Below, piece after piece: positions 1-64,000 of a stretch of 64,000 bases of DNA. Both the position numbers and the translations under genes were made by a program. The stretch covers positions 3,596,001 through 3,660,000 of the forward strand of contig NZ_CP118158.1 in the NCBI RefSeq assembly GCF_028747785.1. Reading direction: 5' to 3'. Position 1 is the first letter of the stretch. Each line of letters opens with the position of its first letter. This DNA is from Halosimplex aquaticum. GTDB taxonomy: Archaea > Halobacteriota > Halobacteria > Halobacteriales > Haloarculaceae. The notes beneath the pieces were generated by a model. That model was given only the letters and a program-made list of their open reading frames with translations. It was not told the origin of the DNA and ran no database searches.

Positions 1-1691
1 TCGAGCGGCGAGAGCGTCGCGCTCATGAGGACGCCCCCGCCGAGCGAGTCGAAGATCTCCCGTAACGATTCGGCGGGCATACAGTCGAACAGGACGAGCC
101 CCGGCGTGTAGACGCGCTGGTAGTCTTCGTCGACCGCGTCCGCGGCCTGTCCGGTCTTCGGCGAGTGTTCGAGTTCGATCTCCCGCAGGTAGCGGTCGTG
201 GTCGCGCTCCCACCAGTGGTTCATCACGGCGCCGACGGCGGCGCAGACTGGCTGGCGGGCCAGTCCCAGGCCGTCGATGACGTCCTCGACGGCCGCGCCG
301 ACGGTCGCGAGTGTCCGCCAGGTGTCGCCGTCGTATCCTACCCGTTCGGCCCAGCGCGTGAGTTCGTCCGGTTCGGGCTCGTCAGGGTCGCGCAGGGGAA
401 TCTCCACGTCGCGCGCTGGGACGCTGTCGGCCGGGTCGCCGACGCGCCAGTCGCGCTCGAACTCCTCGTCGAGGTAGGCCTCGACGCGCTCGTCCAGCCA
501 GCCGAGGAGGTCGTCGTAGAACTCCCTGGCCCGGTCGATCGCCGAGAGCGGCACGTCGTGGCTGGCGAGTCGGTCCCGGACCTGTCGCTTCCGGTCTTCG
601 CTCTCGCGCGCTCGCGTGAGGAGGTGGTTGCAGTCGTTGCGCGCCCGCTTGATCGTCGAGCGGCCCACCCGGTCGGAGAGCAGGTCCCGCACGCGCTCTT
701 CGAGGCGGTGGGCCTCGTCGACGACGAGGAAGGTCGAGGAGTCGAGCGCGGCGGCGACCAGCGGTCGCGACCCGGGGTCGAAGACGTGGTTGTAGTTGCC
801 GATTATCACGTCGGCGTGTTCGAGCATGACGCCCATCACCCGGTGAGGACAGGTGCCGCGCTCGACGCTCGCGGGCAGGTAGTCGTCGGCGGTCACGACG
901 CGATTCTCGCCGGCCGAGAAATCGACCGGCGAGCCCTTGTTGCGGGCGAACCAGTCGGCCTCGAAGGGGCAGTACAGGGGGTCGTCGTCGCCGGAGGTCA
1001 TCCCCTCTGGGGCGCTTGGCTGGCTCCGCGGGTAGGGCGACGTTGCGCCGCCGGTCTCCAGCGCGCTGTCGAACGTGCGATAGGTATCGGCGTCCATGCG
1101 CGCCTCGCGGACCAGATCGCTCGCCAGGTCCGGGTCCCACCAGATGTCATCGGGGTCGGATTCGAGCGAGGCGTCGGCCGCGGGCGCGTCGCCCGAGCGC
1201 CGGTCGGCCTCGACCAGATTCGCGGTCGACTCGCGCAGGTCCTCGCAGCGGTCGTGCATCGAGGCGTCGTCGGGGAACGCGCCCTCGCGCCCGTAGGGAC
1301 AGAGGTCGCGCTTGCCGACGAGAGCGACGCCGTCGAGCGGATCGGGCGCGTCGGGGTCGCCCGCCAGTCGCCCGTTCATCGTCCGCAGGTCCTCGACGAA
1401 CTGGATCCGCTGCTGTTTGACCGGCGTGACGACCATCACCCGGTCGTACTTCGACGTCGTGCGCACGAGCGTCGCGCCGGCGGTCAGCGCGGCCATCGTC
1501 TTCCCGGTCCCACAGGGCCCCTCCATCGCGAAGTAGCCGCCGAGCTGGCCGACCTCGATCGCCCGCTCGATCGCGTCGGTCTGGCTCTCGTAGGGCTCGT
1601 CGAAGCCGAACACGTCGCGCCAGGCGGTCTCGGGGTCGCCGCTCCCGATCGACGCGCCGGTCTCGCCGCTCGCGCCGCGGTCCTCGGCCAT
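1..1691 (-). CDS. XPD/DinG-type superfamily 2 DNA helicase (C-terminus off the window)
   Basis: ATP-dependent helicase of the Rad3/XPD/DinG group, expected to unwind DNA 5'-3' in repair. The frame is open from ATG at 1691 to the window edge, so about 563 residues are visible and the C-terminal helicase lobe is missing. Walker A (GPCGTGKT) lies near residue 57 and the DEAH box (VVDEAHRLEE) near residue 323. Between them are Cys residues in KRDLCPYGR, YCPFEADW and GTCPHRVM contexts, as expected for the Fe-S cluster domain of this family. The visible part ends shortly after a LMSATLSP motif. The start is followed by a charged, Gly-rich leader and then a FGFDEPYESQ Q-motif-like segment, typical of haloarchaeal members. 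Substrate is inferred from the family. Confidence 0.88.
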   Translation of the reverse strand, partial: MAEDRGASGETGASIGSGDPETAWRDVFGFDEPYESQTDAIERAIEVGQLGGYFAMEGPCGTGKTMAALTAGATLVRTTSKYDRVMVVTPVKQQRIQFVEDLRTMNGRLAGDPDAPDPLDGVALVGKRDLCPYGREGAFPDDASMHDRCEDLRESTANLVEADRRSGDAPAADASLESDPDDIWWDPDLASDLVREARMDADTYRTFDSALETGGATSPYPRSQPSAPEGMTSGDDDPLYCPFEADWFARNKGSPVDFSAGENRVVTADDYLPASVERGTCPHRVMGVMLEHADVIIGNYNHVFDPGSRPLVAAALDSSTFLVVDEAHRLEERVRDLLSDRVGRSTIKRARNDCNHLLTRARESEDRKRQVRDRLASHDVPLSAIDRAREFYDDLLGWLDERVEAYLDEEFERDWRVGDPADSVPARDVEIPLRDPDEPEPDELTRWAERVGYDGDTWRTLATVGAAVEDVIDGLGLARQPVCAAVGAVMNHWWERDHDRYLREIELEHSPKTGQAADAVDEDYQRVYTPGLVLFDCMPAESLREIFDSLGGGVLMSATLSPL

Positions 1692-1895
1692 TGGGGATCC
1701 CTGCGTCGTCCTCGCCTATGAACGCACGGATGCCGCGGCGATCCGCGGTGCCACGACCCGCCTGCTCGCGCGAACCGGGCCACTGATGGCGATTCCGCGG
1801 GAGACTTATGGTCCTGGAGTCAGCACTACCGGCATCGACGGCCGACGAGACGGGCCGGTGGGGCCGCGGAACGGACTGGACGGCCGGGAGGACAG

Positions 1896-4070
1896 ATGAC
1901 TGGATCGGACGACGACACGGACGACGGCGGGGAGGACAGCGACGGATCTGCAGTGGTGATACTTCACCTCGACCCCGACGAGACCGTCCGCTCGCGCCTG
2001 GCAGCCGTCATCGACGAGAGTGACGACGACGTGACTTACGAGGGGACGGGCGACGTCGAACGCGCTCGCGAGCGCCTCGACGAGGGAGACGTCGACGTGC
2101 TGGTCGTCGAACCGGACGCCCCGACCGACGTGACCGACCTGGTCACCGACGCGACCGTGCCGGTCGCCATCTACACGGGGCTCGAACCGAACCACGTCGA
2201 CCCGGCGGTCTCCGGCGCGGCGGACACCCTCGTCGAGAAGTGGACCGCCGAGGAGGGGCTGGACTTCGTCGTCGAGAAACTGCTCGGCGCCGTCCGCACC
2301 GCCGCGGAGCCCGAGTCGCGGTTCACGCGTGCGTTCGACCGCGTCGACCCGGACACCCAGTCGTCGTCGAGCTACCTCGTGTACGAGGACGGGACCGTCA
2401 TCTGGGAGACGGCGACGCTGGAGGAGATATTCGACCGGCGGAACGTGTCGGTCACGCTCCCGGAGACGCCGAACTTCTACAAGCAGCTGTCGGCGGCGCT
2501 CACGCACGACCCCGAGGCGATCCGGACGATCCGTGGCACCGACGTCCCGGAGGAGCCGACGCGGTTCACGGTGCCGACCGCCGACAGCGAGGCCTGCTTT
2601 CGGTACAGCGAACACGAGTTCCCCGAGACCGTCGGGCCGCTCCGCCTGGTCGTCGTCGAGGACGTGACCTGGTCGGCCCGCTCGGACGCCCGCTACGAAC
2701 TGCTCGAACTGCTCGACCGCCACGTCCAGGACGGCATCTCCGTCGTCGACGCCAACGGTCGCGTCCAGTACCACAACGAGTCCTTCGCGGACCTGCTCGG
2801 CTACGAGGAGATGGTCGGCGAGCACACGGCGTCGTTCATGGCCGACGGCGAACTCGCCTCGGGCCAGCGGCTGATCCAGCGGCTGCGCACGACGAGCCAG
2901 GACAGCGGCGTCATCGACATGACCTTCGAGACGGCCGACGGGGACGAGCGGACGCTCGCCGTCCACTTCTCCGTCCGCGAGGACGACGACGGCTACGAGG
3001 GGCTCGTCAACGTCGCCCGCGACGTGACCGAGCGGCGTGACCACGAGCGGACGCTCGAACGCTACCGCCGCCTCGTCGAGAGCGCCGGCGACCCGATGTA
3101 CGTCGTCGACGACGACTGCCGGATCGAGATCTGCAACGAGGCGCTGGCCTCCCTGTTCGGCCGCTCGCGCGAGGCGCTCGACGGGGCGCGACTCGCGGAG
3201 TTCGTGCCCGACGAAGCCGTCGAGCGGACGCGCGCGGCCCTCGACCGCGCGCGCGAGACGGGCGAGAGCGTCACCTGCGAACTGCAGCTCCAGGACGCGG
3301 ACGGCGAGGTCCGGCAGTTCGAGGCGACCGTCGCGGGTCTCGGAGACGCCGAGGCCGCCGGTTCGGTCGGGATCCTCCACGAGGTGACCGAACGCGAGCG
3401 CCGCGAGGACGAGCTGGACCTGTTGAAACAGGTGCTCACGCGAGTGCTCAGACACGACGTTCGCACGGGGCTGACCGTCGTCCGCGGACAGGCGGAGGTG
3501 CTGGCCGAGCGGACGACGGGCGAGGAGCGGCGGATGGCCGAAACCATCGTCGACCGGAGCGAGGAACTCGTCGCGACGGCCGAGAAGGCCCGCGCCATCG
3601 AGCGCGTCATCGACAGCGACGAGGGCCGCGTCACGCTCGACCTGCGCTCGGTGGTCAACCGGAGCGTCGCGAACGTCTCCGCCGCCCACTCCGCCGCCGA
3701 GTACGACGTGCGGATCACCGAACAGGTGCCCGTCCACGTCCACCGGGCGTTCCCCTACGCGGTCGAGAACCTGATCGAGAACGCGGTGACCCACTGCGAG
3801 GACGACGCCTCGGTGACCGTCTCGGCGACCGCGGACGACGGCACCGTCGCCCTGCGGATCGACGACGACGGCCCGGGCATCTCACAGGAGGAACTCGACG
3901 TGCTGGACGAGCGCGAGGAGACGCCGCTCAAACACGGCACCGGGGTCGGTCTGTGGCTGGTCAGTTGGGTCGTCGAGCGCTCCGGCGGGGAGCTGTCGTT
4001 CGACACCGACGGCGAGGGAACGACCGTCACGCTCCGACTCGACGCGGGCGACGCCGAGGACCTGGCCTGA
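1896..4070 (+). CDS. Hybrid sensor histidine kinase: pseudo-receiver, two PAS domains, HisKA, HATPase
   Basis: Cytoplasmic 724-residue histidine kinase with no membrane segment. Residues about 20-135 look like a response-regulator receiver, but the phospho-acceptor position carries Glu72 (LVVEPDAP) while the acidic pair near D26/D28 is kept. A region of unknown type follows (145-270). PAS domains begin near residues 271 and 388. The phospho-acceptor His is in LRHDVRTGL near residue 520, the N box (ENLIENAVTH) is near 624, and the G boxes are DDDGPGI and GTGVGLWL. The start at 1896 is preceded by a purine-rich GGGAGGAC, a plausible Shine-Dalgarno site. The architecture resembles haloarchaeal light/redox-type sensors; the signal is unknown. 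The next gene begins 51 bp downstream and is functionally unrelated. Confidence 0.9.
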   Translation: MTGSDDDTDDGGEDSDGSAVVILHLDPDETVRSRLAAVIDESDDDVTYEGTGDVERARERLDEGDVDVLVVEPDAPTDVTDLVTDATVPVAIYTGLEPNHVDPAVSGAADTLVEKWTAEEGLDFVVEKLLGAVRTAAEPESRFTRAFDRVDPDTQSSSSYLVYEDGTVIWETATLEEIFDRRNVSVTLPETPNFYKQLSAALTHDPEAIRTIRGTDVPEEPTRFTVPTADSEACFRYSEHEFPETVGPLRLVVVEDVTWSARSDARYELLELLDRHVQDGISVVDANGRVQYHNESFADLLGYEEMVGEHTASFMADGELASGQRLIQRLRTTSQDSGVIDMTFETADGDERTLAVHFSVREDDDGYEGLVNVARDVTERRDHERTLERYRRLVESAGDPMYVVDDDCRIEICNEALASLFGRSREALDGARLAEFVPDEAVERTRAALDRARETGESVTCELQLQDADGEVRQFEATVAGLGDAEAAGSVGILHEVTERERREDELDLLKQVLTRVLRHDVRTGLTVVRGQAEVLAERTTGEERRMAETIVDRSEELVATAEKARAIERVIDSDEGRVTLDLRSVVNRSVANVSAAHSAAEYDVRITEQVPVHVHRAFPYAVENLIENAVTHCEDDASVTVSATADDGTVALRIDDDGPGISQEELDVLDEREETPLKHGTGVGLWLVSWVVERSGGELSFDTDGEGTTVTLRLDAGDAEDLA

Positions 4071-4121
4071 CGCGAGCGCGCCACCCCGACCTTTTTGCCG
4101 TCGTTCGGCGTCTGTCCGTCA

Positions 4122-5174
4122 ATGTCCGTACATCGGATCGCCATCGTCGGCGTCGGCGGCGCGGCGGGAACGCACATGCGAGCCTACGACCAGCTGGACG
4201 ACGTGGACGTCGTCGCCTGCGCGGGTCGCAAAGAAGCGCCCGCCCGGTCGTTCGCCGACGAACACGGCTGCGACCCGTACCTCGACGTCGAGGAGATGCT
4301 CGACGACGTCGACCCGGACGTGCTCGACGTCTGCACGCCGAACGGCGCGCACCTCGAACCCGCGCTCGCGGCCGCCGAGCGCGGCGTCGACGTGTTCAGC
4401 GAGAAGCCGCTGGAGATCACCACCGAGCGCGTCGACCGGATGATCGACGCGGCCGACGAGCACGGAATCCGGCTCGGGTGCGTCTTTCAGCGCCGGTACA
4501 AACCGGTCGTCCGGGCCGTCCGGGAGGCGGTCGCCGACGGGCGCTTCGGGTCGCTCGCCGTCGCGACCGCCGGGGTCCCGTGGTGGCGGGCAGACGACTA
4601 CTACGACGGCACCTGGCAGGCCGACTACGACCTGGCGGGCGGCGGCGCCGTCATGAGCCAGGCGATCCACAGCGTCGACGCCCTCCAGTGGATCGTCGGC
4701 GCCGGACTGGACCTGGCCCCCGGCGAGAACCCCGTCGCCGAGGTGTTCGCGTTCGCGGACGTCCGCGGACACGACGATTTAGCGGTCGAGGACACCGCAA
4801 TCGCGACGCTTCGCTTCCGCGACGGGACGCTCGGACAGGTGCTCGCGACGACCGCGACCTATCCCGGCGGCGACATCCGCTACGAACTCGGCGGACGCGA
4901 CGGCTCCGCGGAGGTCCGCGGCGAGGAGATCTCGGCCTGGGAGTTCCGCGAGGAGCGCGACGACGACGCAGAGGTCCGAAAGCGCTTCTCCGGCCCCGAC
5001 GCGGGCGCCGACGAGCCGAACCCGCTCGAACTGCCGAACGTCCGCGAGTTCCTCGACGCCCGCGAGAACGGGGAGCCGTTCATGCTCGACGGCCCGGAGG
5101 CGCGCAAGGCCGTCGCCATCGTCGAGGCCATCTACGAATCCGCCGAGCGCGGCGAACCGGTGACGCTGAAGTGA
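4122..5174 (+). CDS. Gfo/Idh/MocA family oxidoreductase
   Basis: NAD(P)-dependent dehydrogenase of the Gfo/Idh/MocA family, 350 residues, usually acting on sugars or inositol-like polyols. The N-terminal Rossmann motif is IVGVGGAAG (residues 6-14). The diagnostic EKP motif (FSEKPLEI) is near residue 92, and the C-terminal half is the alpha/beta substrate domain. An upstream in-frame codon at 4095 would add nine residues, but the ATG at 4122 places the Rossmann strand at the usual distance and lies about 27 bp after a T-rich TATA-like stretch, suggesting a leaderless message. The gene ends 4 bp before the convergent aminotransferase gene. Substrate cannot be read from the sequence. Confidence 0.88.
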   Translation: MSVHRIAIVGVGGAAGTHMRAYDQLDDVDVVACAGRKEAPARSFADEHGCDPYLDVEEMLDDVDPDVLDVCTPNGAHLEPALAAAERGVDVFSEKPLEITTERVDRMIDAADEHGIRLGCVFQRRYKPVVRAVREAVADGRFGSLAVATAGVPWWRADDYYDGTWQADYDLAGGGAVMSQAIHSVDALQWIVGAGLDLAPGENPVAEVFAFADVRGHDDLAVEDTAIATLRFRDGTLGQVLATTATYPGGDIRYELGGRDGSAEVRGEEISAWEFREERDDDAEVRKRFSGPDAGADEPNPLELPNVREFLDARENGEPFMLDGPEARKAVAIVEAIYESAERGEPVTLK

Positions 5175-5178
5175 GTCC

Positions 5179-6297
5179 TCACCCGAGGTAGTCCGCGAGT
5201 CGCTCGGCCGCCTCGTCGACGCGGGGCGTGACGAGCGCGAAGCGGAGCCAGTCGGCGCGGGACTCGCCGAAGGCCTCGCCGGGCATCCCCGCGACGCCGG
5301 CCTCGTCGATCAGCCGCTCGACGTTCTCCATCGTCCCCGGGAAGCCGTCGAAGCGGGCCATCACGTAGAACGATCCCCCGGGCGTCGTGTACTCGGCGCC
5401 GGCCGCGTCGAGCGCGTCGGTGAACCGGTCGATGCGCTCGCGGAGGCGCTCGCGACTGCGCTCGTAGTACTCGGGCGGCGTCTCCCGGAGCGCGCGCAGG
5501 ACAGCGTACTGGGCCGGGCGACTCCCGGCCACGTTCTGGATCATGTGCCGAGTTCTGGCCCGCTCGACGAGTTCGCCGAGGGGGCCGTCTTCGTCCGGGA
5601 AGACGGCGTAGCCGACGCGGAATCCGGTGATCGCCATCGACTTCGAGAAGGAGTTGGTCGCGACGACGTGATCGGAGTCGGTCGCGAGCGCGCTCTCGAA
5701 GTCGCCAGTGTAGTCGAAGTGGTCGTACACCTCGTCGCTGACGAGCACGGCGTCGTGGTCCTCGGCGATCTCGACCAGCGATTCTATCGTCTCGGGCGGG
5801 TACACCGCCCCTGTCGGGTTGTTCGGCGAGTTGACGACGATGGCGGCGGTGTCGTCGGTGGTCGCCTCGCGGACGGCCGCCGGGTCGACCTGTCCGGTCT
5901 CGTCGACGGGGACGTAGGTGCTCTCGGCGTTCAGCAGGTTCGCTCGCCCCGCGTAGTAGGGGTAGACCGGGTCGGTCATGATCACCTCGTCGCCCTCGCC
6001 GCGATCGAGCGCGCTCGTCATCGCCAGGTGGTTGGCCTCGCCGGCGCCGTTGGTCACGAGCACGCGTGAGCGGTCGACGCCGCGGCGCTCGGCTATCTCG
6101 TCCCGAAGCGGCGTGAGGCCGACGCTCGGCGGGTACTGGAAGTCGCTCACCTCGCCGTCGGCGTACTCGGCCAATCCCTCGCGGAGCGCCGCGGGCGGCT
6201 CCCAGTCGGGATTGCCGCTGACCATGTCGACCACGTCGCGCTCCGCGCGGGCGGCGTACTGCATGACTCTGAAGAACTGCGGCGTCTCGTAGTCCAT
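5179..6297 (-). CDS. PLP-dependent class I/II aminotransferase
   Basis: Pyridoxal-phosphate aminotransferase of fold type I, 372 residues, which is full length for the aspartate-aminotransferase-like group. The cofactor Lys is in NSFSKSMAITGFRVGYA. The NSPNNPTGA turn and the VSDEVYDHF Asp/Tyr pair that contact PLP are present, and the substrate carboxylate-binding Arg is probably in DWLRFAL near the C-terminus. It is convergent with the Gfo/Idh gene. The small kinase gene just upstream is on the same strand 55 bp away, so co-transcription is possible. The amino-acid specificity is not evident. Confidence 0.9.
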   Translation of the reverse strand: MDYETPQFFRVMQYAARAERDVVDMVSGNPDWEPPAALREGLAEYADGEVSDFQYPPSVGLTPLRDEIAERRGVDRSRVLVTNGAGEANHLAMTSALDRGEGDEVIMTDPVYPYYAGRANLLNAESTYVPVDETGQVDPAAVREATTDDTAAIVVNSPNNPTGAVYPPETIESLVEIAEDHDAVLVSDEVYDHFDYTGDFESALATDSDHVVATNSFSKSMAITGFRVGYAVFPDEDGPLGELVERARTRHMIQNVAGSRPAQYAVLRALRETPPEYYERSRERLRERIDRFTDALDAAGAEYTTPGGSFYVMARFDGFPGTMENVERLIDEAGVAGMPGEAFGESRADWLRFALVTPRVDEAAERLADYLG

Positions 6298-6351
6298 CGA
6301 GTAGGCGTCCGTTGGCTCCCCGCGACGTAAATACTGGCGCTCGGCGCCCGT

Positions 6352-6846
6352 TCAGAAGTGCTCGTCCAGCTGCCGGCGGGTCGCCGCCAGGTCGCCGGAG
6401 TTGTCGATCGTGACGTGGTCGCGTTCGAGCGGCTCGAACCGCTCGCGGGCGTTCTCGTACACCTCGACGTCGGCCTCGCTCGGGTCGTCAGTCCGCCGGC
6501 GGATGCGCTCGCGAGCGACCGACTCCTCGCAGACGACCCTGACCAGGAGGAGTTCCGCGCCGACCTCGTCGGCGAGGTCGGCCGCGTCGTCCCTGTCTAC
6601 TTGCCGCTCGTAGGTCGCGTCGAGGACGGCCGGACGCCCGTCCGCGAGCGACGCCCGCGCCCGCTCCAGCATCGTCGCGTACACGCGGTCTTTCTCCGCG
6701 CGGCTGTAGGTCGGGTCGTCGAACAACTCGGTCCGGACCGCGTCGCTGCGGACGCGGCCGACGCCGAGCCGGTCGGCGATCTCCGCGGCGACGGTCGACT
6801 TCCCCACGCCGGGCAGGCCACACTGTACCACGAGTCTCGGACCCAT
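6352..6846 (-). CDS. AAA-33 type P-loop kinase
   Basis: Small cytoplasmic P-loop kinase of 164 residues, of the adenylate/gluconate kinase-like AAA_33 type. Walker A is GLPGVGKST (residues 10-18), followed by the nucleotide-handling RSDAVRTELF segment. An Asp-Ala-Thr strand (AVLDATYERQ) is near residue 76 and a lid-like Arg cluster (RERIRRRT) near 113. Such proteins phosphorylate small metabolites or nucleotides, but the substrate cannot be told. The gene lies head-to-head with hsp20, with 131 bp between the two start codons. Confidence 0.82.
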   Translation of the reverse strand: MGPRLVVQCGLPGVGKSTVAAEIADRLGVGRVRSDAVRTELFDDPTYSRAEKDRVYATMLERARASLADGRPAVLDATYERQVDRDDAADLADEVGAELLLVRVVCEESVARERIRRRTDDPSEADVEVYENARERFEPLERDHVTIDNSGDLAATRRQLDEHF

Positions 6847-6930
6847 CGGCCCACAATCGACGCCCCCTCCGTATGAATCCGGGTGAACCGGACCGCTGGG
6901 TATCGGTGGAATATTCTGGCACCGTAGGGT

Positions 6931-6971
6931 TTTTATAGAACTGCGAACAACGATCTACTGAGCCGAGGTGA
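6931..6971 (+). promoter_or_regulatory. hsp20 promoter (TATA) and Shine-Dalgarno site
   Basis: A TTTTATAG element begins at 6931, and a GAGGTGA Shine-Dalgarno sequence lies at 6965-6971, seven bases before the hsp20 ATG. Transcription would begin near 6958-6960, giving a short leader. Many other genes here look leaderless, so this is one of the clearer SD-led starts in the window. Confidence 0.65.
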
Positions 6972-6977
6972 GAAGCC

Positions 6978-7349
6978 ATGGCTCTACCGGATCGACCAGT
7001 GAGTTCGTGGTTCCAGGGAATGGACCTGCCGAACCGACTGTTCGAGACGGGACGCAACGACTACGAACTGTACGAGGAAGACGGCGAGTTCGTACTGAGC
7101 GTCGAGCTACCCGGCTTCGACCCCGACGACATCGACGTGACGTGGCACGAGGGCGTTCTCAACGTCGCCGCGGAGCACGAAGACGAGACGCGCGGCCAGC
7201 GGAAGACGTACCATCGCCGGTTCCGCTTCCCGAAGGACGTCGACGACGAGGCGATCGCCGCGGAGTACTCCAACGGCATCCTCGACGTCCGCCTCCCCAT
7301 TTTCGAGGGCGCCGAGACCCGCGGCACGACCATCGAAGTCGAGAGCTGA
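6978..7349 (+). CDS. hsp20: Hsp20/alpha-crystallin family small heat-shock protein
   Basis: ATP-independent holdase chaperone of 123 residues. The alpha-crystallin domain occupies roughly residues 25-120: YELYEEDGEFVLSVELPGF is the first strand pair, and GVLNVAAEHED and YSNGILDVRLPIF are the later core strands with the family A-x-x-x-N-G-[IV]-L signature. The C-terminus lacks an obvious I-x-I motif, although TTIEVES approximates it. The N-terminus is short and contains WFQGMDLPNRLFE. It has its own TATA box and Shine-Dalgarno site. Confidence 0.95.
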   Translation: MALPDRPVSSWFQGMDLPNRLFETGRNDYELYEEDGEFVLSVELPGFDPDDIDVTWHEGVLNVAAEHEDETRGQRKTYHRRFRFPKDVDDEAIAAEYSNGILDVRLPIFEGAETRGTTIEVES

Positions 7350-7496
7350 CGCCGACTGCCGCCGGTCCGGGGCCGGGACAGCCCCGTGAGCGAACTCCCG
7401 AATCGGCGTCGAATCGTCGATATCGCGGTTTTTCGATGCGCCGTCGACGCGTCGACGAGAGCGGGTTTTAGGTGCCGGCGCCCGTTGGCGAGAGCG

Positions 7497-8477
7497 ATGA
7501 CCGACGATCCGGCCGACCGCACGCTCTCGCCCGACGAGGCGTTCGAGGTCCTCGGGAACGAGACGCGCGTCGACATCCTCCGGGCGCTCGGCGGGAGCGA
7601 CGACCCGGTAACGTTCTCCCGGCTCCGCGAGCGCGTCGGCATGACCGACTCCGGGCGATTCAACTACCACCTCGACCGCCTGACCGGCCACTTCGTCCGG
7701 AAGGGCGAGGACGGGTACGAGCTCCGGCGGGCCGGCGAGCGCGTCGTCGAGGCGGTCCTCTCCGGGGCGGTCACCGACGCGCCCGTGCTCGAACGGACGG
7801 AGATCGACCAGCCCTGCCACTACTGCGGCGCGCCGATCGCCGTCCGCTTCCGCGAGGAGCGCGTCGAGCTCTACTGCACGGAGTGCGCGGGAACGTACGC
7901 CCACACCGATCCGGGCGGCGAAACGTGCGCCGACGCCGACGCTGACGACGCCGACGACGCCGACTACGGCTACCTCGGGTACCACCCGCTCCCGCCCGCC
8001 GGCGTCGCCGACCGCGACCCCGAGGCCGTGTTCCGATCGGCCTGGGTCTGGGGCCACCTCGAACTACTCGCGGCGTCGGCGGGCGTCTGCCCGCGCTGCT
8101 CGGCGACGCTCGACCGCTCGACGCGGGTCTGCGAGGACCACGACCCGGACGCGGGGCTCTGTGGCGCCTGCGGTCGACGGTACGCCGTCGCGATCGACCT
8201 CGAATGCACGAACTGCATCTACGACGAGAGCGGGGCCGCCGTCGTCGGTCTCGCCGACTCGGCGCACCTCGTCGCCTTCCTGCTCGACAACGGGCTGAAC
8301 CCCTTCGCGCCGACCGCCGAGACGCTCCCCGCGATCGGCCGCGCGTACCACAACTTCGACGAGGAGGTCGTCTCGACTGACCCCTTCGAGGCGCGAGTTA
8401 CCTTCGCCGCGGGCGAGGACGAACTCACGCTGACGGTCGACAGCAGTCTGTCTGTCGTCGACGCCGAGCGACGCTGA
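7497..8477 (+). CDS. Winged-helix regulator with zinc-binding Cys pairs (DUF7351/DUF7347-like)
   Basis: Putative haloarchaeal transcriptional regulator of 326 residues. Residues 10-85 form an ArsR-like winged helix (FEVLGNETRVDILRAL, then a recognition segment with FNYHLDRL). Downstream are several Cys pairs (CHYCGAP, CTECAG, CPRCSA, CGACGR, CTNC), which probably bind two or more zinc ions. An acidic Ala/Asp tract (near residues 142-158) links the zinc modules. In-frame sequence extends back to 7386, but the ATG at 7497 begins right where homology to winged-helix regulators starts. Target genes are unknown. Confidence 0.82.
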   Translation: MTDDPADRTLSPDEAFEVLGNETRVDILRALGGSDDPVTFSRLRERVGMTDSGRFNYHLDRLTGHFVRKGEDGYELRRAGERVVEAVLSGAVTDAPVLERTEIDQPCHYCGAPIAVRFREERVELYCTECAGTYAHTDPGGETCADADADDADDADYGYLGYHPLPPAGVADRDPEAVFRSAWVWGHLELLAASAGVCPRCSATLDRSTRVCEDHDPDAGLCGACGRRYAVAIDLECTNCIYDESGAAVVGLADSAHLVAFLLDNGLNPFAPTAETLPAIGRAYHNFDEEVVSTDPFEARVTFAAGEDELTLTVDSSLSVVDAERR

Positions 8478-8556
8478 TCTCGCACGGCGGACCGACCTCG
8501 TCCGGCCTCCGGCGGCCGCCCCCTGGGTTTTTCGGTCGACCGCTCGTCGGGCCGGT

Positions 8557-9078
8557 ATGGACGAGTTCGCCGAGGACCCGCCGGTCGAGTCGCGCGTCGG
8601 TGACCTGCTCCGCGACCGCGGGGAGACCGTCGCCGTCGCCGAGACGGCCACGGGCGGCCTGGTCGGCGCGCTCCTCACGAGCGCACCCGGTGCGAGCGAC
8701 TACCTCGACCGCGTCGTCGTCCCCTACGACTACGACGCTCTCAGGACGACGCTGGCCGTCGCCCGCGAGACGCTCGACGAGCACGGCGCCGTCAGCGAGC
8801 CGGTCACGCGGGAACTCGCGCGGGCCGCCCGCGACACGGCCGACGCGACCTGGGGCGTCGCCACCGCGGGTATCGCCGGTCCCGATGGCGGCACCGAGGA
8901 GAAACCCGTCGGCACGTGCTTCGTCGGGGTCGCCTACGCCGGGCCGTGGGAGTCGGGCGATTCGACCGCGACCGTCGCGCGCTACGAGTTCGACGGCGAC
9001 CGCGCGGCGGTCCGCGAGCGGCTCGCACGCCGCGCGCTCGCCGACCTCGAACGCGCCGCCCGCGACCGCTCCGAGTGA
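8557..9078 (+). CDS. CinA C-terminal family (PncC-like) amidohydrolase
   Basis: Protein of 173 residues equal to the CinA C-terminal domain, which in characterised members deamidates nicotinamide mononucleotide. Matching motifs are AETATGG (family AESCTGG), the HGAVSEPV segment, and TAGIAGPDGGTEEKPVG. The first motif has Thr where many members have Ser. There is no N-terminal MoaB/CinA domain, so it is a stand-alone amidase. The start ATG at 8557 lies 79 bp after the previous gene with a T-rich stretch about 30 bp upstream. Confidence 0.87.
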   Translation: MDEFAEDPPVESRVGDLLRDRGETVAVAETATGGLVGALLTSAPGASDYLDRVVVPYDYDALRTTLAVARETLDEHGAVSEPVTRELARAARDTADATWGVATAGIAGPDGGTEEKPVGTCFVGVAYAGPWESGDSTATVARYEFDGDRAAVRERLARRALADLERAARDRSE

Positions 9079-9154
9079 TACCGCGACCCCTGCTTCGCTC
9101 GACGGGCACACCGAAGGGGAACACTTGTCACCCCGCCGTCCGTCGATACCGCCG

Positions 9155-9637
9155 ATGAACAAGCGCGGTCACGTGTTGAACGCGGTCTTCCTCGCCGTCG
9201 GCCTCGGCTTCATCCTCGAACCGGCCGGCGACGCGGCGACCTTCCGGACCGTCGCGGCGGTGTTCGTCCCGCTGGTCCTCGGCGCCCTCTTCCCCGACGT
9301 CGACACGCACTTCGGCAAACACCGCAAGACGCTCCACAATCTCTTCGTCCTCGGCATCGTCGCCGCCTACCCCGTCTACTTCTCCAACCTCCACTGGGTC
9401 TGGCTGGGCGTCCTCTCGCACTACGTGCTCGACGTGCTGGGCACCACCCGCGGGATCGCCCTGTTCTACCCGCTGTGGGACGAGGAGTTCGGCGCGCCCG
9501 TCGGCGTCCCCGTCAGCAGCGACTTCTCCGACGCGATGATGCTCGCGGTGACCGCCTTCGAACTCACGGTCGCCGCCGGCCTCGTCTACGTGCTCCCGAA
9601 CTACCTCCCCGACCTGAGCGGGTCGCTCCCGGTCTGA
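9155..9637 (+). CDS. DUF457/YdjM-type membrane-bound metal-dependent hydrolase
   Basis: Integral membrane protein of 160 residues with four hydrophobic segments. His/Asp motifs typical of the family are GHVLNA at the N-terminus, FPDVDTHFGKHRKTLHN near residue 47 and SHYVLDVLG near residue 88. These would form a membrane-proximal metal site. Homologues are often called LexA-binding inner-membrane hydrolases, but the substrate is unknown. The start at 9155 puts GHVLNA at residue 5, as in relatives. Confidence 0.83.
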   Translation: MNKRGHVLNAVFLAVGLGFILEPAGDAATFRTVAAVFVPLVLGALFPDVDTHFGKHRKTLHNLFVLGIVAAYPVYFSNLHWVWLGVLSHYVLDVLGTTRGIALFYPLWDEEFGAPVGVPVSSDFSDAMMLAVTAFELTVAAGLVYVLPNYLPDLSGSLPV

Positions 9638-9695
9638 CCGACGACGGCCGCGAGCGGGGTCGACCGCCCGCCGAACTGCCGTTCGAGGGGGAATG

Positions 9696-9706
9696 TTTTT
9701 ATTAAG
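9696..9706 (+). promoter_or_regulatory. TATA element of the 9729 gene
   Basis: TTTTTATTAAG precedes the ATG at 9729 by about 25 bases, so the transcript would start at or next to the start codon. Confidence 0.6.
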
Positions 9707-9728
9707 GGGCCGGCATGTCTCGGATACG

Positions 9729-10034
9729 ATGGCCCCCTGGGAGTGTGCGATCGACGGCGACGACGACCAGTTCGAGCGCGTCGAGGACCTGATCGTCCAC
9801 CAGTCGACAGCACACGAACGCATCGAGTGCAAGGTCTGCGGGACCGTCCTCCCCGACGGCTACTTCGCGATCCGCCACGCGTTCGACGAGCACAGCCGCG
9901 CGGAGTACGTCCGCGCCTACGACGCCACCGCCAAGGAAGTCCGCCGCCGCGAGAACGTCAAAGAGACCATCGAGGACGAGGCCGACATCCGCGAGGTCAT
10001 CGACCGACTCGAAGGCGGCAGCGGCAGCCTCTGA
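9729..10034 (+). CDS. Small C2H2-like zinc-binding protein (DUF7565-like)
   Basis: Haloarchaeal protein of 101 residues. A zinc-finger-like arrangement is visible: Cys near residue 5, HQSTAH near residues 25-30, CKVCGTVLPDGYFAIRHAF with a Cys pair, then DEHS. The C-terminal 40 residues are a charged, helical, coiled-coil-like tail. A strong TATA box supports the leaderless ATG at 9729. Two upstream codons could start the same frame but would lie before the likely transcription start. Role unknown; a DNA- or RNA-binding role is inferred only from the finger. Confidence 0.78.
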   Translation: MAPWECAIDGDDDQFERVEDLIVHQSTAHERIECKVCGTVLPDGYFAIRHAFDEHSRAEYVRAYDATAKEVRRRENVKETIEDEADIREVIDRLEGGSGSL

Positions 10035-10138
10035 CGGTCGACGTCGGTCCCCCGGTGACAACTCGGGTGAACCGGCGCGCTCACGCGTCGCCGGCTCCCT
10101 TCCCCCACCTGTCGGTCGCACTTATCGGTCTCCGGTTC

Positions 10139-11206
10139 GAGGGTGTCATAGAACTCTTCTCACACCGTGATGATCGTGCTTCCCGGATTGTCTCCACGTT
10201 CGTAGTTGGTGATCGCGATGACAAGGCGAAGGCACAGCGCGAGGAACACCTGCGCTCGTGCGTGGACGCGGCCTCGGGCGTGGGTGCGCCCGAGGCCGCA
10301 GTCCTTCACTGATTCGTTGGTTCGTTCAACTCCCGTGCGGCGGTTGTACGTCTCATCTAGCGTCGGTTGCTTCAGCTGAACGTCTTCACTGTGTTCCTCG
10401 ATGCGGTCTTCGACCCTGTACTCGATATCGAGCGGGTCGTCGGTGTTTCGCGCGTTGTACGGAGCGACTGGCACGACCCCTGCGGCCAGCAGGTGGTCGT
10501 GCCAGTCGAGCGTGTCGTAGGCGCTGTCACCGACCATCCAGATCGGTTGCTCGACGGCGAGCGCGTCACGGGTGACGCGCATCGCCGTCTCTTCTGGTGC
10601 TTGTTTGCTCTCGGTGAACTCCGCTGCGATCGGTATCTTTTGCCCGGTCGAGACGATTGTACAGCCGTAGCCGTAGTAGTACTCGTCCTTGGTTGGATCG
10701 TAGCACTTTGACGCATCTGGGTCGGCTGGCATCGCCCTCACGTCGGTCGAATCGATACAGTAGGTCAAGTCGAGCAGGCCGCGGCGGGCGGCCTGCTCGA
10801 CGAGGTGATCGAACACCTCGTTAGCGACGTGTTCGAGGTCGGTGAGGAAGCGATCGACCGCGTCTCTTGAGGGCGGTCGATCGAAGCCACAGCTCAACCA
10901 GACGACCGTGTTCCGAAGCTCTCGTTCGACGGGGCGGATGCCGTAGATATCTTTGTAGTAGCAGTGGAGAAAGCCACGCATCAGCTCTGGTGGTTCGTGG
11001 TCTCGTGTTCGCCCCGTCTGCGCCGGGGCGAACACGTCAAACTCTTCGAGAAATTCGAAGGAGAGGTGCTCGAACAGCGCTAGCGTCTCTGTCTCCACGA
11101 CATTGAAGAACGACTCTACCGAAGGATCATCTTGCAGGGTCGCTGAACTCATCCACCTCAGCGTTCACCCTGCTCTTTGGTGTGCTAATCGTTCTATGAC
11201 ACCCTC
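10139..11206. mobile_element. IS5-type insertion sequence, copy A
   Basis: Element of about 1,068 bp bounded by a perfect 16-bp terminal inverted repeat, GAGGGTGTCATAGAAC at 10139-10154 and its complement at 11191-11206. It carries one intact DDE transposase gene on the minus strand. No target duplication is visible in the flanking bases. A second, frameshifted copy in opposite orientation lies at 28660-29726. Confidence 0.88.
10160..11152 (-). CDS. IS4/IS5-superfamily DDE transposase (intact)
   Basis: Transposase of 330 residues. DDE-type motifs are visible: CIDSTDVRAMP (first Asp), MVGDSAYDTLDWHD (second Asp) and YNRRTGVERTNESVKDCGLG (Glu in the Y-R-E-like motif). An N-terminal segment with FLHCYYKDIYGIRPVERELR precedes the catalytic domain. 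ATG at 11152 lies 39 bp inside the right terminal repeat. The gene is uninterrupted, unlike the second copy, where two bases are missing at the equivalent of codon 88-90. Confidence 0.9.
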   Translation of the reverse strand: MSSATLQDDPSVESFFNVVETETLALFEHLSFEFLEEFDVFAPAQTGRTRDHEPPELMRGFLHCYYKDIYGIRPVERELRNTVVWLSCGFDRPPSRDAVDRFLTDLEHVANEVFDHLVEQAARRGLLDLTYCIDSTDVRAMPADPDASKCYDPTKDEYYYGYGCTIVSTGQKIPIAAEFTESKQAPEETAMRVTRDALAVEQPIWMVGDSAYDTLDWHDHLLAAGVVPVAPYNARNTDDPLDIEYRVEDRIEEHSEDVQLKQPTLDETYNRRTGVERTNESVKDCGLGRTHARGRVHARAQVFLALCLRLVIAITNYERGDNPGSTIITV

Positions 11207-11289
11207 AGGGGTGTGGCTAAGGCCACATCATCAAAATACACCGCACTCACTGAGAAACACTTACACAGAACTAACAGACTATTTGAAAC

Positions 11290-12540
11290 ATGGATGAAGA
11301 AGAAGCAGACTATATTCTTGGAAAACTCGATGATTACGACGATAGGGTTACTGACCATTATGACTCAGAAGAACTCGATATCGAAGCTCAGATAGATAAA
11401 TTAGAGGAGTTTATCCAAGATTCGGATCCAAGAGTCCTTATTGAAAACATCGCACTTGGAGCGGGTCTTTCTGGGCTAATAAGTAGTGTTCCGATCTCAG
11501 ATGATGGAGTAGGAATTCCACCAAGAATGTGTGAATACTTGTTGGGAAAAATTGCTTCAGCAAAAGAATACGGTGACGAGAAGCCAAAATATGGGGAAAT
11601 CGCAGATAAAGCTACGGCTGTTCAAGATGCATATTGTTACTCAGTGTTATCAGAGATTGACCCCTATGAGACGCCAGATGAAGAAAAATCCCGAAAATCG
11701 ATTAAGTTCAATTTACGGCTTAGAGAGGTTACTGCTGGCCGGTTTTGGTTCTGGGAACAACCGATAGAAGTCGCTCGACGGGCATATTCACCCCACAGTG
11801 ATATGATGGTAGAGGCCGTCGGTTTCAATATTGGTCAGGCAATAAAATTCACTCGATATATTGAGAAGAAATTTGACGATCTTGCTGTCAAAGTGTATTT
11901 TGATGAATCTAATATTGATATGGGCCAAATTTCTCATGAAAAGAATACGATGGAGAGTGTTGTTGAGCAGATCAATGAGGAAGGGTCATTTCCGAAGACG
12001 ACGGAAAGAAAAGATTATCAGAGAGACATAAAAGTGCTCGAAGAAAGTTATGAGAAGGTCTCATCCTATTCTGACGATCTTTGGATCTCAGAACAGGAGT
12101 TACTGAATCAACTTCCCGATGATTTGGATCAAGAAGCATTCGAGAATTATCTAGAAAGACTCTCTCTGGATATCACAGACTTTGAGTCTGAATTTCGGTA
12201 TATAGATGACCACAACCCCGTGCACGCCTCACCAATACTAAAATATAATGACGAATTTATTGGAGCACACCCCGGCCTGCTGAGACAGGCACTGATGGAC
12301 ACCTTCTATTACGATTTAATCAATATGGAAGGTTATGGAGAAGTGAGCGGAGAACATGGAGGTAAATTCGGAGAAATTTGGGGAGATTACATCGAGGATT
12401 GGTCTTATGATTCACTCACTGATTTGTTCCCACAATCTGACGTATTTCTTAATCCGGCACTGTCTAGTTCTGAAGCTCCTCAATCGGCGTCTTTCCATCG
12501 AGAGCTTGATGCGGTCTGTGGCGGTTGTAGTAATGCATAA
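11290..12540 (+). CDS. Orphan AT-rich gene, 3' end replaced by IS6-type element
   Basis: Protein of unknown function. About 389 residues are native; the last 28 codons (from 12456) read into the left end of the IS6-type element, so the original C-terminus is lost. The sequence is acidic and mostly helical. One short hydrophobic stretch (NIALGAGLSGLISSVPI, near residue 55) might touch a membrane. I recognise no domain. Base composition is far more AT-rich than the core genes, with codons such as AAA, GAA and ATA, a sign of recent transfer. An in-frame stop two codons before ATG 11290 fixes the earliest possible start. Confidence 0.65.
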   Translation: MDEEEADYILGKLDDYDDRVTDHYDSEELDIEAQIDKLEEFIQDSDPRVLIENIALGAGLSGLISSVPISDDGVGIPPRMCEYLLGKIASAKEYGDEKPKYGEIADKATAVQDAYCYSVLSEIDPYETPDEEKSRKSIKFNLRLREVTAGRFWFWEQPIEVARRAYSPHSDMMVEAVGFNIGQAIKFTRYIEKKFDDLAVKVYFDESNIDMGQISHEKNTMESVVEQINEEGSFPKTTERKDYQRDIKVLEESYEKVSSYSDDLWISEQELLNQLPDDLDQEAFENYLERLSLDITDFESEFRYIDDHNPVHASPILKYNDEFIGAHPGLLRQALMDTFYYDLINMEGYGEVSGEHGGKFGEIWGDYIEDWSYDSLTDLFPQSDVFLNPALSSSEAPQSASFHRELDAVCGGCSNA

Positions 12541-13200
12541 ACTGTTCAAGCCACTCGCGGACGCTCGACCGACTGCCCACCCACGAGTTATGGAAGCGGC
12601 CGACCCGCATTTTGAGCGTATGAAACCACTTCTCGATGCGGTTTCGGTCGGTATAGTTGACCCGACCGCTTAATCCTAATCGAGCAAGGGCAGTCCGGTA
12701 CCCGAATTGATCGACGAGAAACTCAGCCTCCGAGAGATCATGTTTCTCTTGGAGTTTCTGCAGAAACGCAGCCGCTGGATCGGTGCCATGCCGCCCAAAC
12801 AACGCGACATCAAGGATCAACTTTGTTTCGATGTCTATTGCAGCATACAGCCAAGACCACTCACCGTTAATTTTGACAGCGGTCTCGTCGACGGCGACCC
12901 TTGACGGCTGCGCCGTCGGCGGGTCGCAGCCGCTGTCAGCTAGCCGATGTACCCAATTCCAGACCGCGCCATGCGAGCGTTGAACGCCTAATTCAGCTAA
13001 AATCGTTGTTGTTTCTCTGAGCGAACAACCGGTTTGGTGGAGGCGGACGGCGAACGCCCTGACGGGCGTCGCCGTCCGCTCATTCTCCCAAGTTTCTTCT
13101 AAATCCGGTTCATAGCTCTCGCTGAGCAGGTCTGCGAGCATCTTGACCAACTAACTCAACGACCTGCTCACTTCTCAAACTGACTCAACTAGACAGTGCC
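12456..13200. mobile_element. IS6-type insertion sequence
   Basis: Element of 745 bp, normal for IS6 elements, with a 14-bp perfect terminal inverted repeat (GGCACTGTCTAGTT at 12456 and its complement ending at 13200). It encodes one transposase. The expected 8-bp target duplication is absent: the left flank ends CTTAATCC and the right flank begins ATCTGAGG. Both flanks are broken genes. Confidence 0.88.
12464..13141 (-). CDS. IS6 family transposase
   Basis: Transposase of 225 residues, complete for haloarchaeal IS6 members. An N-terminal HTH (LRETTTILAELGVQRSHGAV) is followed by the DDE core: VAVDETAVKINGEW (Asp), FLVDQFGYRTAL (Asp) and RNRIEKWFHTLKMR (Glu/Lys), ending with the typical YYNRHRPHQAL. 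The ATG at 13141 is taken as the start; a TTG three codons earlier is possible. The residue after the second catalytic Asp is Gln, where Gly/Ala is commoner. Confidence 0.9.
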   Translation of the reverse strand: MLADLLSESYEPDLEETWENERTATPVRAFAVRLHQTGCSLRETTTILAELGVQRSHGAVWNWVHRLADSGCDPPTAQPSRVAVDETAVKINGEWSWLYAAIDIETKLILDVALFGRHGTDPAAAFLQKLQEKHDLSEAEFLVDQFGYRTALARLGLSGRVNYTDRNRIEKWFHTLKMRVGRFHNSWVGSRSSVREWLEQFMHYYNRHRPHQALDGKTPIEELQN

Positions 13201-13465
13201 ATCTGAGGAGATCAGTATCAGCACCCTCGCATCGGAGATTGCCCAATGGGACAAGGCCAAGGGATCGACGAACCAGAACAATGATCCAAAGAGCATTGAG
13301 ATCGCCCTTCATCACACACACCTTCCGAAAATCGCAGATGCAGGCATTATTGCCTTCGGTCCGAATAAGGACTCTATCAAACTCCAGGAACTGAACGGGC
13401 TTGGCCAGTTTCTCACCGAGACAGAACCCATCGACGGATTTTCACGAGTCGCAGCTAACGACTGA
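13201..13465 (+). pseudogene. 5'-truncated DUF7344-type regulator remnant
   Basis: The open frame enters from the IS6 terminal repeat and continues for about 88 residues to a stop at 13465. It contains ISTLASEIAQWD and ALHHTHLPKIADAGII, which match the second half of the haloarchaeal DUF7344 winged-helix domain (the HHxHLPKL.aG signature). The first half of the domain and the start codon are missing, cut by the IS. Confidence 0.7.
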
Positions 13466-13500
13466 GTCAAAAACAGTCCTCACCACTTCACGTGCTAGCC

Positions 13501-13791
13501 TCAGGAGTCACTTTTCGTTTCGTGAGGTACCGGATGACAGGTATTGACAGTGAGAAATCCCGAACTGCAAATTGAGATAGAGAGGCCAGTATAATTGAAT
13601 ATCACGTGTGGGTCCTTGTTTGAATCGCTCTCAAATATTTTGTTGAGAGCATCCACGTCAATCACTGTTTGGAGTGGTGGGAGCGATGTGATGGGGCAGT
13701 CTTTGAAATCACTTACCGTTCGGATCACTGCATGGCCGACTGATTCGTCAGCGGGAATATCATATTCCACTACTTCGATCATACGTTGCAC
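13501..13791 (-). CDS. HalOD1 output-domain protein
   Basis: Stand-alone HalOD1 domain of 96 residues, a haloarchaeal output module of unknown biochemical activity, usually linked to receiver-domain signalling. Diagnostic parts are the VVEYDIPADESVGHAVIRTV beginning, the LPPLQTVIDVDALNKIF centre and an FNYTGLSISI strand followed by GFLTV. The AT-rich composition matches the surrounding accessory patch. A second Met three codons in is an alternative start. Confidence 0.78.
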   Translation of the reverse strand: MQRMIEVVEYDIPADESVGHAVIRTVSDFKDCPITSLPPLQTVIDVDALNKIFESDSNKDPHVIFNYTGLSISICSSGFLTVNTCHPVPHETKSDS

Positions 13792-13997
13792 TCTAAAAAG
13801 ACATGGCTTTGCAGGAGTTTTCCAGAGCGTTAAAGTCTGACGGAATTACTCAGTTCGCATACCTATTGGACAACCAATTCAGCGACACCTATGATGGAAT
13901 AAACATGCTGGAAATCGTTCTTTGATATCTTACAACTTGGACAGTTGCTACTACCTGCTCCTGAGATTTAAGTACTAATCCGAGGCGAACGATTCTC

Positions 13998-15215
13998 GTG
14001 GCCGCCGAATACATCCGTCGGACAGCAATCACGCGGTTAGTAGTTAGTAGATCTGCACACAACCTCCTCGAAGAGACGCTCAGTGCGTGGAAGGGCGGAT
14101 GTCAGATTGCGGTCAACAAAGCGTGGGGACAGTATCAGGAACAGCGATCCATTCAGTCGATAGCGTACGGTGCGATCCGTTCGGAAACCGAACTGGGGAG
14201 CCAACACGCAATATTAGCGACCCACCAAGCAGCTGAGGCGATTCAGGCATGCCGTACTCGAGAAGAGAATGGCCGACCCATCTCCAAGCCCACGTTTTCA
14301 GCTCCAACTGTCCGCTACGATTCTCGGTCGATGACTCTTTTCGATGACGGGACGGTTTCGTTATCGACTGTCGATAATCGTGTAAAGGGAGAGTTGGTAC
14401 TTCCAGACGACGAAGATGGCTATCAGTACAAATATCTCTCCAATCCAGGGTGGCAACTTACCGAAAGTACGCTAACAATCCGGGATGGCCAGTGGTTCCT
14501 GCATCTGGGATTTCGGAAACCAGCGCCAAATTTCGAACATTCAGCCGCCGAGAACGGAACGGTTCTCGGGGTTGATCTCGGGATAGAATATCTCGCTGTC
14601 ACGAGTTCAGGGCGATTCTTTTCTGGGTCCGAGCTCCAACATGAGCGCGAGCGATATGAAAAACTCCAGCGTGTATTGCAGGAAACCGGAACGCGAAGTG
14701 CATATCGGACCCATAGGGAAGTAGGGAGACGACTCCGCAGATTCTCGATTGACTGGATTCATCGGGTTGCAAACGGCATTCTCGCTGAAGCGCGCCGTTA
14801 TGACTGCTCAACGATTGCCTTCGAAGAACTAACGGGGATCGTAAAACGACTCCCAGATCAATCTCTATTCCACAGCTGGGCGTTTAGACGCTTAATTTCT
14901 TACGTTGAGTACAAAGCTACTGCAGAAGGTATCGACGTGTTACTGGTTGACCCTCGGAATACCAGTCGGATGTGTTCACGGACAGATTGTGACCACATCG
15001 ATTCCGAAAACCGACCCCAGCGCGATACCTTCCTGTGTCAAGAGTGTGGATATGAGATCCATGCAGACTATAATGCAGCCAAAAATATCGGTCTTCGAGC
15101 AGTCCGGTGTGGCCACAAGTCGTCACATCGGACGGGCATCAGTCAATGTGCCCTCAAATCCGGAACCATCGCGCCCGGAGAAGGATTCGATCCCTATTCA
15201 ACCGGACGAGGATAG
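13998..15215 (+). CDS. tnpB: TnpB, RNA-guided endonuclease (IS200/IS605, IS1341-type)
   Basis: TnpB protein of 405 residues, related to the ancestors of Cas12. RuvC motif I is VLGVDLGIEYLAV, motif II Glu is in STIAFEELTG, and motif III Asp is in IHADYNAAKNIG. The four-Cys zinc ribbon (CSRTDCDH and CQECGYE) sits between II and III. No tnpA lies nearby, so this is an IS1341-type unit that cannot move alone. The start is GTG at 13998. Length and motifs look complete, so nuclease activity with a guide RNA from its 3' end is plausible. Confidence 0.9.
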   Translation: MAAEYIRRTAITRLVVSRSAHNLLEETLSAWKGGCQIAVNKAWGQYQEQRSIQSIAYGAIRSETELGSQHAILATHQAAEAIQACRTREENGRPISKPTFSAPTVRYDSRSMTLFDDGTVSLSTVDNRVKGELVLPDDEDGYQYKYLSNPGWQLTESTLTIRDGQWFLHLGFRKPAPNFEHSAAENGTVLGVDLGIEYLAVTSSGRFFSGSELQHERERYEKLQRVLQETGTRSAYRTHREVGRRLRRFSIDWIHRVANGILAEARRYDCSTIAFEELTGIVKRLPDQSLFHSWAFRRLISYVEYKATAEGIDVLLVDPRNTSRMCSRTDCDHIDSENRPQRDTFLCQECGYEIHADYNAAKNIGLRAVRCGHKSSHRTGISQCALKSGTIAPGEGFDPYSTGRG

Positions 15216-15256
15216 CTGGTTCACGGATAAGTCCGCGGTTCGGACAGTTGATCAAG
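15100..15256 (+). ncRNA. Candidate TnpB guide (omega/re) RNA and right end
   Basis: TnpB guide RNAs are transcribed across the 3' end of tnpB and end just beyond the element. Here a short hairpin (GTCCG-N5-CGGAC, 15231-15245) lies 15 bp after the tnpB stop, followed by GTTGATCAAGG. If this is the right end, the guide would begin near 15257 and read into the flanking DNA. Boundaries are inferred, not seen. Confidence 0.35.
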
Positions 15257-15282
15257 GTTCGTGACGCATTTTCGTCATATAA

Positions 15283-15372
15283 GGTACTGAGAAGATCGAG
15301 GCGATCCGCGAGCAGGCCCGCGAGGAGGCCGAGCAGCGGGCCGACGAGTGGGGCTTCGACGAGGTCGTCTGA
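15283..15372 (+). pseudogene. C-terminal stub of a lost gene beside TnpB
   Basis: After a TAA at 15280-15282 the frame runs 29 codons to a TGA at 15370-15372, ending REQAREEAEQ...DEWGFDEVV. The GC-rich codons and helical, charged content are those of a core haloarchaeal gene, unlike the AT-rich DNA just before it. No start codon or 5' part is present, so this is probably the tail of a gene cut off at the accessory-patch border. The parent gene is not recognised. Confidence 0.5.
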
Positions 15373-15521
15373 CTCCTTCGCCACCACGATCGGTACGGGT
15401 GCCCACGGCCCCGTTCCGCCGAGAGCGACGCGGCCTGTCACCGTCCCACAGGGACCTTTGGACGGTTTTGCCACAAGCGCTTTTCACCAATCCGGCTACG
15501 TCCCGGACGGAGATACACACG

Positions 15522-16799
15522 ATGAAACGCACCGTTGCGATACTGGCGATGCTGGTCGTATCGGCGATCGCGCCCGTCACGGCACTGGCCGGGACGGCCG
15601 ATCAACAGGCCTACGCGGGAAGTCACGTCGCCTTCGACACGCAGAGTAACGCCGTCGTCGACTACCGGGTCGACGGCGAACAGACGATCGACTCGGTCCG
15701 CGTCCAGTCCCAATCCGAGGCCGACTCGGCGCTCGGGCTGGGCGGATCGGCCGGGCTCGACGCCGCGGCCGGTATCGTCGGCGCGGCGCTGTCGCTCGAC
15801 GTCCAGACCGACGCGAACGCGTCGCTGACGACCGAGAGCGGTGCGCGCATCGAGGCCCACGACAACGGGCACGGCTCGCTGGTCGTCGCGGCCGACGACT
15901 CCGCCCAGTACGTCGCGCTGAACGTCAGCGGCGACGGCGCGGAGCGAGTCGCCGACGACCGCGTCGTCTACCAGACAGACGGCGGTGCGACCGCGAGCGC
16001 CATCGTCGTCGGCGAGGGGAACGTCTCCGTGACGGAGGCCGGCAACCTCACCGCCGCGCTCTCGGAGGACAGCCGCCTCGTCGTCCGCAGCTACACCGAG
16101 GCCCGCACCGACGCCGACGCGAGCGAGGAGCGGATGATCGCCAACGAGACCGCGGCCGCGAGCGTCTACGTGATGCAGCAGGGCGAGGAGACGGTCACCG
16201 ACACCGTCACCTACGGCCAGAACACGACGGTCGCGGTCGAGGAGCGCGCGGAGGGCCGCGTCAACGTGACGGTCAGCCGGACCGCTCACGAGGGGCGCGT
16301 CCTCATCACGCACGTCTCGAACGAGACGTTCGAGTCCGCAGAGGACGTGCAGGTGGCCGTCGACGGCGAGGCCGCGGCAAGCGCCTCGTCGTACGCGGAA
16401 CTCCGTCAGGCGGCCGCGGGCGGCGACACCTCGAAGTACATGGTGCGCCAGTCCGGCGACGCCTCGGCCTCGGCCGACGCGACGGTTCTCGTCGGCGTCA
16501 ATCACTTCTCGACGCGGACGGTGACGATGACCGACGACGCGGACGCCGACGATACGACGGACACGCCGACGGGCACCACCTCGACCGAGACCGACTCGGC
16601 CGAGACCGACACGTCCGCCGGCGACGACGATTCGTCGGACGGCAACGCGGACGACGGCGGAGCGGGTGACGGCGATGCCACCGACGGGGAGTCCGGCGGC
16701 GCGGCGACCACGTCGGGTGACGGGCCCGGCTTCGGTGGTGCGGTCGCGCTGCTCGCACTGGCCGCGCTGACGGGTCTCGCCGTCGCGCGGCACCGTTGA
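15522..16799 (+). CDS. PGF-CTERM surface protein
   Basis: Secreted protein of 425 residues. A Sec signal peptide spans residues 1-23 (MKRTVAILAMLVV..., cleavage near TALAG). The ectodomain is beta-rich with several N-x-S/T sequons. Then comes a Thr/Asp/Ser-rich stalk (about residues 340-395) and a C-terminal sorting signal: GDGPGFGGAVALLALAALTG followed by a basic ARHR. The PGF motif marks it as a predicted archaeosortase A (ArtA) substrate, cleaved and lipid-anchored at the surface. The start ATG at 15522 directly precedes the signal peptide. Ectodomain function is unknown. Confidence 0.85.
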   Translation: MKRTVAILAMLVVSAIAPVTALAGTADQQAYAGSHVAFDTQSNAVVDYRVDGEQTIDSVRVQSQSEADSALGLGGSAGLDAAAGIVGAALSLDVQTDANASLTTESGARIEAHDNGHGSLVVAADDSAQYVALNVSGDGAERVADDRVVYQTDGGATASAIVVGEGNVSVTEAGNLTAALSEDSRLVVRSYTEARTDADASEERMIANETAAASVYVMQQGEETVTDTVTYGQNTTVAVEERAEGRVNVTVSRTAHEGRVLITHVSNETFESAEDVQVAVDGEAAASASSYAELRQAAAGGDTSKYMVRQSGDASASADATVLVGVNHFSTRTVTMTDDADADDTTDTPTGTTSTETDSAETDTSAGDDDSSDGNADDGGAGDGDATDGESGGAATTSGDGPGFGGAVALLALAALTGLAVARHR

Positions 16800-16843
16800 G
16801 CGGAGTATCGCGTGGACGAGATCGATCCGGACGGTGACCGGCG

Positions 16844-16990
16844 ATGGACCTGGTGATGTGTCTCGGATGCGGGTCGTTCACGCCGGCGGTTCCGGGTGAG
16901 GTCCGCCGGCCGATCGCCGACGAGTGTCCGAACTGCGGGAGCGTCGCGTTCAGGGACACCGACGCCGGCCGGGACGTCCGAACCGACTGA
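16844..16990 (+). CDS. 48-residue double CxxCG zinc-ribbon micro-protein
   Basis: Small open frame with ATG at 16844 and TGA at 16988-16990. It encodes MCLGCGS near the N-terminus and DECPNCGS near the middle, two CxxCG knuckles that would bind one zinc ion. Third-position GC is high, as in neighbouring core genes. It sits in the 250-bp gap between the PGF-CTERM gene and the membrane regulator. Tiny zinc-ribbon proteins of this kind are common and functionally important in haloarchaea, but this one has no assigned role. Confidence 0.7.
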   Translation: MDLVMCLGCGSFTPAVPGEVRRPIADECPNCGSVAFRDTDAGRDVRTD

Positions 16991-17050
16991 CCGGTTCCAC
17001 GAGACTTATTACGGCCTGGGGGGACCTCGGCGGTAACTGGGTGTTCCAGG

Positions 17051-18622
17051 ATGGACGATACTCGGGCCGGTAGCCCCCTCGCCGCGGTGGCGGTCGTGGC
17101 CGTCGTACTCGCGAGTCTGTTCGGGGCCGGTGCCGTCGGTTTCGCCGGCGCCGCGTCGGCCGATACCGACCGCGTGAGCGGTGCGACCCAGTCGGCTGGG
17201 ACGGCCGCTTCGATGGTCGGGACCGATGTCCTCGGGAACCTGAGCGACACCGCCACGGCGACGCCCACCCCGACTGCCACGCCGTCCGCTGGAACGAACG
17301 CGACGCCCACGCCGACGCCGGACGATTCGCTCTCGGGCGCGATCAGCACCGCGACCGAGAACGCGACCGACTCGGTGACGAACACGACCGAGACCGTCAC
17401 GAACACGACCGAAAATACGACCGACTCGGCGACCGAAACGACCGAGAACACCACCGAATCGGTGACGGAGACGACCGAGAACACGACGGAGACCCTGGCC
17501 AACACCACCCAGGAGACGGTCGAGAACACGACCGACTCGGTGACGAACGCGACCGAGGAAGTCACGAACACCACCGAGGAAGTCACGAACACGACCGAGA
17601 ACGTCACGTCGCCCGTAGTCGACGAGACCGACGACCTCGTCGACGCGAACCTGACGGCGACCGTCTCCGTCGACGGGGAGGCGACGGTCGGCGCGAACGG
17701 GACCGTCGGTCTCAACGGATCAGTCGGGATCGGGGGCGCCGCGGAGACCCCGACGCCGACACCGACCGCAGCAGGCCCGACTGAAACGGATCCGGCGACA
17801 GCCGCGAGCACCAGCGACGGTTCGACGGCTGGTTCCGACACGCCGACGACGTCAGGGGGGCTCGCTGCGGACCGTGGCGAGGAGAGCGGCGCCGGCGACT
17901 CGTCGCTGCCCTCGCCCGGGGGGGCGGCCGCCGGCGGCGCACTCCTGGTCGCGGGCGTGACCGCCGCCGCGGCGTCGAAACACGTCGCCGCGAACACCCC
18001 CGCCGCGCAGGGCAGTGAACTGGCCTGGATCGGACAGGCGGCGCGGTTGAAGGCCCACGGGGCGGTCGACGCGCTTCGGGGACAGGCCGCTCGCCTGCCG
18101 CGCGTGATCGTTCCGCCGGGGTACAGCCGCCACGACGACTCCGACCCGCTCGAACACGAGACGCGGCGGGACCTGTTCGAGACCGTCGAGCGCTCGCCGG
18201 GGATCAACCTCTCGACGCTCGCCGAGGGGACCGACGCGTCGCTGTCGACCGTTCGTCACCACCTCCGCATCCTCGAAGAGGAGCACCTGCTCGTCAGCGA
18301 GCGCATCCGCGGCCAGCGCCGGTACTTCCTCAGCAACGAGTCCGACCCGGCGCTGCTCGCCGCGCTCGACGACACCGCGACCGAACCGATCCTCCGGACG
18401 CTCGCCCGGTCGGGGCCGGCGTCGGTGAGCGACCTCGCCGACGCGCTCGGCCGCGATCCGAGCACTATCTCGCACCACGTCTCGCGACTCGAAGACGACG
18501 GACTGGTCGAGCGCGAGCGCGACGGCCGGTCGGTTCAGAACAGCCTCGCACCGGTCGCCGAGCGCGTGTTACGCCAGCCCGGGAGCGCGGAGAGCCAGCG
18601 ACGGCCGGTCGCCACGGAGTGA
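17051..18622 (+). CDS. Membrane-anchored regulator: Thr/Asn-rich ectodomain, TM helix, two winged helices
   Basis: Protein of 523 residues. An N-terminal hydrophobic segment (about residues 10-36) acts as a signal peptide or anchor. Residues about 50-280 form a low-complexity exterior stalk with many N-T-T/N-A-T sequons (TNTTETVTNTTE repeats) and P-T-P-T-P tracts, likely heavily glycosylated. A second hydrophobic segment (GGAAAGGALLVAGVTAAAA, near 296) leads inside. The C-terminal 150 residues hold two winged-helix domains: DLFETVERSPGINLSTLAEG...LSTVRHHLRILEE and ILRTLARSGPASVSDLADAL...STISHHVSRLEDDGLV. It should be a one-component sensor carrying a surface signal to DNA. A CTTATTA element lies 40 bp upstream of the ATG. 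Confidence 0.85.
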   Translation: MDDTRAGSPLAAVAVVAVVLASLFGAGAVGFAGAASADTDRVSGATQSAGTAASMVGTDVLGNLSDTATATPTPTATPSAGTNATPTPTPDDSLSGAISTATENATDSVTNTTETVTNTTENTTDSATETTENTTESVTETTENTTETLANTTQETVENTTDSVTNATEEVTNTTEEVTNTTENVTSPVVDETDDLVDANLTATVSVDGEATVGANGTVGLNGSVGIGGAAETPTPTPTAAGPTETDPATAASTSDGSTAGSDTPTTSGGLAADRGEESGAGDSSLPSPGGAAAGGALLVAGVTAAAASKHVAANTPAAQGSELAWIGQAARLKAHGAVDALRGQAARLPRVIVPPGYSRHDDSDPLEHETRRDLFETVERSPGINLSTLAEGTDASLSTVRHHLRILEEEHLLVSERIRGQRRYFLSNESDPALLAALDDTATEPILRTLARSGPASVSDLADALGRDPSTISHHVSRLEDDGLVERERDGRSVQNSLAPVAERVLRQPGSAESQRRPVATE

Positions 18623-18686
18623 CGGGCGGACGGTCCGCTCCCGTCTCATCTGCCGCTCCTCGCTGGAGTCCTCGATTCTCCGGCGT

Positions 18687-19598
18687 TCACTCGCCGTCGT
18701 CGATCGCGACGTTCGGCGAGATATGCGGTCCGGACGGCCCGTGGTCGACCGTCGCGTCGACGCGGAACACGTCGGCCAGCAGTTCCTCGGTGACCACGTC
18801 GGTCGGCGGGCCCCAGTCGTACATCTCGCCGTCGCGCATGGCGATGAGGTTGTCCGCGAACCGAGCCGCCTGGGCGATGTCGTGGAGCACGACGCCGATC
18901 GTGATGTTCCGCTCGCGGTTGAGCGTCTGCACGACGTCCATCACCCGGAGCTGGTGGTGCAGGTCGAGGAACGTCGTCGGTTCGTCGAGCAAGAGCACGT
19001 CCGTGTCCTGCGCGAGGACCATCGCGATCCAGGCGAGTTGCTTCTGGCCGCCGCTGAGATTGCGCAGCTCCTGGTCCCGGAGGTGGTCGACGCCGGCCAG
19101 GTCGATCGCGCGGTCGACGGCGTCGTTGTCTTTCTCGGTGACCGACTCGAAGAACCCGCGATGGGGGTAGCGACCGTGATAGACGAGATCCTCGACGGTG
19201 AGGCTCCCGGGCGACTCGTTCTCCTGGGAGAGCAGTCCCAGGCGACGGGCGAGCTGTTTCGAGTCGAACGACTGGACCTGCTCGCCGTCCAGCAACACGT
19301 GGCCGCCCTCGGGCGCGAGCTGGTTCGCCATCGCCTTCAGCAGCGTGCTCTTGCCGCTGCCGTTCGGGCCGACGAGAGCGGTCACCTCCCCGCGCGGGAC
19401 GACGACGGTGTCGCACTCCACGACCGGTTCGCTCGTCGTCGGGTAGCCGATCTCCAGGTCCTCGCCGACGAGTTCGCTGGCCGCGTCGTGACCGTTCTGG
19501 TTCGCGCGGTCGCCGTGGTCGTCGTCCATCGCGTTCTCGTCAGAAGCTCCCGGGCGCGCGCCTGAAGACTCCTCGGATACGGACTGGCGCTCTCCCAT
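18687..19598 (-). CDS. Iron-siderophore-type ABC transporter ATPase (FepC/BtuD-like), orphaned
   Basis: ATP-binding subunit of 303 residues. Walker A is GPNGSGKST, the Q-loop GLLSQENESPG, the signature LSGGQKQLAWIAM, Walker B VLLLDEPTTFLDL and the switch His VVLHDIAQA. The sequence is closest in layout to the FepC/BtuD importers of siderophores, haem or cobalamin. The first 40 residues are an acidic leader before ASELVGEDLEIGY. No permease or intact binding protein is adjacent. Directly upstream lie a binding-protein signal-peptide remnant and an iron-type operator, so the gene may still be iron-regulated but lacks its own membrane partner here. Confidence 0.88.
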   Translation of the reverse strand: MGERQSVSEESSGARPGASDENAMDDDHGDRANQNGHDAASELVGEDLEIGYPTTSEPVVECDTVVVPRGEVTALVGPNGSGKSTLLKAMANQLAPEGGHVLLDGEQVQSFDSKQLARRLGLLSQENESPGSLTVEDLVYHGRYPHRGFFESVTEKDNDAVDRAIDLAGVDHLRDQELRNLSGGQKQLAWIAMVLAQDTDVLLLDEPTTFLDLHHQLRVMDVVQTLNRERNITIGVVLHDIAQAARFADNLIAMRDGEMYDWGPPTDVVTEELLADVFRVDATVDHGPSGPHISPNVAIDDGE

Positions 19599-19704
19599 CA
19601 GCGCTCCCCCCGCCCCGTTCGGGTGCGGACCGGGTGCCGACGCACGCTACCCGCACGAGTCGCGACGCCGGGACCGACCCGGCAGACGCTGCTCGTCGCG
19701 GGGC
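19599..19704 (-). other. Possible C-terminal tail of a deleted FecCD permease
   Basis: In the frame whose TGA overlaps the ATPase ATG (TGATG), the last codons read RRHPVRTRTGRGER then stop. FecCD permeases often end in a basic Arg/Thr-rich tail of this kind and overlap the ATPase start in the same way. The stretch is short, so this reading is tentative. Confidence 0.3.
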
Positions 19705-19836
19705 TCACGAGTACTCACCTCGGGCACCGCGGTCGCTCGGACACCCGGCCGGTAATCCGCCACTCACCAACGCCCCACCGTACGTCACGGACGCTCTCCG
19801 AGTCGGCCCACCCGAACTCTCGGGATCGCGTTCCAT
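19705..19836 (-). pseudogene. Signal-peptide remnant of an ABC substrate-binding lipoprotein
   Basis: A 43-codon frame runs from ATG at 19836 to TGA at 19705. It contains twin Arg and a lipobox: RRASVTYGGALVSGG followed by LPAGC, then a few residues. This matches the Tat-lipoprotein leader (TRRDYVxYGG...GGLLAGC) of haloarchaeal siderophore-binding proteins. The roughly 350-residue binding domain that should follow is absent. The start sits about 27 bp from a TATA-like element, with an iron box between, so this was the first gene of the operon. Confidence 0.72.
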
Positions 19837-19839
19837 GGG

Positions 19840-19867
19840 TTTAGGCTAGCCAAAAATCCATAAAGAG
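19840..19867 (-). promoter_or_regulatory. DtxR/SirR-like iron box plus TATA element
   Basis: Read on the minus strand, CTCTTTATGG (19858-19867) is a TATA element about 27 bp before the ATG at 19836. Between them lies TTTGGCTAGCCTAAA (19840-19854), a palindrome centred on GGCTAGCC that resembles the DtxR/IdeR consensus TTAGGTTAGCCTAA. A repressor bound there would block RNA polymerase at the start site when iron is plentiful. This supports iron uptake as the original job of the operon. Confidence 0.65.
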
Positions 19868-20009
19868 TTTCCGGAATTGCAGCGAGGCCGACTTCCACTG
19901 CGGGACGGTGAGTCGTGGAGAGACCGCGACGGCGCAGCCACGAGCGGCGGGAGGCAGAGAGGCTACGATGGAGATGCCAGTATCGGGCGATCGATGCCCG
20001 CGCGTCGGC

Positions 20010-20246
20010 TTATTCGTCCATCAGCACGGGGATCCACCAGACGCGACTCCGTCCGCCGGCCTTCTTGCTCGTCACGTCCGTCTCCTCCTGCAGGTCGTGG
20101 AGTCTGTTCAGCGCGGTGCGGCGCGAACACCCTATCTCTTCGGCCACCTCGCTCGCCGTCAGCGGTTCGGCGTAGTCCTCGCGGTCGCGGAACACCTCGA
20201 TGACGTCCGACTCTGTGTACTCCGTCTCGCGGCCGGGTTCGACCAT
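20010..20246 (-). CDS. Small winged-helix DNA-binding protein
   Basis: Protein of 78 residues. The HTH is clear: LTASEVAEEIGCSRRTALNRLHDLQEE (residues about 29-54), followed by a basic wing, KKAGGRSRVWWIP. The ending VWWIP recalls the N-terminal HTH of some haloarchaeal sensor kinases, including the one at 45533 (RRVWWPA). It might therefore be a free-standing version of that module. The ATG at 20246 is the only start giving a full domain. No adjacent partner suggests its regulon. Confidence 0.78.
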   Translation of the reverse strand: MVEPGRETEYTESDVIEVFRDREDYAEPLTASEVAEEIGCSRRTALNRLHDLQEETDVTSKKAGGRSRVWWIPVLMDE

Positions 20247-20376
20247 AGCGTGACTTCGGCCTGTTCGGACTTAGGGGTTCCCACGAGGGCACCTCTCGGC
20301 GACGAAATCGGGTATACCACCGTAGCTGGGGTTCTTCTGCCGCGGGTCCTCTGCCTTCGTCGCTCGGGGACCGCAT

Positions 20377-22299
20377 CTATCGAGCACGCGAGTACCTATT
20401 CGAATCTGGCTGTTCAGTCGATCCGGGGAGCGTGAAGTAAAACGTCGACCCCTCCCCGGGCTCGGATTCGGCCCAGATCTCGCCGCCGTGGCGCTCCACG
20501 ATGCGGCGACAGAGCGCCAGGCCGATTCCGGTCCCGGAGTGCTCCTCGCGACCGTGGAGGCGTTGGAAGACCCGGAAGATACGTTGCGTCTCGTCGGGGT
20601 CGAATCCGATCCCGTTGTCTGTCACCGCAATCCGCCACATTCGTCCGTCGCGTTCAGTCGTTATCTCGATTCTCGGTGGTTCGGTCCCGCTGTATTCGAT
20701 CGCGTTTTTCAGCAGATTCTGGAACACCTGTCGTAACTGCCCGCGGTCGCCGGACACGCGCGGCAGATCGTCCGACTGAATCCGAGCGTCGGTCTCTTCG
20801 ATCCGCAGCTGGAGGTCGCTCTCCACCTCGTCGAGAACGGCGTTCAGATCGACCGGTTCGAACTCTTTCCCCTGGGTGTCCACCCGCGAGTACTGGAGCA
20901 GGCCGTCGATCATCTCCCGCATTCGCTCCGCCCCGTCGACGGCGAACTCGATGAACTCCACCGCGTCGTCGTCCAGGTCGTCGGTGTATCGCTGTTCGAT
21001 GAGCTGGAGATAGCTCGTGACCATCCGTAACGGCTCCTGCAGGTCGTGGGAGGCGGCGTAGGCGAACTGTTCGAGGCGGTCGTTCGATTCCTTGAGTTTC
21101 CGCTGCTGTTCTCTCTGGTCCGTGATGTCACGGCCGATGCCTGCCAGCACGGGCTCTCCGTCGGGGTCTTCGAGGCTCGCCGCGTCGAATTCGTAGGGTA
21201 TCTCCGCACCGAACTTGGTATGTAGCTCTGTCTGGACTCGCGTCCCGCCGGATTCGAACCCCCGTTCGATGGCGTCTTCGATAGTCTCGTGGTCGTCTTC
21301 TCCGAAGAAGTCCAGCGCGTGCATCGACGCGATCTCCTCGTCCGTGTAGCCGGTCACCTCGACTAACGTGTCGTTCCACCGCCGGAGGCAGCCATCCTCG
21401 TCGAGCACGTAGAACACGTCGCCGATCGCGTTCAGGACGTCGTCCGTGTACTCTTTGTACTTGTTGAGCAGTTGCTCGCGCTCGCGGAGGGCGCGTTCGG
21501 CCGCTTTTTGCGACGTGATGTCCCGGAACAGGCCGACGAAGAACCGATCGCCGTCGAAGACGAAGTCGTTCAGCGAGATCCCGAGCGGTACTTCGTGCCC
21601 GTCCTTGTGCTGGCCGGGGAGCTCGACGTACGTCCAGTCGATGTTCCGGGTCCCGGTTTCGAGATATCGGTTCAGCGCGCGCAGGTGCGCGTCTCGAAGC
21701 CGTTCGGGGATGATGCTGAGATTGCTCCCTCCGACCAGTTCGTCGGGCGTGTAGCCGAGGATCCGCTCGACCGCCGGATTCGCGTACTGGATCTGGCTGT
21801 CCGTATCGAGAACGATGATTCCGTCGGAGAGGGCGTCCGCGAGAGCGACAAACGCCCTCGCGGGCGCTATCTCGGTCGATGGGGTCAGCGCCCTGTCTTC
21901 TGTGGCATCCAGTCGAGGCGACTGCCCGCGGGATTCGTAAAAGAGCCCTACGACTACGCGGTCTCCGTCCGAAGCGATCGGTTTTAGATGGGTCTCACAG
22001 GCGACGATATCTTCGTTCGACGCCTCGAGCGGCAGCGTCAGCGTGAGCGGTCCGTTCGTTCCGTTTTCGAGAAACGATTCGAGCGGGGCCGGGACGGACG
22101 CGAGTATGTCCGTCAGTGCCTTTCCGACGAGGGTCTCACGAGTGTACCCGACGAGATTCACGAGTCCGTCGTTCACTGTGAGAATCTCGCCGGTCGAATC
22201 GAGCTGGACGGTTGCGATATCCGCCTTCGATAACAGAGAGGCATCTCCGGGAGCGGGCGTCTCGGTAGATGACGAGGGCAGATCACCCGAACGATCCAT
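20377..22299 (-). CDS. PAS-domain sensor histidine kinase
   Basis: Cytoplasmic histidine kinase of 640 residues. Three PAS-type domains lie before the catalytic core, with starts near residues 25, 150 and 275. HisKA carries QFAYAASHDLQEPLRM (His near 416). The N box is QNLLKNAIEYSG, and the G boxes are VTDNGIGFDPDE and GTGIGLALCRRIVERHGG. No membrane segment is present. The start at 22299 lies about 28 bp from a TTATAG element and so is likely leaderless; 16 further in-frame codons upstream would precede the transcription start. The kinase core is strikingly like that of the 45533 gene, suggesting paralogy. Confidence 0.9.
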   Translation of the reverse strand: MDRSGDLPSSSTETPAPGDASLLSKADIATVQLDSTGEILTVNDGLVNLVGYTRETLVGKALTDILASVPAPLESFLENGTNGPLTLTLPLEASNEDIVACETHLKPIASDGDRVVVGLFYESRGQSPRLDATEDRALTPSTEIAPARAFVALADALSDGIIVLDTDSQIQYANPAVERILGYTPDELVGGSNLSIIPERLRDAHLRALNRYLETGTRNIDWTYVELPGQHKDGHEVPLGISLNDFVFDGDRFFVGLFRDITSQKAAERALREREQLLNKYKEYTDDVLNAIGDVFYVLDEDGCLRRWNDTLVEVTGYTDEEIASMHALDFFGEDDHETIEDAIERGFESGGTRVQTELHTKFGAEIPYEFDAASLEDPDGEPVLAGIGRDITDQREQQRKLKESNDRLEQFAYAASHDLQEPLRMVTSYLQLIEQRYTDDLDDDAVEFIEFAVDGAERMREMIDGLLQYSRVDTQGKEFEPVDLNAVLDEVESDLQLRIEETDARIQSDDLPRVSGDRGQLRQVFQNLLKNAIEYSGTEPPRIEITTERDGRMWRIAVTDNGIGFDPDETQRIFRVFQRLHGREEHSGTGIGLALCRRIVERHGGEIWAESEPGEGSTFYFTLPGSTEQPDSNRYSRAR

Positions 22300-22324
22300 G
22301 GCATCCCTTTTAATCGATCGAGCA

Positions 22325-22330
22325 CTATAA
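22325..22330 (-). promoter_or_regulatory. TATA element of the PAS kinase gene
   Basis: TTATAG on the minus strand, 26-31 bp before the ATG at 22299. It supports that start and a leaderless transcript. Confidence 0.55.
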
Positions 22331-22514
22331 GTCGTGCCACACAGCATGTAGGGTTTTCCTTGACTGTCCCGGATCTTTCACCTCCAGTCTGCGGGATCGG
22401 GAGCAGTCATTCCGAGCGCCACAGCGTGGCGTCGCTGTCGGCTCTTCCGACTCTCTGTGTCACGTCTCTGTGACCAGTATCGAGGTGATGAATTTCGAAT
22501 CGAATTCAGATGGA

Positions 22515-22946
22515 CTAATCGGTCGCAGTATAGTTTGAATAGACCTTGTATCCGTATTCTTCACCACCAGATGTGGTCCTTTTCAATCCGCGTGCTTCGC
22601 CTTCACTCCCTGCTTCTACCGAATCATACTTGATCTGAATGAACTCTGGAGGTCGCTGCACGGAAACGTTAACTACCTTGTAGCTACTGTTGTGCGCTCC
22701 TTCCATCCTCCCAAGTGCTTTCTCAGCGAGTCGATTTCCCTCTCCGGAAAGAAACACGATCTTCACTCCGTGTAGCACTAGTCGAGCGTTTTCGTTCGTC
22801 GAAACGCTGACCTCCATCCAATAGCCCGAATCAGTGGAGGTTATCTTCTCAACGTTCGGTTCAACTGACCACATCCCGGAACCGACGCAACCGGCGACGA
22901 CAACCAGTGCTACCACACCGAACGCGAGAAATCTGTAGTGGTTCAT
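22515..22946 (-). CDS. Small lipoprotein, array member L1
   Basis: Secreted lipoprotein of 143 residues. The signal peptide MNHYRFLAFGVVALVVVAGC ends in a lipobox (VVAGC). The mature part is a beta-rich domain shared along the array: a VEPNVEKI strand, VLHGVKIVFLSG in the middle and RPPEFIQIKYDSV near the end. GTG 22958 and ATG 22955 are also in frame, but ATG 22946 gives the shortest, most typical signal peptide and begins one base after the stop of the upstream decayed unit. Function unknown; the domain looks like an extracytoplasmic immunoglobulin-like fold (inference). Confidence 0.7.
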   Translation of the reverse strand: MNHYRFLAFGVVALVVVAGCVGSGMWSVEPNVEKITSTDSGYWMEVSVSTNENARLVLHGVKIVFLSGEGNRLAEKALGRMEGAHNSSYKVVNVSVQRPPEFIQIKYDSVEAGSEGEARGLKRTTSGGEEYGYKVYSNYTATD

Positions 22947-22947
22947 T

Positions 22948-23154
22948 TCATCCATCACTAACTATGTCAATTGAGGCGAATTCGATTGTCGATAGTTCTT
23001 CGATACTGAATGGAATATAATTTCCGTCCACTGGACATTCCAGCAGTCTCCGTTTGAATCCCTCGGCAATGACGCTCCGCCTCACGGATTTCGATTTGTA
23101 ATCGGAACGGTCTCGAGTATTCAATTTGTCGCGGGAGATCTCACCAGGCGGTCG
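22948..23154 (-). pseudogene. Decayed intergenic coding unit X, copy 1
   Basis: The frame that ends at TGA 22948 is open back to the stop of L2 and carries PFSIEELSTIEFASIDIV near its end. The same segment recurs upstream of L4 and L5 (24541-24600 and 25329-25380), always just before a lipoprotein start. Copy 1 has no convincing start codon and is about 66 codons, so it looks like the 3' part of a lost gene. Confidence 0.45.
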
Positions 23155-23670
23155 TCAGGGCGCCGACTCTAACTTCTCACAGGACAAATTGTATTTGCAG
23201 TCGCGCCAGGACCGTTCGAAGAAGTGAAATTGTGTATCGGTATCCCCGGTGAGCGTCTGGACTGCCAGGTACTGGTTTCCATCAGAAACGAGGCCTTCAA
23301 ATACGTATACGTAGTTGTTCGGAGTCGTTATTCGTTCTGGCTGCAGGAGCATTTGTTCCGGTTGCTCCGGGAGAGATACTGTAACGTTCTTGCGATAGCT
23401 CTGGTTTGAGCTCAGTGTACCAATGTTCTCTCGGCCTAAGATTCGTTGGTGTTCACCAACGAATACGATAGAGACGTTCCGAACGACAACAGGGCCATAG
23501 CTACCACCGATATAGGTTTCCAAAGTGATCTCTTGGGCCTGATCACTCTCTTCGGTATCTTGAATTTCCAGCCCGATGGTCCAAGAGAGTTCGTTTTGAG
23601 TAATGCAACCAGATGTCACTAAAAGCAAGGCGAATACTATTGCGATCCCTGTTGTTCTGTTTGGTGTCAC
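23155..23670 (-). CDS. Small lipoprotein, diverged array member L2
   Basis: Lipoprotein of 171 residues. The signal peptide ends LLLVTSGC. The mature part keeps the array plan (PVVVRNVSIVFVGEHQRILGRENIGTLSS, then VSLPEQPEQMLL) but is the most diverged member, and it has a longer C-terminus with two extra Cys residues (DCKYNLSCEK) that could form a disulphide. Several N-x-S/T sites suggest surface glycosylation. Start ATG at 23670. Unknown function. Confidence 0.68.
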   Translation of the reverse strand: MTPNRTTGIAIVFALLLVTSGCITQNELSWTIGLEIQDTEESDQAQEITLETYIGGSYGPVVVRNVSIVFVGEHQRILGRENIGTLSSNQSYRKNVTVSLPEQPEQMLLQPERITTPNNYVYVFEGLVSDGNQYLAVQTLTGDTDTQFHFFERSWRDCKYNLSCEKLESAP

Positions 23671-23734
23671 TGGATATAGTATTACTTTGATACGAACTGT
23701 TTCTATGTTTTGAATTTGCCTCTTAGATTCATCT

Positions 23735-24000
23735 CAGCTATTCGCGGAGACGTTGATGGTCCCGACAGGCACCTCCTGCAGAACCGATTTCTCGTCTGTC
23801 AGAAACTGAACCGCCACGTCGTGAAGTGTGACGTTCGTCATGAATCCGCCGGTGTACACCTAGACGGTGGACACGACCTACGAATTGGAGTCGGCCACGT
23901 GATCTCCCGCCGCGTAGAGGGTTCACTCTCGCTCCTGCGGGACGTGGCATCCGGCTGGTAAGGCGAGTACCAGCAAGACAATGAGGAGTGTTCGTTTCAT
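23735..24000 (-). pseudogene. Array member L3, killed by nonsense mutations
   Basis: From ATG 24000 a signal peptide with lipobox LPAGC is followed, in one uninterrupted phase, by sequence aligning to L4: stop-TL for the WTV position, STV-stop-VYTGG for TTVQFTLEG, then VTLHDVAVQFLTDEKSVLQE. The stops fall at positions where L4 has Trp or Gln and each needs only one transition (TGG to TGA, CAG to TAG). The C-terminal third is missing, overtaken by the L2 leader. Confidence 0.65.
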
Positions 24001-24066
24001 GAGTAGGCTACCTGTAGGTGTATTCGACGTCTTTAGGAAGGGGAGTGTTGCGCGGCCAGATAGCTG

Positions 24067-24510
24067 TTAGTACCTCGCCGTGTACTCTGTATGGGTGACG
24101 TACCGATACTGGCCTTCTCCACCACCTTCGAGCCGTAATCCGACGACACCGCCGTCGGAGTCAGTGGGCCGTTCGACGCTGTCGTACCGCATGTTGATGT
24201 AATGCGGTTTCGTTGGCGTGGTCACAGTAAACGACTGGCCCTCACCCCAATCGACCTCGACGGTGCCCAAGGCGGTTTCGTTGAGTACAGTCTCGTTTTG
24301 AGTGAGGAACAGGACTTTGACCCCGTCCAGAACCACTGGACTCGCGTCCCCCTCTAGCGTGAACTGGACGGTCGTCGAGTGCCCATCATCGGTCTGGACA
24401 CTGTCTGCTACCTCCGGAGCGACTGTCCACCCCTTCGGCTCGTTCCCGACCTGGTGGCAGCCGGCAGTCAAGACGAGGAGGACAACGAGATACTTTGAGT
24501 ATCGGCTCAT
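24067..24510 (-). CDS. Small lipoprotein, array member L4
   Basis: Lipoprotein of 147 residues with signal peptide MSRYSKYLVVLLVLTAGC. The mature domain shows the array consensus clearly: WTVAPEVADSVQTDDG, VQFTLEG, PVVLDGVKVLFLTQNETVLNETALGTV, FTVTTPTKPHYINMRYDSVERPTD, GGVVGLRLEG, and a final EGQYRYVTHTEYTARY. It is closely related to L6 and L7. Genes in the array are all on the minus strand, so one transcript is possible. Unknown function. Confidence 0.72.
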   Translation of the reverse strand: MSRYSKYLVVLLVLTAGCHQVGNEPKGWTVAPEVADSVQTDDGHSTTVQFTLEGDASPVVLDGVKVLFLTQNETVLNETALGTVEVDWGEGQSFTVTTPTKPHYINMRYDSVERPTDSDGGVVGLRLEGGGEGQYRYVTHTEYTARY

Positions 24511-24864
24511 TGTCGACTTGTTTTATTATTCTCACCATCTCGATGGTATTGAATTCGATCGTCGATAGCTATTCGAGGCTGAAACCAATGGCATTCTCGC
24601 TCGTCAGTGGAACATCGAGGTCGTCAGCCTAGCCGCGAGCCACGAAGGTCCCGATGCCGAACACGCCCACCTGCTACTTTTGGGTCGTATGGGTCCCAAT
24701 CAAACCTATTCGATATCAGCTCCGCGTCCGGGTGAGATTACGGCAGAGAACACGACGTGGTAGATACCAGCGTCGACAACAGCCACTAGACTGCCGATTA
24801 GCGAGTTTCGAGCAGGGATATCTGTCTCAACGTTCCTCGCCGTTCGATACTCAGAAGCTCACCG
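24511..24864 (-). pseudogene. Decayed intergenic coding unit X, copy 2
   Basis: This 354-bp gap has no intact gene. On the minus strand, coding-like fragments appear in shifting phases: IPARNSLIGSLVAVVDAG, then a FDWDPYDPKVAGG segment, then FGIGTFVARG, and finally DDLDVPLTSENAIGFSLE, a stop, and LSTIEFNTIEMV. The last piece aligns with the X motif of copy 1 (FSIEELSTIEF). It looks like a once-real gene broken by frameshifts and stops. Confidence 0.45.
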
Positions 24865-25329
24865 TTAGTATTCTGGGTCGTAGTCTGAATACGTCCTGTA
24901 CCGGTGGGCCCCCTCGTATTTATCAGTCAAACGCAAACCGATAGCGCCCCCGGCTGCGTTTGAAGGTTGACGTAGTGAGTCATACATGAAATTGATATAG
25001 TGGGGCCGCTGTGGAAGCGTGACGCTGAAGTTGTGATATTCCGTCTCAAGTTCGTAGGACATTGTTCCGATGCTTTGGTTCTCGATAACACGGTTTTCAG
25101 CGGAGAGGAAGACAGCCTTGACGCCCGTGAGTTTCACTCCCTCACCTTGTCCCTGAATAGAGACAGTTACTGTCATATTGACCTCGGAGTCCGTCTGGGA
25201 AATACGTTCCACGTCGCCTTCCAGTGTCCACGATCGAGGACTGGCGTGACAGCCCGCGAGAGCAATCAGCAGACAGACTGCTATTACTACCATTATCTCG
25301 CTATGACGCATTGCTTTTAATGGTGTCAA
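24865..25329 (-). CDS. Small lipoprotein, array member L5
   Basis: Lipoprotein of 148-154 residues. Starting at the inner Met (25311) gives the leader MRHSEIMVVIAVCLLIALAGC with a good lipobox; the ATG at 25329 adds six residues. The mature part has RSWTLEGDVERISQTD, VKLTGVKAVFLSAENRVIENQSIGTM, FSVTLPQRPHYINFMYDSLRQPS and GGAIGLRLTDKYEGAHRY. The start overlaps the end of X copy 3. Unknown function. Confidence 0.7.
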   Translation of the reverse strand: MTPLKAMRHSEIMVVIAVCLLIALAGCHASPRSWTLEGDVERISQTDSEVNMTVTVSIQGQGEGVKLTGVKAVFLSAENRVIENQSIGTMSYELETEYHNFSVTLPQRPHYINFMYDSLRQPSNAAGGAIGLRLTDKYEGAHRYRTYSDYDPEY

Positions 25330-25505
25330 TGTTTCCTAACTCGACGGGCAGTAGCTCCTCGATGCTGAATGCCGCTGGATACTTCACCGACCGGATCGAG
25401 TCTCACACCGTCATCTTTCCGTCCGGCGCCGATGATATTGGCTGTCATCTGGGTGCCTCCCGTGGCGTATCGGTACTGATCATCTGGAATCAGCATTGGA
25501 GCTAC
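25315..25505 (-). pseudogene. Decayed intergenic coding unit X, copy 3
   Basis: In one phase the minus strand reads SVKYPAAFSIEELLPVELGN, closing with a TAG just inside L5. In another phase a DDQYRYATGGTQMTANIIGA segment lies upstream. Both recall pieces of copies 1 and 2, but a stop and a phase change separate them. Bases just after the L6 stop also resemble those after the L7 stop. Confidence 0.42.
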
Positions 25506-25964
25506 TCAGTAGCTCCGGGTGTAATTCTCGTATGAGAAGTACGTATATTCTCCCTCCGCGTTCTGCTGCAAGCGCAGCCCGTTAACGCCGCCGACGGCGT
25601 CGGTCGGCCGCTTGACTTCGTCGTACTTCAGGTACACGTAGTGCGGTTTGGCCGGTGTAACGACGGTAAACTGATTATTCGTCTCCTCCTCCCAGTCAAA
25701 CCTGATCGCCCCCAGCGTGGTTTCGTTCAGTAGCGTCTTGTTTGCGGTCAGAAACCGTACTTTGACTCCATTCAAGACGACTGGTGCCGTCGTCCCTCCT
25801 AGATTGAACTCAACTGTCGTCGTATATCTCCCATTGGTTTGAGCAGTCTCATTGATCACAGGAGACAGAGTCCATCTATCGTTTTCAACTCCGACCTGAT
25901 GGCAGCCAGCGGTCACGATGAGGAGCGCAACGAGGCACGTCCGACAGAGAGGCAGCATACGCAT
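25506..25964 (-). CDS. Small lipoprotein, array member L6
   Basis: Lipoprotein of 152 residues with signal peptide ending CLVALLIVTAGC. The array consensus is complete: DRWTLSPVINETAQTNG, VEFNLGG, PVVLNGVKVRFLTANKTLLNETTLGAI, FTVVTPAKPHYVYLKYDEVKRPTD, GGVNGLRLQQNAEGEYTY, ending YENYTRSY. It is closest to L7. The 162-bp gap upstream has coding-like traces (DVFSATERSAKEGS) that may be a further X remnant. Unknown function. Confidence 0.72.
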   Translation of the reverse strand: MRMLPLCRTCLVALLIVTAGCHQVGVENDRWTLSPVINETAQTNGRYTTTVEFNLGGTTAPVVLNGVKVRFLTANKTLLNETTLGAIRFDWEEETNNQFTVVTPAKPHYVYLKYDEVKRPTDAVGGVNGLRLQQNAEGEYTYFSYENYTRSY

Positions 25965-26126
25965 CTCTGTTTGACAGGAGTTTCATTTAATTCAACTGTT
26001 ACGGATCCTTCTTTGGCTGAACGCTCTGTCGCACTGAAAACGTCTCTCAGGTACTGACCGGTAATACTGGATGTCTCCTGGGTGCTTTTCGTAACATGTC
26101 ACTGTTGGAACCAACACAAGAGCTAC

Positions 26127-26573
26127 TCAGTACTCAGCCGTGTAGTTTCTATATGAGCTATATCGGTACTCACCTTCTGCACTCTGTCGCAAGCGCAACC
26201 CGCTGACGCCGCCGACGGCATCGGTAGGTTGCTCAACCTCGTCGTACTTCAGGTACACGTAATATGGCCGCTCCGGTGTGGAGACGTTGAACTGATGAAG
26301 TGCTCCCCGCTCGAATCGGACTGTTCCTAGTGTCGTCTCGTTAAGAATGACCTCTTCCGCGGTCAAGAACTCTACTTTGACGCCTTTCAGAACAACAGGT
26401 GAGACGTCTTCTTCCAGTTCGAATTGGACCGATGTCGTGTAATTACCGTCACTCTGGACGCTACCTGCAATCTCTGATCCCACGCCCCATACCTTCTCTT
26501 GGGGCCCCAGCTCATGGCACCCGGCAGTTACCACTAGAATTGCTATAATACGCTTGTTCAATTTACTAGCCAT
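26127..26573 (-). CDS. Small lipoprotein, array member L7
   Basis: Lipoprotein of 148 residues with leader MASKLNKRIIAILVVTAGC. The mature region follows L6 closely: KVWGVGSEIAGSVQSDG, VQFELEE, PVVLKGVKVEFLTAEEVILNETTLGTV, FNVSTPERPYYVYLKYDEVEQPTD, GGVSGLRLRQSAEGEYRY. Its ATG overlaps the stop of the disrupted L8 gene by eight bases, a sign of translational coupling within one operon. Unknown function. Confidence 0.73.
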   Translation of the reverse strand: MASKLNKRIIAILVVTAGCHELGPQEKVWGVGSEIAGSVQSDGNYTTSVQFELEEDVSPVVLKGVKVEFLTAEEVILNETTLGTVRFERGALHQFNVSTPERPYYVYLKYDEVEQPTDAVGGVSGLRLRQSAEGEYRYSSYRNYTAEY

Positions 26574-26861
26574 TTATTTTCACCGAGGATGGGGCGGTGG
26601 AGCAACCAAGTGTCACCGTGGTCGTCTCCGAGGGGGCCAGCGTTCCGATCGTTGCCCGACATAGTTCAGGCTCAGGACTGTCATATCCGGCGACCTCGAC
26701 GTTGTGGAAAGCTGCCCAGTCGCCTTCAACGTTTTTGCTGCTCGCCTGGACAGCGATGTGGAGTTCGACAGCCCCGGGTTTCCGCGATGTCTCTATTGAG
26801 CCGTATCGGAGCGATCGTGATCGCGGCTCCATACAACCGGAGAGAACGGCTATAGTGGACG

Positions 26862-27353
26862 TTAGAAATAATTGCTCACCTTTGGAAGCGACAGTTGGTC
26901 GAGAGCAGTATCGATCGCGGTGGTCAGTTGCTCAAGCGAGTCGAAGAACCGGTTGCTGAGAGCGTTTTGGAGTTGTCGCCAGCACTCTTCGACAGGGTTG
27001 AGTTCCGGCGAATACGCCGGTAACGTGACGAAGGCGAGGTCGTCACGGGCCGCTAGGTCCGTGACGGCCGACGCCTGGAAGTACGGCGCACCATCTAATA
27101 CGACGATCAAGTCTTCTTCGAATTCTTCGCATAACGCGAGAATGAAATGTTTTGCATGATCGGCGGTGACGTACTCGGTGAACCGTGAGAAAAAACAGTC
27201 ACCGTCTTCGGTGATTGCGCCGAGCAGACACGTCCAGTCGCGTTGGCCGGACAATTCGACGCTCGGCCGCGTGCCGCGCGGAAACCACGCGGCACGCGGC
27301 TCGACTTGCACCGATTTCTTCGTCTGATCGATACAGACTATTTTGGCGTCCAT
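26862..27353 (-). CDS. IS630 transposase, second frame (DDE catalytic half)
   Basis: The frame of 163 residues starts at ATG 27353, inside the end of the first frame. DDE motifs are IVCIDQTKKS (Asp), IVVLDGAPYF (Asp) and SPELNPVEECWRQLQN (Glu), typical of IS630. It is most likely made as a fusion with the first frame by slippage at the A7 run at 27364-27370 rather than translated alone. It looks intact. Confidence 0.85.
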   Translation of the reverse strand: MDAKIVCIDQTKKSVQVEPRAAWFPRGTRPSVELSGQRDWTCLLGAITEDGDCFFSRFTEYVTADHAKHFILALCEEFEEDLIVVLDGAPYFQASAVTDLAARDDLAFVTLPAYSPELNPVEECWRQLQNALSNRFFDSLEQLTTAIDTALDQLSLPKVSNYF

Positions 27354-27862
27354 CTCCGCTCGCTTTTTTTGATCTCGTCGTGGAACTCTTCTTGGTCGGA
27401 TTCTTCAGCTTCGGCGGCTGTGCGGCGTGGTTTTTGATAACTCAATCCAGCTTCTTTCAACAGCCGCCGGCAGCTCGGATAGGAGTACTCGACATCGTAG
27501 GCGTCTTCGAGAAATTCCTGGACGAGCGCCGGCGTCCACGCCGGCGCGTCGATCCCGGCCTCTTCGGGCGGTTCGTGCACGGCTTGTTCGAACTCTTCTT
27601 GCTGTGATTCTGAGAGTTTTCGTTTTCTCCCGGATCGATGATCATCAGACACAGCTTGCTCAAGCGGTTCGTCCGTATCAAATCGCATCAGCCAGCTGTA
27701 GATCGTTCTTCGACCGGTGTCGTGCCACTCTGCAAGTTCGGATTGCGTTACGCCGTTTTTGTACGCAATTGCGGCTAACAACCGTTGTGTCGGCTTGTTT
27801 CCCTCGACGTTGTCGAGGGCGTCTTGGAGGTCTTCGACGGAGATCTCGTCGAGGTGGTCCAT
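27338..27862 (-). CDS. IS630 transposase, first frame (DNA-binding half) with slippage site
   Basis: The frame of 174 residues carries HTH motifs: QRLLAAIAYKNGVTQSELAEWHDTG-type and a second near YSYPSCRRLLKEAGL. It ends soon after IKKSERRWTPK. The run AAAAAAAG on the minus strand (A7 at 27364-27370) is a slippery site; reading one extra A converts the end to IKKKRAEMDAKIVC and joins the catalytic half. This two-frame arrangement is common in IS630 elements, so it is regarded as functional. Confidence 0.83.
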   Translation of the reverse strand: MDHLDEISVEDLQDALDNVEGNKPTQRLLAAIAYKNGVTQSELAEWHDTGRRTIYSWLMRFDTDEPLEQAVSDDHRSGRKRKLSESQQEEFEQAVHEPPEEAGIDAPAWTPALVQEFLEDAYDVEYSYPSCRRLLKEAGLSYQKPRRTAAEAEESDQEEFHDEIKKSERRWTPK

Positions 27863-27955
27863 TGATCACAGCAACACTCTCTGAGCGGAAAGTTCTAACG
27901 GCTACTATAGTGCCGTCCCGCACAGGACTTCTCTTCGTTGAAGGGGCTTATTCAT

Positions 27956-28256
27956 ACGTCATTGGGAGTCGCTTGGTATCGATTGAAATGATCCAACTCA
28001 TCTAGCTAGAATCTCATCGTTCGGATCTCGGCGGATGGTTTGGCACGCCATCCTTGGCTGTAGATCGTATCGTCCTCTAGGCGCTCCTTTGCGTGTTCGC
28101 GGTATCTCGGAGAGCAACAGACACTTTATCCTCGCTCATTTAGGCGATGGTGACTTTCCGCTTGCATTCGAGGGCAATCGTCCCACGGATACTAGTGCCG
28201 CACGGGCGGAGGAACGTCGTCTCCGTGCGGGCCATCTCCGTCAGGGGTGACTGTAC
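27956..28256. other. Intergenic stretch without a recognisable gene
   Basis: These 301 bp lie between the L8 start and the L9 remnant. I see no lipobox, X motif or convincing frame on either strand. A direct continuation of the array's decayed spacer DNA is likely. Confidence 0.4.
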
Positions 28257-28659
28257 TTATTCTTGGAGAAAACTCTCGTAAGTGCCGGAATCCGTTCGGC
28301 GCGTTCCGTACAACTCGACGTCGACGTCAGTGCGTACCTCGCCGACTCGAATGACGACTCGCTCGGGGGGATTATCCAGCTTAACCGTGAATCCCTCTCG
28401 AAACGAGGAGTTGGGAATCCTCCCGATCTCTACGGCCTGCATCGTCGTCCCTGAGCTATTCGTGAAGACGACCCGGTATCCTCAATTTCAAACTCCCCCT
28501 GGTATTGTTGAAGGACTACAAGTTCGCCGGTGAATTCGATGGCGTCGTCTGTCGACTCTGTCGAAACGTTCTCGATGCTGACAGGCACTGACGTCTGTCC
28601 ACGCCCATCGCATCCCGCTATCGAGATGAGTAGTACACAAACAATGAGTAAGCGTATTC
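28257..28659 (-). pseudogene. Array member L9, cut by IS5-type copy B and frameshifted
   Basis: Reading inward from the left end of the IS on the minus strand gives RIRLLIVCVLLISIAGC, a lipoprotein signal whose start codon has been replaced by the element. The frame continues (VPVSIENVSTESTDDAIEFTGELVVL) and then shifts by one base near 28475 to VVFTNSSGTTMQAVEIGRIPNSSFREGF...PPERVVI. The second half matches the usual strand order of the array. Confidence 0.62.
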
Positions 28660-29726
28660 GAGGGTGTCATAGAAAGCCTCACACACGAGGACGCAGGGTG
28701 TTGGAACTGTGTCTACGAGCGCCAGCACCCTGCAAGAAGAGGGTTCTATCGACGAGTTCTTCAATGTCGTGGCTACCGAGACGCTCGCGTTGTTCGAGCA
28801 TCTTGAGTTCGACTTTTTCAGCGAGTTCGACGTGTTCGCCCCCGCTCGCCGGGGGCGAACACGAGACCACCACCCACCAGAACTCTTCCGAGCGTTCCTC
28901 CACTGCTACTACAAGGACATCTACGGCATTCGCCCGGTCACACGAGAACTCCAGAACACGGTCGTCTGGCTCAGCTGGCTTCGATCGACCGCCCTCAAGA
29001 GACGCGGTCGATCGCTTCCTCACCGACCTCGAACACGTCGTCGACGAAGTCTTCGACCACCTCGTCGAGCAGGCCGCCGCCCGCGGCCTGCTCGACATGA
29101 CCTACCGAATCGATTCGACGGACGTGCGAGCGATGCCATCCGACCCAGATGCGTCGAAGAACTACGACCCAACCGCTGAGGAGTACTATTACGGCTACGG
29201 CTGTACGATCGTCTCAACCGGCGCAAAGATCCCGATTGCAGCCGAGTTCACCGAGAGCAAACAAGCCGCAGAAGAGACGGCGATGCGCGTCACCCGTGAC
29301 GCGCTCGCCGTCGCCCAGCCGATCTGGATGCTCGGTGACAGCGCCTACGACACGCTCGACTGGCACGACCTCCTGCTGACCGCAGGAGTCGTGCCAATCG
29401 CCCCGTACAACCCGCGAAACACCGACGATCCGCTCAATATCAAGTACAGAGTCGAAGACCGCATCGAGAAACACAGTGACGAGATTCAGCTCAAACAGTC
29501 GATCCTAGACGAGACGTACAACCGCCGGAGTCAGGTCGAGCGAACGAACGATGCGGTCAAGGACTGCGGCCTCGGGACGCTACGCGCCCGAGGCCGCGTC
29601 CACGCCCGAGCGCAGGTGTTCCTTGCGCTCTGCGTTCGACTCGTCGTCGCCGTCACCAACTACGAACGAGGTGACAATCCGGGAAGCACCGTCATCACGG
29701 TATGAGATGGATTCTATGACACCCTC
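28660..29726. mobile_element. IS5-type insertion sequence, copy B (defective)
   Basis: Same element as copy A, in inverse orientation, with 15-bp terminal repeats at 28660-28674 and 29712-29726. The transposase gene on the plus strand has a two-base deletion. No target duplication is visible. The two copies face each other across about 17.5 kb. Confidence 0.87.
28709..29705 (+). pseudogene. IS5-type transposase, copy B, frameshifted
   Basis: The first part (GTG 28709 to about 28976) encodes EGSIDEFFNVVATETLALFE...NTVVWLS. Copy A continues SCGFDRPPSR with bases AGCTGTGGC, but here the sequence is AGCTGGC, two bases shorter, so the phase changes. The rest, GFDRPPSRDAV through MLGDSAYDTLDWHD and VERTNDAVKDCGLG, is open in another phase to 29705. 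All catalytic residues remain, so only the deletion disables it. Confidence 0.88.
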
Positions 29727-29818
29727 ACACATACCAATAACCTCCCACCAAATAAAACTAGTCACTGTGCTTCCCCTATTATTCAGATTGAATCATTGGG
29801 ATGTACCTAAACCACAGA

Positions 29819-29827
29819 ACTATATTG
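29819..29827 (+). promoter_or_regulatory. TATA element of the MBL-fold gene
   Basis: ACTATATTG lies about 26 bp before the ATG at 29849. It favours that ATG as a leaderless start over ATG 29801 or 29828, which lie upstream of or directly beside the element. Confidence 0.5.
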
Positions 29828-29848
29828 ATGGACTCTCAATTCAGATAC

Positions 29849-32146
29849 ATGGAGATTACCTACCAGCACGCAAATCCGCATTCGGGGAACGAATCGTTCC
29901 TCTTGCGCATTCGCGAAAAACACGAAGCACGTACGCCGTGCATTCTCGTGGACGCTGGAGATGGCGTCGACGCCGGGGAACTACTCGGTGACGACGAGTA
30001 TCTGGCAGCGATTCTCCTCACGCACGCACACGTCGACCACTACCGTTCCCTGGACGACGCCCACCGTGACCGAGCGCCGATTCTCACCTCGCCGGGAACA
30101 GCGGCGATAGTCGAGGACGTCTTCGCCGAAGGCAAACGTCACTACGGACTCAGTGAGACGGAAGCACTACTCGGACATGTCGAAGGGATCGACAGCTGGC
30201 GTGATGTCGTGGCCGGGACTGTCCGCGTCCATCCCGTTCCGGCAGGGCATGCACCCGGTGCGTGTGGATTCCTCGTGGAGGTCGGCGACGAAGATCCGTT
30301 CCACGCGCTCGTGACCGGAGACTTCACTCCTCGGGACGCCGGCGGGTATCCCGGCTTCGAGCCGGAGAACTACTTCGACATCGACGCCGTCTTCCTCACG
30401 GCGGCGACGAACGATGACTTCGAGGACGAGCTCACGGAAACCGTCGGAACGCTCGTTCAGCGAGCGAGCGAAGGATCGACGACGCTGTGTACGACGAGCG
30501 GGCTGACCGGCGTCCACCTGGCGACGCTCCTTGCGGGCGTCGAGCGGGATACCGAACGGGCCGTGCGGGTGATTCTTGCCGGCCAGGTGGCGAAACTGTA
30601 CGACCGCCTCGGCTACGACCACGACAACGTCGAGACCGTTCCGACGTACTCCGATCCAAAGACCTGTCTGAACGCCGGTGCCGTCACCATCGCTGGACCA
30701 GAGGTCCCGGTCGAGGGCAGTAGCGCTCGGCTCTTCCGAGCGATCGAGGACGACCCAAACGCGACGCTCGTGCAAGTTCAGGGCGGGAACACCGACGCGA
30801 AAGACAGTGGCGACGCGAAAGGGACGGTCTCCTCGACGATGTTTACGAATCACCCGTCCGAGGACGTCCTCGACGACGTCGTCGACACTATCTCGCCGAT
30901 CCACGTCGTCGTCGAACATCAGCACGGCCGCGCAACTGAACGGTACAAGGACAAGTGGGACGCCTATACGTGGGCGAACGGCGACGCGACTGAACAGACA
31001 CTCTTCCGAGACGGTTCCATCGTAGCCCCGCCGTGGGTCGGCGAAAAAACCCACAGTCGCGTTCGGGGACGTGAGCAGTCTCGAACAGTAGCCGCGAGCA
31101 ACGACGGGCTCCTCGAACAGCTGTCGCTACCGGAAATCGGGAGACGTGACCAGATCGATCTCGCGGCCGAAGGTGTCGACGTGAAGCCCCTCCGCAAGCG
31201 GCTTCGGACAGGCCGGCCTGCCCCGGAAACCACGTCCCAGCCGACTCCGAACGCGGAGGCGAGTGGCAGTTCCCGTGGTGAACGTCGGGCGACCGTTGCC
31301 GACGGTGGACTGTACGAGACGACGGGCCCGGCCATCAGCGAACAAAAGCGCGCCCGTGTTACAGTGGACACGGGCGATGCGGACCAGTCCGAGGAACTTT
31401 TCGATACGGTCTCTACGCAGGTAGTGTTGAGCGCCGAAGCGGATACGACGAACGATAGCGCTCCCGAATCCGTTGATACGGCGCCAGAGCCAACTCCAAA
31501 AGACGACGTAAACACGGACGACGAGGACGGTACCGATGCTGGCGAGCGCTTGGAGTCTGTTACTGGGTCGAACGAATCCACTGGATCGATCGAGGCGGAC
31601 GAACGCGGTGAGCCTGAGCAGACTCGGGAGGAAACAACGGAGGAACCGATAGATAACGACGGCGCTAGCGAGCAGTCTGTGTCCGGTGTTCGGTCCTCAG
31701 CGGCCATGGAAGGCGGCGCTGACGATGCCACAACCGTTGAAATAGATCCCGTCGTCAGGTCACTCGCAGCCGAGTACGCCGACGACTGCGGGACAACTAT
31801 CGACGCTGTCGTCGCGGACGCCGTCGAGGAACTATTGGCTGCCGTCCTTCGTGGCGACAACGTCCACATCGAGCCAGATGCGCCGGCGACAACTATCGAT
31901 GCGGATTCCGCTCTAGAGCAGGTGATCGAACAGTCAATGGCTGACGATGCAGATGTATCGACTTCTGTCAGACGGACTCTCTGTAAGGGTCTAGGCATCG
32001 ACCCCGATGCTCGAACAATATCAGTCGCTGGTTTCGATACCTTCGTGCCTCTCGTAGACGCCATCGCTGAAAATGATGACTCCGCAGTCACCGATCCCGA
32101 CCAGATTGTACAGGTTGCGCTCGAACATCACCTGACCGACCAATGA
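29849..32146 (+). CDS. MBL-fold hydrolase with long acidic C-terminal region, defence-island gene
   Basis: Protein of 765 residues. The N-terminal 420 residues are a metallo-beta-lactamase fold like that of CPSF/RNase J-type nucleases: LLTHAHVDHYRSL (metal motif), PAGHAPGACGFLV, VTGDFTPRD and a late VVEHQHGRA. The middle (about 430-630) is acidic and low in complexity. The C-terminal 140 residues contain two similar helical blocks (VRSLAAEYADDCGTTIDAVV and a VDAIAENDDSA...IVQVALEHH block), perhaps RHH-like. The gene starts the island just beyond the IS copy B and is followed by the AAA ATPase and brxA, so a role in phage defence or nucleic-acid processing is inferred. Confidence 0.72.
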   Translation: MEITYQHANPHSGNESFLLRIREKHEARTPCILVDAGDGVDAGELLGDDEYLAAILLTHAHVDHYRSLDDAHRDRAPILTSPGTAAIVEDVFAEGKRHYGLSETEALLGHVEGIDSWRDVVAGTVRVHPVPAGHAPGACGFLVEVGDEDPFHALVTGDFTPRDAGGYPGFEPENYFDIDAVFLTAATNDDFEDELTETVGTLVQRASEGSTTLCTTSGLTGVHLATLLAGVERDTERAVRVILAGQVAKLYDRLGYDHDNVETVPTYSDPKTCLNAGAVTIAGPEVPVEGSSARLFRAIEDDPNATLVQVQGGNTDAKDSGDAKGTVSSTMFTNHPSEDVLDDVVDTISPIHVVVEHQHGRATERYKDKWDAYTWANGDATEQTLFRDGSIVAPPWVGEKTHSRVRGREQSRTVAASNDGLLEQLSLPEIGRRDQIDLAAEGVDVKPLRKRLRTGRPAPETTSQPTPNAEASGSSRGERRATVADGGLYETTGPAISEQKRARVTVDTGDADQSEELFDTVSTQVVLSAEADTTNDSAPESVDTAPEPTPKDDVNTDDEDGTDAGERLESVTGSNESTGSIEADERGEPEQTREETTEEPIDNDGASEQSVSGVRSSAAMEGGADDATTVEIDPVVRSLAAEYADDCGTTIDAVVADAVEELLAAVLRGDNVHIEPDAPATTIDADSALEQVIEQSMADDADVSTSVRRTLCKGLGIDPDARTISVAGFDTFVPLVDAIAENDDSAVTDPDQIVQVALEHHLTDQ

Positions 32147-32210
32147 ACCCACGGATTAACCAGTGCATTACATTACAGAAATCCACAGATTTGCGACATC
32201 AGAACGAATG

Positions 32211-32218
32211 ATTATTTA
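32211..32218 (+). promoter_or_regulatory. TATA element of the AAA ATPase gene
   Basis: ATTATTTA starts 33 bp before the ATG at 32244; spacing fits a leaderless message. Confidence 0.5.
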
Positions 32219-32243
32219 TGTCCAGCACGGAGGATAGAGCAAT

Positions 32244-33956
32244 ATGATGGAGTCGTCTGAGTCTATCGCTTCCTTCCTCGAAGATGCAAAGCAGCATAAC
32301 CAATGGTGGGATGGGGAAACCGGCAGTCCGTCAGATCTCACCGAGGTCACGGAGCTTGAGCCACGTTCCGACGTCGTGAATTGCCTCAAACAACTCGATA
32401 GAGAACACGATGGAGAAACGGATGGTCTCGTTTATCCTATCTACGGACCAACGGGGATAGGAAAGACCACTTTATTACTACAGATTGTTGCAGCTCTTCT
32501 TCGAGAGGACACGGTGGCATTCGACCCGAGCCACCGCGACTTAGAACTCGTCGGTAGTATTGATCCTCGACAAGTCCTGTATATTCCGTTGGAGGACTCG
32601 CTTTACCATCTCGAGCCTTCGGAAGATGCCATGGCAGCACTCGGCAATGTTGTTGATTACTTCTATACCCATATTGCCCCACGGACCGGTCGGAAGTTCA
32701 TTTTACTTGACGACGTCGGCGCACTCCGCCTCGAAGGTGAAGAGAAACAGCAGCTTCTCGATCTTATCGACGACGACACGTCTCTCGTAGTCACGGGGAT
32801 CGTTGAATCTGAAGTGAATATGGAGGAGGTCACTGGCAGTGATGAGGTCCAGGTGAAGTGGGCTAGACCTATGCTTCCGATGAAGTTCATCGATACCGTT
32901 CAACATGGGGTCTACAACAAGTCCGTGTTCGAAGACGTCGATTCGGATCTCGCATCGATAGTCGAAACGCACCGGACGACAAGCTTCGATGAGGACAATT
33001 CGTTAATCAGCGACGTTCGAAATAACCTATCAGATGCCACAGCGCTCCCAGACGCTATCGAAGCCCTTGAAGATCTTCACTACAACGTACTCTCTGAAGC
33101 TGACCGGGACGGACTACACGAAGCTGCACGGCGATACTTGCAGAAAGGAGGGTTGTTCCAGCGAGTCCCCGACTACTCCGTAAACAACGAGCTCGTCCAC
33201 TCGCATTTTCTGCTCTATCTCTACAAGGAACTTGCACAGTACGAATCGATCAAGAACCCGGAGAACCTCCACCGGCTCGCATCGCTGGCAGCGAGTCGTG
33301 CTGGGCAGGAGTTAAAGTACACCGATATTAGCGAACGACTTGGTGTGGACCGCCGCACCGTTGACACGTATCTTTCCCTTCTTGACGAGGGGCTCTCAGT
33401 TTCGGAATCACACGATTACTCTCTACAGCGATACCGGCGGACCAGACTCTATCTGCGTAATCCTCGGCACGTCGTTCTCCTCTCACAGCGGCAGGAACAT
33501 TTCGGATTCGAATCGTACGAGCCAACGGGTCGGCTCAATCACGACTTCGAGTATAAACTTGCTCGAACCGTCGGTTTCGACCACGCCAAGCGGCTTGCAT
33601 ACCAAGTCGAGGATGATTTCGAGGGGGAAGATCCACAAGTCGAATACTGCGAGACCGAAGCCGGAACGGTGGATTACGTCCTCCGAAATGACGAATTGGT
33701 CCTCCCATTCGTACTCTCCTACCACCCGCATACCGACGCGTCAACGTCGATCGCGACGGCATTTGACCCATCCGTCGGGAAACATCCACAGGAAGATGGG
33801 GAAGATCTCATCGACCTCGAGTATCAGGCGCCTTTCCGGTTTATTGTCACAGATAGCCTCCCGAAGGACCTGGTAAAAAGCGAGTCCCTCGTGATCGAGA
33901 GAGATGGCTGGAAGCTTTGTTATTTGCCGTACTGGCTCTTCTTGCTCATCTGTTAA
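32244..33956 (+). CDS. AAA+ ATPase of the COG1373/DUF4143 type, defence-island gene
   Basis: Protein of 570 residues. Walker A is YGPTGIGKTTLL (near residue 67), Walker B FILLDDVGAL (near 153) and a sensor-like SLVVTGIVESE follows. After the ATPase module comes a winged-helix segment (YTDISERLGVDRRTVDTYLSLLDE, near 358) and a C-terminal nuclease-like domain (DFEYKLARTVGFDHAKRLAYQ ... GTVDYVL), as in DUF4143 ATPases. Such proteins occur in antitoxin-like and defence settings. It has its own TATA box and lies 64 bp before brxA. A partnership with the MBL protein or BREX is inferred from position only. Confidence 0.72.
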   Translation: MMESSESIASFLEDAKQHNQWWDGETGSPSDLTEVTELEPRSDVVNCLKQLDREHDGETDGLVYPIYGPTGIGKTTLLLQIVAALLREDTVAFDPSHRDLELVGSIDPRQVLYIPLEDSLYHLEPSEDAMAALGNVVDYFYTHIAPRTGRKFILLDDVGALRLEGEEKQQLLDLIDDDTSLVVTGIVESEVNMEEVTGSDEVQVKWARPMLPMKFIDTVQHGVYNKSVFEDVDSDLASIVETHRTTSFDEDNSLISDVRNNLSDATALPDAIEALEDLHYNVLSEADRDGLHEAARRYLQKGGLFQRVPDYSVNNELVHSHFLLYLYKELAQYESIKNPENLHRLASLAASRAGQELKYTDISERLGVDRRTVDTYLSLLDEGLSVSESHDYSLQRYRRTRLYLRNPRHVVLLSQRQEHFGFESYEPTGRLNHDFEYKLARTVGFDHAKRLAYQVEDDFEGEDPQVEYCETEAGTVDYVLRNDELVLPFVLSYHPHTDASTSIATAFDPSVGKHPQEDGEDLIDLEYQAPFRFIVTDSLPKDLVKSESLVIERDGWKLCYLPYWLFLLIC

Positions 33957-33984
33957 GTTTCTGAGTGGGTATGCTATGATAGAC

Positions 33985-33994
33985 GAAACATAAA
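33985..33994 (+). promoter_or_regulatory. TATA element of brxA
   Basis: An AAACATAAAG stretch lies about 26-35 bp before the brxA ATG at 34020, spacing suited to leaderless transcription. Confidence 0.45.
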
Positions 33995-34019
33995 GTAGGT
34001 CCGTTCAATCCACCCATAC

Positions 34020-34859
34020 ATGACTCTCATATCCGACGGCGGTGACGCGCCCATCCCCTCTTTGTCTGGGACGATCTCACCAGACGAAGTCAACATGGAT
34101 CTAACGATGTGTGGTCTCCTCGTTGAGCGAGCCGAGGAGCTCACTCAACTTTATGCAGATCACGGAAACTGGAACGATGTGAAGAACATCTGGTTCGACG
34201 AACGCCTATCGAATCGGAGCACACGGGGAAGCTCGCAGAAAATATTTCGGGTCCTCACATCTCGCTTCAAGAACGCACCGACAACGCTCCCGAACCCCAG
34301 TTTGCTCCCCCAGGTGTTCGAACAATGTGAGACGACGCGAGACAAAGCACAAATCCTCTATTTGTATCTTGTTACCGACGATACCTTGGTTCGATACGTC
34401 GTCACCGAATACAGCGACCGTCTTGTTTCCGAGGAGCCGAAACCATTGGACTTCTCTAACGAAACTCTCCTAAACATCCTCAACAGCTTGACGTATTCTG
34501 ACGGCAGCAGCTTCGATTATGCAGAATCGACAACCGAGCGTTGGTGCGAAGGGATCCGGTCAGTGATGCGCGAGGTCGGGGTTCTCGAGGGCCAACAAGC
34601 AGTGACTGGAGGAACTCCTTCTGTAGGAACTGTGCCGCTACTCGTAGCGATGGATTATTCATACGAAACTGGCGACGAGGAATGGATCGCCTCCCCACGG
34701 GGTTTCCTATACCTCTTTCAACCAGAGAACCGCTGGGAAGAGCTGTTTGATCGAGCTGCTAGCACCTCTGCATGGGAGTATCTCGAACTCCACGGTGACC
34801 TTGATCTCCGCCCCACCGAGAAACCGTATTCGTGGATCTCCAGGGGAGGTGTCAGTTGA
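34020..34859 (+). CDS. brxA: BrxA (DUF1819) of a BREX phage-exclusion system
   Basis: Protein of 279 residues. The pattern LLVERAEELTQLYADHGNWNDV ... RSTRGSSQKIFRVLTSRFK ... TTRDKAQILYLYLVTDDTLVRYVV matches the DUF1819/BrxA family, a small helical, NusB-like protein present in most BREX operons. The following gene starts with ATG overlapping the brxA TGA (TGATG), and its product begins like BrxC, which confirms the assignment by context. BREX in bacteria and archaea blocks phage replication and methylates host DNA; the exact role of BrxA is not settled. Confidence 0.75.
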   Translation: MTLISDGGDAPIPSLSGTISPDEVNMDLTMCGLLVERAEELTQLYADHGNWNDVKNIWFDERLSNRSTRGSSQKIFRVLTSRFKNAPTTLPNPSLLPQVFEQCETTRDKAQILYLYLVTDDTLVRYVVTEYSDRLVSEEPKPLDFSNETLLNILNSLTYSDGSSFDYAESTTERWCEGIRSVMREVGVLEGQQAVTGGTPSVGTVPLLVAMDYSYETGDEEWIASPRGFLYLFQPENRWEELFDRAASTSAWEYLELHGDLDLRPTEKPYSWISRGGVS

Positions 34860-35272
34860 TGGTTGACGCGAGTTGGTTCGAAGACCTTCCAGAAGACTTC
34901 GAGGAATCAGTTCGCATCGACAGGGATGAGCGCGATCATCGCGAACGCGCCATCAACTCATACCACGTGACTGCGGACTCCCAGCGCTTTATTCGAGACT
35001 TCGTCGATCGGACACTTGGACAGGCAGACGATATGCGTACAGGTTCGAACTATTGGCTCTATGGCTATTACGGCAGTGGGAAGAGCCACCTGCTGACCGT
35101 CCTCGACGGACTACTCGACTCCGACTGGCTCGACGGACGATACGACGACGTCTGGGACGACCTTACGCAAGTAGCAGAAGACGACGATGTGGACCAATTG
35201 CGTAACCACTGGCGTACAATCCACGACGAATACTACGTGATTCCTGTTTCGATCAACGCTCTTGCGAAGTAG
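34859..35272 (+). pseudogene. brxC: brxC, N-terminal stub cut by IS1595-type element
   Basis: About 132 native residues of a protein normally over 1,000 long. It opens with WFEDLPEDFEESVRIDRDERDH and contains Walker A in YGYYGSGKSHLLTVLDGLL (near residue 70), typical of BrxC/PglY BREX ATPases. Translation is coupled to brxA by a TGATG overlap. Native sequence ends at VIPVSIN; the remaining residues (ALAK) come from the IS end. No more of brxC, and no brxB, pglX or pglZ, occurs in the window. Confidence 0.75.
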
Positions 35273-36253
35273 ATTGTTGATAGCGGGAGCTGCGGCTGGA
35301 AGTCGAAGAGGGCAAGGGCACCGCGCCAGCGGTGCCCGATATGTTCCCAATACGCCGGTTCGTGTCTGAATCGGCTGCCGCGAACCTGCTCCAACAGGTT
35401 CGCTGGCGTGATGGCGTCGAGTGCCCCCGCTGCCGTTCTGACCTGACGGTCAGAAACGGCAGCTATCGGGAGTACCAGCGGTATCTGTGTAAGAATTGCG
35501 GTCGGACGTTCAACGACAAGACCGGCACGATCTTCGCTCACTCGAAGCTCTCGCTGAAAGAGTGGTACTTCACGATCTACGTCTTCTTACGGTTCAACAC
35601 GAGCATTCGCCAGATCGAGGCAGAGCTCGATCTTTCGTACAGAACGGTGAGACGGCGCGTCGAGCGCTTCGCCAGATCGCTCGACGCGCCTTCGATGACG
35701 CTGTCCGGGCCGGTCGAAATCGACGAAGTGTACGTGTCTGCGGGGCTGAAAGGCCGCGAGCGCGACCAGGAGTCGCGCTCGCGTGGCCTGTCCACGCGTG
35801 GGCGAGGCTCGTACGACGGCGACAAACCGCCGGTGTTCACGCTGGTCGATCGCGGCTCGGACGAGCGGTACGTCGTGCCAGCGAAATCCGCCGAAGAATC
35901 GACCGTGCGACTCCTGCTCGGCAACCGCACACAGGAGTCGCTGACCGTCTACACCGACGGATTTCGGGCGTACGACCCGCTAGAGGACGATGACGCATTC
36001 ACCCGCGAATACGTCGTCCACGGCGACGGTGAATACGCTGATGGCGACGTACACGTCAACGGTTGCGAGAGCCACGCGTCGCTGACGCGACGGTGGCTCT
36101 CGCCCCACCGAGGCGTCTCGAAAGACAAGCTAACGCCGTATCTCAGAGCATTCCAGCTCCGGTGCGAACTCTACAGAAAACCAGGTGACGAAGCGCTCAA
36201 ACATGCGCTCGACGCTGCCCTCTGAAAATCAACAACGTGCTTCACAAGAGCGT
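35256..36253. mobile_element. IS1595-type insertion sequence
   Basis: Element of about 1 kb. Its ends form an imperfect inverted repeat: ACGCTCTTGCGAAG...TTGTTGAT on the left and the complement of ACGCTCTTGTGAAG...TTGTTGAT on the right (35256 and 36253). It encodes one transposase. An 8-bp target duplication, expected for the family, is not visible, and the two flanks belong to different truncated genes. Confidence 0.78.
35341..36225 (+). CDS. IS1595 family transposase
   Basis: Transposase of 294 residues with the family layout: an N-terminal zinc ribbon (VECPRCRSD ... YLCKNCGRTF), an HTH (LDLSYRTVRRRVERF) and an ISXO2-like catalytic domain with GPVEIDEVYVS (Asp), LTVYTDGFRAYD (Asp) and CESHASLTRRWLSPHRGVSKDKL (Asn/His-Lys region). 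The ATG at 35341 is preferred to the GTG at 35332. Complete in length. Confidence 0.88.
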   Translation: MFPIRRFVSESAAANLLQQVRWRDGVECPRCRSDLTVRNGSYREYQRYLCKNCGRTFNDKTGTIFAHSKLSLKEWYFTIYVFLRFNTSIRQIEAELDLSYRTVRRRVERFARSLDAPSMTLSGPVEIDEVYVSAGLKGRERDQESRSRGLSTRGRGSYDGDKPPVFTLVDRGSDERYVVPAKSAEESTVRLLLGNRTQESLTVYTDGFRAYDPLEDDDAFTREYVVHGDGEYADGDVHVNGCESHASLTRRWLSPHRGVSKDKLTPYLRAFQLRCELYRKPGDEALKHALDAAL

Positions 36254-36652
36254 AGATGGGATAGTGAGGTCAGGGTCCCACTCGTCGTTCGAGAACCGAA
36301 AGTATGCTTTCAGCGCTAATTTGGTATTGTCCAGATGACTCGATGAGTAGTCTTCGTCACTGAGAATCTGACCTCGTAGATACTCTTCCGCGTGTTCCTG
36401 CGAGAGATTCAGTGTAAATCGGTCTTGGTCTGTCCAGACGTGGCGGTGGAATTGGTCGATGATAGTCGAATATGTCTTACACGTATCGTGGGCGTAACCC
36501 GCTAGGTTCTCGGGATCTTTTCCCTGTCGTGCGAGCCATTTGATTAGCTTCTCGCGGTGGCTTCGGTACGTAACGCGCTGGCGCTCGTTGAGATATTCTT
36601 CGGTTGGCTCGCAAATGAGAACGATACCTTCAACTTTCTCCCTCTCATTCAT
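36254..36652 (-). pseudogene. Integrase/recombinase, N-terminal stub cut by IS1595-type element
   Basis: The frame starts at 36652 and runs about 133 native residues before entering the IS. It has the SAM-like core-binding domain of tyrosine recombinases: SHREKLIKWLARQGKDPENL ... YSTIIDQFHRHVW ... HLDNTKLALKAYFRF. The catalytic domain with the R-H-R-Y residues is absent. It lies 140 bp from tRNA-Ser, the usual place for the integrase of an element that uses a tRNA as its att site. The protein is not functional as it stands. Confidence 0.68.
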
Positions 36653-36791
36653 CGTAACACGCCCCGATTCGTGCGATTTCGGTGGTTTCGGGCCAGTTCA
36701 ATCGAGATGGAATGGAACTACGGTGTTTCATCGTTGGCTGGTCAGAAGGCCCAAAATCGCATGACGTGGCGGGGGCGGACCGAGCTTGCTC

Positions 36792-36875
36792 GGTGGGATA
36801 GCGAAGTGGCCTAACGCGCCTGCCTTGAGAGCAGGTGTCCTCACGGACCCAGGGGTTCAAATCCCCTTCCCACCG
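36792..36875 (+). tRNA. tRNA-Ser (anticodon UGA)
   Basis: The 84-nt sequence folds fully: acceptor stem GGTGGGA/TCCCACC, D arm GCGAAGTGGCCTAACGC, anticodon arm CCTGC-CTTGAGA-GCAGG with anticodon TGA, a long variable arm (TGTCCTCACGGACC) as in class II tRNAs, and T arm AGGGG-TTCAAAT-CCCCT. The discriminator base is G, as expected for serine. CCA is not encoded. The last 22 bases are repeated 122 bp downstream. Confidence 0.93.
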
Positions 36876-36998
36876 TGAGACCGCGCCGCGAATCGCGGCG
36901 CGGGCGAACGTTCATAGGAGATTTGAAGCAGGAAAGTCGCAGTCGCCGAGCGAAGCGAGGCGAACGTCTCGGCGTGGTTCAAATCCCCTTCCCACCGT
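36854..36998. repeat. Direct repeat of the tRNA-Ser 3' end (candidate att sites)
   Basis: A 23-bp identical repeat lies at 36854-36876 and 36976-36998. It starts GGTTCAAATCC and ends CCCACCGT, covering the T loop and acceptor 3' strand. Such duplications are left by tyrosine-integrase elements that insert into tRNA genes. The 99 bp between the copies hold a GC-rich hairpin (GCGCCGCG-AAT-CGCGGCGC) but no gene. Confidence 0.75.
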
Positions 36999-37035
36999 AT
37001 TTTGCCGCGAACAGATCGTGAGCGGCGGCTCGGCC

Positions 37036-37380
37036 TCACTCCCGTTCGTCCTGCAACTCGCGGAGCGCGTCTTCCTGTTCCTTCCGGGCGATGCCGCCGC
37101 TCTCGGCGTGGCGACCGGTGTACTGCGTGTCGGGGATGGCGGACCAGACGGACCCGTTGCCGTCTCCCCGTGTGCGTGCGAACCAGACCGCGCAGATCGC
37201 CAGATAGAGGAGCGCCGCAACGGCGAGACTCGGTAGGTAGCCGCTCTCGACGAGGCCCAGTCCCTCGACCACGAGGTCGAGGAGGGCGGCGACGCCGGCG
37301 ACGAACCCGCCGCCGATCAGGAGGAACACGAACGGGACGTGCACCCACCGGGGGACCGAGAGGTCGACCGTTCTGGACAT
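37036..37380 (-). CDS. Small membrane protein of unknown function
   Basis: Protein of 114 residues with two predicted membrane helices (VPFVFLLIGGGFVAGVAALL near residue 15 and LAVAALLYLAICAVWFA near 52) and a charged cytoplasmic tail with SVWSAIPDTQYTGRHAESGG and a helical KEQEDALRELQDE end. The conserved-looking IPDTQYTGRHAESGG suggests a family, but I do not recognise it. It is the first core gene after the tRNA-linked scar and is preceded by the divergently oriented tRNA rather than an operon partner. Confidence 0.7.
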   Translation of the reverse strand: MSRTVDLSVPRWVHVPFVFLLIGGGFVAGVAALLDLVVEGLGLVESGYLPSLAVAALLYLAICAVWFARTRGDGNGSVWSAIPDTQYTGRHAESGGIARKEQEDALRELQDERE

Positions 37381-37448
37381 ATCCGGTCGTACGTCGCAGC
37401 GGGTGAAAGGTATTCTGGACGACAGCTCCGGGGATTCGATCCCGCGCG

Positions 37449-38210
37449 TCAGAGTCGTCGGTAGTCGCCGAGGCGGGTGCCGTCGAGGAGGTACGCCTCG
37501 CCGTCGACCAGCCCGTCGGGTAGGAAGGGGGCGAGAAAGTCCTGGCCCTCGACGTTGACCCAGGTGCCGCCGGAGAGGTCGTTGAACGCCGGGAACACGA
37601 CGAGTTCGACATCGGCGTCGACATCGAGGTCGGCGTCGTGGAACTCGCGGAACGGGTCGGGGTTCAGGTCCCCGCGGAGCCACACGCGCTCGACGCGGGC
37701 GCCGCCGACCTCGTCCTCCAACCGGACGACGGGGTGCTCGTGGGCGACGCAGACCACGTCGGCGGCGAGAACGTCGGGACTCGGCCAGGTGTGGCCGTGC
37801 GCGAAGCCGACCTCGCCGATGCGCACGCCGTGGCCCGGCGTGATCTCGACCGACTGGTCAACCCGGTCGAGAACCCCCTCGACGTCGCCGTCGTGGTTGC
37901 CCTTGACGAGCGTGACGGGGAGGTCGGCGGGCAGGCCGTCGAAGAGCGCGAGGATCTCCTCGCGTTCGTCGCGGCCGGGGCCGCCGATAGCGTTCGCGAG
38001 GTCGCCGAGGACGACGAGGCGGTCCGGTCGCTCGGCGTCGACGAGTGCGAGCAGCGACTCTCGACGCTCCGGTCCGTGGTCGGGGAGTTCGACGCCGTCC
38101 CGCCGGAGGCCGGCTTCGATGCCGGCGTGGTAGTCGGCGACGACGAGCAGCCGCTCGTCGGCAGTCGCCGCGACAGCGGCCGGTTCCCCCGGGAGCGGTT
38201 CGACGCCCAT
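37449..38210 (-). CDS. rpe: RPA-associated phosphoesterase (Rpe)
   Basis: Calcineurin-like metallophosphoesterase of 253 residues. Metal motifs in order are VVADYHAG, LVVLGDLANA, LVKGNHDG, FAHGHTWP and CVAHEHP. The stop of rpap and the ATG here share one base, so the gene is translationally coupled in the order rpa-rpap-rpe, as in Haloferax volcanii. In that species the cluster encodes single-strand DNA-binding proteins with an associated phosphoesterase; the substrate is not known. Confidence 0.88.
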   Translation of the reverse strand: MGVEPLPGEPAAVAATADERLLVVADYHAGIEAGLRRDGVELPDHGPERRESLLALVDAERPDRLVVLGDLANAIGGPGRDEREEILALFDGLPADLPVTLVKGNHDGDVEGVLDRVDQSVEITPGHGVRIGEVGFAHGHTWPSPDVLAADVVCVAHEHPVVRLEDEVGGARVERVWLRGDLNPDPFREFHDADLDVDADVELVVFPAFNDLSGGTWVNVEGQDFLAPFLPDGLVDGEAYLLDGTRLGDYRRL

Positions 38211-39970
38211 CAGATCGGCTTGTACACGTCGTCGTCCGGCTCGTAACAGCGGCCGTCCATCAGGGCGTCCTGGATGGCGTCGCGCACCTCGTCGGCCGGC
38301 GCGCCGGTGCGGCTCGTCACCGCGTCGACGATGTCGTCCGCGTGGGCGCCGTCGCCCTCGTCGAGTTCCTCCATCGCGTCCATCACCGCGTCCTCGACGT
38401 CGACGTCTTCGGCGGGCTCGGCGTCGGCCGCCGGCTCGGTCGAGTCCTCCGGAGTCTCCGGTACCGCCGCGGTCTCGTCCTCTCCATCGGCTTCCGGCTC
38501 CGCGCCGTCCGCCTCCGGTGCGTCGGACTCGGCGGCTTCGTCGTCCGCCTCGGGCTCCGCGGGCTCCGCTTCCGCGGAGGCATCGGTAGCGTCAGTCGCC
38601 GCAGGCTCCTCGGCCGCCGCTTCGCCCTCGGCGAGTTCGTCGGGGTCGGGCGTCTCGATGCCGGCCTCGCCGGGTTCGCCGACTTCGCTCCCGCTTTGGA
38701 ACTCGGTGCCGAACTCCTCCTCGATCTCTTCGCGCTCCTCCTCGTCGAGGTCGAACTCACCGGGGTCGAAGTCGTCGAGGTCGTCACCGCCAGCGTCGCC
38801 AGTATCGGCGGCCGCGCCCGACTCCTCGGGCGCCGACTCGACCGCCGCGTCGGTCTCGGTCGACTCGTCGACGGCTGTCTCCGTGGATTCGGCGGCGACG
38901 GTCGTCGCTCCGCTCGTCTCCGACGAGGCAGTCTCGACCGGTTCGGCCTCGGTGGCGTCCGCCGGTTCCGACTCGGCCGGCCCGGAGTCGGCCTCCGCTT
39001 GTCCGGTCTCAGCGGAGGCCGATGGAGACTCCGTCGCGGCGTCCGCTTCGCTTCCCGCCGTGGAGTCCGTCGATTCGGCCGTCGCCTCCACCGATTCGGA
39101 CGACGTTCCGGTCGTTCCGGACGCGGCCGACGTGGCCGCGTCGGCGGACCCCGTGTCACCGGCGGTCGCGTCAGTCGACTCGGAGGCGAGCGCACCGCCG
39201 AAGTCCTCGCTCTCGCCGCCGACGTTGGGGGCGACGTCCAGCGCGGCGAGCGCAGCGAGGTCCGCCTCGCCCGGTGCGTCGGGGGAAGCGGTGTGCGCGT
39301 CCACCTCGTCGCGCTCGTCGGCGACGACTTCGAGGGCCTGGACGGCGGTGTTCCGGACGGCGTCCAGGTACGCGGGCGTCGTGCCGTAGTGGTCGATGGC
39401 GAGCGGGACGCCCGCTGCCAGTCCGGTGTCGACGCCCTCGGCTTCGAGTGCCGCCCGCAGCTCGTCGCCGCGCTCGTCCATCCGGAGCGCGCGGGCCATC
39501 GTCCGCACGCGGTCGAGGGTCTGCCGGGCCGTCCCGACGGTCCAGCGGTCGCGGGTCTCCGCGTCGACCTCGTTGACGTTCTCCGGGCGGATCGAGGTGT
39601 AGGTCACGTCGGAGTCGTCTGGCTGGAAGGTCCGCGCCTTCCCGGTGACGGCGACGAACATCGGCGGCTGGGCGCGCTCGAAGAAGGCCTGCGCGTCGGG
39701 CTGGTACTGCCCGGCGTAGACGACGAACGCGCCCGTCGGGTCGACGACGCGCGCCCGGAGCACGTCCTCGCTCGCGTTCTCCACTTCGGTGAGGACGCCG
39801 ACGACGAACAGGCGGTTGACGCGCCCGCCCGTCGGCGTGACCACGTAGTTCGGGGCGCGCTCCTCGTCGCTCTCGGAGTACGAGAAGTCGGCGTCCTCGA
39901 ACTCCGCGGCGAACAGGCGGTAGGCGACCTCGCGGCGGCCCGCGCCGCCCTGGTCCTCCGACCCGCTCAT
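38210..39970 (-). CDS. rpap1: RPA-associated protein (COG3390), OB fold with long acidic linker
   Basis: Protein of 586 residues. Residues 1-210 are an RPA32-like OB-fold region (EVAYRLFAAEFEDADFSY ... NRLFVVGVLTEVENAS ... FVVYAGQYQPDAQAF). Residues about 235-510 are a very acidic, Ala/Ser/Thr/Glu-rich low-complexity linker. The last 65 residues form a winged helix (HADDIVDAVTSRTGAPADEVRDAI) ending YEPDDDVYKP. The start at 39970 overlaps the rpa stop by four bases. It should bind the RPA encoded upstream during replication and repair. Confidence 0.88.
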   Translation of the reverse strand: MSGSEDQGGAGRREVAYRLFAAEFEDADFSYSESDEERAPNYVVTPTGGRVNRLFVVGVLTEVENASEDVLRARVVDPTGAFVVYAGQYQPDAQAFFERAQPPMFVAVTGKARTFQPDDSDVTYTSIRPENVNEVDAETRDRWTVGTARQTLDRVRTMARALRMDERGDELRAALEAEGVDTGLAAGVPLAIDHYGTTPAYLDAVRNTAVQALEVVADERDEVDAHTASPDAPGEADLAALAALDVAPNVGGESEDFGGALASESTDATAGDTGSADAATSAASGTTGTSSESVEATAESTDSTAGSEADAATESPSASAETGQAEADSGPAESEPADATEAEPVETASSETSGATTVAAESTETAVDESTETDAAVESAPEESGAAADTGDAGGDDLDDFDPGEFDLDEEEREEIEEEFGTEFQSGSEVGEPGEAGIETPDPDELAEGEAAAEEPAATDATDASAEAEPAEPEADDEAAESDAPEADGAEPEADGEDETAAVPETPEDSTEPAADAEPAEDVDVEDAVMDAMEELDEGDGAHADDIVDAVTSRTGAPADEVRDAIQDALMDGRCYEPDDDVYKPI

Positions 39971-41238
39971 TGCCGGACCTCCGCCAGCAGGTCGCTGGCA
40001 CGCGCGGCGGGGTCGTCCTCCGTCTCGTCGAAGGTGCGGGCGTTGAGGTTGGCGCCGTACTCGTCGACGGACAGCGAGCCGCGCACGCGGAACTCGCGGC
40101 CGACGATCTCCTCGCGGATGGCGTCGGCGACGGCCTCCTGGTCCATCTCCTCGCGGGCGTGTTCCTTCGCGTCCTCGATGCCGCCGCCGTAGATCTCCTC
40201 GGTCAGCCCGTCGTCGAGGATGGCGGTCACGGTCCCCGTCCCGTCGTCGAGGATGGCCTTCACGCGCAGGTCGTCGACGCCGTCGACGGCGCCGTGGGTC
40301 CGGCACTGGCCGTTCTGCACGACGCGGCCGCACTCGGGGCAGCGCTCGATGAGGCCGGAGCCGTCGCGGACCGCGATGACGTTCCCGACGATCTCGACGT
40401 CGAACAGGCCGCCCGAGTCGATGGCGTCCCTGACCGCCAGAGCGGGCGCCTCCTCGGTGGGCTCGACCGTCCGGTCGAGTTCCTGGACCTCGGTGAACTC
40501 CGAGACGTTGACCGACGGCGCGCCGCGGAACTCCCGGACGAACACGTCTTCGAGGCGGAGCGACGCGCCCTCGGTGATCGCCTCGTGGGGTTCCCAGTCC
40601 GTGAAGGGGAGCCGCGTCGTCTCGTCGGCGAGGATGCCGCTCAGGATGTCCGTCTCGCCGTCGCGGCCGTCGATGGTCTTCGTCTCGACCTCCAGTACTG
40701 TTACCTCGACGTTGATCCCGCGGTCCCCGGGTTCGAGTTCGGCGAGCGTCGCGTCGCCGCCGACCGGGTAGTCGACGGCGAGGTCCTCGTCCGCGAGCTG
40801 GATCGTCGTGCTCTCGCCGAGGTTGAGCTCGGGGTCGCCCTCCCACTCGCGGACGCCGGCGTTGCCGGCGGTGATCGTCTGGCCTGCTTCGAGGCCGAAG
40901 TCGTCCCACGCGGTGTAGGAGATCTTGCCGCTCTCGTCGGCGATCTCCCCCTCGAAGATGACGTGGTCCGACCCCTGGTAGCGGATCGACCGCTTGCCGA
41001 CCGTCAGGACTGTGCCGGTGACGGTGACCGAGGAGTCGCCCGTCGAGACGTCGGCGATGTCCTTGGTCGTCGGACCGCCGCTGTCGCTCGACCCGTCGCC
41101 GTACTTCCGTCGGAGACTGTCCTTCGCTTCCTCGACGGGCACGCTGTACTCGACGAGGTTCTCCAGGTCGCTTTTGACCTCCGTTTTGTCGACGCCGAGG
41201 CTGGAGGCGAGTTCCTCGGCATGGTCGTCTAAGCTCAT
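39967..41238 (-). CDS. rpa1: Replication protein A (single-strand DNA-binding, multi-OB fold with zinc finger)
   Basis: Protein of 423 residues with at least three OB folds: TVTGTVLTVGKRSIRYQGSDHVIFEG, VEVTVLEVETKTIDGRDGE and FDVEIVGNVIAVRDGSG. A zinc finger RCPECGRVVQNGQCRTHG lies near residue 320. It coats single-strand DNA in replication, repair and recombination. An acidic N-terminal helix (MSLDDHAEELASSLGVDKTE) marks the start; TTTTTAC about 27 bp upstream on the minus strand is a good TATA, implying a leaderless transcript for the whole operon. Confidence 0.93.
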   Translation of the reverse strand: MSLDDHAEELASSLGVDKTEVKSDLENLVEYSVPVEEAKDSLRRKYGDGSSDSGGPTTKDIADVSTGDSSVTVTGTVLTVGKRSIRYQGSDHVIFEGEIADESGKISYTAWDDFGLEAGQTITAGNAGVREWEGDPELNLGESTTIQLADEDLAVDYPVGGDATLAELEPGDRGINVEVTVLEVETKTIDGRDGETDILSGILADETTRLPFTDWEPHEAITEGASLRLEDVFVREFRGAPSVNVSEFTEVQELDRTVEPTEEAPALAVRDAIDSGGLFDVEIVGNVIAVRDGSGLIERCPECGRVVQNGQCRTHGAVDGVDDLRVKAILDDGTGTVTAILDDGLTEEIYGGGIEDAKEHAREEMDQEAVADAIREEIVGREFRVRGSLSVDEYGANLNARTFDETEDDPAARASDLLAEVRQ

Positions 41239-41262
41239 CACCGAGACGTTCGGCTGGGGTCG

Positions 41263-41270
41263 GTAAAAAT
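41263..41270 (-). promoter_or_regulatory. TATA element of the rpa operon
   Basis: ATTTTTAC on the minus strand, centred about 28 bp before the rpa ATG at 41238. Confidence 0.5.
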
Positions 41271-41407
41271 CGTTCCCGTCGGTCGACGGAGGGTCGACGG
41301 GTGCGCGACGGCGGGGCCGACAGTCGCCGGACCCCGGCCGCGGACTCGTGTCAACGGGACGCTCGGTCGGGGCAGGTTTTTGGTCGTCCACGTGTGACGT
41401 GGGTCTC

Positions 41408-41863
41408 ATGGAACCTCCGACGTTCAGGGGCAAGCCGTCGGAGACGCACGTCATCTGGAGGCGATCCGGGGCCGAGGAGAGCGTCCCGAAGCGATTCGAC
41501 GAACGGGAGCTTCGCGCCTGGTGTTCGACCCACGGGTTCGACTTCGAGACCGACAGACGCGTCGACCACGACCGCTCCGAGGACCCGCGAGAGCAGTACC
41601 GGACGGTGTTCGCCTGGGCCGACGAGGAGAGCGAGTCGTTCGGCCTCGGCGACGACGAGTGGGAGATCGCGACCCAGGAGACGCCGCGCACGTTCCTGGA
41701 GATCGACGCCAAGGGAGAGGCACGCCTCAAGACGTGGACCGAGGAGTACGTCTTCGACGTCGAGGAGCTCTGGCTCGACGGCCGCTCGTTCGTCTTCCGC
41801 GCGGCCGAGATCGACGGCGCCAAGCGCCTCGACGCGGGGAAGCTCACCGAGCCGCCGGAGTGA
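41408..41863 (+). CDS. Hypothetical protein
   Basis: Soluble, acidic protein of 151 residues with mixed alpha/beta character and no domain I recognise. Notable parts are ETHVIWRRSGAEESVPKRF, a single Cys-containing WCSTHGFDFETDR and WEIATQETPRTFLEIDAKGEARLKTW. The ATG at 41408 is preferred; another in-frame ATG 20 codons upstream would place a Gly/Ser-rich leader that looks non-coding. It lies between the divergent rpa operon and the pyrimidine reductase gene, with which it might be co-transcribed. Confidence 0.68.
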   Translation: MEPPTFRGKPSETHVIWRRSGAEESVPKRFDERELRAWCSTHGFDFETDRRVDHDRSEDPREQYRTVFAWADEESESFGLGDDEWEIATQETPRTFLEIDAKGEARLKTWTEEYVFDVEELWLDGRSFVFRAAEIDGAKRLDAGKLTEPPE

Positions 41864-41940
41864 GACCCCCCGGAGCGAGCCCCGCGGAGTGCGGCCGAGG
41901 GACCGAAAGCGGTATTCCCCGGTGTACGCTTCTGTCTCCC

Positions 41941-42603
41941 ATGCACGTCGTCGTCAACGCCGCGATGAGCGCCGACGGGAAGCTCTCGACGCGCGAACGG
42001 GAACAGGTCGCGATCAGCGGTCCCGACGACTTCGACCGCGTCGACGCGCTCCGCGCCGAGAGCGACGCCGTCATGGTCGGCGTCGGGACCGTCCTCGCCG
42101 ACGATCCCTCGTTGACCGTCGACGACGACGCGCGCCGCGAGCGCCGCCGGAACGCCGGCAAGCCCGAGAACCCCGCGCGCATCGTCGCCGACTCCCGGAT
42201 CCGGACGCCCACGGACGCCAGGGTCCTCGACGACCGGGCCGAGACGTACCTCCTGACGAGCGAGGCCGCCCCGCAGGACTTCGTCGCCGAGATCACGGAG
42301 TCCGGCGCCGAGGTGATCGCCGCCGGCGACCAGCGGGTCGACCTCGCCGCGGCGCTGGCCGAACTGGAGTCCCGCGGGATCGACCGGCTGATGGTCGAAG
42401 GGGGCGGCGAGATCATCTTCTCGCTGTTCGAGGCGGAGCTAGTCGACGAGCTCTCGGTGTTCGTCGGCCCGACGGTGATCGGCGGCTGGAAGGCGCCGAC
42501 GCTGGCCGACGGCGACGGCTTCGTCGACGACTTTCCGGAGCTGTCGCTGCGCGACGTCGACGGCGTCGACGACGGCGTCCTGATCCGCTGGGACGTGTGC
42601 TGA
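41941..42603 (+). CDS. 2,5-diamino-6-(ribosylamino)pyrimidinone 5'-phosphate reductase (RibD C-terminal type)
   Basis: NADPH-dependent reductase of 220 residues in archaeal riboflavin biosynthesis, converting the ribosylamino-pyrimidinone phosphate to the ribitylamino form. It starts with VVVNAAMSADGKLST, the family substrate-loop motif. VGVGTVLADDPSLTV and the late MVEGGGEIIFSLFEAELVDEL, VFVGPTVIGG segments are also diagnostic. The length is that of the stand-alone archaeal reductase with no deaminase domain. Confidence 0.9.
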   Translation: MHVVVNAAMSADGKLSTREREQVAISGPDDFDRVDALRAESDAVMVGVGTVLADDPSLTVDDDARRERRRNAGKPENPARIVADSRIRTPTDARVLDDRAETYLLTSEAAPQDFVAEITESGAEVIAAGDQRVDLAAALAELESRGIDRLMVEGGGEIIFSLFEAELVDELSVFVGPTVIGGWKAPTLADGDGFVDDFPELSLRDVDGVDDGVLIRWDVC

Positions 42604-42714
42604 CGACCCGACGGCGGTCGGAACGCCGGTCACCAGGTCCAGCGGCGGTCTCAGCGCTCGCGACCGGACCCGGCGTGGAGAAACCGCGAAACCGCCTGCT
42701 ACTGGCGAGTCGCG

Positions 42715-43005
42715 TCAGTGAGCGTGGCCGGTGAGTTCGGCGAACGAGCGGCCGAAGCGCTCCTCGAACAGCTCGAGCGTCAGTTCCTCGGTGTCGGCGA
42801 CCGTGTCGTCGACCTCGCCCTCGCTGTGGTGGACGGCGCTGTGGATGCGCTGTGCGAGGCCGAACATCGCGATGTCCCCGACGATCTCCGGTGCCGTCTC
42901 GTCGCCCTCGGCGAGGAGGTCGAGCAGTTCGGTGGGGACGACGAGTTCGTCCGTCGCACCGTCTTCCGATTCGAGCGTCAGCGTCACCGTCTCGGCGTCT
43001 GCCAT
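42715..43005 (-). CDS. Small conserved haloarchaeal protein (DUF7545-like)
   Basis: Acidic protein of 96 residues. It contains ELVVPTELLDLLAEGDETAPEIVGDIAMFGLAQRIH-type helical segments and ends ELFEERFGRSFAEL. I recall similar proteins across haloarchaea but no experimental role. The ATG at 43005 is chosen because the preceding eight codons (MAAVRTRT) are basic and atypical. Confidence 0.68.
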   Translation of the reverse strand: MADAETVTLTLESEDGATDELVVPTELLDLLAEGDETAPEIVGDIAMFGLAQRIHSAVHHSEGEVDDTVADTEELTLELFEERFGRSFAELTGHAH

Positions 43006-43120
43006 GGTCCTCGTTCGGACAGCCGCCATATGGGTCTGGTGGATGCGTATGCGAGTATCGGCGAGTGACCTGTCGAACGGGAAAACGAGCGATATTCCGT
43101 CAGTTCCGCACCGAGAGGCG

Positions 43121-44179
43121 TCAGTCGTCGGCTTCCGCGGCGGCCTCGGCTTCGCTCTCGGTCCCGACTTCGCGTTCGAGGTAGTCGTCGGCGTCCATCG
43201 CGGCCTTGCAGCCCATGCCGCCGGCGGTGATCGCCTGCTGGTAGTGGTGGTCGACGACGTCGCCCGCGGCGAACAGCCCCTCGACGCCGGTCGCGGTCTG
43301 GTTCGCGCCCTCGCCGCCGCCGCGGCTGCCCTGCGTCTTCACGTAGCCTTCGGGGTCCAGATCGACGCCGGTGTCTTCGAGGTAGTCGGTGTTGGGCGTG
43401 TGGCCGATGGCGACGAAGACGGCGCCCACGTCGAAGTCGAACTCCTCGGTCTCGGGGTCGTCGAGGTTGTCCTTGGGGTAGCCCGACTCGTTGCGTGCCA
43501 GCGTCACGTGGTCGACGCCGCCCTCCTGGGAGCCGTGGACCTCCAGCAGTTCGGTGTTTCGCATGATCTCCACGTCGCCGTCTTCGACCTTGTCCATCAG
43601 GCGGTCGATCCAGTAGTCCTCGGCGCGGAACTCCTCGCGGCGGTGGGCCAGGTAGACCGTGTCCGCGAAGCGCGTGAGGAAGTCGGCCTCCTCGAAGGCG
43701 GCGTCGCCGCCGCCGACGACGAGCATGTCCTCGCCGCGGAAGAACGCGCCGTCGCAGGTGGCGCACGTCGAGACGCCGAAGCCCATGAGGTCGTCCTCGC
43801 CGGGGACGCCGAGGGTGCGCGCGCTCGCGCCGCTGGCGGTGATGAAGGCGTCCGTCGTGTACGTGTCGCCGGTGTTGAGTTCCACCTCGAAGGGCCGGAC
43901 CTCGTCGTCGATGTCCTCGACGACCCCGTGAGTGATCTCGGCGCCGAACTGCGTGGCCTGCTCTTTCATGTTGTTCACGAGTTCGGTCCCCCCGACGCCG
44001 TCGGGGAAGCCCGGGTAGTTCTCGACGTCGGTGGTCAGCGTGAGCTGTCCGCCGGGCTCGTCGCCTTCGAGGACGAGCGGTTCTAGGTTCGATCGCGCCG
44101 CGTAGATGGCCGCTGTCAGTCCAGCGATGCCCGAACCCGCGATTATCAGCCGTCGGTGGTCGACCGGCTCAGTAGTCAT
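43121..44179 (-). CDS. trxB: Thioredoxin-disulfide reductase
   Basis: FAD- and NAD(P)H-dependent reductase of 352 residues. The FAD-binding motif is IIAGSGIAGLTAAIYAAR, the redox-active centre CATC (residues near 143) and the NADPH motif VVGGGDAAFEEA. The second FAD contact is GLFAAGDV. It passes electrons to thioredoxins in the cytoplasm. A 30-residue acidic tail (GTESEAEAAAEADD) is a halophile-style extension. Confidence 0.94.
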   Translation of the reverse strand: MTTEPVDHRRLIIAGSGIAGLTAAIYAARSNLEPLVLEGDEPGGQLTLTTDVENYPGFPDGVGGTELVNNMKEQATQFGAEITHGVVEDIDDEVRPFEVELNTGDTYTTDAFITASGASARTLGVPGEDDLMGFGVSTCATCDGAFFRGEDMLVVGGGDAAFEEADFLTRFADTVYLAHRREEFRAEDYWIDRLMDKVEDGDVEIMRNTELLEVHGSQEGGVDHVTLARNESGYPKDNLDDPETEEFDFDVGAVFVAIGHTPNTDYLEDTGVDLDPEGYVKTQGSRGGGEGANQTATGVEGLFAAGDVVDHHYQQAITAGGMGCKAAMDADDYLEREVGTESEAEAAAEADD

Positions 44180-44295
44180 TGGTTCACGGTAATGGAGTAT
44201 CCCGTATGTAGATTGCGCTCGCTCACCGGCCGCTCACACTCCCGCTGAGACGGTCGACAGCCGCAGCGGGTGTCGTGGTACGACCCGGCCGCGGC

Positions 44296-45000
44296 TCACT
44301 CGTTCTTCCACTCGCCGACTCGCTCCCCGTGGATCTCCCCTTTCGCCTGGCGATCGCTCGGCCACTTCGCCACGAGGAGGACCGAGAGGTAGAAGACGGC
44401 GAGCGCGCCCGCAACGACCGTGCCGGGGATGCCGGGCAGCGCGGCCGACTCCGACCACTGCGACTCGGGCGTGAACAGCGTCACCTTCGCGAGCCACGCG
44501 AGGCCGACGACGACGTACAGGGGACCGTAGGTCCGACGGAGCCGCCGCGCGAGCGCCTCGCGCGTCGTGACCTTGAACGTCGGCGACCGGAGGTCCTCGC
44601 TCAGTTTCTCGCGCCAGGTGGGGTCCTCGAGGCCGCCCGGCGACAGCGCGTTCGCGAAGAAGTTCTCCTGGACGATCCGGACGCGGGACCGATACACGTC
44701 GTAGAACCGGTAGCGCCGGACCTCGTAGGTGAGGAACATCGAGAGCGCCACGACGCCTATCAGGAGCAGGTACGCGGGCATCTGCGGTGTCGAGAACACC
44801 ACCGACACCAGCGCCGCCAGCACCGTTATCGCCCAGTTCGTCGTGCGGTCCATCCGGTCCTGCGCCCCGGCGGCCTGGGTGACCTCGCTCCGGTAGAACT
44901 GCGCGAGCGCGGAGCTGAACGCGTCGGCGTCCTCCGCGATCTCGGCGGCGACCACCTCGTCCCGGTCGAGCGGGCTCTCGCTGCGGGCCTCGTCGTCCAT
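44296..45000 (-). CDS. DUF2270 membrane protein
   Basis: Membrane protein of 234 residues. A cytoplasmic N-terminus is followed by helices at NWAITVLAALVSVVFS and AYLLLIGVVALSMFLTY, an amphipathic middle (RRYRFYDVYRSRVRIVQENFF, the family hallmark) and two more helices near the C-terminus. DUF2270 proteins are conserved in haloarchaea and some bacteria without known role. The ATG at 45000 directly begins the acidic leader. Confidence 0.86.
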   Translation of the reverse strand: MDDEARSESPLDRDEVVAAEIAEDADAFSSALAQFYRSEVTQAAGAQDRMDRTTNWAITVLAALVSVVFSTPQMPAYLLLIGVVALSMFLTYEVRRYRFYDVYRSRVRIVQENFFANALSPGGLEDPTWREKLSEDLRSPTFKVTTREALARRLRRTYGPLYVVVGLAWLAKVTLFTPESQWSESAALPGIPGTVVAGALAVFYLSVLLVAKWPSDRQAKGEIHGERVGEWKNE

Positions 45001-45156
45001 GTCGACCGTTGGGCGGCCAGCCTCAATACGCCTGAGACACCGTGTCGAAACCGCCAGTAGCCCGGAAACAGTCGGGACGTATCGGGGACGGAATGGCCCC
45101 GGCGGGCGCGACCAGCGGACCGAACGCTTAGGGTCACACCGGCGCAGGGTCCGACT

Positions 45157-45441
45157 ATGCCCGCCGATCTGGAGGAGAAGACCGACCGCTACGAGGGGCT
45201 GCTCGCCGAGGCGCTGGACGCCGCGGAGGTCGCACCGCCCGAAGGGACGCCCATGGCCGAGGCCGCCGCCGAGTGCGAGGAGATGGCCCGCTCGTACCTC
45301 GAAGACGGCCGCCACTTCCACGACGACGGCGACCCGGTGAACGCCCTCGCCTCGTTCTCGTACGGCCACGCCTGGCTCGACGCCGGCGCCCGCATCGGCC
45401 TGTTCGACGTGCCCGAAGAGGGCCACCTGTTCACGGTGTAG
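45157..45441 (+). CDS. DUF357 protein
   Basis: Small helical protein of 94 residues. MARSYLEDGRHFHDDGDPVNALASFSYGHAWLDAGARIG-type sequence is the DUF357 signature, an archaeal all-helix domain of unknown role. A GCTTAGG element lies about 30 bp before the ATG. It is divergent from the DUF2270 gene, with which it shares a 156-bp promoter region. Confidence 0.86.
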   Translation: MPADLEEKTDRYEGLLAEALDAAEVAPPEGTPMAEAAAECEEMARSYLEDGRHFHDDGDPVNALASFSYGHAWLDAGARIGLFDVPEEGHLFTV

Positions 45442-45532
45442 CGGGCGAACCCCCGCGAACGGTCCCGAGGGGCCGATCCGGCGGATCGCGGCGGGGGAAA
45501 TAGCTTTCCGGTTCCGTCCGGTGCAATGAGAC

Positions 45533-47416
45533 ATGCCCGGCCCGACGGACCGGTCCCCAGCCGCCGTGGTCCGCGACTTCTTCGACGGCCCGGAGTACGA
45601 ACCGCTCACCGCGCGGGAGATCGCCGCCGAGACCGAGTACTCGGCGGCGGCCGTCCGGGACGAACTCGACGTATTGGTCGACCGGGACCTCCTACGGACG
45701 AAGGAACTCACGGGGGGCCGTCGAGTGTGGTGGCCCGCCATCGACCAGCGCACCGAGCGGGCGGAACTGGTCGACGCGATGGCTGACGCGTCGGAGGACC
45801 CCGACGCCCAGATCACGCGCCAGCAACTGATCGAGCGCCACCGGCACCTGGCCCAGTTCGTCACCGAGATAAACATCACCGCGGATCTCGACGAGATCCT
45901 CCGCCAGATAACCGAGGTGGCCCGAGAGCTCGTCGGCGCCCACCAGTCGGTGACCAGCAGGACGCTCAACCAGAACTGGGAGCAGGCGATAAACGCCGTC
46001 TCGCTCTCGGAGAAGTACGCCGAGTACAGCGACTACGACACCGAACCCGACGGGAGCGGCATCTACTCCGTCGTCTGCGAGCGCAACGAGCCGATGCGGG
46101 TGACCCAGGACGAACTGGAGTCGCACCCGGCCTGGCAGGCATTCGGTGACGAGGCCGACGAGCATCCCCCGATGGACGGCTGGCTGGCCGTCCCCATCGT
46201 CGGCCCGGAGGGCGAGAACACGGGGCTCATCCAGCTCTCTGACCGCTACGATGGCGAATTTACCGAGGCCGACGAGGCCATCTTGGTTCAGCTCGCGAAC
46301 GTCGCGTCCGCGGCCATCGAGAACGCGCGCCTCTACGACGAGCTGCGCGAGTCCGAGGAGCGCTACCGGACCCTCTTTGACTCGATGACGGAGGGGTACT
46401 GCGTCGTCGAACCCGCGGAGCCCGACGACGCCGACCGAACCGACTATCGGTTCCTGGAGGCCAACCCGGCGTTCGAGGCGCACACCGGGCTGCGTGACGT
46501 GGCCGGTTGTACCGTCCGCGAGGCCGACGTCGCCGACCCTGGGGCGTGGTTCGACGTCCTGGACAGCGTCGCCGACTCGACGGACGGCGGTCCCTTCCAG
46601 CGCGAACTCGAGATGCGCGGCCGCGTCCTGCAGTGCCAGGCGTTCCCCATCGGCGGCGCGTCGGGCGGGCAGGTCGGGATGACGGCGCGGGACGTGACCG
46701 AGCGCGTCGAGCGCGAGCGCCGGCTCGAAGAGTCCAACGAGCGCCTCGAACAGTTCGCCTACGCGGCCTCCCACGACCTGCAGGAGCCGCTGCGGATGGT
46801 CTCCAGCTACCTCCAACTGCTGGAGAACCGGTACGCGGACGATCTAGACGATGAGGCGCGGGAATTCCTCGCCTTCGCCGTCGACGGGGCCGATCGGATG
46901 CGGGAGATGATAGACGGACTCCTCGAGTACTCCCGGGTCGAGACGGAGGGCGACCCGCTGGAGCCGGTCGACCTGAACGCCGTGTTCTCCGACGTTCGCG
47001 ACGACCTGCAGGTCGCCATCGAGGAGAGCGGCGCCGACGTCGCGGCCGAGGACCTACCCCGGGTTCGCGGGGACGGCGACCAGCTCCGGCAGGTGTTCCA
47101 GAACCTCGTCGACAACGCCATCGAGTACAGCGGCGACGAACCGCCGACCGTCCGCGTCGGGGCCGAACGCGCCGGCGACCGGTGGGTCGTCTCAGTCCGG
47201 GACGAGGGCATCGGGATCGACCCCGAGTACGCCGACGCGATCTTCCAGGTCTTCGAGCGGCTCCACACTAGCGACGAGTACTCGGGCACGGGCATCGGAC
47301 TGGCGCTCTGCGAGCGCATCGTCGAACGCCACGGGGGCGAACTGTGGGTCGACGCCGAGCCGGGCGAGGGGTCGACGTTCTCGTTCACGCTACCGACCGT
47401 CGACAGCGGCGAGTAG
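45533..47416 (+). CDS. Sensor histidine kinase: HTH, GAF, PAS, HisKA, HATPase
   Basis: Cytoplasmic kinase of 627 residues. An N-terminal winged-helix-like module (LTAREIAAETEYSAAAVRDELDVL ... RRVWWPA, residues 1-70) precedes a GAF domain (about 105-265, ending LVQLANVASAAIENARLYDEL) and a PAS domain (about 280-390). HisKA has QFAYAASHDLQEPLRM (His near 414); the N box is QNLVDNAIEYSG and the G boxes are VRDEGIGIDPEY and GTGIGLALCERIVERHGG. The HTH is unusual in a kinase and might bind DNA or act as a dimer module. The core closely resembles that of the 20377 kinase. Confidence 0.9.
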   Translation: MPGPTDRSPAAVVRDFFDGPEYEPLTAREIAAETEYSAAAVRDELDVLVDRDLLRTKELTGGRRVWWPAIDQRTERAELVDAMADASEDPDAQITRQQLIERHRHLAQFVTEINITADLDEILRQITEVARELVGAHQSVTSRTLNQNWEQAINAVSLSEKYAEYSDYDTEPDGSGIYSVVCERNEPMRVTQDELESHPAWQAFGDEADEHPPMDGWLAVPIVGPEGENTGLIQLSDRYDGEFTEADEAILVQLANVASAAIENARLYDELRESEERYRTLFDSMTEGYCVVEPAEPDDADRTDYRFLEANPAFEAHTGLRDVAGCTVREADVADPGAWFDVLDSVADSTDGGPFQRELEMRGRVLQCQAFPIGGASGGQVGMTARDVTERVERERRLEESNERLEQFAYAASHDLQEPLRMVSSYLQLLENRYADDLDDEAREFLAFAVDGADRMREMIDGLLEYSRVETEGDPLEPVDLNAVFSDVRDDLQVAIEESGADVAAEDLPRVRGDGDQLRQVFQNLVDNAIEYSGDEPPTVRVGAERAGDRWVVSVRDEGIGIDPEYADAIFQVFERLHTSDEYSGTGIGLALCERIVERHGGELWVDAEPGEGSTFSFTLPTVDSGE

Positions 47417-47559
47417 CCGCGACGGCCCACCAGTGAACGCCGGTAGACTGGCGCCGCGGCGGGCGGCGGCCGACGCCGAGTTTCATCCGTGATTACTGGG
47501 GGTTCGAGTTTAAGTGAGTCGCCGGGATACCTCGGGTAACACGCGGCCACGGACCTCTC

Positions 47560-49191
47560 ATGTCACGCGAAGCCAGCGACGGGACGGGAACGGGGGAGGG
47601 CCGCCTCCAGGCCTTTCAGGAGTGGCTCTCCCGAGCGGCCACGGTCCTCACGGGCACCCGGATCCACGTTCCGAACTACGACCCCGCACGCCACGGCCGG
47701 CTGGTCGCCGACCCCCCAGCCACCGGCGAGCGGGAAGTCGAGCGCTACTGGCTCAACGCGCCCTTCGCCTACGCGACCATCAGCTACGACGACGAGGAGA
47801 ACGAACACCGCTACCGCGTCGTCGAGCCGTCGCTCGACGAGACGGAACTGGATCTGTTAGAACGAGTCTTCGAGGACGTTCGCGACCCGCTGATCTACCG
47901 CGACGAGGTGAGCGCCGACCCGGCGGACGCTCTCCGCGAGGAACTGCGCCGGCGGCTCGAAGAGTACGGCGTCGACGTGCCGACGGAGACGTTCTACCGG
48001 CTGTTCTACTACCTCCACCGGTCGTTCCTGGGGTACGGCAAGCTCGACCCGATCATGCACGACGCGCACGTCGAGGACATCTCCTGCGACGGCGCGGCCC
48101 TGCCGGTGTTCGTCTACCACGAGGAGTACACGGACGTGGAGACGAACGTCGTCTTCGAGCGCGACGCCCTCGACGACTTCGTCGTCCAGCTCGCCCAGCG
48201 CTCGGGCAGGCACGTCAGCGTCAGCGACCCGGTCGTCTCGACGACGCTGCCGGACGGCTCGCGGATCGAACTCGCCCTGGGCGACGAGGTGACCCCGCGC
48301 GGGTCGGCGTTCACCATCCGCAAGTACGCCGACGAGCCGCTGACGCCGGTCGACCTGATGGACTACGGCACCTACGACGACCGGATGCTCGCCTTCCTCT
48401 GGCTGTGCATCGAGAACAACAAGAGCCTCGTCTTCGCCGGCGGGACGGCGGCGGGGAAGACCACCTCGATGAACGCCGTCTCGATGTTCATCCCGCCGCG
48501 CTCGAAGGTGATCACCATCGAGGACACCCGCGAGCTGTCGCTGTACCACGAGAACTGGCTGTCGTCGGTCACCCGCGAGCGCATGGGCGACGGCGACATC
48601 ACGATGTACGACCTGCTGCGCTCGTCGCTGCGCCACCGCCCGGAGTACATCGTCGTCGGCGAGGTCCGCGGCGAGGAAGCGATCACGCTCTTCCAGGCGA
48701 TGAACACCGGCCACACCACGTTCTCGACGCTGCACGCGGACTCCGTGCAGACGGTCATCAACCGCCTGGAGAACGAGCCGATCAACGTCCCGCGGCCGAT
48801 GGTCCAGTCGCTGGACGTGCTCAGCGTGCAGGTGCTGACGCGCTCGGACGGCGAACGCGTCCGCCGCGCGAAGACCATCTCGGAGATCGAGGGCATCGAC
48901 CAGCGGACGGGCGAACTCGACTACTCCAACACGTACTCCTGGGACGGCACCTCGGACACGTTCACGCGGAACAACAGCGAACTGCTCGAAGAGATCCGCC
49001 AGGAGCAGGGGTGGACGCGCGGCGAGCTGATGCGGGAGTTCCGTAATCGGCGACGCTTCCTCGCGTACCTGCGAAACAACGGGATATCCGACTTCCGACG
49101 GTTCACGGCGATGGTCAACAAGTACTACGCGGACCCCGGCGAGGTCGTCGACATGATCGAGGACGCCGAGGTGACCGTCGGCGACTCATGA
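47560..49191 (+). CDS. Type IV pilus/secretion ATPase (PilB/GspE-like, archaeal)
   Basis: Hexameric assembly ATPase of 543 residues, powering a type IV pilus-like machine. Walker A is FAGGTAAGKTTSMNAV, the Asp box VITIEDTRELSLY, Walker B YIVVGEVRGEEAITLFQAMNTGH and the His box FSTLHADSV. The N-terminal 270 residues are the archaeal dimer domain (SRAATVLTGTRIHVPNYDPARHG ... GYGKLDPIMHDAHVEDISCDG). GTTTAAGTG about 45 bp upstream is a TATA candidate. Its stop overlaps the start of the membrane-platform gene by four bases. Confidence 0.92.
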   Translation: MSREASDGTGTGEGRLQAFQEWLSRAATVLTGTRIHVPNYDPARHGRLVADPPATGEREVERYWLNAPFAYATISYDDEENEHRYRVVEPSLDETELDLLERVFEDVRDPLIYRDEVSADPADALREELRRRLEEYGVDVPTETFYRLFYYLHRSFLGYGKLDPIMHDAHVEDISCDGAALPVFVYHEEYTDVETNVVFERDALDDFVVQLAQRSGRHVSVSDPVVSTTLPDGSRIELALGDEVTPRGSAFTIRKYADEPLTPVDLMDYGTYDDRMLAFLWLCIENNKSLVFAGGTAAGKTTSMNAVSMFIPPRSKVITIEDTRELSLYHENWLSSVTRERMGDGDITMYDLLRSSLRHRPEYIVVGEVRGEEAITLFQAMNTGHTTFSTLHADSVQTVINRLENEPINVPRPMVQSLDVLSVQVLTRSDGERVRRAKTISEIEGIDQRTGELDYSNTYSWDGTSDTFTRNNSELLEEIRQEQGWTRGELMREFRNRRRFLAYLRNNGISDFRRFTAMVNKYYADPGEVVDMIEDAEVTVGDS

Positions 49192-51746
49192 GGTCGCTCG
49201 TCGGCCTCGCGCCGTTGCTGGTCGGGCTCGGGCTGGTCGCGCTCCTCGCGTTCGCGCCGCTGCATCGGGAACTGCGCACCGTCTCGATCCGGATCGCGCG
49301 CCGCTACTTCGCCCGGTACGTCTCGGAGGACGCGCCCCACCGACGACGCAGGTTGCGCGAGGCCTACGTCGACCAGACCTACCGGGCGTACGCCGCCGAG
49401 ACCTACCTCGTCACGGCGGTCGCGGCGGCGGCCGGCGCCATCGTCGGGGTGTACCTCACCGGCGGCGCCCTGCTGATCCTGCCGGCGGTCGGGGAGTTCA
49501 TCAACCAGCTTCCGAACGCGATGGCAAGCGCCCTCGGACGGCCGGAACTCGAACCGCAACTCACGCCGAAGCAGGTGTTCGCGGTCCTGACCGGCGGCGG
49601 TGCGTTGACCGGGCTGGGAGCCGCGGGGTTCGCCTACTGGTTCCGCTGGGAGCGCCCGCGCAGTCGCGCCGAGACGCGCAGGCGCGGCATCAACGAGGGA
49701 CTGCCGCGGACGGTGGCGTTCGTCTACGCGCTCTCGCGCGGCGGGATGGCGATGCCGGACGTGATGCGGACGCTCGCGCGCAACCGGGCCGTCTACGGCC
49801 ACGGCGCGGACGAGGTGTCCGTCGCGGTCCGCGAGATGGACCTCCTCGGCCGCGACATCATCACGGCGGTCCGGAACGTCACGAGGCGGACTCCCAGCGA
49901 GGAGTTCAAGACGTTCGGCGAGAACCTCGCGAGCGTCCTCCAGAGCGGCCAGAACCTGTCGGGCTTCCTGCGGGAGCAGTACGACCGCTACCAGGAGGAG
50001 GCGCTCGACCGCCAGGAGGACGTGCTCGAACTGCTCGCGACCATCGCGGAGGCGTACGTGACTGTCCTCGTGGCCGGGACGCTCTTCCTGATGACGATCC
50101 TACTGGTCTTCGGGCTGACGACGACCCGGACGATCAACTTCCTTCGGCTGCTCGCGTACGTGATGATCCCGCTGGCGAACCTGCTGTTCGTGGTCTACCT
50201 CTCGGGGAAGCTCGACCTGCTCGGCGTCGGTGGCGGGGCGGAGACGGGCGGGCTCGCCGAGTCCGTCCGCGGCAACGCCGGGTTGCCCGACCCGTCGTCG
50301 AAGTGGGACGGTGTTCCTGACTCGACTTCGGACAGTGACCCGGGATCGGCTTCGGACGGCCACCCGGGCTCGGAGCGCGGCAGCGATCGGCAGGCCACCG
50401 ACGGAGGGTACGCGACGGCGTCGATCGACCGACGACAGCTCGGCGCCTACGACGCGCTCGCTCGCGTCCGAGCGCTCTTCGACCGACCCGCACAGAAACT
50501 CCTCCGGCGGCCGACCGCGATCCTCTACGTGACCGTCCCGCTCGCGCTGCTCTCGGTGGCCCTCCGCGCGCCGGGGTTGTTCGTCGGCGACGTGCAGGTC
50601 CGCGCGCTCGACGACGTGCTCGTCCAGGCGCTGCTGGTGGTCGTCGGCTCGTTCGCCGTGGTCTGGGAGTACTACTCCCGCCGGATCAGGCGGATGGAGG
50701 CCGCGCTCCCCGAGTTCCTCGACCGACTCGCGAGCCTCAACCAGGCGGGGATGTCCGTCGTCGAGGCGCTCGAACGGGTCCGCGAGAGCGACCTGGGCGT
50801 GCTCTCCGTCGAGGTCGACCGGATCCACAGGGACATCACCTACGGCGCGAACGTCGACGACGCGCTGCGCCGCTTCGGCCTGCGCGTCCGGACGACGGCG
50901 ACGACGCGCGTCGTCACGCTGCTGACCAACGCGCTCCGGGCGAGCGGCGACGTCGCGCCGGTCCTGCGGATCGCCGGCCAGCAGGCCGCGGCGGAGCTGA
51001 AACTCCGACGCAAGCGGCGCCAGCAGATGTTCACCTACCTCGTCGTCATCTACGTCTCCTTCGCCGTGTTCCTGGTCATCATCGTCGCCGTCCAGGAAGT
51101 GCTCGTTCCGAGCCTCCCGAACAACGTCCCGACGCCGGAGAACACGAACCGAATGGCCGTCGACGTCGAGGCGTTCGCCCGCTTCGGCCGGGTGAACAAG
51201 GCCGCCTACACGCTCGTGTTCTTCCACACCGCCATCATCCAGGCCGTCCTCTCGGGGTTCGTCGCCGGCCAGCTGGGCGAGGGGTCGCTCAAGGACGGCG
51301 CGAAACACGCGGCGGTCCTGCTCGCCGTCGCCTACGCCGCGTTCGTGCTCCTCTCCTCGCCCGTCGCACAGGTGACGTTCTCCGACCAGACGATAACCGG
51401 CGACACCGTCACGGTCGACAGCGTCTCCCTCTCGGAGGGGGGATACGTCACGATCCGATCGAAGACCGCCGACGGCGAGATCGTCGGCCACAGCGGCTAC
51501 GTCCCGCCGGGCGACGAACGGGACGTCCGGATCGCGCTCCGCTCGACCTACAGCGACGAGATGGAGCTGTACGCCGTGCCGCACCTCGACACGGACGGTA
51601 ACGAGCGATTCGGCTACACCGGAGGGTCCGTCGACCGAACGTACCCGACCGAGCGAACCCGTATCTACGACGTAGCGCAGGTCCAGCGAGGAACGCGCGG
51701 TGCGGCGCTGAACCCGGTCAGGCGGCCGCGCTTCGCCGGGTTTTAG
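49188..51746 (+). CDS. Type IV pilus platform protein (PilC/TadC-like) with C-terminal DUF7282-like domain
   Basis: Polytopic membrane protein of 852 residues, the partner of the upstream ATPase. It has two T2SSF domains: one around residues 175-300 (GLPRTVAFVYALSRGGMAMPDVM ... FKTFGENLASVLQSGQNLSGF) and one around 500-620 (EFLDRLASLNQAGMSVVEALERV), each followed by membrane helices, with a Ser/Asp/Gly-rich linker (about 350-410). After the final helices (near residue 710) comes an exterior domain: VDSVSLSEGGYVTIR, VGHSGYVPPGDERDV and AVPHLDTDGNERFGY, matching the DUF7282 pattern. Such a C-terminal extension is not standard for the family. Confidence 0.88.
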   Translation: MRSLVGLAPLLVGLGLVALLAFAPLHRELRTVSIRIARRYFARYVSEDAPHRRRRLREAYVDQTYRAYAAETYLVTAVAAAAGAIVGVYLTGGALLILPAVGEFINQLPNAMASALGRPELEPQLTPKQVFAVLTGGGALTGLGAAGFAYWFRWERPRSRAETRRRGINEGLPRTVAFVYALSRGGMAMPDVMRTLARNRAVYGHGADEVSVAVREMDLLGRDIITAVRNVTRRTPSEEFKTFGENLASVLQSGQNLSGFLREQYDRYQEEALDRQEDVLELLATIAEAYVTVLVAGTLFLMTILLVFGLTTTRTINFLRLLAYVMIPLANLLFVVYLSGKLDLLGVGGGAETGGLAESVRGNAGLPDPSSKWDGVPDSTSDSDPGSASDGHPGSERGSDRQATDGGYATASIDRRQLGAYDALARVRALFDRPAQKLLRRPTAILYVTVPLALLSVALRAPGLFVGDVQVRALDDVLVQALLVVVGSFAVVWEYYSRRIRRMEAALPEFLDRLASLNQAGMSVVEALERVRESDLGVLSVEVDRIHRDITYGANVDDALRRFGLRVRTTATTRVVTLLTNALRASGDVAPVLRIAGQQAAAELKLRRKRRQQMFTYLVVIYVSFAVFLVIIVAVQEVLVPSLPNNVPTPENTNRMAVDVEAFARFGRVNKAAYTLVFFHTAIIQAVLSGFVAGQLGEGSLKDGAKHAAVLLAVAYAAFVLLSSPVAQVTFSDQTITGDTVTVDSVSLSEGGYVTIRSKTADGEIVGHSGYVPPGDERDVRIALRSTYSDEMELYAVPHLDTDGNERFGYTGGSVDRTYPTERTRIYDVAQVQRGTRGAALNPVRRPRFAGF

Positions 51747-51773
51747 GCGGATGGCCACCCTACCGACGCGGCG

Positions 51774-53489
51774 ATGGAACTGGCCGCCTTCGCAGAGCGG
51801 GCCCGAGCGATCGAAGCCGAGAGCGCCGACAGCGCGGTCCGCGAGCGTGTGACCGACCTGTTCGCGGCGGCGGGCGAGGACCTGCCCGTCGTCGCCCGAT
51901 ACGTGCAGGGCCGGGTGTTCCCCGCCCACGTCTCGACGAAACTCGACATCGGTCCCGCGCTGTGCTACGAGGCCATCGCGAAGGCGGCCGGTCCGAACGT
52001 CTCCGCCGACGACGTGGAGGGCCGCGTCGCCGACCTCGGTGACGTCGGCGAAGTCGCCGCGAGCTACGACTTCGGCGGCCAGCAGGGGCTCGGCGCGTTC
52101 GGCGCGGGCAGTGGCGGCGACGGCGGCTCGGGCTCGGACGGACTGACCGTGGCGGAGGTCGACAGCGAACTCCGCGACCTCGCCGCGACCGAAGGCGCCG
52201 GGAGCCAGGACACGAAACGCGACATCCTCTTCGGGCTGTTCAACCGGACCGAGGGCGACGAGGCGCGATATCTCGCGCGGCTCGTGCTCGCCGAGATGCG
52301 CATCGGCGTCGGCGAGGGGACCGTCCGAGACGCGATCGCCGACGCCTTCGACGTGCCGGTCGACGAGGTCGAGCGCGCGCTCCAGGTGACCAACGACTAC
52401 GGCGAAGTGGCGGTCGTCGCCCGCGACGAGGGAGTCGACGGCCTCGACGCGCTCGGACTGGAGATCGGCCGGCCGGTCGGCGCGATGCTCGCCCAGGCCG
52501 GGATCGTCACCGACGCGCTCGACGAGTGGGGCGAGGCCGCCGTCGAGTGGAAGTACGACGGGGCGCGCGTCCAGGTGCACCACGACCCCTCGCGGGAAGA
52601 CGGCGACGCCGAAGGCGACGGGCCCGAGACGCGACTGTTCTCCCGGAACATGGAGGACGTGACCGACCCGCTCCCGGAGGTCGTCGAGTTCGTCGACGAG
52701 GCCGTCGACGTTCCCGCGATCCTCGACGGGGAGGTCGTCGCCGTCGCCGAGGACGGCTCGCCGCTCCCGTTCCAGGAAGTCCTGCGGCGATTCCGCCGGA
52801 AACACGACGTGGCGAAGGCCCGCGAGGACGTGACCGTCGAGTTCCGGGCGTTCGACTGCCTGCACGCGGCGGGTGACGACCTGCTCGACGAACCGCTGGT
52901 CGACCGCCACGCCCGACTCGAAACCGTCCTCGGCGAGACCGGCGAGTCGGCGCTGTCCGCACTCGAACTGTCCGACGACCCGGACGAGATCGCCGACATC
53001 GAAGCCGAGTCGCTCGACGCCGGTCACGAGGGGATCATGCTCAAGAACCCCGAGTCGGCGTACACGCCCGGCCGCCGCGGGAAGAACTGGCTGAAGCGCA
53101 AGCCCGACGTGGAGACGCTCGACCTCGTTGTCACCGGCGCCGAGTGGGGCGAGGGCCGGCGCGCGGAACTGCTCGGGACCTTCCTGCTGTCGGCGCGGAC
53201 CGACGACGGGTTCGAGACGCTCGGCAAGGTCGCGACGGGCGTCACCGACGAGGAACTCGAGGAACTGACCGACCTGCTGGAGCCACACGTCCTCTCGGAG
53301 GACGGCACCGACGTGGACATCGACCCCGCCGTCGTCTTCGAGGTCGGCTACGAGGAGATCCAGGCCTCGCCCACCTACTCGTCGGGCTACGCCCTGCGAT
53401 TCCCGCGATTCCTGGGCGTCCGTGAGGACAAAGACCCCGACGACGCGGACTCGCTGGAACGCGTAGAGCGGTTGGCCGAACGGCAGTGA
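51774..53489 (+). CDS. lig: ATP-dependent DNA ligase
   Basis: Replicative and repair ligase of 571 residues. The nucleotidylation Lys is K260 in EWKYDGARVQVH. Motif III is in VEFRAFDCLHA, motif IV in GHEGIMLKNPES and motif V in KNWLKRKPDVETLDL. The N-terminal DNA-binding domain occupies residues 1-210 and the OB fold the C-terminus. A Gly/Ser-rich insert (GAGSGGDGGSGSD, near residue 110) is a halophile-typical loop. The gene starts 27 bp after the pilus gene, but with no functional link. Confidence 0.93.
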   Translation: MELAAFAERARAIEAESADSAVRERVTDLFAAAGEDLPVVARYVQGRVFPAHVSTKLDIGPALCYEAIAKAAGPNVSADDVEGRVADLGDVGEVAASYDFGGQQGLGAFGAGSGGDGGSGSDGLTVAEVDSELRDLAATEGAGSQDTKRDILFGLFNRTEGDEARYLARLVLAEMRIGVGEGTVRDAIADAFDVPVDEVERALQVTNDYGEVAVVARDEGVDGLDALGLEIGRPVGAMLAQAGIVTDALDEWGEAAVEWKYDGARVQVHHDPSREDGDAEGDGPETRLFSRNMEDVTDPLPEVVEFVDEAVDVPAILDGEVVAVAEDGSPLPFQEVLRRFRRKHDVAKAREDVTVEFRAFDCLHAAGDDLLDEPLVDRHARLETVLGETGESALSALELSDDPDEIADIEAESLDAGHEGIMLKNPESAYTPGRRGKNWLKRKPDVETLDLVVTGAEWGEGRRAELLGTFLLSARTDDGFETLGKVATGVTDEELEELTDLLEPHVLSEDGTDVDIDPAVVFEVGYEEIQASPTYSSGYALRFPRFLGVREDKDPDDADSLERVERLAERQ

Positions 53490-53555
53490 CCACGGGTATC
53501 GGAAGCGGCTACCCGGAGGCGAAGCCTTTTCGCCGTGACACCGGAACGCGGACGT

Positions 53556-54302
53556 ATGACAGTGCGACACGACGGCCTGACGGTCGACTGGCTCGGCTAC
53601 GCGACACTCCGCATCGAGGGCGACGACACCGTCGTCTACTTCGACCCCGGCCGATACGGGACCCTGACCGGCGAGTGGGAACCCGACACGCCCGGCGTCG
53701 GTCACCCGCCCGCCCAGGACTACGACGCACAGGACGGAGACATCGTCTGCGTCACACACATCCACCACTACGACAGCGACGGCGTGGAGCGGGTCGCCAG
53801 CGAGGACGCGACGGTCGTCGCCTTCGAGGGCATCGACGTGGCCGACAGCGACCGCGACCTGACCCCGATCGACGACCTCCCCTACGAGGTCGTCGAAGTC
53901 GGCATGGAGGACGAACTCGTCGTCGACGACGTGCCGATCATGACGGTCCCGGCGTACAACGACCCCGACGGGAAGAACGTCAACGAGGACGGCACGCCGA
54001 TCCACCCGGAGGGCATCGGCTGCGGGTTCGTCGCTTCCGTCGACGACACGAACGTCTTCTGGACGGGCGACTCCGACGCGCTCGACGGGCACGAGGAACT
54101 CGACGCGTCGCTGTTCGTCCCCTCGATCTCCCAGTCGTACACGATGGACCGCCACGACGCCGCAGACCTCGCCGAGGCGATGGACCCCGACCTCGTCCTC
54201 CCGATCCACTACAACACGTTCGAAGCGCTGGAGGGCGACAGCGGCGCCTTCGCTCAGGACGTGGCCAGGCGCGGCGTTCCCGTCGTCTTAGACGAGCGCT
54301 GA
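53556..54302 (+). CDS. MBL-fold hydrolase (UlaG-like)
   Basis: Metal-dependent hydrolase of 248 residues. Family features are DWLGYATLRIEGDDTVVYFDP at the N-terminus, the metal motif CVTHIHHYDSDGVER, then GCGFVASVDDTNVFWTGDSD and LPIHYNTFE. The metal motif reads HIHHYD rather than the canonical HxHxDH, as in UlaG-like proteins that vary here. A GTG at 53535 could add seven residues; ATG 53556 begins the domain more naturally. Substrate unknown. Confidence 0.82.
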   Translation: MTVRHDGLTVDWLGYATLRIEGDDTVVYFDPGRYGTLTGEWEPDTPGVGHPPAQDYDAQDGDIVCVTHIHHYDSDGVERVASEDATVVAFEGIDVADSDRDLTPIDDLPYEVVEVGMEDELVVDDVPIMTVPAYNDPDGKNVNEDGTPIHPEGIGCGFVASVDDTNVFWTGDSDALDGHEELDASLFVPSISQSYTMDRHDAADLAEAMDPDLVLPIHYNTFEALEGDSGAFAQDVARRGVPVVLDER

Positions 54303-54376
54303 GCGGCGTCAGTCGGCCGGCCCTACCGCCTCGCCGACGTTCGTGATCATCCCGGACGCTTTCTCCCGAACGTCCC

Positions 54377-54796
54377 TCACGCGCGCTGGACGGTGGTCTC
54401 GGCGACCGGTATCCGTTCTTCCTCGAACCGCCATTCGACTCGCACGGCTGCGCCGTATGCGACGCCGTCGACCGTTATCTGGTCGCCTTCCGTCACTTCG
54501 TCGTCGCCCTCCGCCGCGTCGGCCCAGACGGTCCGCCGGTCCCCGTCGACGACCACGTGTAATCTGTCGCTCCGGATGGCGTCACCCCCGTCGTGGGAGA
54601 CTGTGATACCGTTCTCCGTCGCCTCGACGGTGATCGACACCGTCGGCACGGCCGGGTCGCCATCGGGCGCGAGCACGAGCGATCCCGCGATCGCCGCACC
54701 GACGACCGCCACCGCCAGAATGACCACCACCCCGATGACTCCGACCGCGACGATCAACGCCGCGTTTCGCCCGCTGTCGCCACTCTCATCTGCCAT
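54377..54796 (-). CDS. Pilin-like single-pass secreted protein
   Basis: Protein of 139 residues with a short charged N-terminus (MADESGDSGRN) followed by a long hydrophobic helix (AALIVAVGVIGVVVILAVAVVGAAIAG) and a beta-rich exterior domain (TVSITVEATENGITVSHDGGDAI ... RVEWRFEEERIPVAETTV). The layout resembles archaeal type IV pilins (DUF1628 type), where PibD cleaves before the helix, but the usual A-V-S-P-V motif is absent. It lies 5 kb from the pilus ATPase pair. Pilin identity is an inference. Confidence 0.6.
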   Translation of the reverse strand: MADESGDSGRNAALIVAVGVIGVVVILAVAVVGAAIAGSLVLAPDGDPAVPTVSITVEATENGITVSHDGGDAIRSDRLHVVVDGDRRTVWADAAEGDDEVTEGDQITVDGVAYGAAVRVEWRFEEERIPVAETTVQRA

Positions 54797-54882
54797 ATCT
54801 CACGCACGAAACTGTTACTACATAAAAATTTCCGAGACAGCGTCCGAACCGGCCAACGGTGGTCCGCTCGCGATGACGCCGA

Positions 54883-55974
54883 TCAGAGGACGCCCATCTC
54901 GTCGAGGCGTTCCGGCAGGTAGGTCTCGGTCACGAAGTCCAGGCCGTAGGAGGCCAGGCTCTGCTGTTCGGACTTCTTCCCGATGTCGAGCTGGAGCTCG
55001 ATCTGCTCCTCCCAGTAGTCGGTCTGGAAGCGCGGGTCCTCCAGTTCGCTCTCCAGCGCGTTGACGTCCGAGTCGGCGAGCGGGTCCGTCGGCAGGTCGT
55101 ACTCGACGATGTCCTCGGGCTGGATGCCGATGAACTGGGCCTCCGGCGTGGCGAGGTACTCCGAGAGGTGCGCGCTCTTGATCGACCCGTAGGAGACCGA
55201 GCCGAAGATGCGGTACGACCACGGGTCGCCGTCAGTGAACACCGTGACCGGGAGGCCGAGTTCGTCGTGGAGGCGCTTGGTGAGCCGACGGGTCGCCCGC
55301 GCGGGCTGGCCGCCGAGGTGGACGACGAGCGCGTCGTACTCGTCGTCGAAACCGTTCTCGACGAGCCGGTCGCGCATACCACCGGTCTCCACGCAGAGGA
55401 CGAACTCCGCGTCGTTGTCGAGGAACTCGATTGTGTCGGGGTTGTTGGGGATCTGGTAACCGCCCTGGCCGACGTCGTCCTGGCAGTGGATCTCGCGGTC
55501 GCCGCGGTTGGTCTGCTCGCGGAGGAGCAGCGGCCCCATCACCTTCGCGCCGGACTCCTCCGGGCGCATGTGGAAGTCCTCGCGCTTGACCTCGGAGACG
55601 ATCTCCAGGTCCTCGATGAGGTTGTTCGACTCGTCCTGCGTGTTGAACTGGGCCTCGTCTAAGTCCCAGGACTCGCTGAGGTAGTAGAGTTCACGCAGGG
55701 TGGACGAGCGGTCCTGGTCGAGCTGGCGGGCGAGGAAGTCGATGGTGTAGGTCGCCTTGAGGAGCTTCTCTGCGCCGGAGATGGTCTTGGCCGTCCGCGT
55801 GCTCTCGCGGTCGCCGTACACCCAGACGTTTTTGTCCTCGTCGTACTCGATGTTGGACTTCGTCCGGGTCGGGATCCGCATCTTCGGGACGTCGCCCTCC
55901 TCGAACTGCTCGTAGAACTCCTCGGCCAGGTCGATCAGCTGTTCTCTCGCGTCCGCGTCTGTTTCCGTGCTCAT
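54883..55974 (-). CDS. top6A: DNA topoisomerase VI subunit A
   Basis: Catalytic subunit of the type IIB topoisomerase, 363 residues, homologous to Spo11. The active Tyr lies in [14 protein letters not shown] (YY near residue 102). The Toprim domain has [12 protein letters not shown] (Glu) and [12 protein letters not shown] (D-x-D). It forms an A2B2 complex with Top6B and relaxes and decatenates DNA. The gene begins 2 bp after the top6B stop, so the two are co-expressed. Confidence 0.95.
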
Positions 55975-55976
55975 TG

Positions 55977-58394
55977 TTATGCGTCTACCGTGAGTCGCTC
56001 TTCTTCCAGTCCCTCGACCGAGATCTCGAACTCGGCGCCGTCGTCGACCTCGTACTCCAGGGTGGTCTCGTCGCCGCTGGACACCGACGCGGACCACTTG
56101 ACGAACCACTCGCCGTCCATCTCGACGACGCTCGCGTCGCCGTTGGCCAGCGCGGGTTCGCTCCCCGCGACGATGTCCGTGATCTCGACGTCCGCCGCGC
56201 GGTCGGAGTTGTTCTCGATGGTCAGCCGGACCGTGTCGCCGTCGCGCTCGCGCTCGACGAGGACGTTGTTCATGATCCGCGCGAGCGTGTCGTCGATGTC
56301 GAGTTCCTCGCTGCCGGTCACCTGCGTCAGCTTCTCGGCCATCTCCGGCAGGATGGTCGCGAGTTTGTCCTGCTTCTCGCGGCGCTGCTGCATCGAGCGC
56401 CGCTTCTTCAGGAACGACTTCAGCTCGCGGGCCGCCTCCCGCATCGCGAGTTCGATCTCCGATTCGAGCTCGGGGACGTTCGCGACGGCGTCCTTCGACT
56501 CGCTGGTGAACGGGACGTTCGTCGACGCGATGTGGACCATGATGACGACCGGGCCGTTCGGGATGCCCGAGCCGCCGGGCTGGTCGAGGTTGTAGTTGCG
56601 CCAGTTGATGTTCTTGACCACGTCGGTCGTCGCACAGGCGCCGCGCTGGTAGACCAGCGGGACGCGGTTAGCGAAGCGCATCACCTCGGCCTTACCCTCC
56701 GCCTCGACGTCGCCGCCGTAGGCCAGGCCGGCCTCGACGATGAACGGGTCGCCGCCGTGGACGGAGGCGTCGCGGGTCGACGCCGAGTAGAAGTCGGCGT
56801 CGTACTCCTTTCGCAGGCCCTCCTCGATGAGGTCGGCGTTGATCGGGGCGAGGCAGTCGGTCGGCGGGGAGATGATGTCCGTCTCGCGCATCGCCTCCAG
56901 CAGCTGGCTGGAGGTGTCGCGGTCGTCGGCGATCTCCTTCACGTTCGGCGGGTCGTCGGGGACCCGCTCGGCGGACTCCCAGACGATCTCGACGACGTTC
57001 TCGCGAGCGGTCTCGCCGAAGGTCGCGTCGTCGTACTCCTCGGTCGCGTCCGCCGCGCGGCGGACGAACTCCCGGATCTCCTCGCGGGTGAACCGGTGGC
57101 GGCGGTCGTCGGCGTCGCCGAACTTCGGGGCGAGCCGGTCGGCCAGCCCCTGGATCGTCGCGTCGTCTTTCTGCGTGGTCGTCACCTCGTCGACGAGCCC
57201 GTAGAGGTCAGACCGGAGGCGTTCGTACTCGTCGTCGGCGTCGACGCCGATAACGGCCTGCCAGCCGGCCTCGACCGCGTTCTCGCGGACGGTCGATCCG
57301 AACGTGGTGTCGTACTTCTCCTCGACGTCGTCTGCCACGTCGTCGACGAGGGCGGAGAGTTCGTGGTGGGACACCCGCTCGTAGCCGTCGAGCGCGTCGG
57401 AGACGCGGTCGGCGAACTCGGCGGTCGCGTCGGCGCCCTTGTTGGCGACGGCGGCGTCGAGCGCGCGGGCCACGTCGGCGTCCTCGTGGGCTTCGGGCGG
57501 TCGCCAGGCCATCTCGCGGCCGAAGTGGCGGTCGCGGAAGTTGTCGATGACCGAGTCGGCGGTCTTGCCGCCGACGCGGGTGAACTCGCTCTGCAGGAAG
57601 CCCGACACCGAGTAGGACTCGGTGGCGTCGAGCATCTTGATGAGCGTCCCGAGTTCGACCCCGTGAGGGTGGGGCCGGATCTCCTCGGTCTCCTCGGGGA
57701 GCTGGTCGGTCACCCGCTCGTACTTCATGTGTTCGCTCGGCTCGCGCAGCTCGATGCGGGCGTGGGGGTTGACGACCGCGGTGTGTTTGATGTAGTCGTG
57801 GAGCTGGTTGCGGGCGCGCATGTTCGCCTCCATCTCCAGTTCGATGCGCGTCCCGTGGGGGCGCTCCCAGGTGGTCGTCTCCTCGACGTCGATTTCGGGC
57901 TCGTTGGTGTCTGTGTCGATGATGAGCTCGAAGTACTCGGCGTCGACGCCGCCCTTCGTCCGGGAGGTGATCTTCGCGGGCTTGCCGGAGGTGAGCTGGG
58001 AGTACAGCACCGCCGCGGAGATACCGATCCCCTGCTGGCCGCGGTTCTGCTCGCGCTTGTGGAACCGCGACCCGTAGAGCAGCTTCCCGAAGACCTTGGG
58101 GATCTGCTCTTTGGTGATGCCGGGACCGTTGTCCTCGACGATGAGGCGGTAGTAGTCCCCCGCCTCCTGGATCTCGACGTAGATGTCGGGGGCGATGCCG
58201 GCCTCTTCGCAGGCGTCCAGTGCGTTGTCGACCGCCTCTTTCACGGCGGTCACGAGTCCTCGGGCTCCGCTGTCGAACCCGAGCATGTGCTTGTTCTTCT
58301 CGAAGAACTCGGCGATGGAGATCGACCGCTGGCTCTCTGCCAGCTCCTCGGCGATCCCCTCACCCTCGCCGAGTTGCGACTGATACGATGTCAT
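55977..58394 (-). CDS. top6B: DNA topoisomerase VI subunit B
   Basis: ATPase subunit of topoisomerase VI, 805 residues. GHKL motifs are [16 protein letters not shown] (N box), [14 protein letters not shown] (G1) and [19 protein letters not shown] (G2); the switch Lys should be in the transducer region. The protein is longer than the Sulfolobus form (about 530), with a large halophile insert around residues 290-500 and a C-terminal immunoglobulin-like domain ([17 protein letters not shown]). CTTAAAAG about 27 bp upstream (58421-58428) is a good TATA for a leaderless start. Confidence 0.95.
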
Positions 58395-58420
58395 CCGTGC
58401 GACCCCCTACTGCCGGACGG

Positions 58421-58428
58421 CTTAAAAG
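58421..58428 (-). promoter_or_regulatory. TATA element of the top6BA operon
   Basis: CTTTTAAG on the minus strand, ending 27 bp before the top6B ATG at 58394. The divergent gyrB TATA lies about 200 bp away. Confidence 0.6.
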
Positions 58429-58620
58429 GCGTTCGCCGGCAGAGTGAAAGTGAAACCGGTCCACTCCGGCGCCCCCCTGCGGCGTGTGACCGGATGGCAG
58501 GCGCCCCCCGCGAACCGGCCGAAACGGGCCGGGTGTACCAGGCCTGCGAACGGATCCGGGCGATTTCACGGTGGAAACGGTCTCTCGTCCGTCAGTCTCG
58601 CGCTCGCGCGCGTGCGAGAG

Positions 58621-60575
<1,955 letters not shown>

Positions 60576-60663
60576 TGTCCCCCCGCCGGGACCGCCCGGG
60601 CCGCACGCCGACGCAATCCCGGACCCCGACTGACACCACCGGAGAAAACACCACGGTGACACC

Positions 60664-63219
60664 ATGAGTTCAGACGTACCCGACACAGACGACGTGACGC
60701 CGGCCGCGGAAGTCGACCGCGTCCGCGTCGAGAACGAGATGGAGCAGAGTTACATCGACTACGCGATGAGCGTCATCGCCGGCCGCGCCCTCCCGGACGT
60801 GCGCGACGGGCTCAAGCCCGTCCACCGGCGCATCCTCTACGCGATGCACGAGATGGGCGTGACGAGCAACACCTCCCACCGGAAGTGTTCCTCAATCGTC
60901 GGCGAGACGATGGGTGACTACCACCCCCACGGCGACAGCCCCATCTACGACACGCTCGTCCGGATGGCCCAGGACTTCTCGATGCGCTACCCCCTGGTCG
61001 ACGGGCAGGGCAACTTCGGCTCGATGGACGGCGACCCCGCGGCCGCCATGCGCTACACCGAGGCACGGATGGCCGACATCGCCGAGGAGATGCTCGCGGA
61101 CATCGAGAAGGACACCGTCGACTTCCAGTCCAACTACGACGACCGCCTCACCGAACCCGAGGTCCTGCCCGCGAAGGTGCCGAACCTCCTCGTCAACGGC
61201 TCCTCCGGCATCGCCGTCGGGATGTCGACGAACATCCCGCCGCACAACCTCGGCGAGGTGGTCGACGCCGTCGTCCACCTCATCGACGACCCCGACTGCG
61301 ACGTGGACGACCTCGTCGACACCCGCGACGAGCGCGGCAACGGCACCGCCGGCCCGATCAAGGGGCCCGACTTCCCGACCGGCGGCACGATCGTCGGGCG
61401 GGAAGCCGTCTACTCCGCGTACGCGACCGGCCGCGGACGCGTCACCGTCCGCGCGAAGTACGAGCTCCAGCGCGACGAGGGCCGGATCGTCGTCACGGAG
61501 ATCCCCTTCCAGGAGAACAAGGCGCGGATGGTCGAACGCATCGCCGAGGACGTCAACGAGGGGAAGATCGAGGGCGTCTCGGACCTGCGCGACGAGTCCG
61601 ACCGCAACGGCGTCCGCGTCGTCATCGACCTCAAGCGCGGCGCCAACATCGACCTCGTCGAGAACCAGCTGACGAAACACCACCTCGAGTCGACCTTCGG
61701 CGTCATCAACCTCGCGCTGGTCGACGGCCAGCCCCGGGTGCTGACGCTCAAGGAGACCCTCGAGGAGTACCTCGACCACCGCAAGGAGGTCGTCCGCCGG
61801 CGCTCCGAGTACGAACTCGCCGAGGCCGAGGACCGCGCGCACATCCTCGAAGGCCGGCTGAAGGCCTTAGAGCAGGTCGACGCGGTCGTCGACCTCATCC
61901 GCAACAGCGAGGACCGCGACCAGGCGAAGGCCGCGCTCCGCGGCGAGGTCGACCTCGCGGAACTGGACGCGGAGTTCGAGCACCTCGACGAGCAGACGGC
62001 CTTCGACTTCTCGGGCGACCAGGCCGACCACATCGTCAGGATGCAGCTCGGGTCGCTCACCTCGATGGAGGCCGCGGAGATCGAGAGCGAGTACGAGGAC
62101 CTCCAGGCGGAGATCGAGCGCCTGAACACGATCCTCGAAGACGAGTCCGAGCTCCTCGCGGTCATCAAGGAGGAGCTCCAGGCGATCAAAGACGAGTACG
62201 ACGACGAGCGCCGGACGAACTTCGTCCAGAGCGACGAGATCACCAACGAGGACCTCATCCCCGAGGAGGACGTCGCCGTCGTCATCACCGAGGACGACTA
62301 CATCAAGCGGATGCCCATCGACCGCTTCGACCCCCAGGGTCGCGGCGGCAAGGGCATCATCGGCGCCGACCCCAAGGAGGGCGACCGCGTCTCGAAGGTC
62401 TTCCGGGCCAACACCCACGACTACCTGCTCTGTTTCACCAACCAGGGGCAGGTCTACAAGCTCAAGACCTACGAGATCCCGGAGATGAGCCGGACGGCCC
62501 GCGGGAAGTCCGCGGTCAACCTCATCGACTTCGACGACGGCGAGGAGATCACCGCCGTCGTCAACACCGACGAGTTCGAGCCCGAGGAGTCCATCGCGAT
62601 GGTCACGCGCAACGGCTACGTCAAGCGCACCAACGCGGAGGACTTCGAGAACATCCTCTCGACGGGCATCATCGCCGCCGACCTCGAAGCGGGCGACGAA
62701 CTCGTCGACGTGGAAGTCACCGACCGGACGAAAGACCTGATCATCGCCACCGAGCAGGGGATGACCATCCGCTTCGACGAGAGCGAGGCCCGCGAGATGG
62801 GCCGCAACGCCCGCGGCGTCGGCGGTATCGAACTGCAGGGCGACGACCGCGTCGCCGGCATGGTCGCCGCCGACAAGGACGACGACCGCTGTCTGCTGAC
62901 CGTCACCCGCAACGGGTACGGCAAGCGGACGCCCCTCTCGGAGTACCGCCGGCAGTCGCGGTACGGCAAGGGGCTCATCGACATCAAGACCGACGAGCGC
63001 AACGGACCCGTCAGCACGGTCAAGGCCGTCGCCGACGACGACCACCTCCTCATCATGAGCGAGGCGGGCCAGATCATGCGGATCCGCGCCGGCGACGTGA
63101 GCGAGGTCGGCCGAAACACGAAGGGCGTCGTCGTGATGCGGGTCGAAGACGGCGACCAGGTCGCGACGGTCGACGTGATCCCCGAATCGGTCGAAGACAT
63201 CGACGCGGACGAAGAATAG
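60664..63219 (+). CDS. gyrA: DNA gyrase subunit A
   Basis: DNA-cleaving subunit of gyrase, 851 residues. The catalytic Tyr is near residue 131 in AMRYTEARM. The quinolone-pocket region reads [17 protein letters not shown]. The C-terminal half holds the beta-pinwheel, with repeated blades ([31 protein letters not shown]..., [18 protein letters not shown]); the GyrA-box-like QGRGGKG in the first blade supports true supercoiling ability. Expressed with gyrB, probably from the same promoter. Confidence 0.96.
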
Positions 63220-63366
63220 CGGGAGCTCGACGCGGCTGTCGAAGACGCGAGGGAGAGCGCGTCTGAACGGCGAGATCTCTTTTCGAGCGTTTCACCGGGG
63301 AGAACCGCCCTCGGCGGTGAAACGTCACAAGACATTTGTCAGAGTCGCGTGCAGTCCCACACAGTA

Positions 63367-64000
63367 ATGGGGGACCAGTCGGAATTCACGAGGTTCGGAA
63401 GACGCGCAGTGTCGACGTACGGCGTCGTGTTCGTGCTCGCGATGGCCGTCGTGGCCGCGGCCGGGGTACCGGCGTTCGCGGCCGGGTCACCGGGACCGGC
63501 CGACGCGAACGCCGGGAGTCCGTCCGTCGAGAATCGCACTACCTGTCCGTCCGCGGCGGCGGTCGCGGGCGGCGGATCGGCGGCGACCGCGGACTCCGCG
63601 GGTGCGGACGCGGCGACCGCGAACGGCCCCTCCAGGGAGAGCTACCCGGACGCGCCACACATGCACGTCGCGCGCGGCGACATCGCGGCGATCGAGACCG
63701 GCATCGCGCGGAGCCGAACCGGCACGATCCGGATCCAATCGGTCGACGGCGAGTTCGACGTGACGCTCACCTTCGCGAACAACGACGGCCGGAAGCCGGC
63801 GACGCTGTATCTCAACACCTACCTCGCCGGCAACGACTCGGCCGTCGCGGGACTGGCCTACACGGCCGGCGACAACGACCGCGTGGCGGTCGACAGCCGC
63901 GACGCCGTCACGGGCGCGCCGATGCCCGTCGGCGCCTACGACGTGACCATCGAACGCGGGTCGGAGACGGTGACGAAGCGCCTGACTATCGACGACCCGT
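63367..64000 (+). CDS. Secreted surface protein (DUF7827-like), cut by the window end
   Basis: The open frame from ATG 63367 runs to the end of the window, 211 codons visible. An N-terminal leader with a hydrophobic signal (VVFVLAMAVVAAAGVPAFA, near residue 20) is followed by a Ser/Ala/Gly-rich segment and a beta-rich domain: HVARGDIAAIETGIA ... TGTIRIQSVDGEFDVTLTFAN ... ATLYLNTYLAG. The pattern resembles the DUF7827 domain of BGTF-type haloarchaeal surface proteins. The C-terminal sorting signal, if any, is outside the window. Confidence 0.72.
   Translation, partial: MGDQSEFTRFGRRAVSTYGVVFVLAMAVVAAAGVPAFAAGSPGPADANAGSPSVENRTTCPSAAAVAGGGSAATADSAGADAATANGPSRESYPDAPHMHVARGDIAAIETGIARSRTGTIRIQSVDGEFDVTLTFANNDGRKPATLYLNTYLAGNDSAVAGLAYTAGDNDRVAVDSRDAVTGAPMPVGAYDVTIERGSETVTKRLTIDDP

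What the first reader, a model, noticed from the sequence alone, without database searches (positions are those of the whole stretch)
22948..26126. A second decayed coding unit (X) is interleaved with the lipoprotein genes
Spacers upstream of L1, L4 and L5 each end, just before the lipoprotein start, with a related peptide: FSIEELSTIEF, FSLE-stop-LSTIEF and FSIEELLPVEL. Further upstream pieces (GGTQMTANIIGA, FDWDPYDPKVAGG) also recur loosely. The spacer before L6 may be a fourth. The array therefore looks like repeated two-gene L+X modules in which X has decayed in every copy while L stayed open. The missing partner could be the key to the function.
Basis: seen in the sequence. Interest (0 to 1): 0.62.

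Follow-up and report, generated by a model that had tools for sequence, protein, structure and literature searches.

The report
Relict toxin tails beside immunity lipoproteins
A salt-loving archaeon carries a row of small surface lipoproteins that most likely once shielded it from the protein-cutting tail of giant secreted toxins; here the toxin tails have rotted to scraps while the shields survive, and intact toxin-shield pairs sit in related archaea.

Summary
In a same-genus genome X is intact: it is the C-terminal zincin-type (metzincin-like, HExGH ... WSVM) domain of a 1,633-aa secreted, TSP3-repeat protein. It is followed 10 bp downstream by the orthologue of the window's lipoprotein at 24067-24510, and then by further N-truncated X+L pairs in tandem. 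Across the order, 43 of 48 X hits have an L directly downstream, and X and L co-diverge even within loci. The giant's N-terminal part also occurs with unrelated C-termini. There the downstream genes lack lipoboxes (0 of 8, against 32 of 37 beside X). This is the anatomy of a polymorphic toxin/immunity system. The window is a decayed cassette array in which toxin tails were lost and immunity-like lipoproteins kept (dN/dS 0.16-0.27). Toxicity and immunity are inferred.

The parts
22515..22958 (-). L1, intact immunity-type lipoprotein, lipobox VAGC
   Evidence: L profile 75 bits; lipobox
22963..23094 (-). X remnant (last ~45 residues of the zincin C-terminal domain); its TGA overlaps the start region of L1
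   Evidence: CT profile 29.7 bits, E 4.8e-8, profile 267-310 of 313; own-genome tblastn E 1.4e-4
23155..23670 (-). L2, intact, more diverged lipoprotein, lipobox TSGC
   Evidence: L profile 75 bits; lipobox
23737..24000 (-). decayed L pseudogene with 3 internal stops
   Evidence: L profile 48.7 bits read-through; translation
24067..24510 (-). L3, intact lipoprotein, lipobox TAGC; orthologue (84%) follows the giant toxin-like gene in G280
   Evidence: dN/dS 0.17
24531..24642 (-). X remnant with in-frame stops (..GFSLE*LSTIEFNTIE..), 79% nt identity to the 3' end of the G280 giant gene
24726..24868 (-). remnant of another module: end of an X and start of its 190-aa immunity-type partner (matches L015:8406-8548, 74%)
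   Evidence: blastn
24865..25329 (-). L4, intact lipoprotein, lipobox LAGC; orthologue follows an intact 529-aa X in G280
   Evidence: dN/dS 0.16-0.18
25319..25487 (-). X remnant in two frames (IIGAGRKDDG.. and FSIEELLPVEL..), internally deleted, HExxH lost
   Evidence: CT profile; 90% nt identity over 69 bp to G280 X
25506..25964 (-). L5, intact lipoprotein, lipobox TAGC, no X upstream
   Evidence: L profile 72 bits
26127..26573 (-). L6, intact lipoprotein, lipobox TAGC
   Evidence: L profile 63 bits
26572..26871 (-). L relative lacking its start and its C-terminal end, abutting the IS
   Evidence: L profile 61.6 bits, positions 14-110
26862..27862 (-). IS630-type transposase in two overlapping frames, sitting inside the array
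   Evidence: Pfam DDE_3 1.4e-38 and HTH_33 1.3e-17
28248..28660 (-). frameshifted L relative beyond the IS (two pieces)
   Evidence: L profile 33.4 and 20.2 bits

Best explanation
The region is a decayed cassette array of a haloarchaeal polymorphic toxin system. In its intact form a giant secreted protein (signal peptide, TSP3 repeats) carries a C-terminal metzincin-like zinc protease (X) that would attack neighbouring cells at the cell surface. The gene that follows directly (L) makes a surface-anchored beta-sandwich lipoprotein that would bind and block the matching protease, protecting sister cells. N-truncated X+L cassettes pile up in tandem behind the giant and serve as a store of alternative toxin tails and immunities. 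In the window the X parts have been deleted and broken by stops, the locus has been invaded by an IS, and the L genes have been kept, plausibly as orphan immunity against neighbours that still make the toxin. Shown: homology, gene order, tandem cassettes, swapped C-termini, co-divergence, lipoboxes, decay of X, and purifying selection on two Ls. Inferred: protease activity, toxicity, immunity by binding, surface site of action, present use of the orphan Ls.
For: Intact X-L pairs with orthologues of window L3 and L4 in a same-genus genome and in Halosimplex carlsbadense and H. pelagicum. 43 of 48 X hits in 392 genomes have an L directly downstream, median gap about 11 bp. The X profile made without the window finds the three spacers as top hits. 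X-L co-divergence: Mantel r 0.62, beyond all 5000 permutations (max 0.21) and beyond within-locus shuffles (max 0.614). C-terminal polymorphism: the N-parts of 12 giants all hit each other (66/66 pairs), but the last 220 aa hit in only 7/66. Lipobox in 32/37 partners of X against 0/8 partners of giants with other tails; all ten N-termini of X giants examined have a signal-peptide-like segment. Conserved E, H, G, D, W, M of a zinc-protease site in 24 aligned X; weak PDB sequence hits led by metzincins, and the best Foldseek hits are metzincins (ecarin, ADAM-8, archaemetzincin, fragilysin). L is an all-beta sandwich at pLDDT 86. L3 and L4 dN/dS 0.16-0.27.
Against: No toxicity, protease or immunity assay exists. 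The X model is poor (pLDDT 50.5) and Pfam/NCBIfam give only sub-threshold protease hits. Some X have E in place of the first His of HExxH, so not all need be active. About a quarter of L hits (21/85) lie away from any X. The low dN/dS may reflect selection before X decayed.
Confidence: 0.75

Rival explanations
1. X is an ordinary secreted or surface protease (nutrition, surface remodelling) and L is its anchored inhibitor or chaperone that keeps it in check on the producing cell; the arrays are gene-family expansions, not weapons.
For: Protease-inhibitor gene pairs are common in general knowledge; L resembles Ig-like sandwiches including, weakly, the B. subtilis intracellular proteinase inhibitor (rank 36, E 0.023). 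No toxicity data.
Against: The same giant N-part occurs with unrelated C-termini and different downstream genes. N-truncated X cassettes lacking signal and repeats stand in tandem. X and L diversify together within one locus. L is kept where X is lost. All are hallmarks of polymorphic toxins.
Confidence: 0.15
2. The shared peptides are only conserved DNA, for example a regulatory or translational leader before each lipoprotein gene.
For: They lie immediately upstream of L starts, with overlapping stop and start.
Against: They align in frame to the C-terminus of long open X proteins in many genomes, and match best by protein profile. L2, L5 and L6 lack them.
Confidence: 0.02
3. The window array is a wholly dead relic: the Ls are not used as immunity now and have simply not decayed yet.
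For: One L has 3 stops, one is truncated at an IS, one is frameshifted; X is gone.
Against: Six Ls remain fully open with start and lipobox, two with dN/dS 0.16-0.27 against relatives, while the X next to them is reduced to scraps.
Confidence: 0.25

Closest known systems
Polymorphic toxin systems (Zhang et al. 2012, PMC3482391), including RHS/CdiA types
   Same: Secreted multi-domain protein with exchangeable C-terminal toxin domain, adjacent immunity gene, standalone toxin cassettes and extra immunity genes; metallopeptidase toxin domains exist there
   Different: Scaffold is TSP3-rich, not RHS or FilH (only TSP3_bac hit in Pfam). The protease domain matches no Pfam/NCBIfam toxin model. The partner is a lipoprotein of a family without a Pfam model. 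That paper calls classical systems rare in archaea.
Archaeal polymorphic toxins predicted by Makarova et al. 2019 (known here only through PMC8416519; the paper itself is not held)
   Same: Archaeal large secreted proteins with arrays of C-terminal toxin modules and immunity genes
   Different: PMC8416519 reports DNases and RNases as the commonest toxins there; here a metzincin-like protease with surface lipoprotein partner. Whether the 2019 list already holds this subfamily could not be checked.
VARTIG modules of Thermococcales (PMC8416519)
   Same: Long first gene followed by co-directed, variable C-terminal paralogues and cognate membrane proteins
   Different: Ig-domain giants with no toxin domain found there; here no Ig domain in the giant by Pfam and a protease-like C-terminus
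Metzincins (fragilysin, snapalysin, reprolysins, archaemetzincin)
   Same: HExxH helix followed by Gly and a Met-turn-like W[ST][VI]M; best PDB sequence and fold matches
   Different: Spacing HExxHxxxxGxxDD differs from HExxHxxGxx[HD]; matches are weak; some members lack the first His

Membership tests
Polymorphic toxin system | Multi-domain secreted protein with conserved N-terminal delivery part | tested here: met
   Met in relatives: signal-peptide-like N-termini and 10-14 DxDxDG repeats in 10 giants. No giant with the zincin tail was found in the window's own genome.
Polymorphic toxin system | Same N-terminal part joined to different C-terminal domains | tested here: met
   66/66 N-part pairs hit, 7/66 C-terminal pairs hit
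Polymorphic toxin system | Immunity-type gene directly downstream, specific to the toxin tail | tested here: met
   43/48 X with L downstream; co-divergence r 0.62
Polymorphic toxin system | Standalone truncated toxin+immunity cassettes and orphan immunity genes | tested here: met
   L015/L081, L084, L082, L059 arrays; window array
Polymorphic toxin system | C-terminal domain is toxic and its partner neutralises it | not testable with these tools
   Needs expression and co-culture
RHS/CdiA-type scaffold | RHS or filamentous haemagglutinin repeats | tested here: not met
   Only TSP3_bac found above cut-off in the 1633-aa giant
Known toxin peptidase models (Pfam, NCBIfam) | C-terminal domain above the curated cut-off of such a model | tested here: not met
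   Reprolysin_3 14.5 bits (cut-off 22.4), fragilysin 12.4 (cut-off 190.7)
Metzincins | HExxHxxGxx[HD] zinc site plus Met-turn | tested here: inconclusive
   E, H, G, D, W, M invariant but spacing differs and three of the 24 aligned X have EExxH; fold model poor though its matches are metzincins
VARTIG | Ig-domain giant protein | tested here: not met
   No Ig domain in the giant by Pfam

The most novel reading that the evidence does not exclude
A polymorphic toxin class that acts on the archaeal cell surface: an envelope-cleaving metzincin-like toxin whose immunity is a lipid-anchored inhibitor, so that immunity sits in the compartment where the toxin acts, while the same scaffold with other tails pairs with partners that lack a lipobox. 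The window would be a purely defensive stock of orphan surface immunities.
Probability: 0.5. Interest if true: 0.75.

Novelty: new variant of a known kind. Interest (0 to 1): 0.62.

Why it matters
Intercellular antagonism in archaea is little explored, and PMC8416519 (2021) states that the predicted archaeal polymorphic toxins had not been experimentally characterized. This gives a concrete, testable pair with named genomes (Halosimplex, Haloarcula), a candidate catalytic site and a candidate surface inhibitor. It explains a family of lipoproteins without a Pfam model, and it offers an archaeal case of immunity genes outliving their toxins.

Tried and rejected
Pfam on the Ls: nothing significant. 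PADLOC: nothing. Pfam on the other C-termini and their downstream genes: mostly nothing; one sub-threshold Mrr_cat_2 nuclease hit. The claimed fourth X (25965-26126) and FDWDPYDPKVAGG: no match to the X profile. DNA-leader idea: rejected, because the segments are in-frame C-termini of long proteins. The 26572-26832 ORF as a separate gene: it is an L relative. X structure: poor model, used only for the direction of its fold matches. The L fold has no significant PDB match (best E 0.0024, TM 0.34). Plasmid search: only Halomicrobium mukohataei, annotated hypothetical. Makarova 2019 could not be read, so prior listing of this subfamily cannot be excluded.

Full report
What was checked. The three peptides are in the window on the - strand, each ending just before a lipoprotein start. 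A profile made from 37 X domains, none from the window, gives the same three places as its best hits in a read-through six-frame translation of all 64 kb (25.2, 11.9 and 7.2 bits; reversed window maximum 0.7).

What X is. In G280 (locus L015) the - strand carries, in order: a 1,633-aa protein with signal-peptide-like N-terminus, TSP3 repeats (Pfam TSP3_bac, 2.1e-17) and a C-terminus HEIGHILGAGRADD ... WSVM ... FSLEELSTIEFNNIATV; then, 10 bp on, the 84% orthologue of window L3; then N-truncated relatives of the same C-terminus of 381, 529 and 707 aa, each followed by a small partner, one of them the orthologue of window L4. So X is the C-terminal domain of a giant secreted protein. In the window it survives as scraps with stops, frame breaks and deletions.

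How general the pair is. In 392 genomes of the order, 22 have X at E <= 1e-5 and 33 have L. Of 48 X hits listed, 43 have an L directly downstream, with gaps from -7 to 154 bp, most under 30; 64 of 85 L hits lie within 6 kb of an X. Named carriers include Halosimplex carlsbadense, H. pelagicum and Haloarcula argentinensis. Distances among X and among their Ls correlate (Mantel r 0.62, n 34; best of 5000 permutations 0.21). Shuffling partners only within a locus, which keeps the organism fixed, never reaches this value (max 0.614). Three tail types of X go with three kinds of L: Sec lipoprotein or TM, Tat-type RR lipoprotein, and the 'IDSPDFW' type.

Why a polymorphic toxin system. The middle part of the giant (aa 540-1180) has about eleven long relatives at 43-47% identity in genomes without the zincin tail on them. 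Their N-parts all match each other, but the last 220 aa match in only 7 of 66 pairs, three of which are zincin-zincin. One tail has a sub-threshold Mrr-type nuclease match. Partners of the zincin tails have a lipobox in 32 of 37 cases; partners of the other tails in 0 of 8. Exchangeable tails, a tail-specific gene directly downstream, truncated standalone cassettes and surplus partner genes are the features given for polymorphic toxins in PMC3482391. The lipobox difference suggests that the protease tail acts outside the cell, where a lipoprotein can meet it; this is inference.

The enzyme. In 24 aligned X, E240, H243, G248, D251, E261, W288 and M291 are invariant (first-sequence numbering); most have HExGH, and a W[ST][VI]M segment resembles a Met-turn. 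PDB profile hits are weak but led by metzincins (fragilysin, trimerelysin, MMP-12, snapalysin; E 0.009 upward). The AlphaFold model is poor (pLDDT 50.5) but its best fold matches are also metzincins. Spacing to the third ligand differs from the classic motif, so membership in metzincins is left open. Three members in the alignment have EExxH and may be altered or inactive.

The lipoproteins. L3 is predicted as an all-beta sandwich behind a signal helix (pLDDT 86), with no significant PDB match. All six open Ls have a lipobox. L3 and L4 show dN/dS 0.16-0.27 against relatives. The array has at least nine L units: six open, one with stops (23737-24000), one truncated at an IS630-type element (26572-26871; transposase 26862-27862) and one frameshifted (28248-28660). 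No giant with the zincin tail was found in the own genome, but a second X-L array with one intact pair lies at G000:C1 1,573,000-1,575,800 (L059).

Limits. No activity has been shown. Selection on L may predate the loss of X. The fourth X copy and FDWDPYDPKVAGG were not supported. The 2019 survey of archaeal polymorphic toxins could not be read, so the family may already be listed there; PMC8416519, which cites it, says nucleases are the commonest archaeal toxin tails and that these systems had not been experimentally characterized.

Noticed in passing
L059 (G000:C1:1566000-1582000), 7246-9791 +: A second X-L array in the window's own genome with one intact N-truncated X (465 aa) + L pair, followed by a broken X and a broken L.
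   Followed up: partly
L064:5628-6617, L074:7163-8152, L076:5978-6967: X domains in which the first His of HExxH is Glu (EExGH), yet still paired with an L; possibly altered or inactive toxin tails.
   Followed up: no
L093-L103: Giants with the same N-part but unrelated C-termini, most with a different small downstream gene and mostly no Pfam match: candidate new archaeal toxin/immunity pairs.
   Followed up: partly
L082 (JAHENZ010000271.1, binned as Salinivenus sp. MAG): A dense X-L array in a contig assigned to a bacterial MAG; either transfer between domains or mis-binned haloarchaeal DNA.
   Followed up: no
window 26862-27862 and 28530-29705: An IS630-type element and a DDE_Tnp_1 transposase inserted in or beside the array, with L pieces on both sides of the IS630-type element.
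   Followed up: partly
G082:C1:2686909-2694470; G204:C9 and C13; G045; G116: L relatives in genomes without any detected X, possibly partners of other tails or orphan immunity genes.
   Followed up: no
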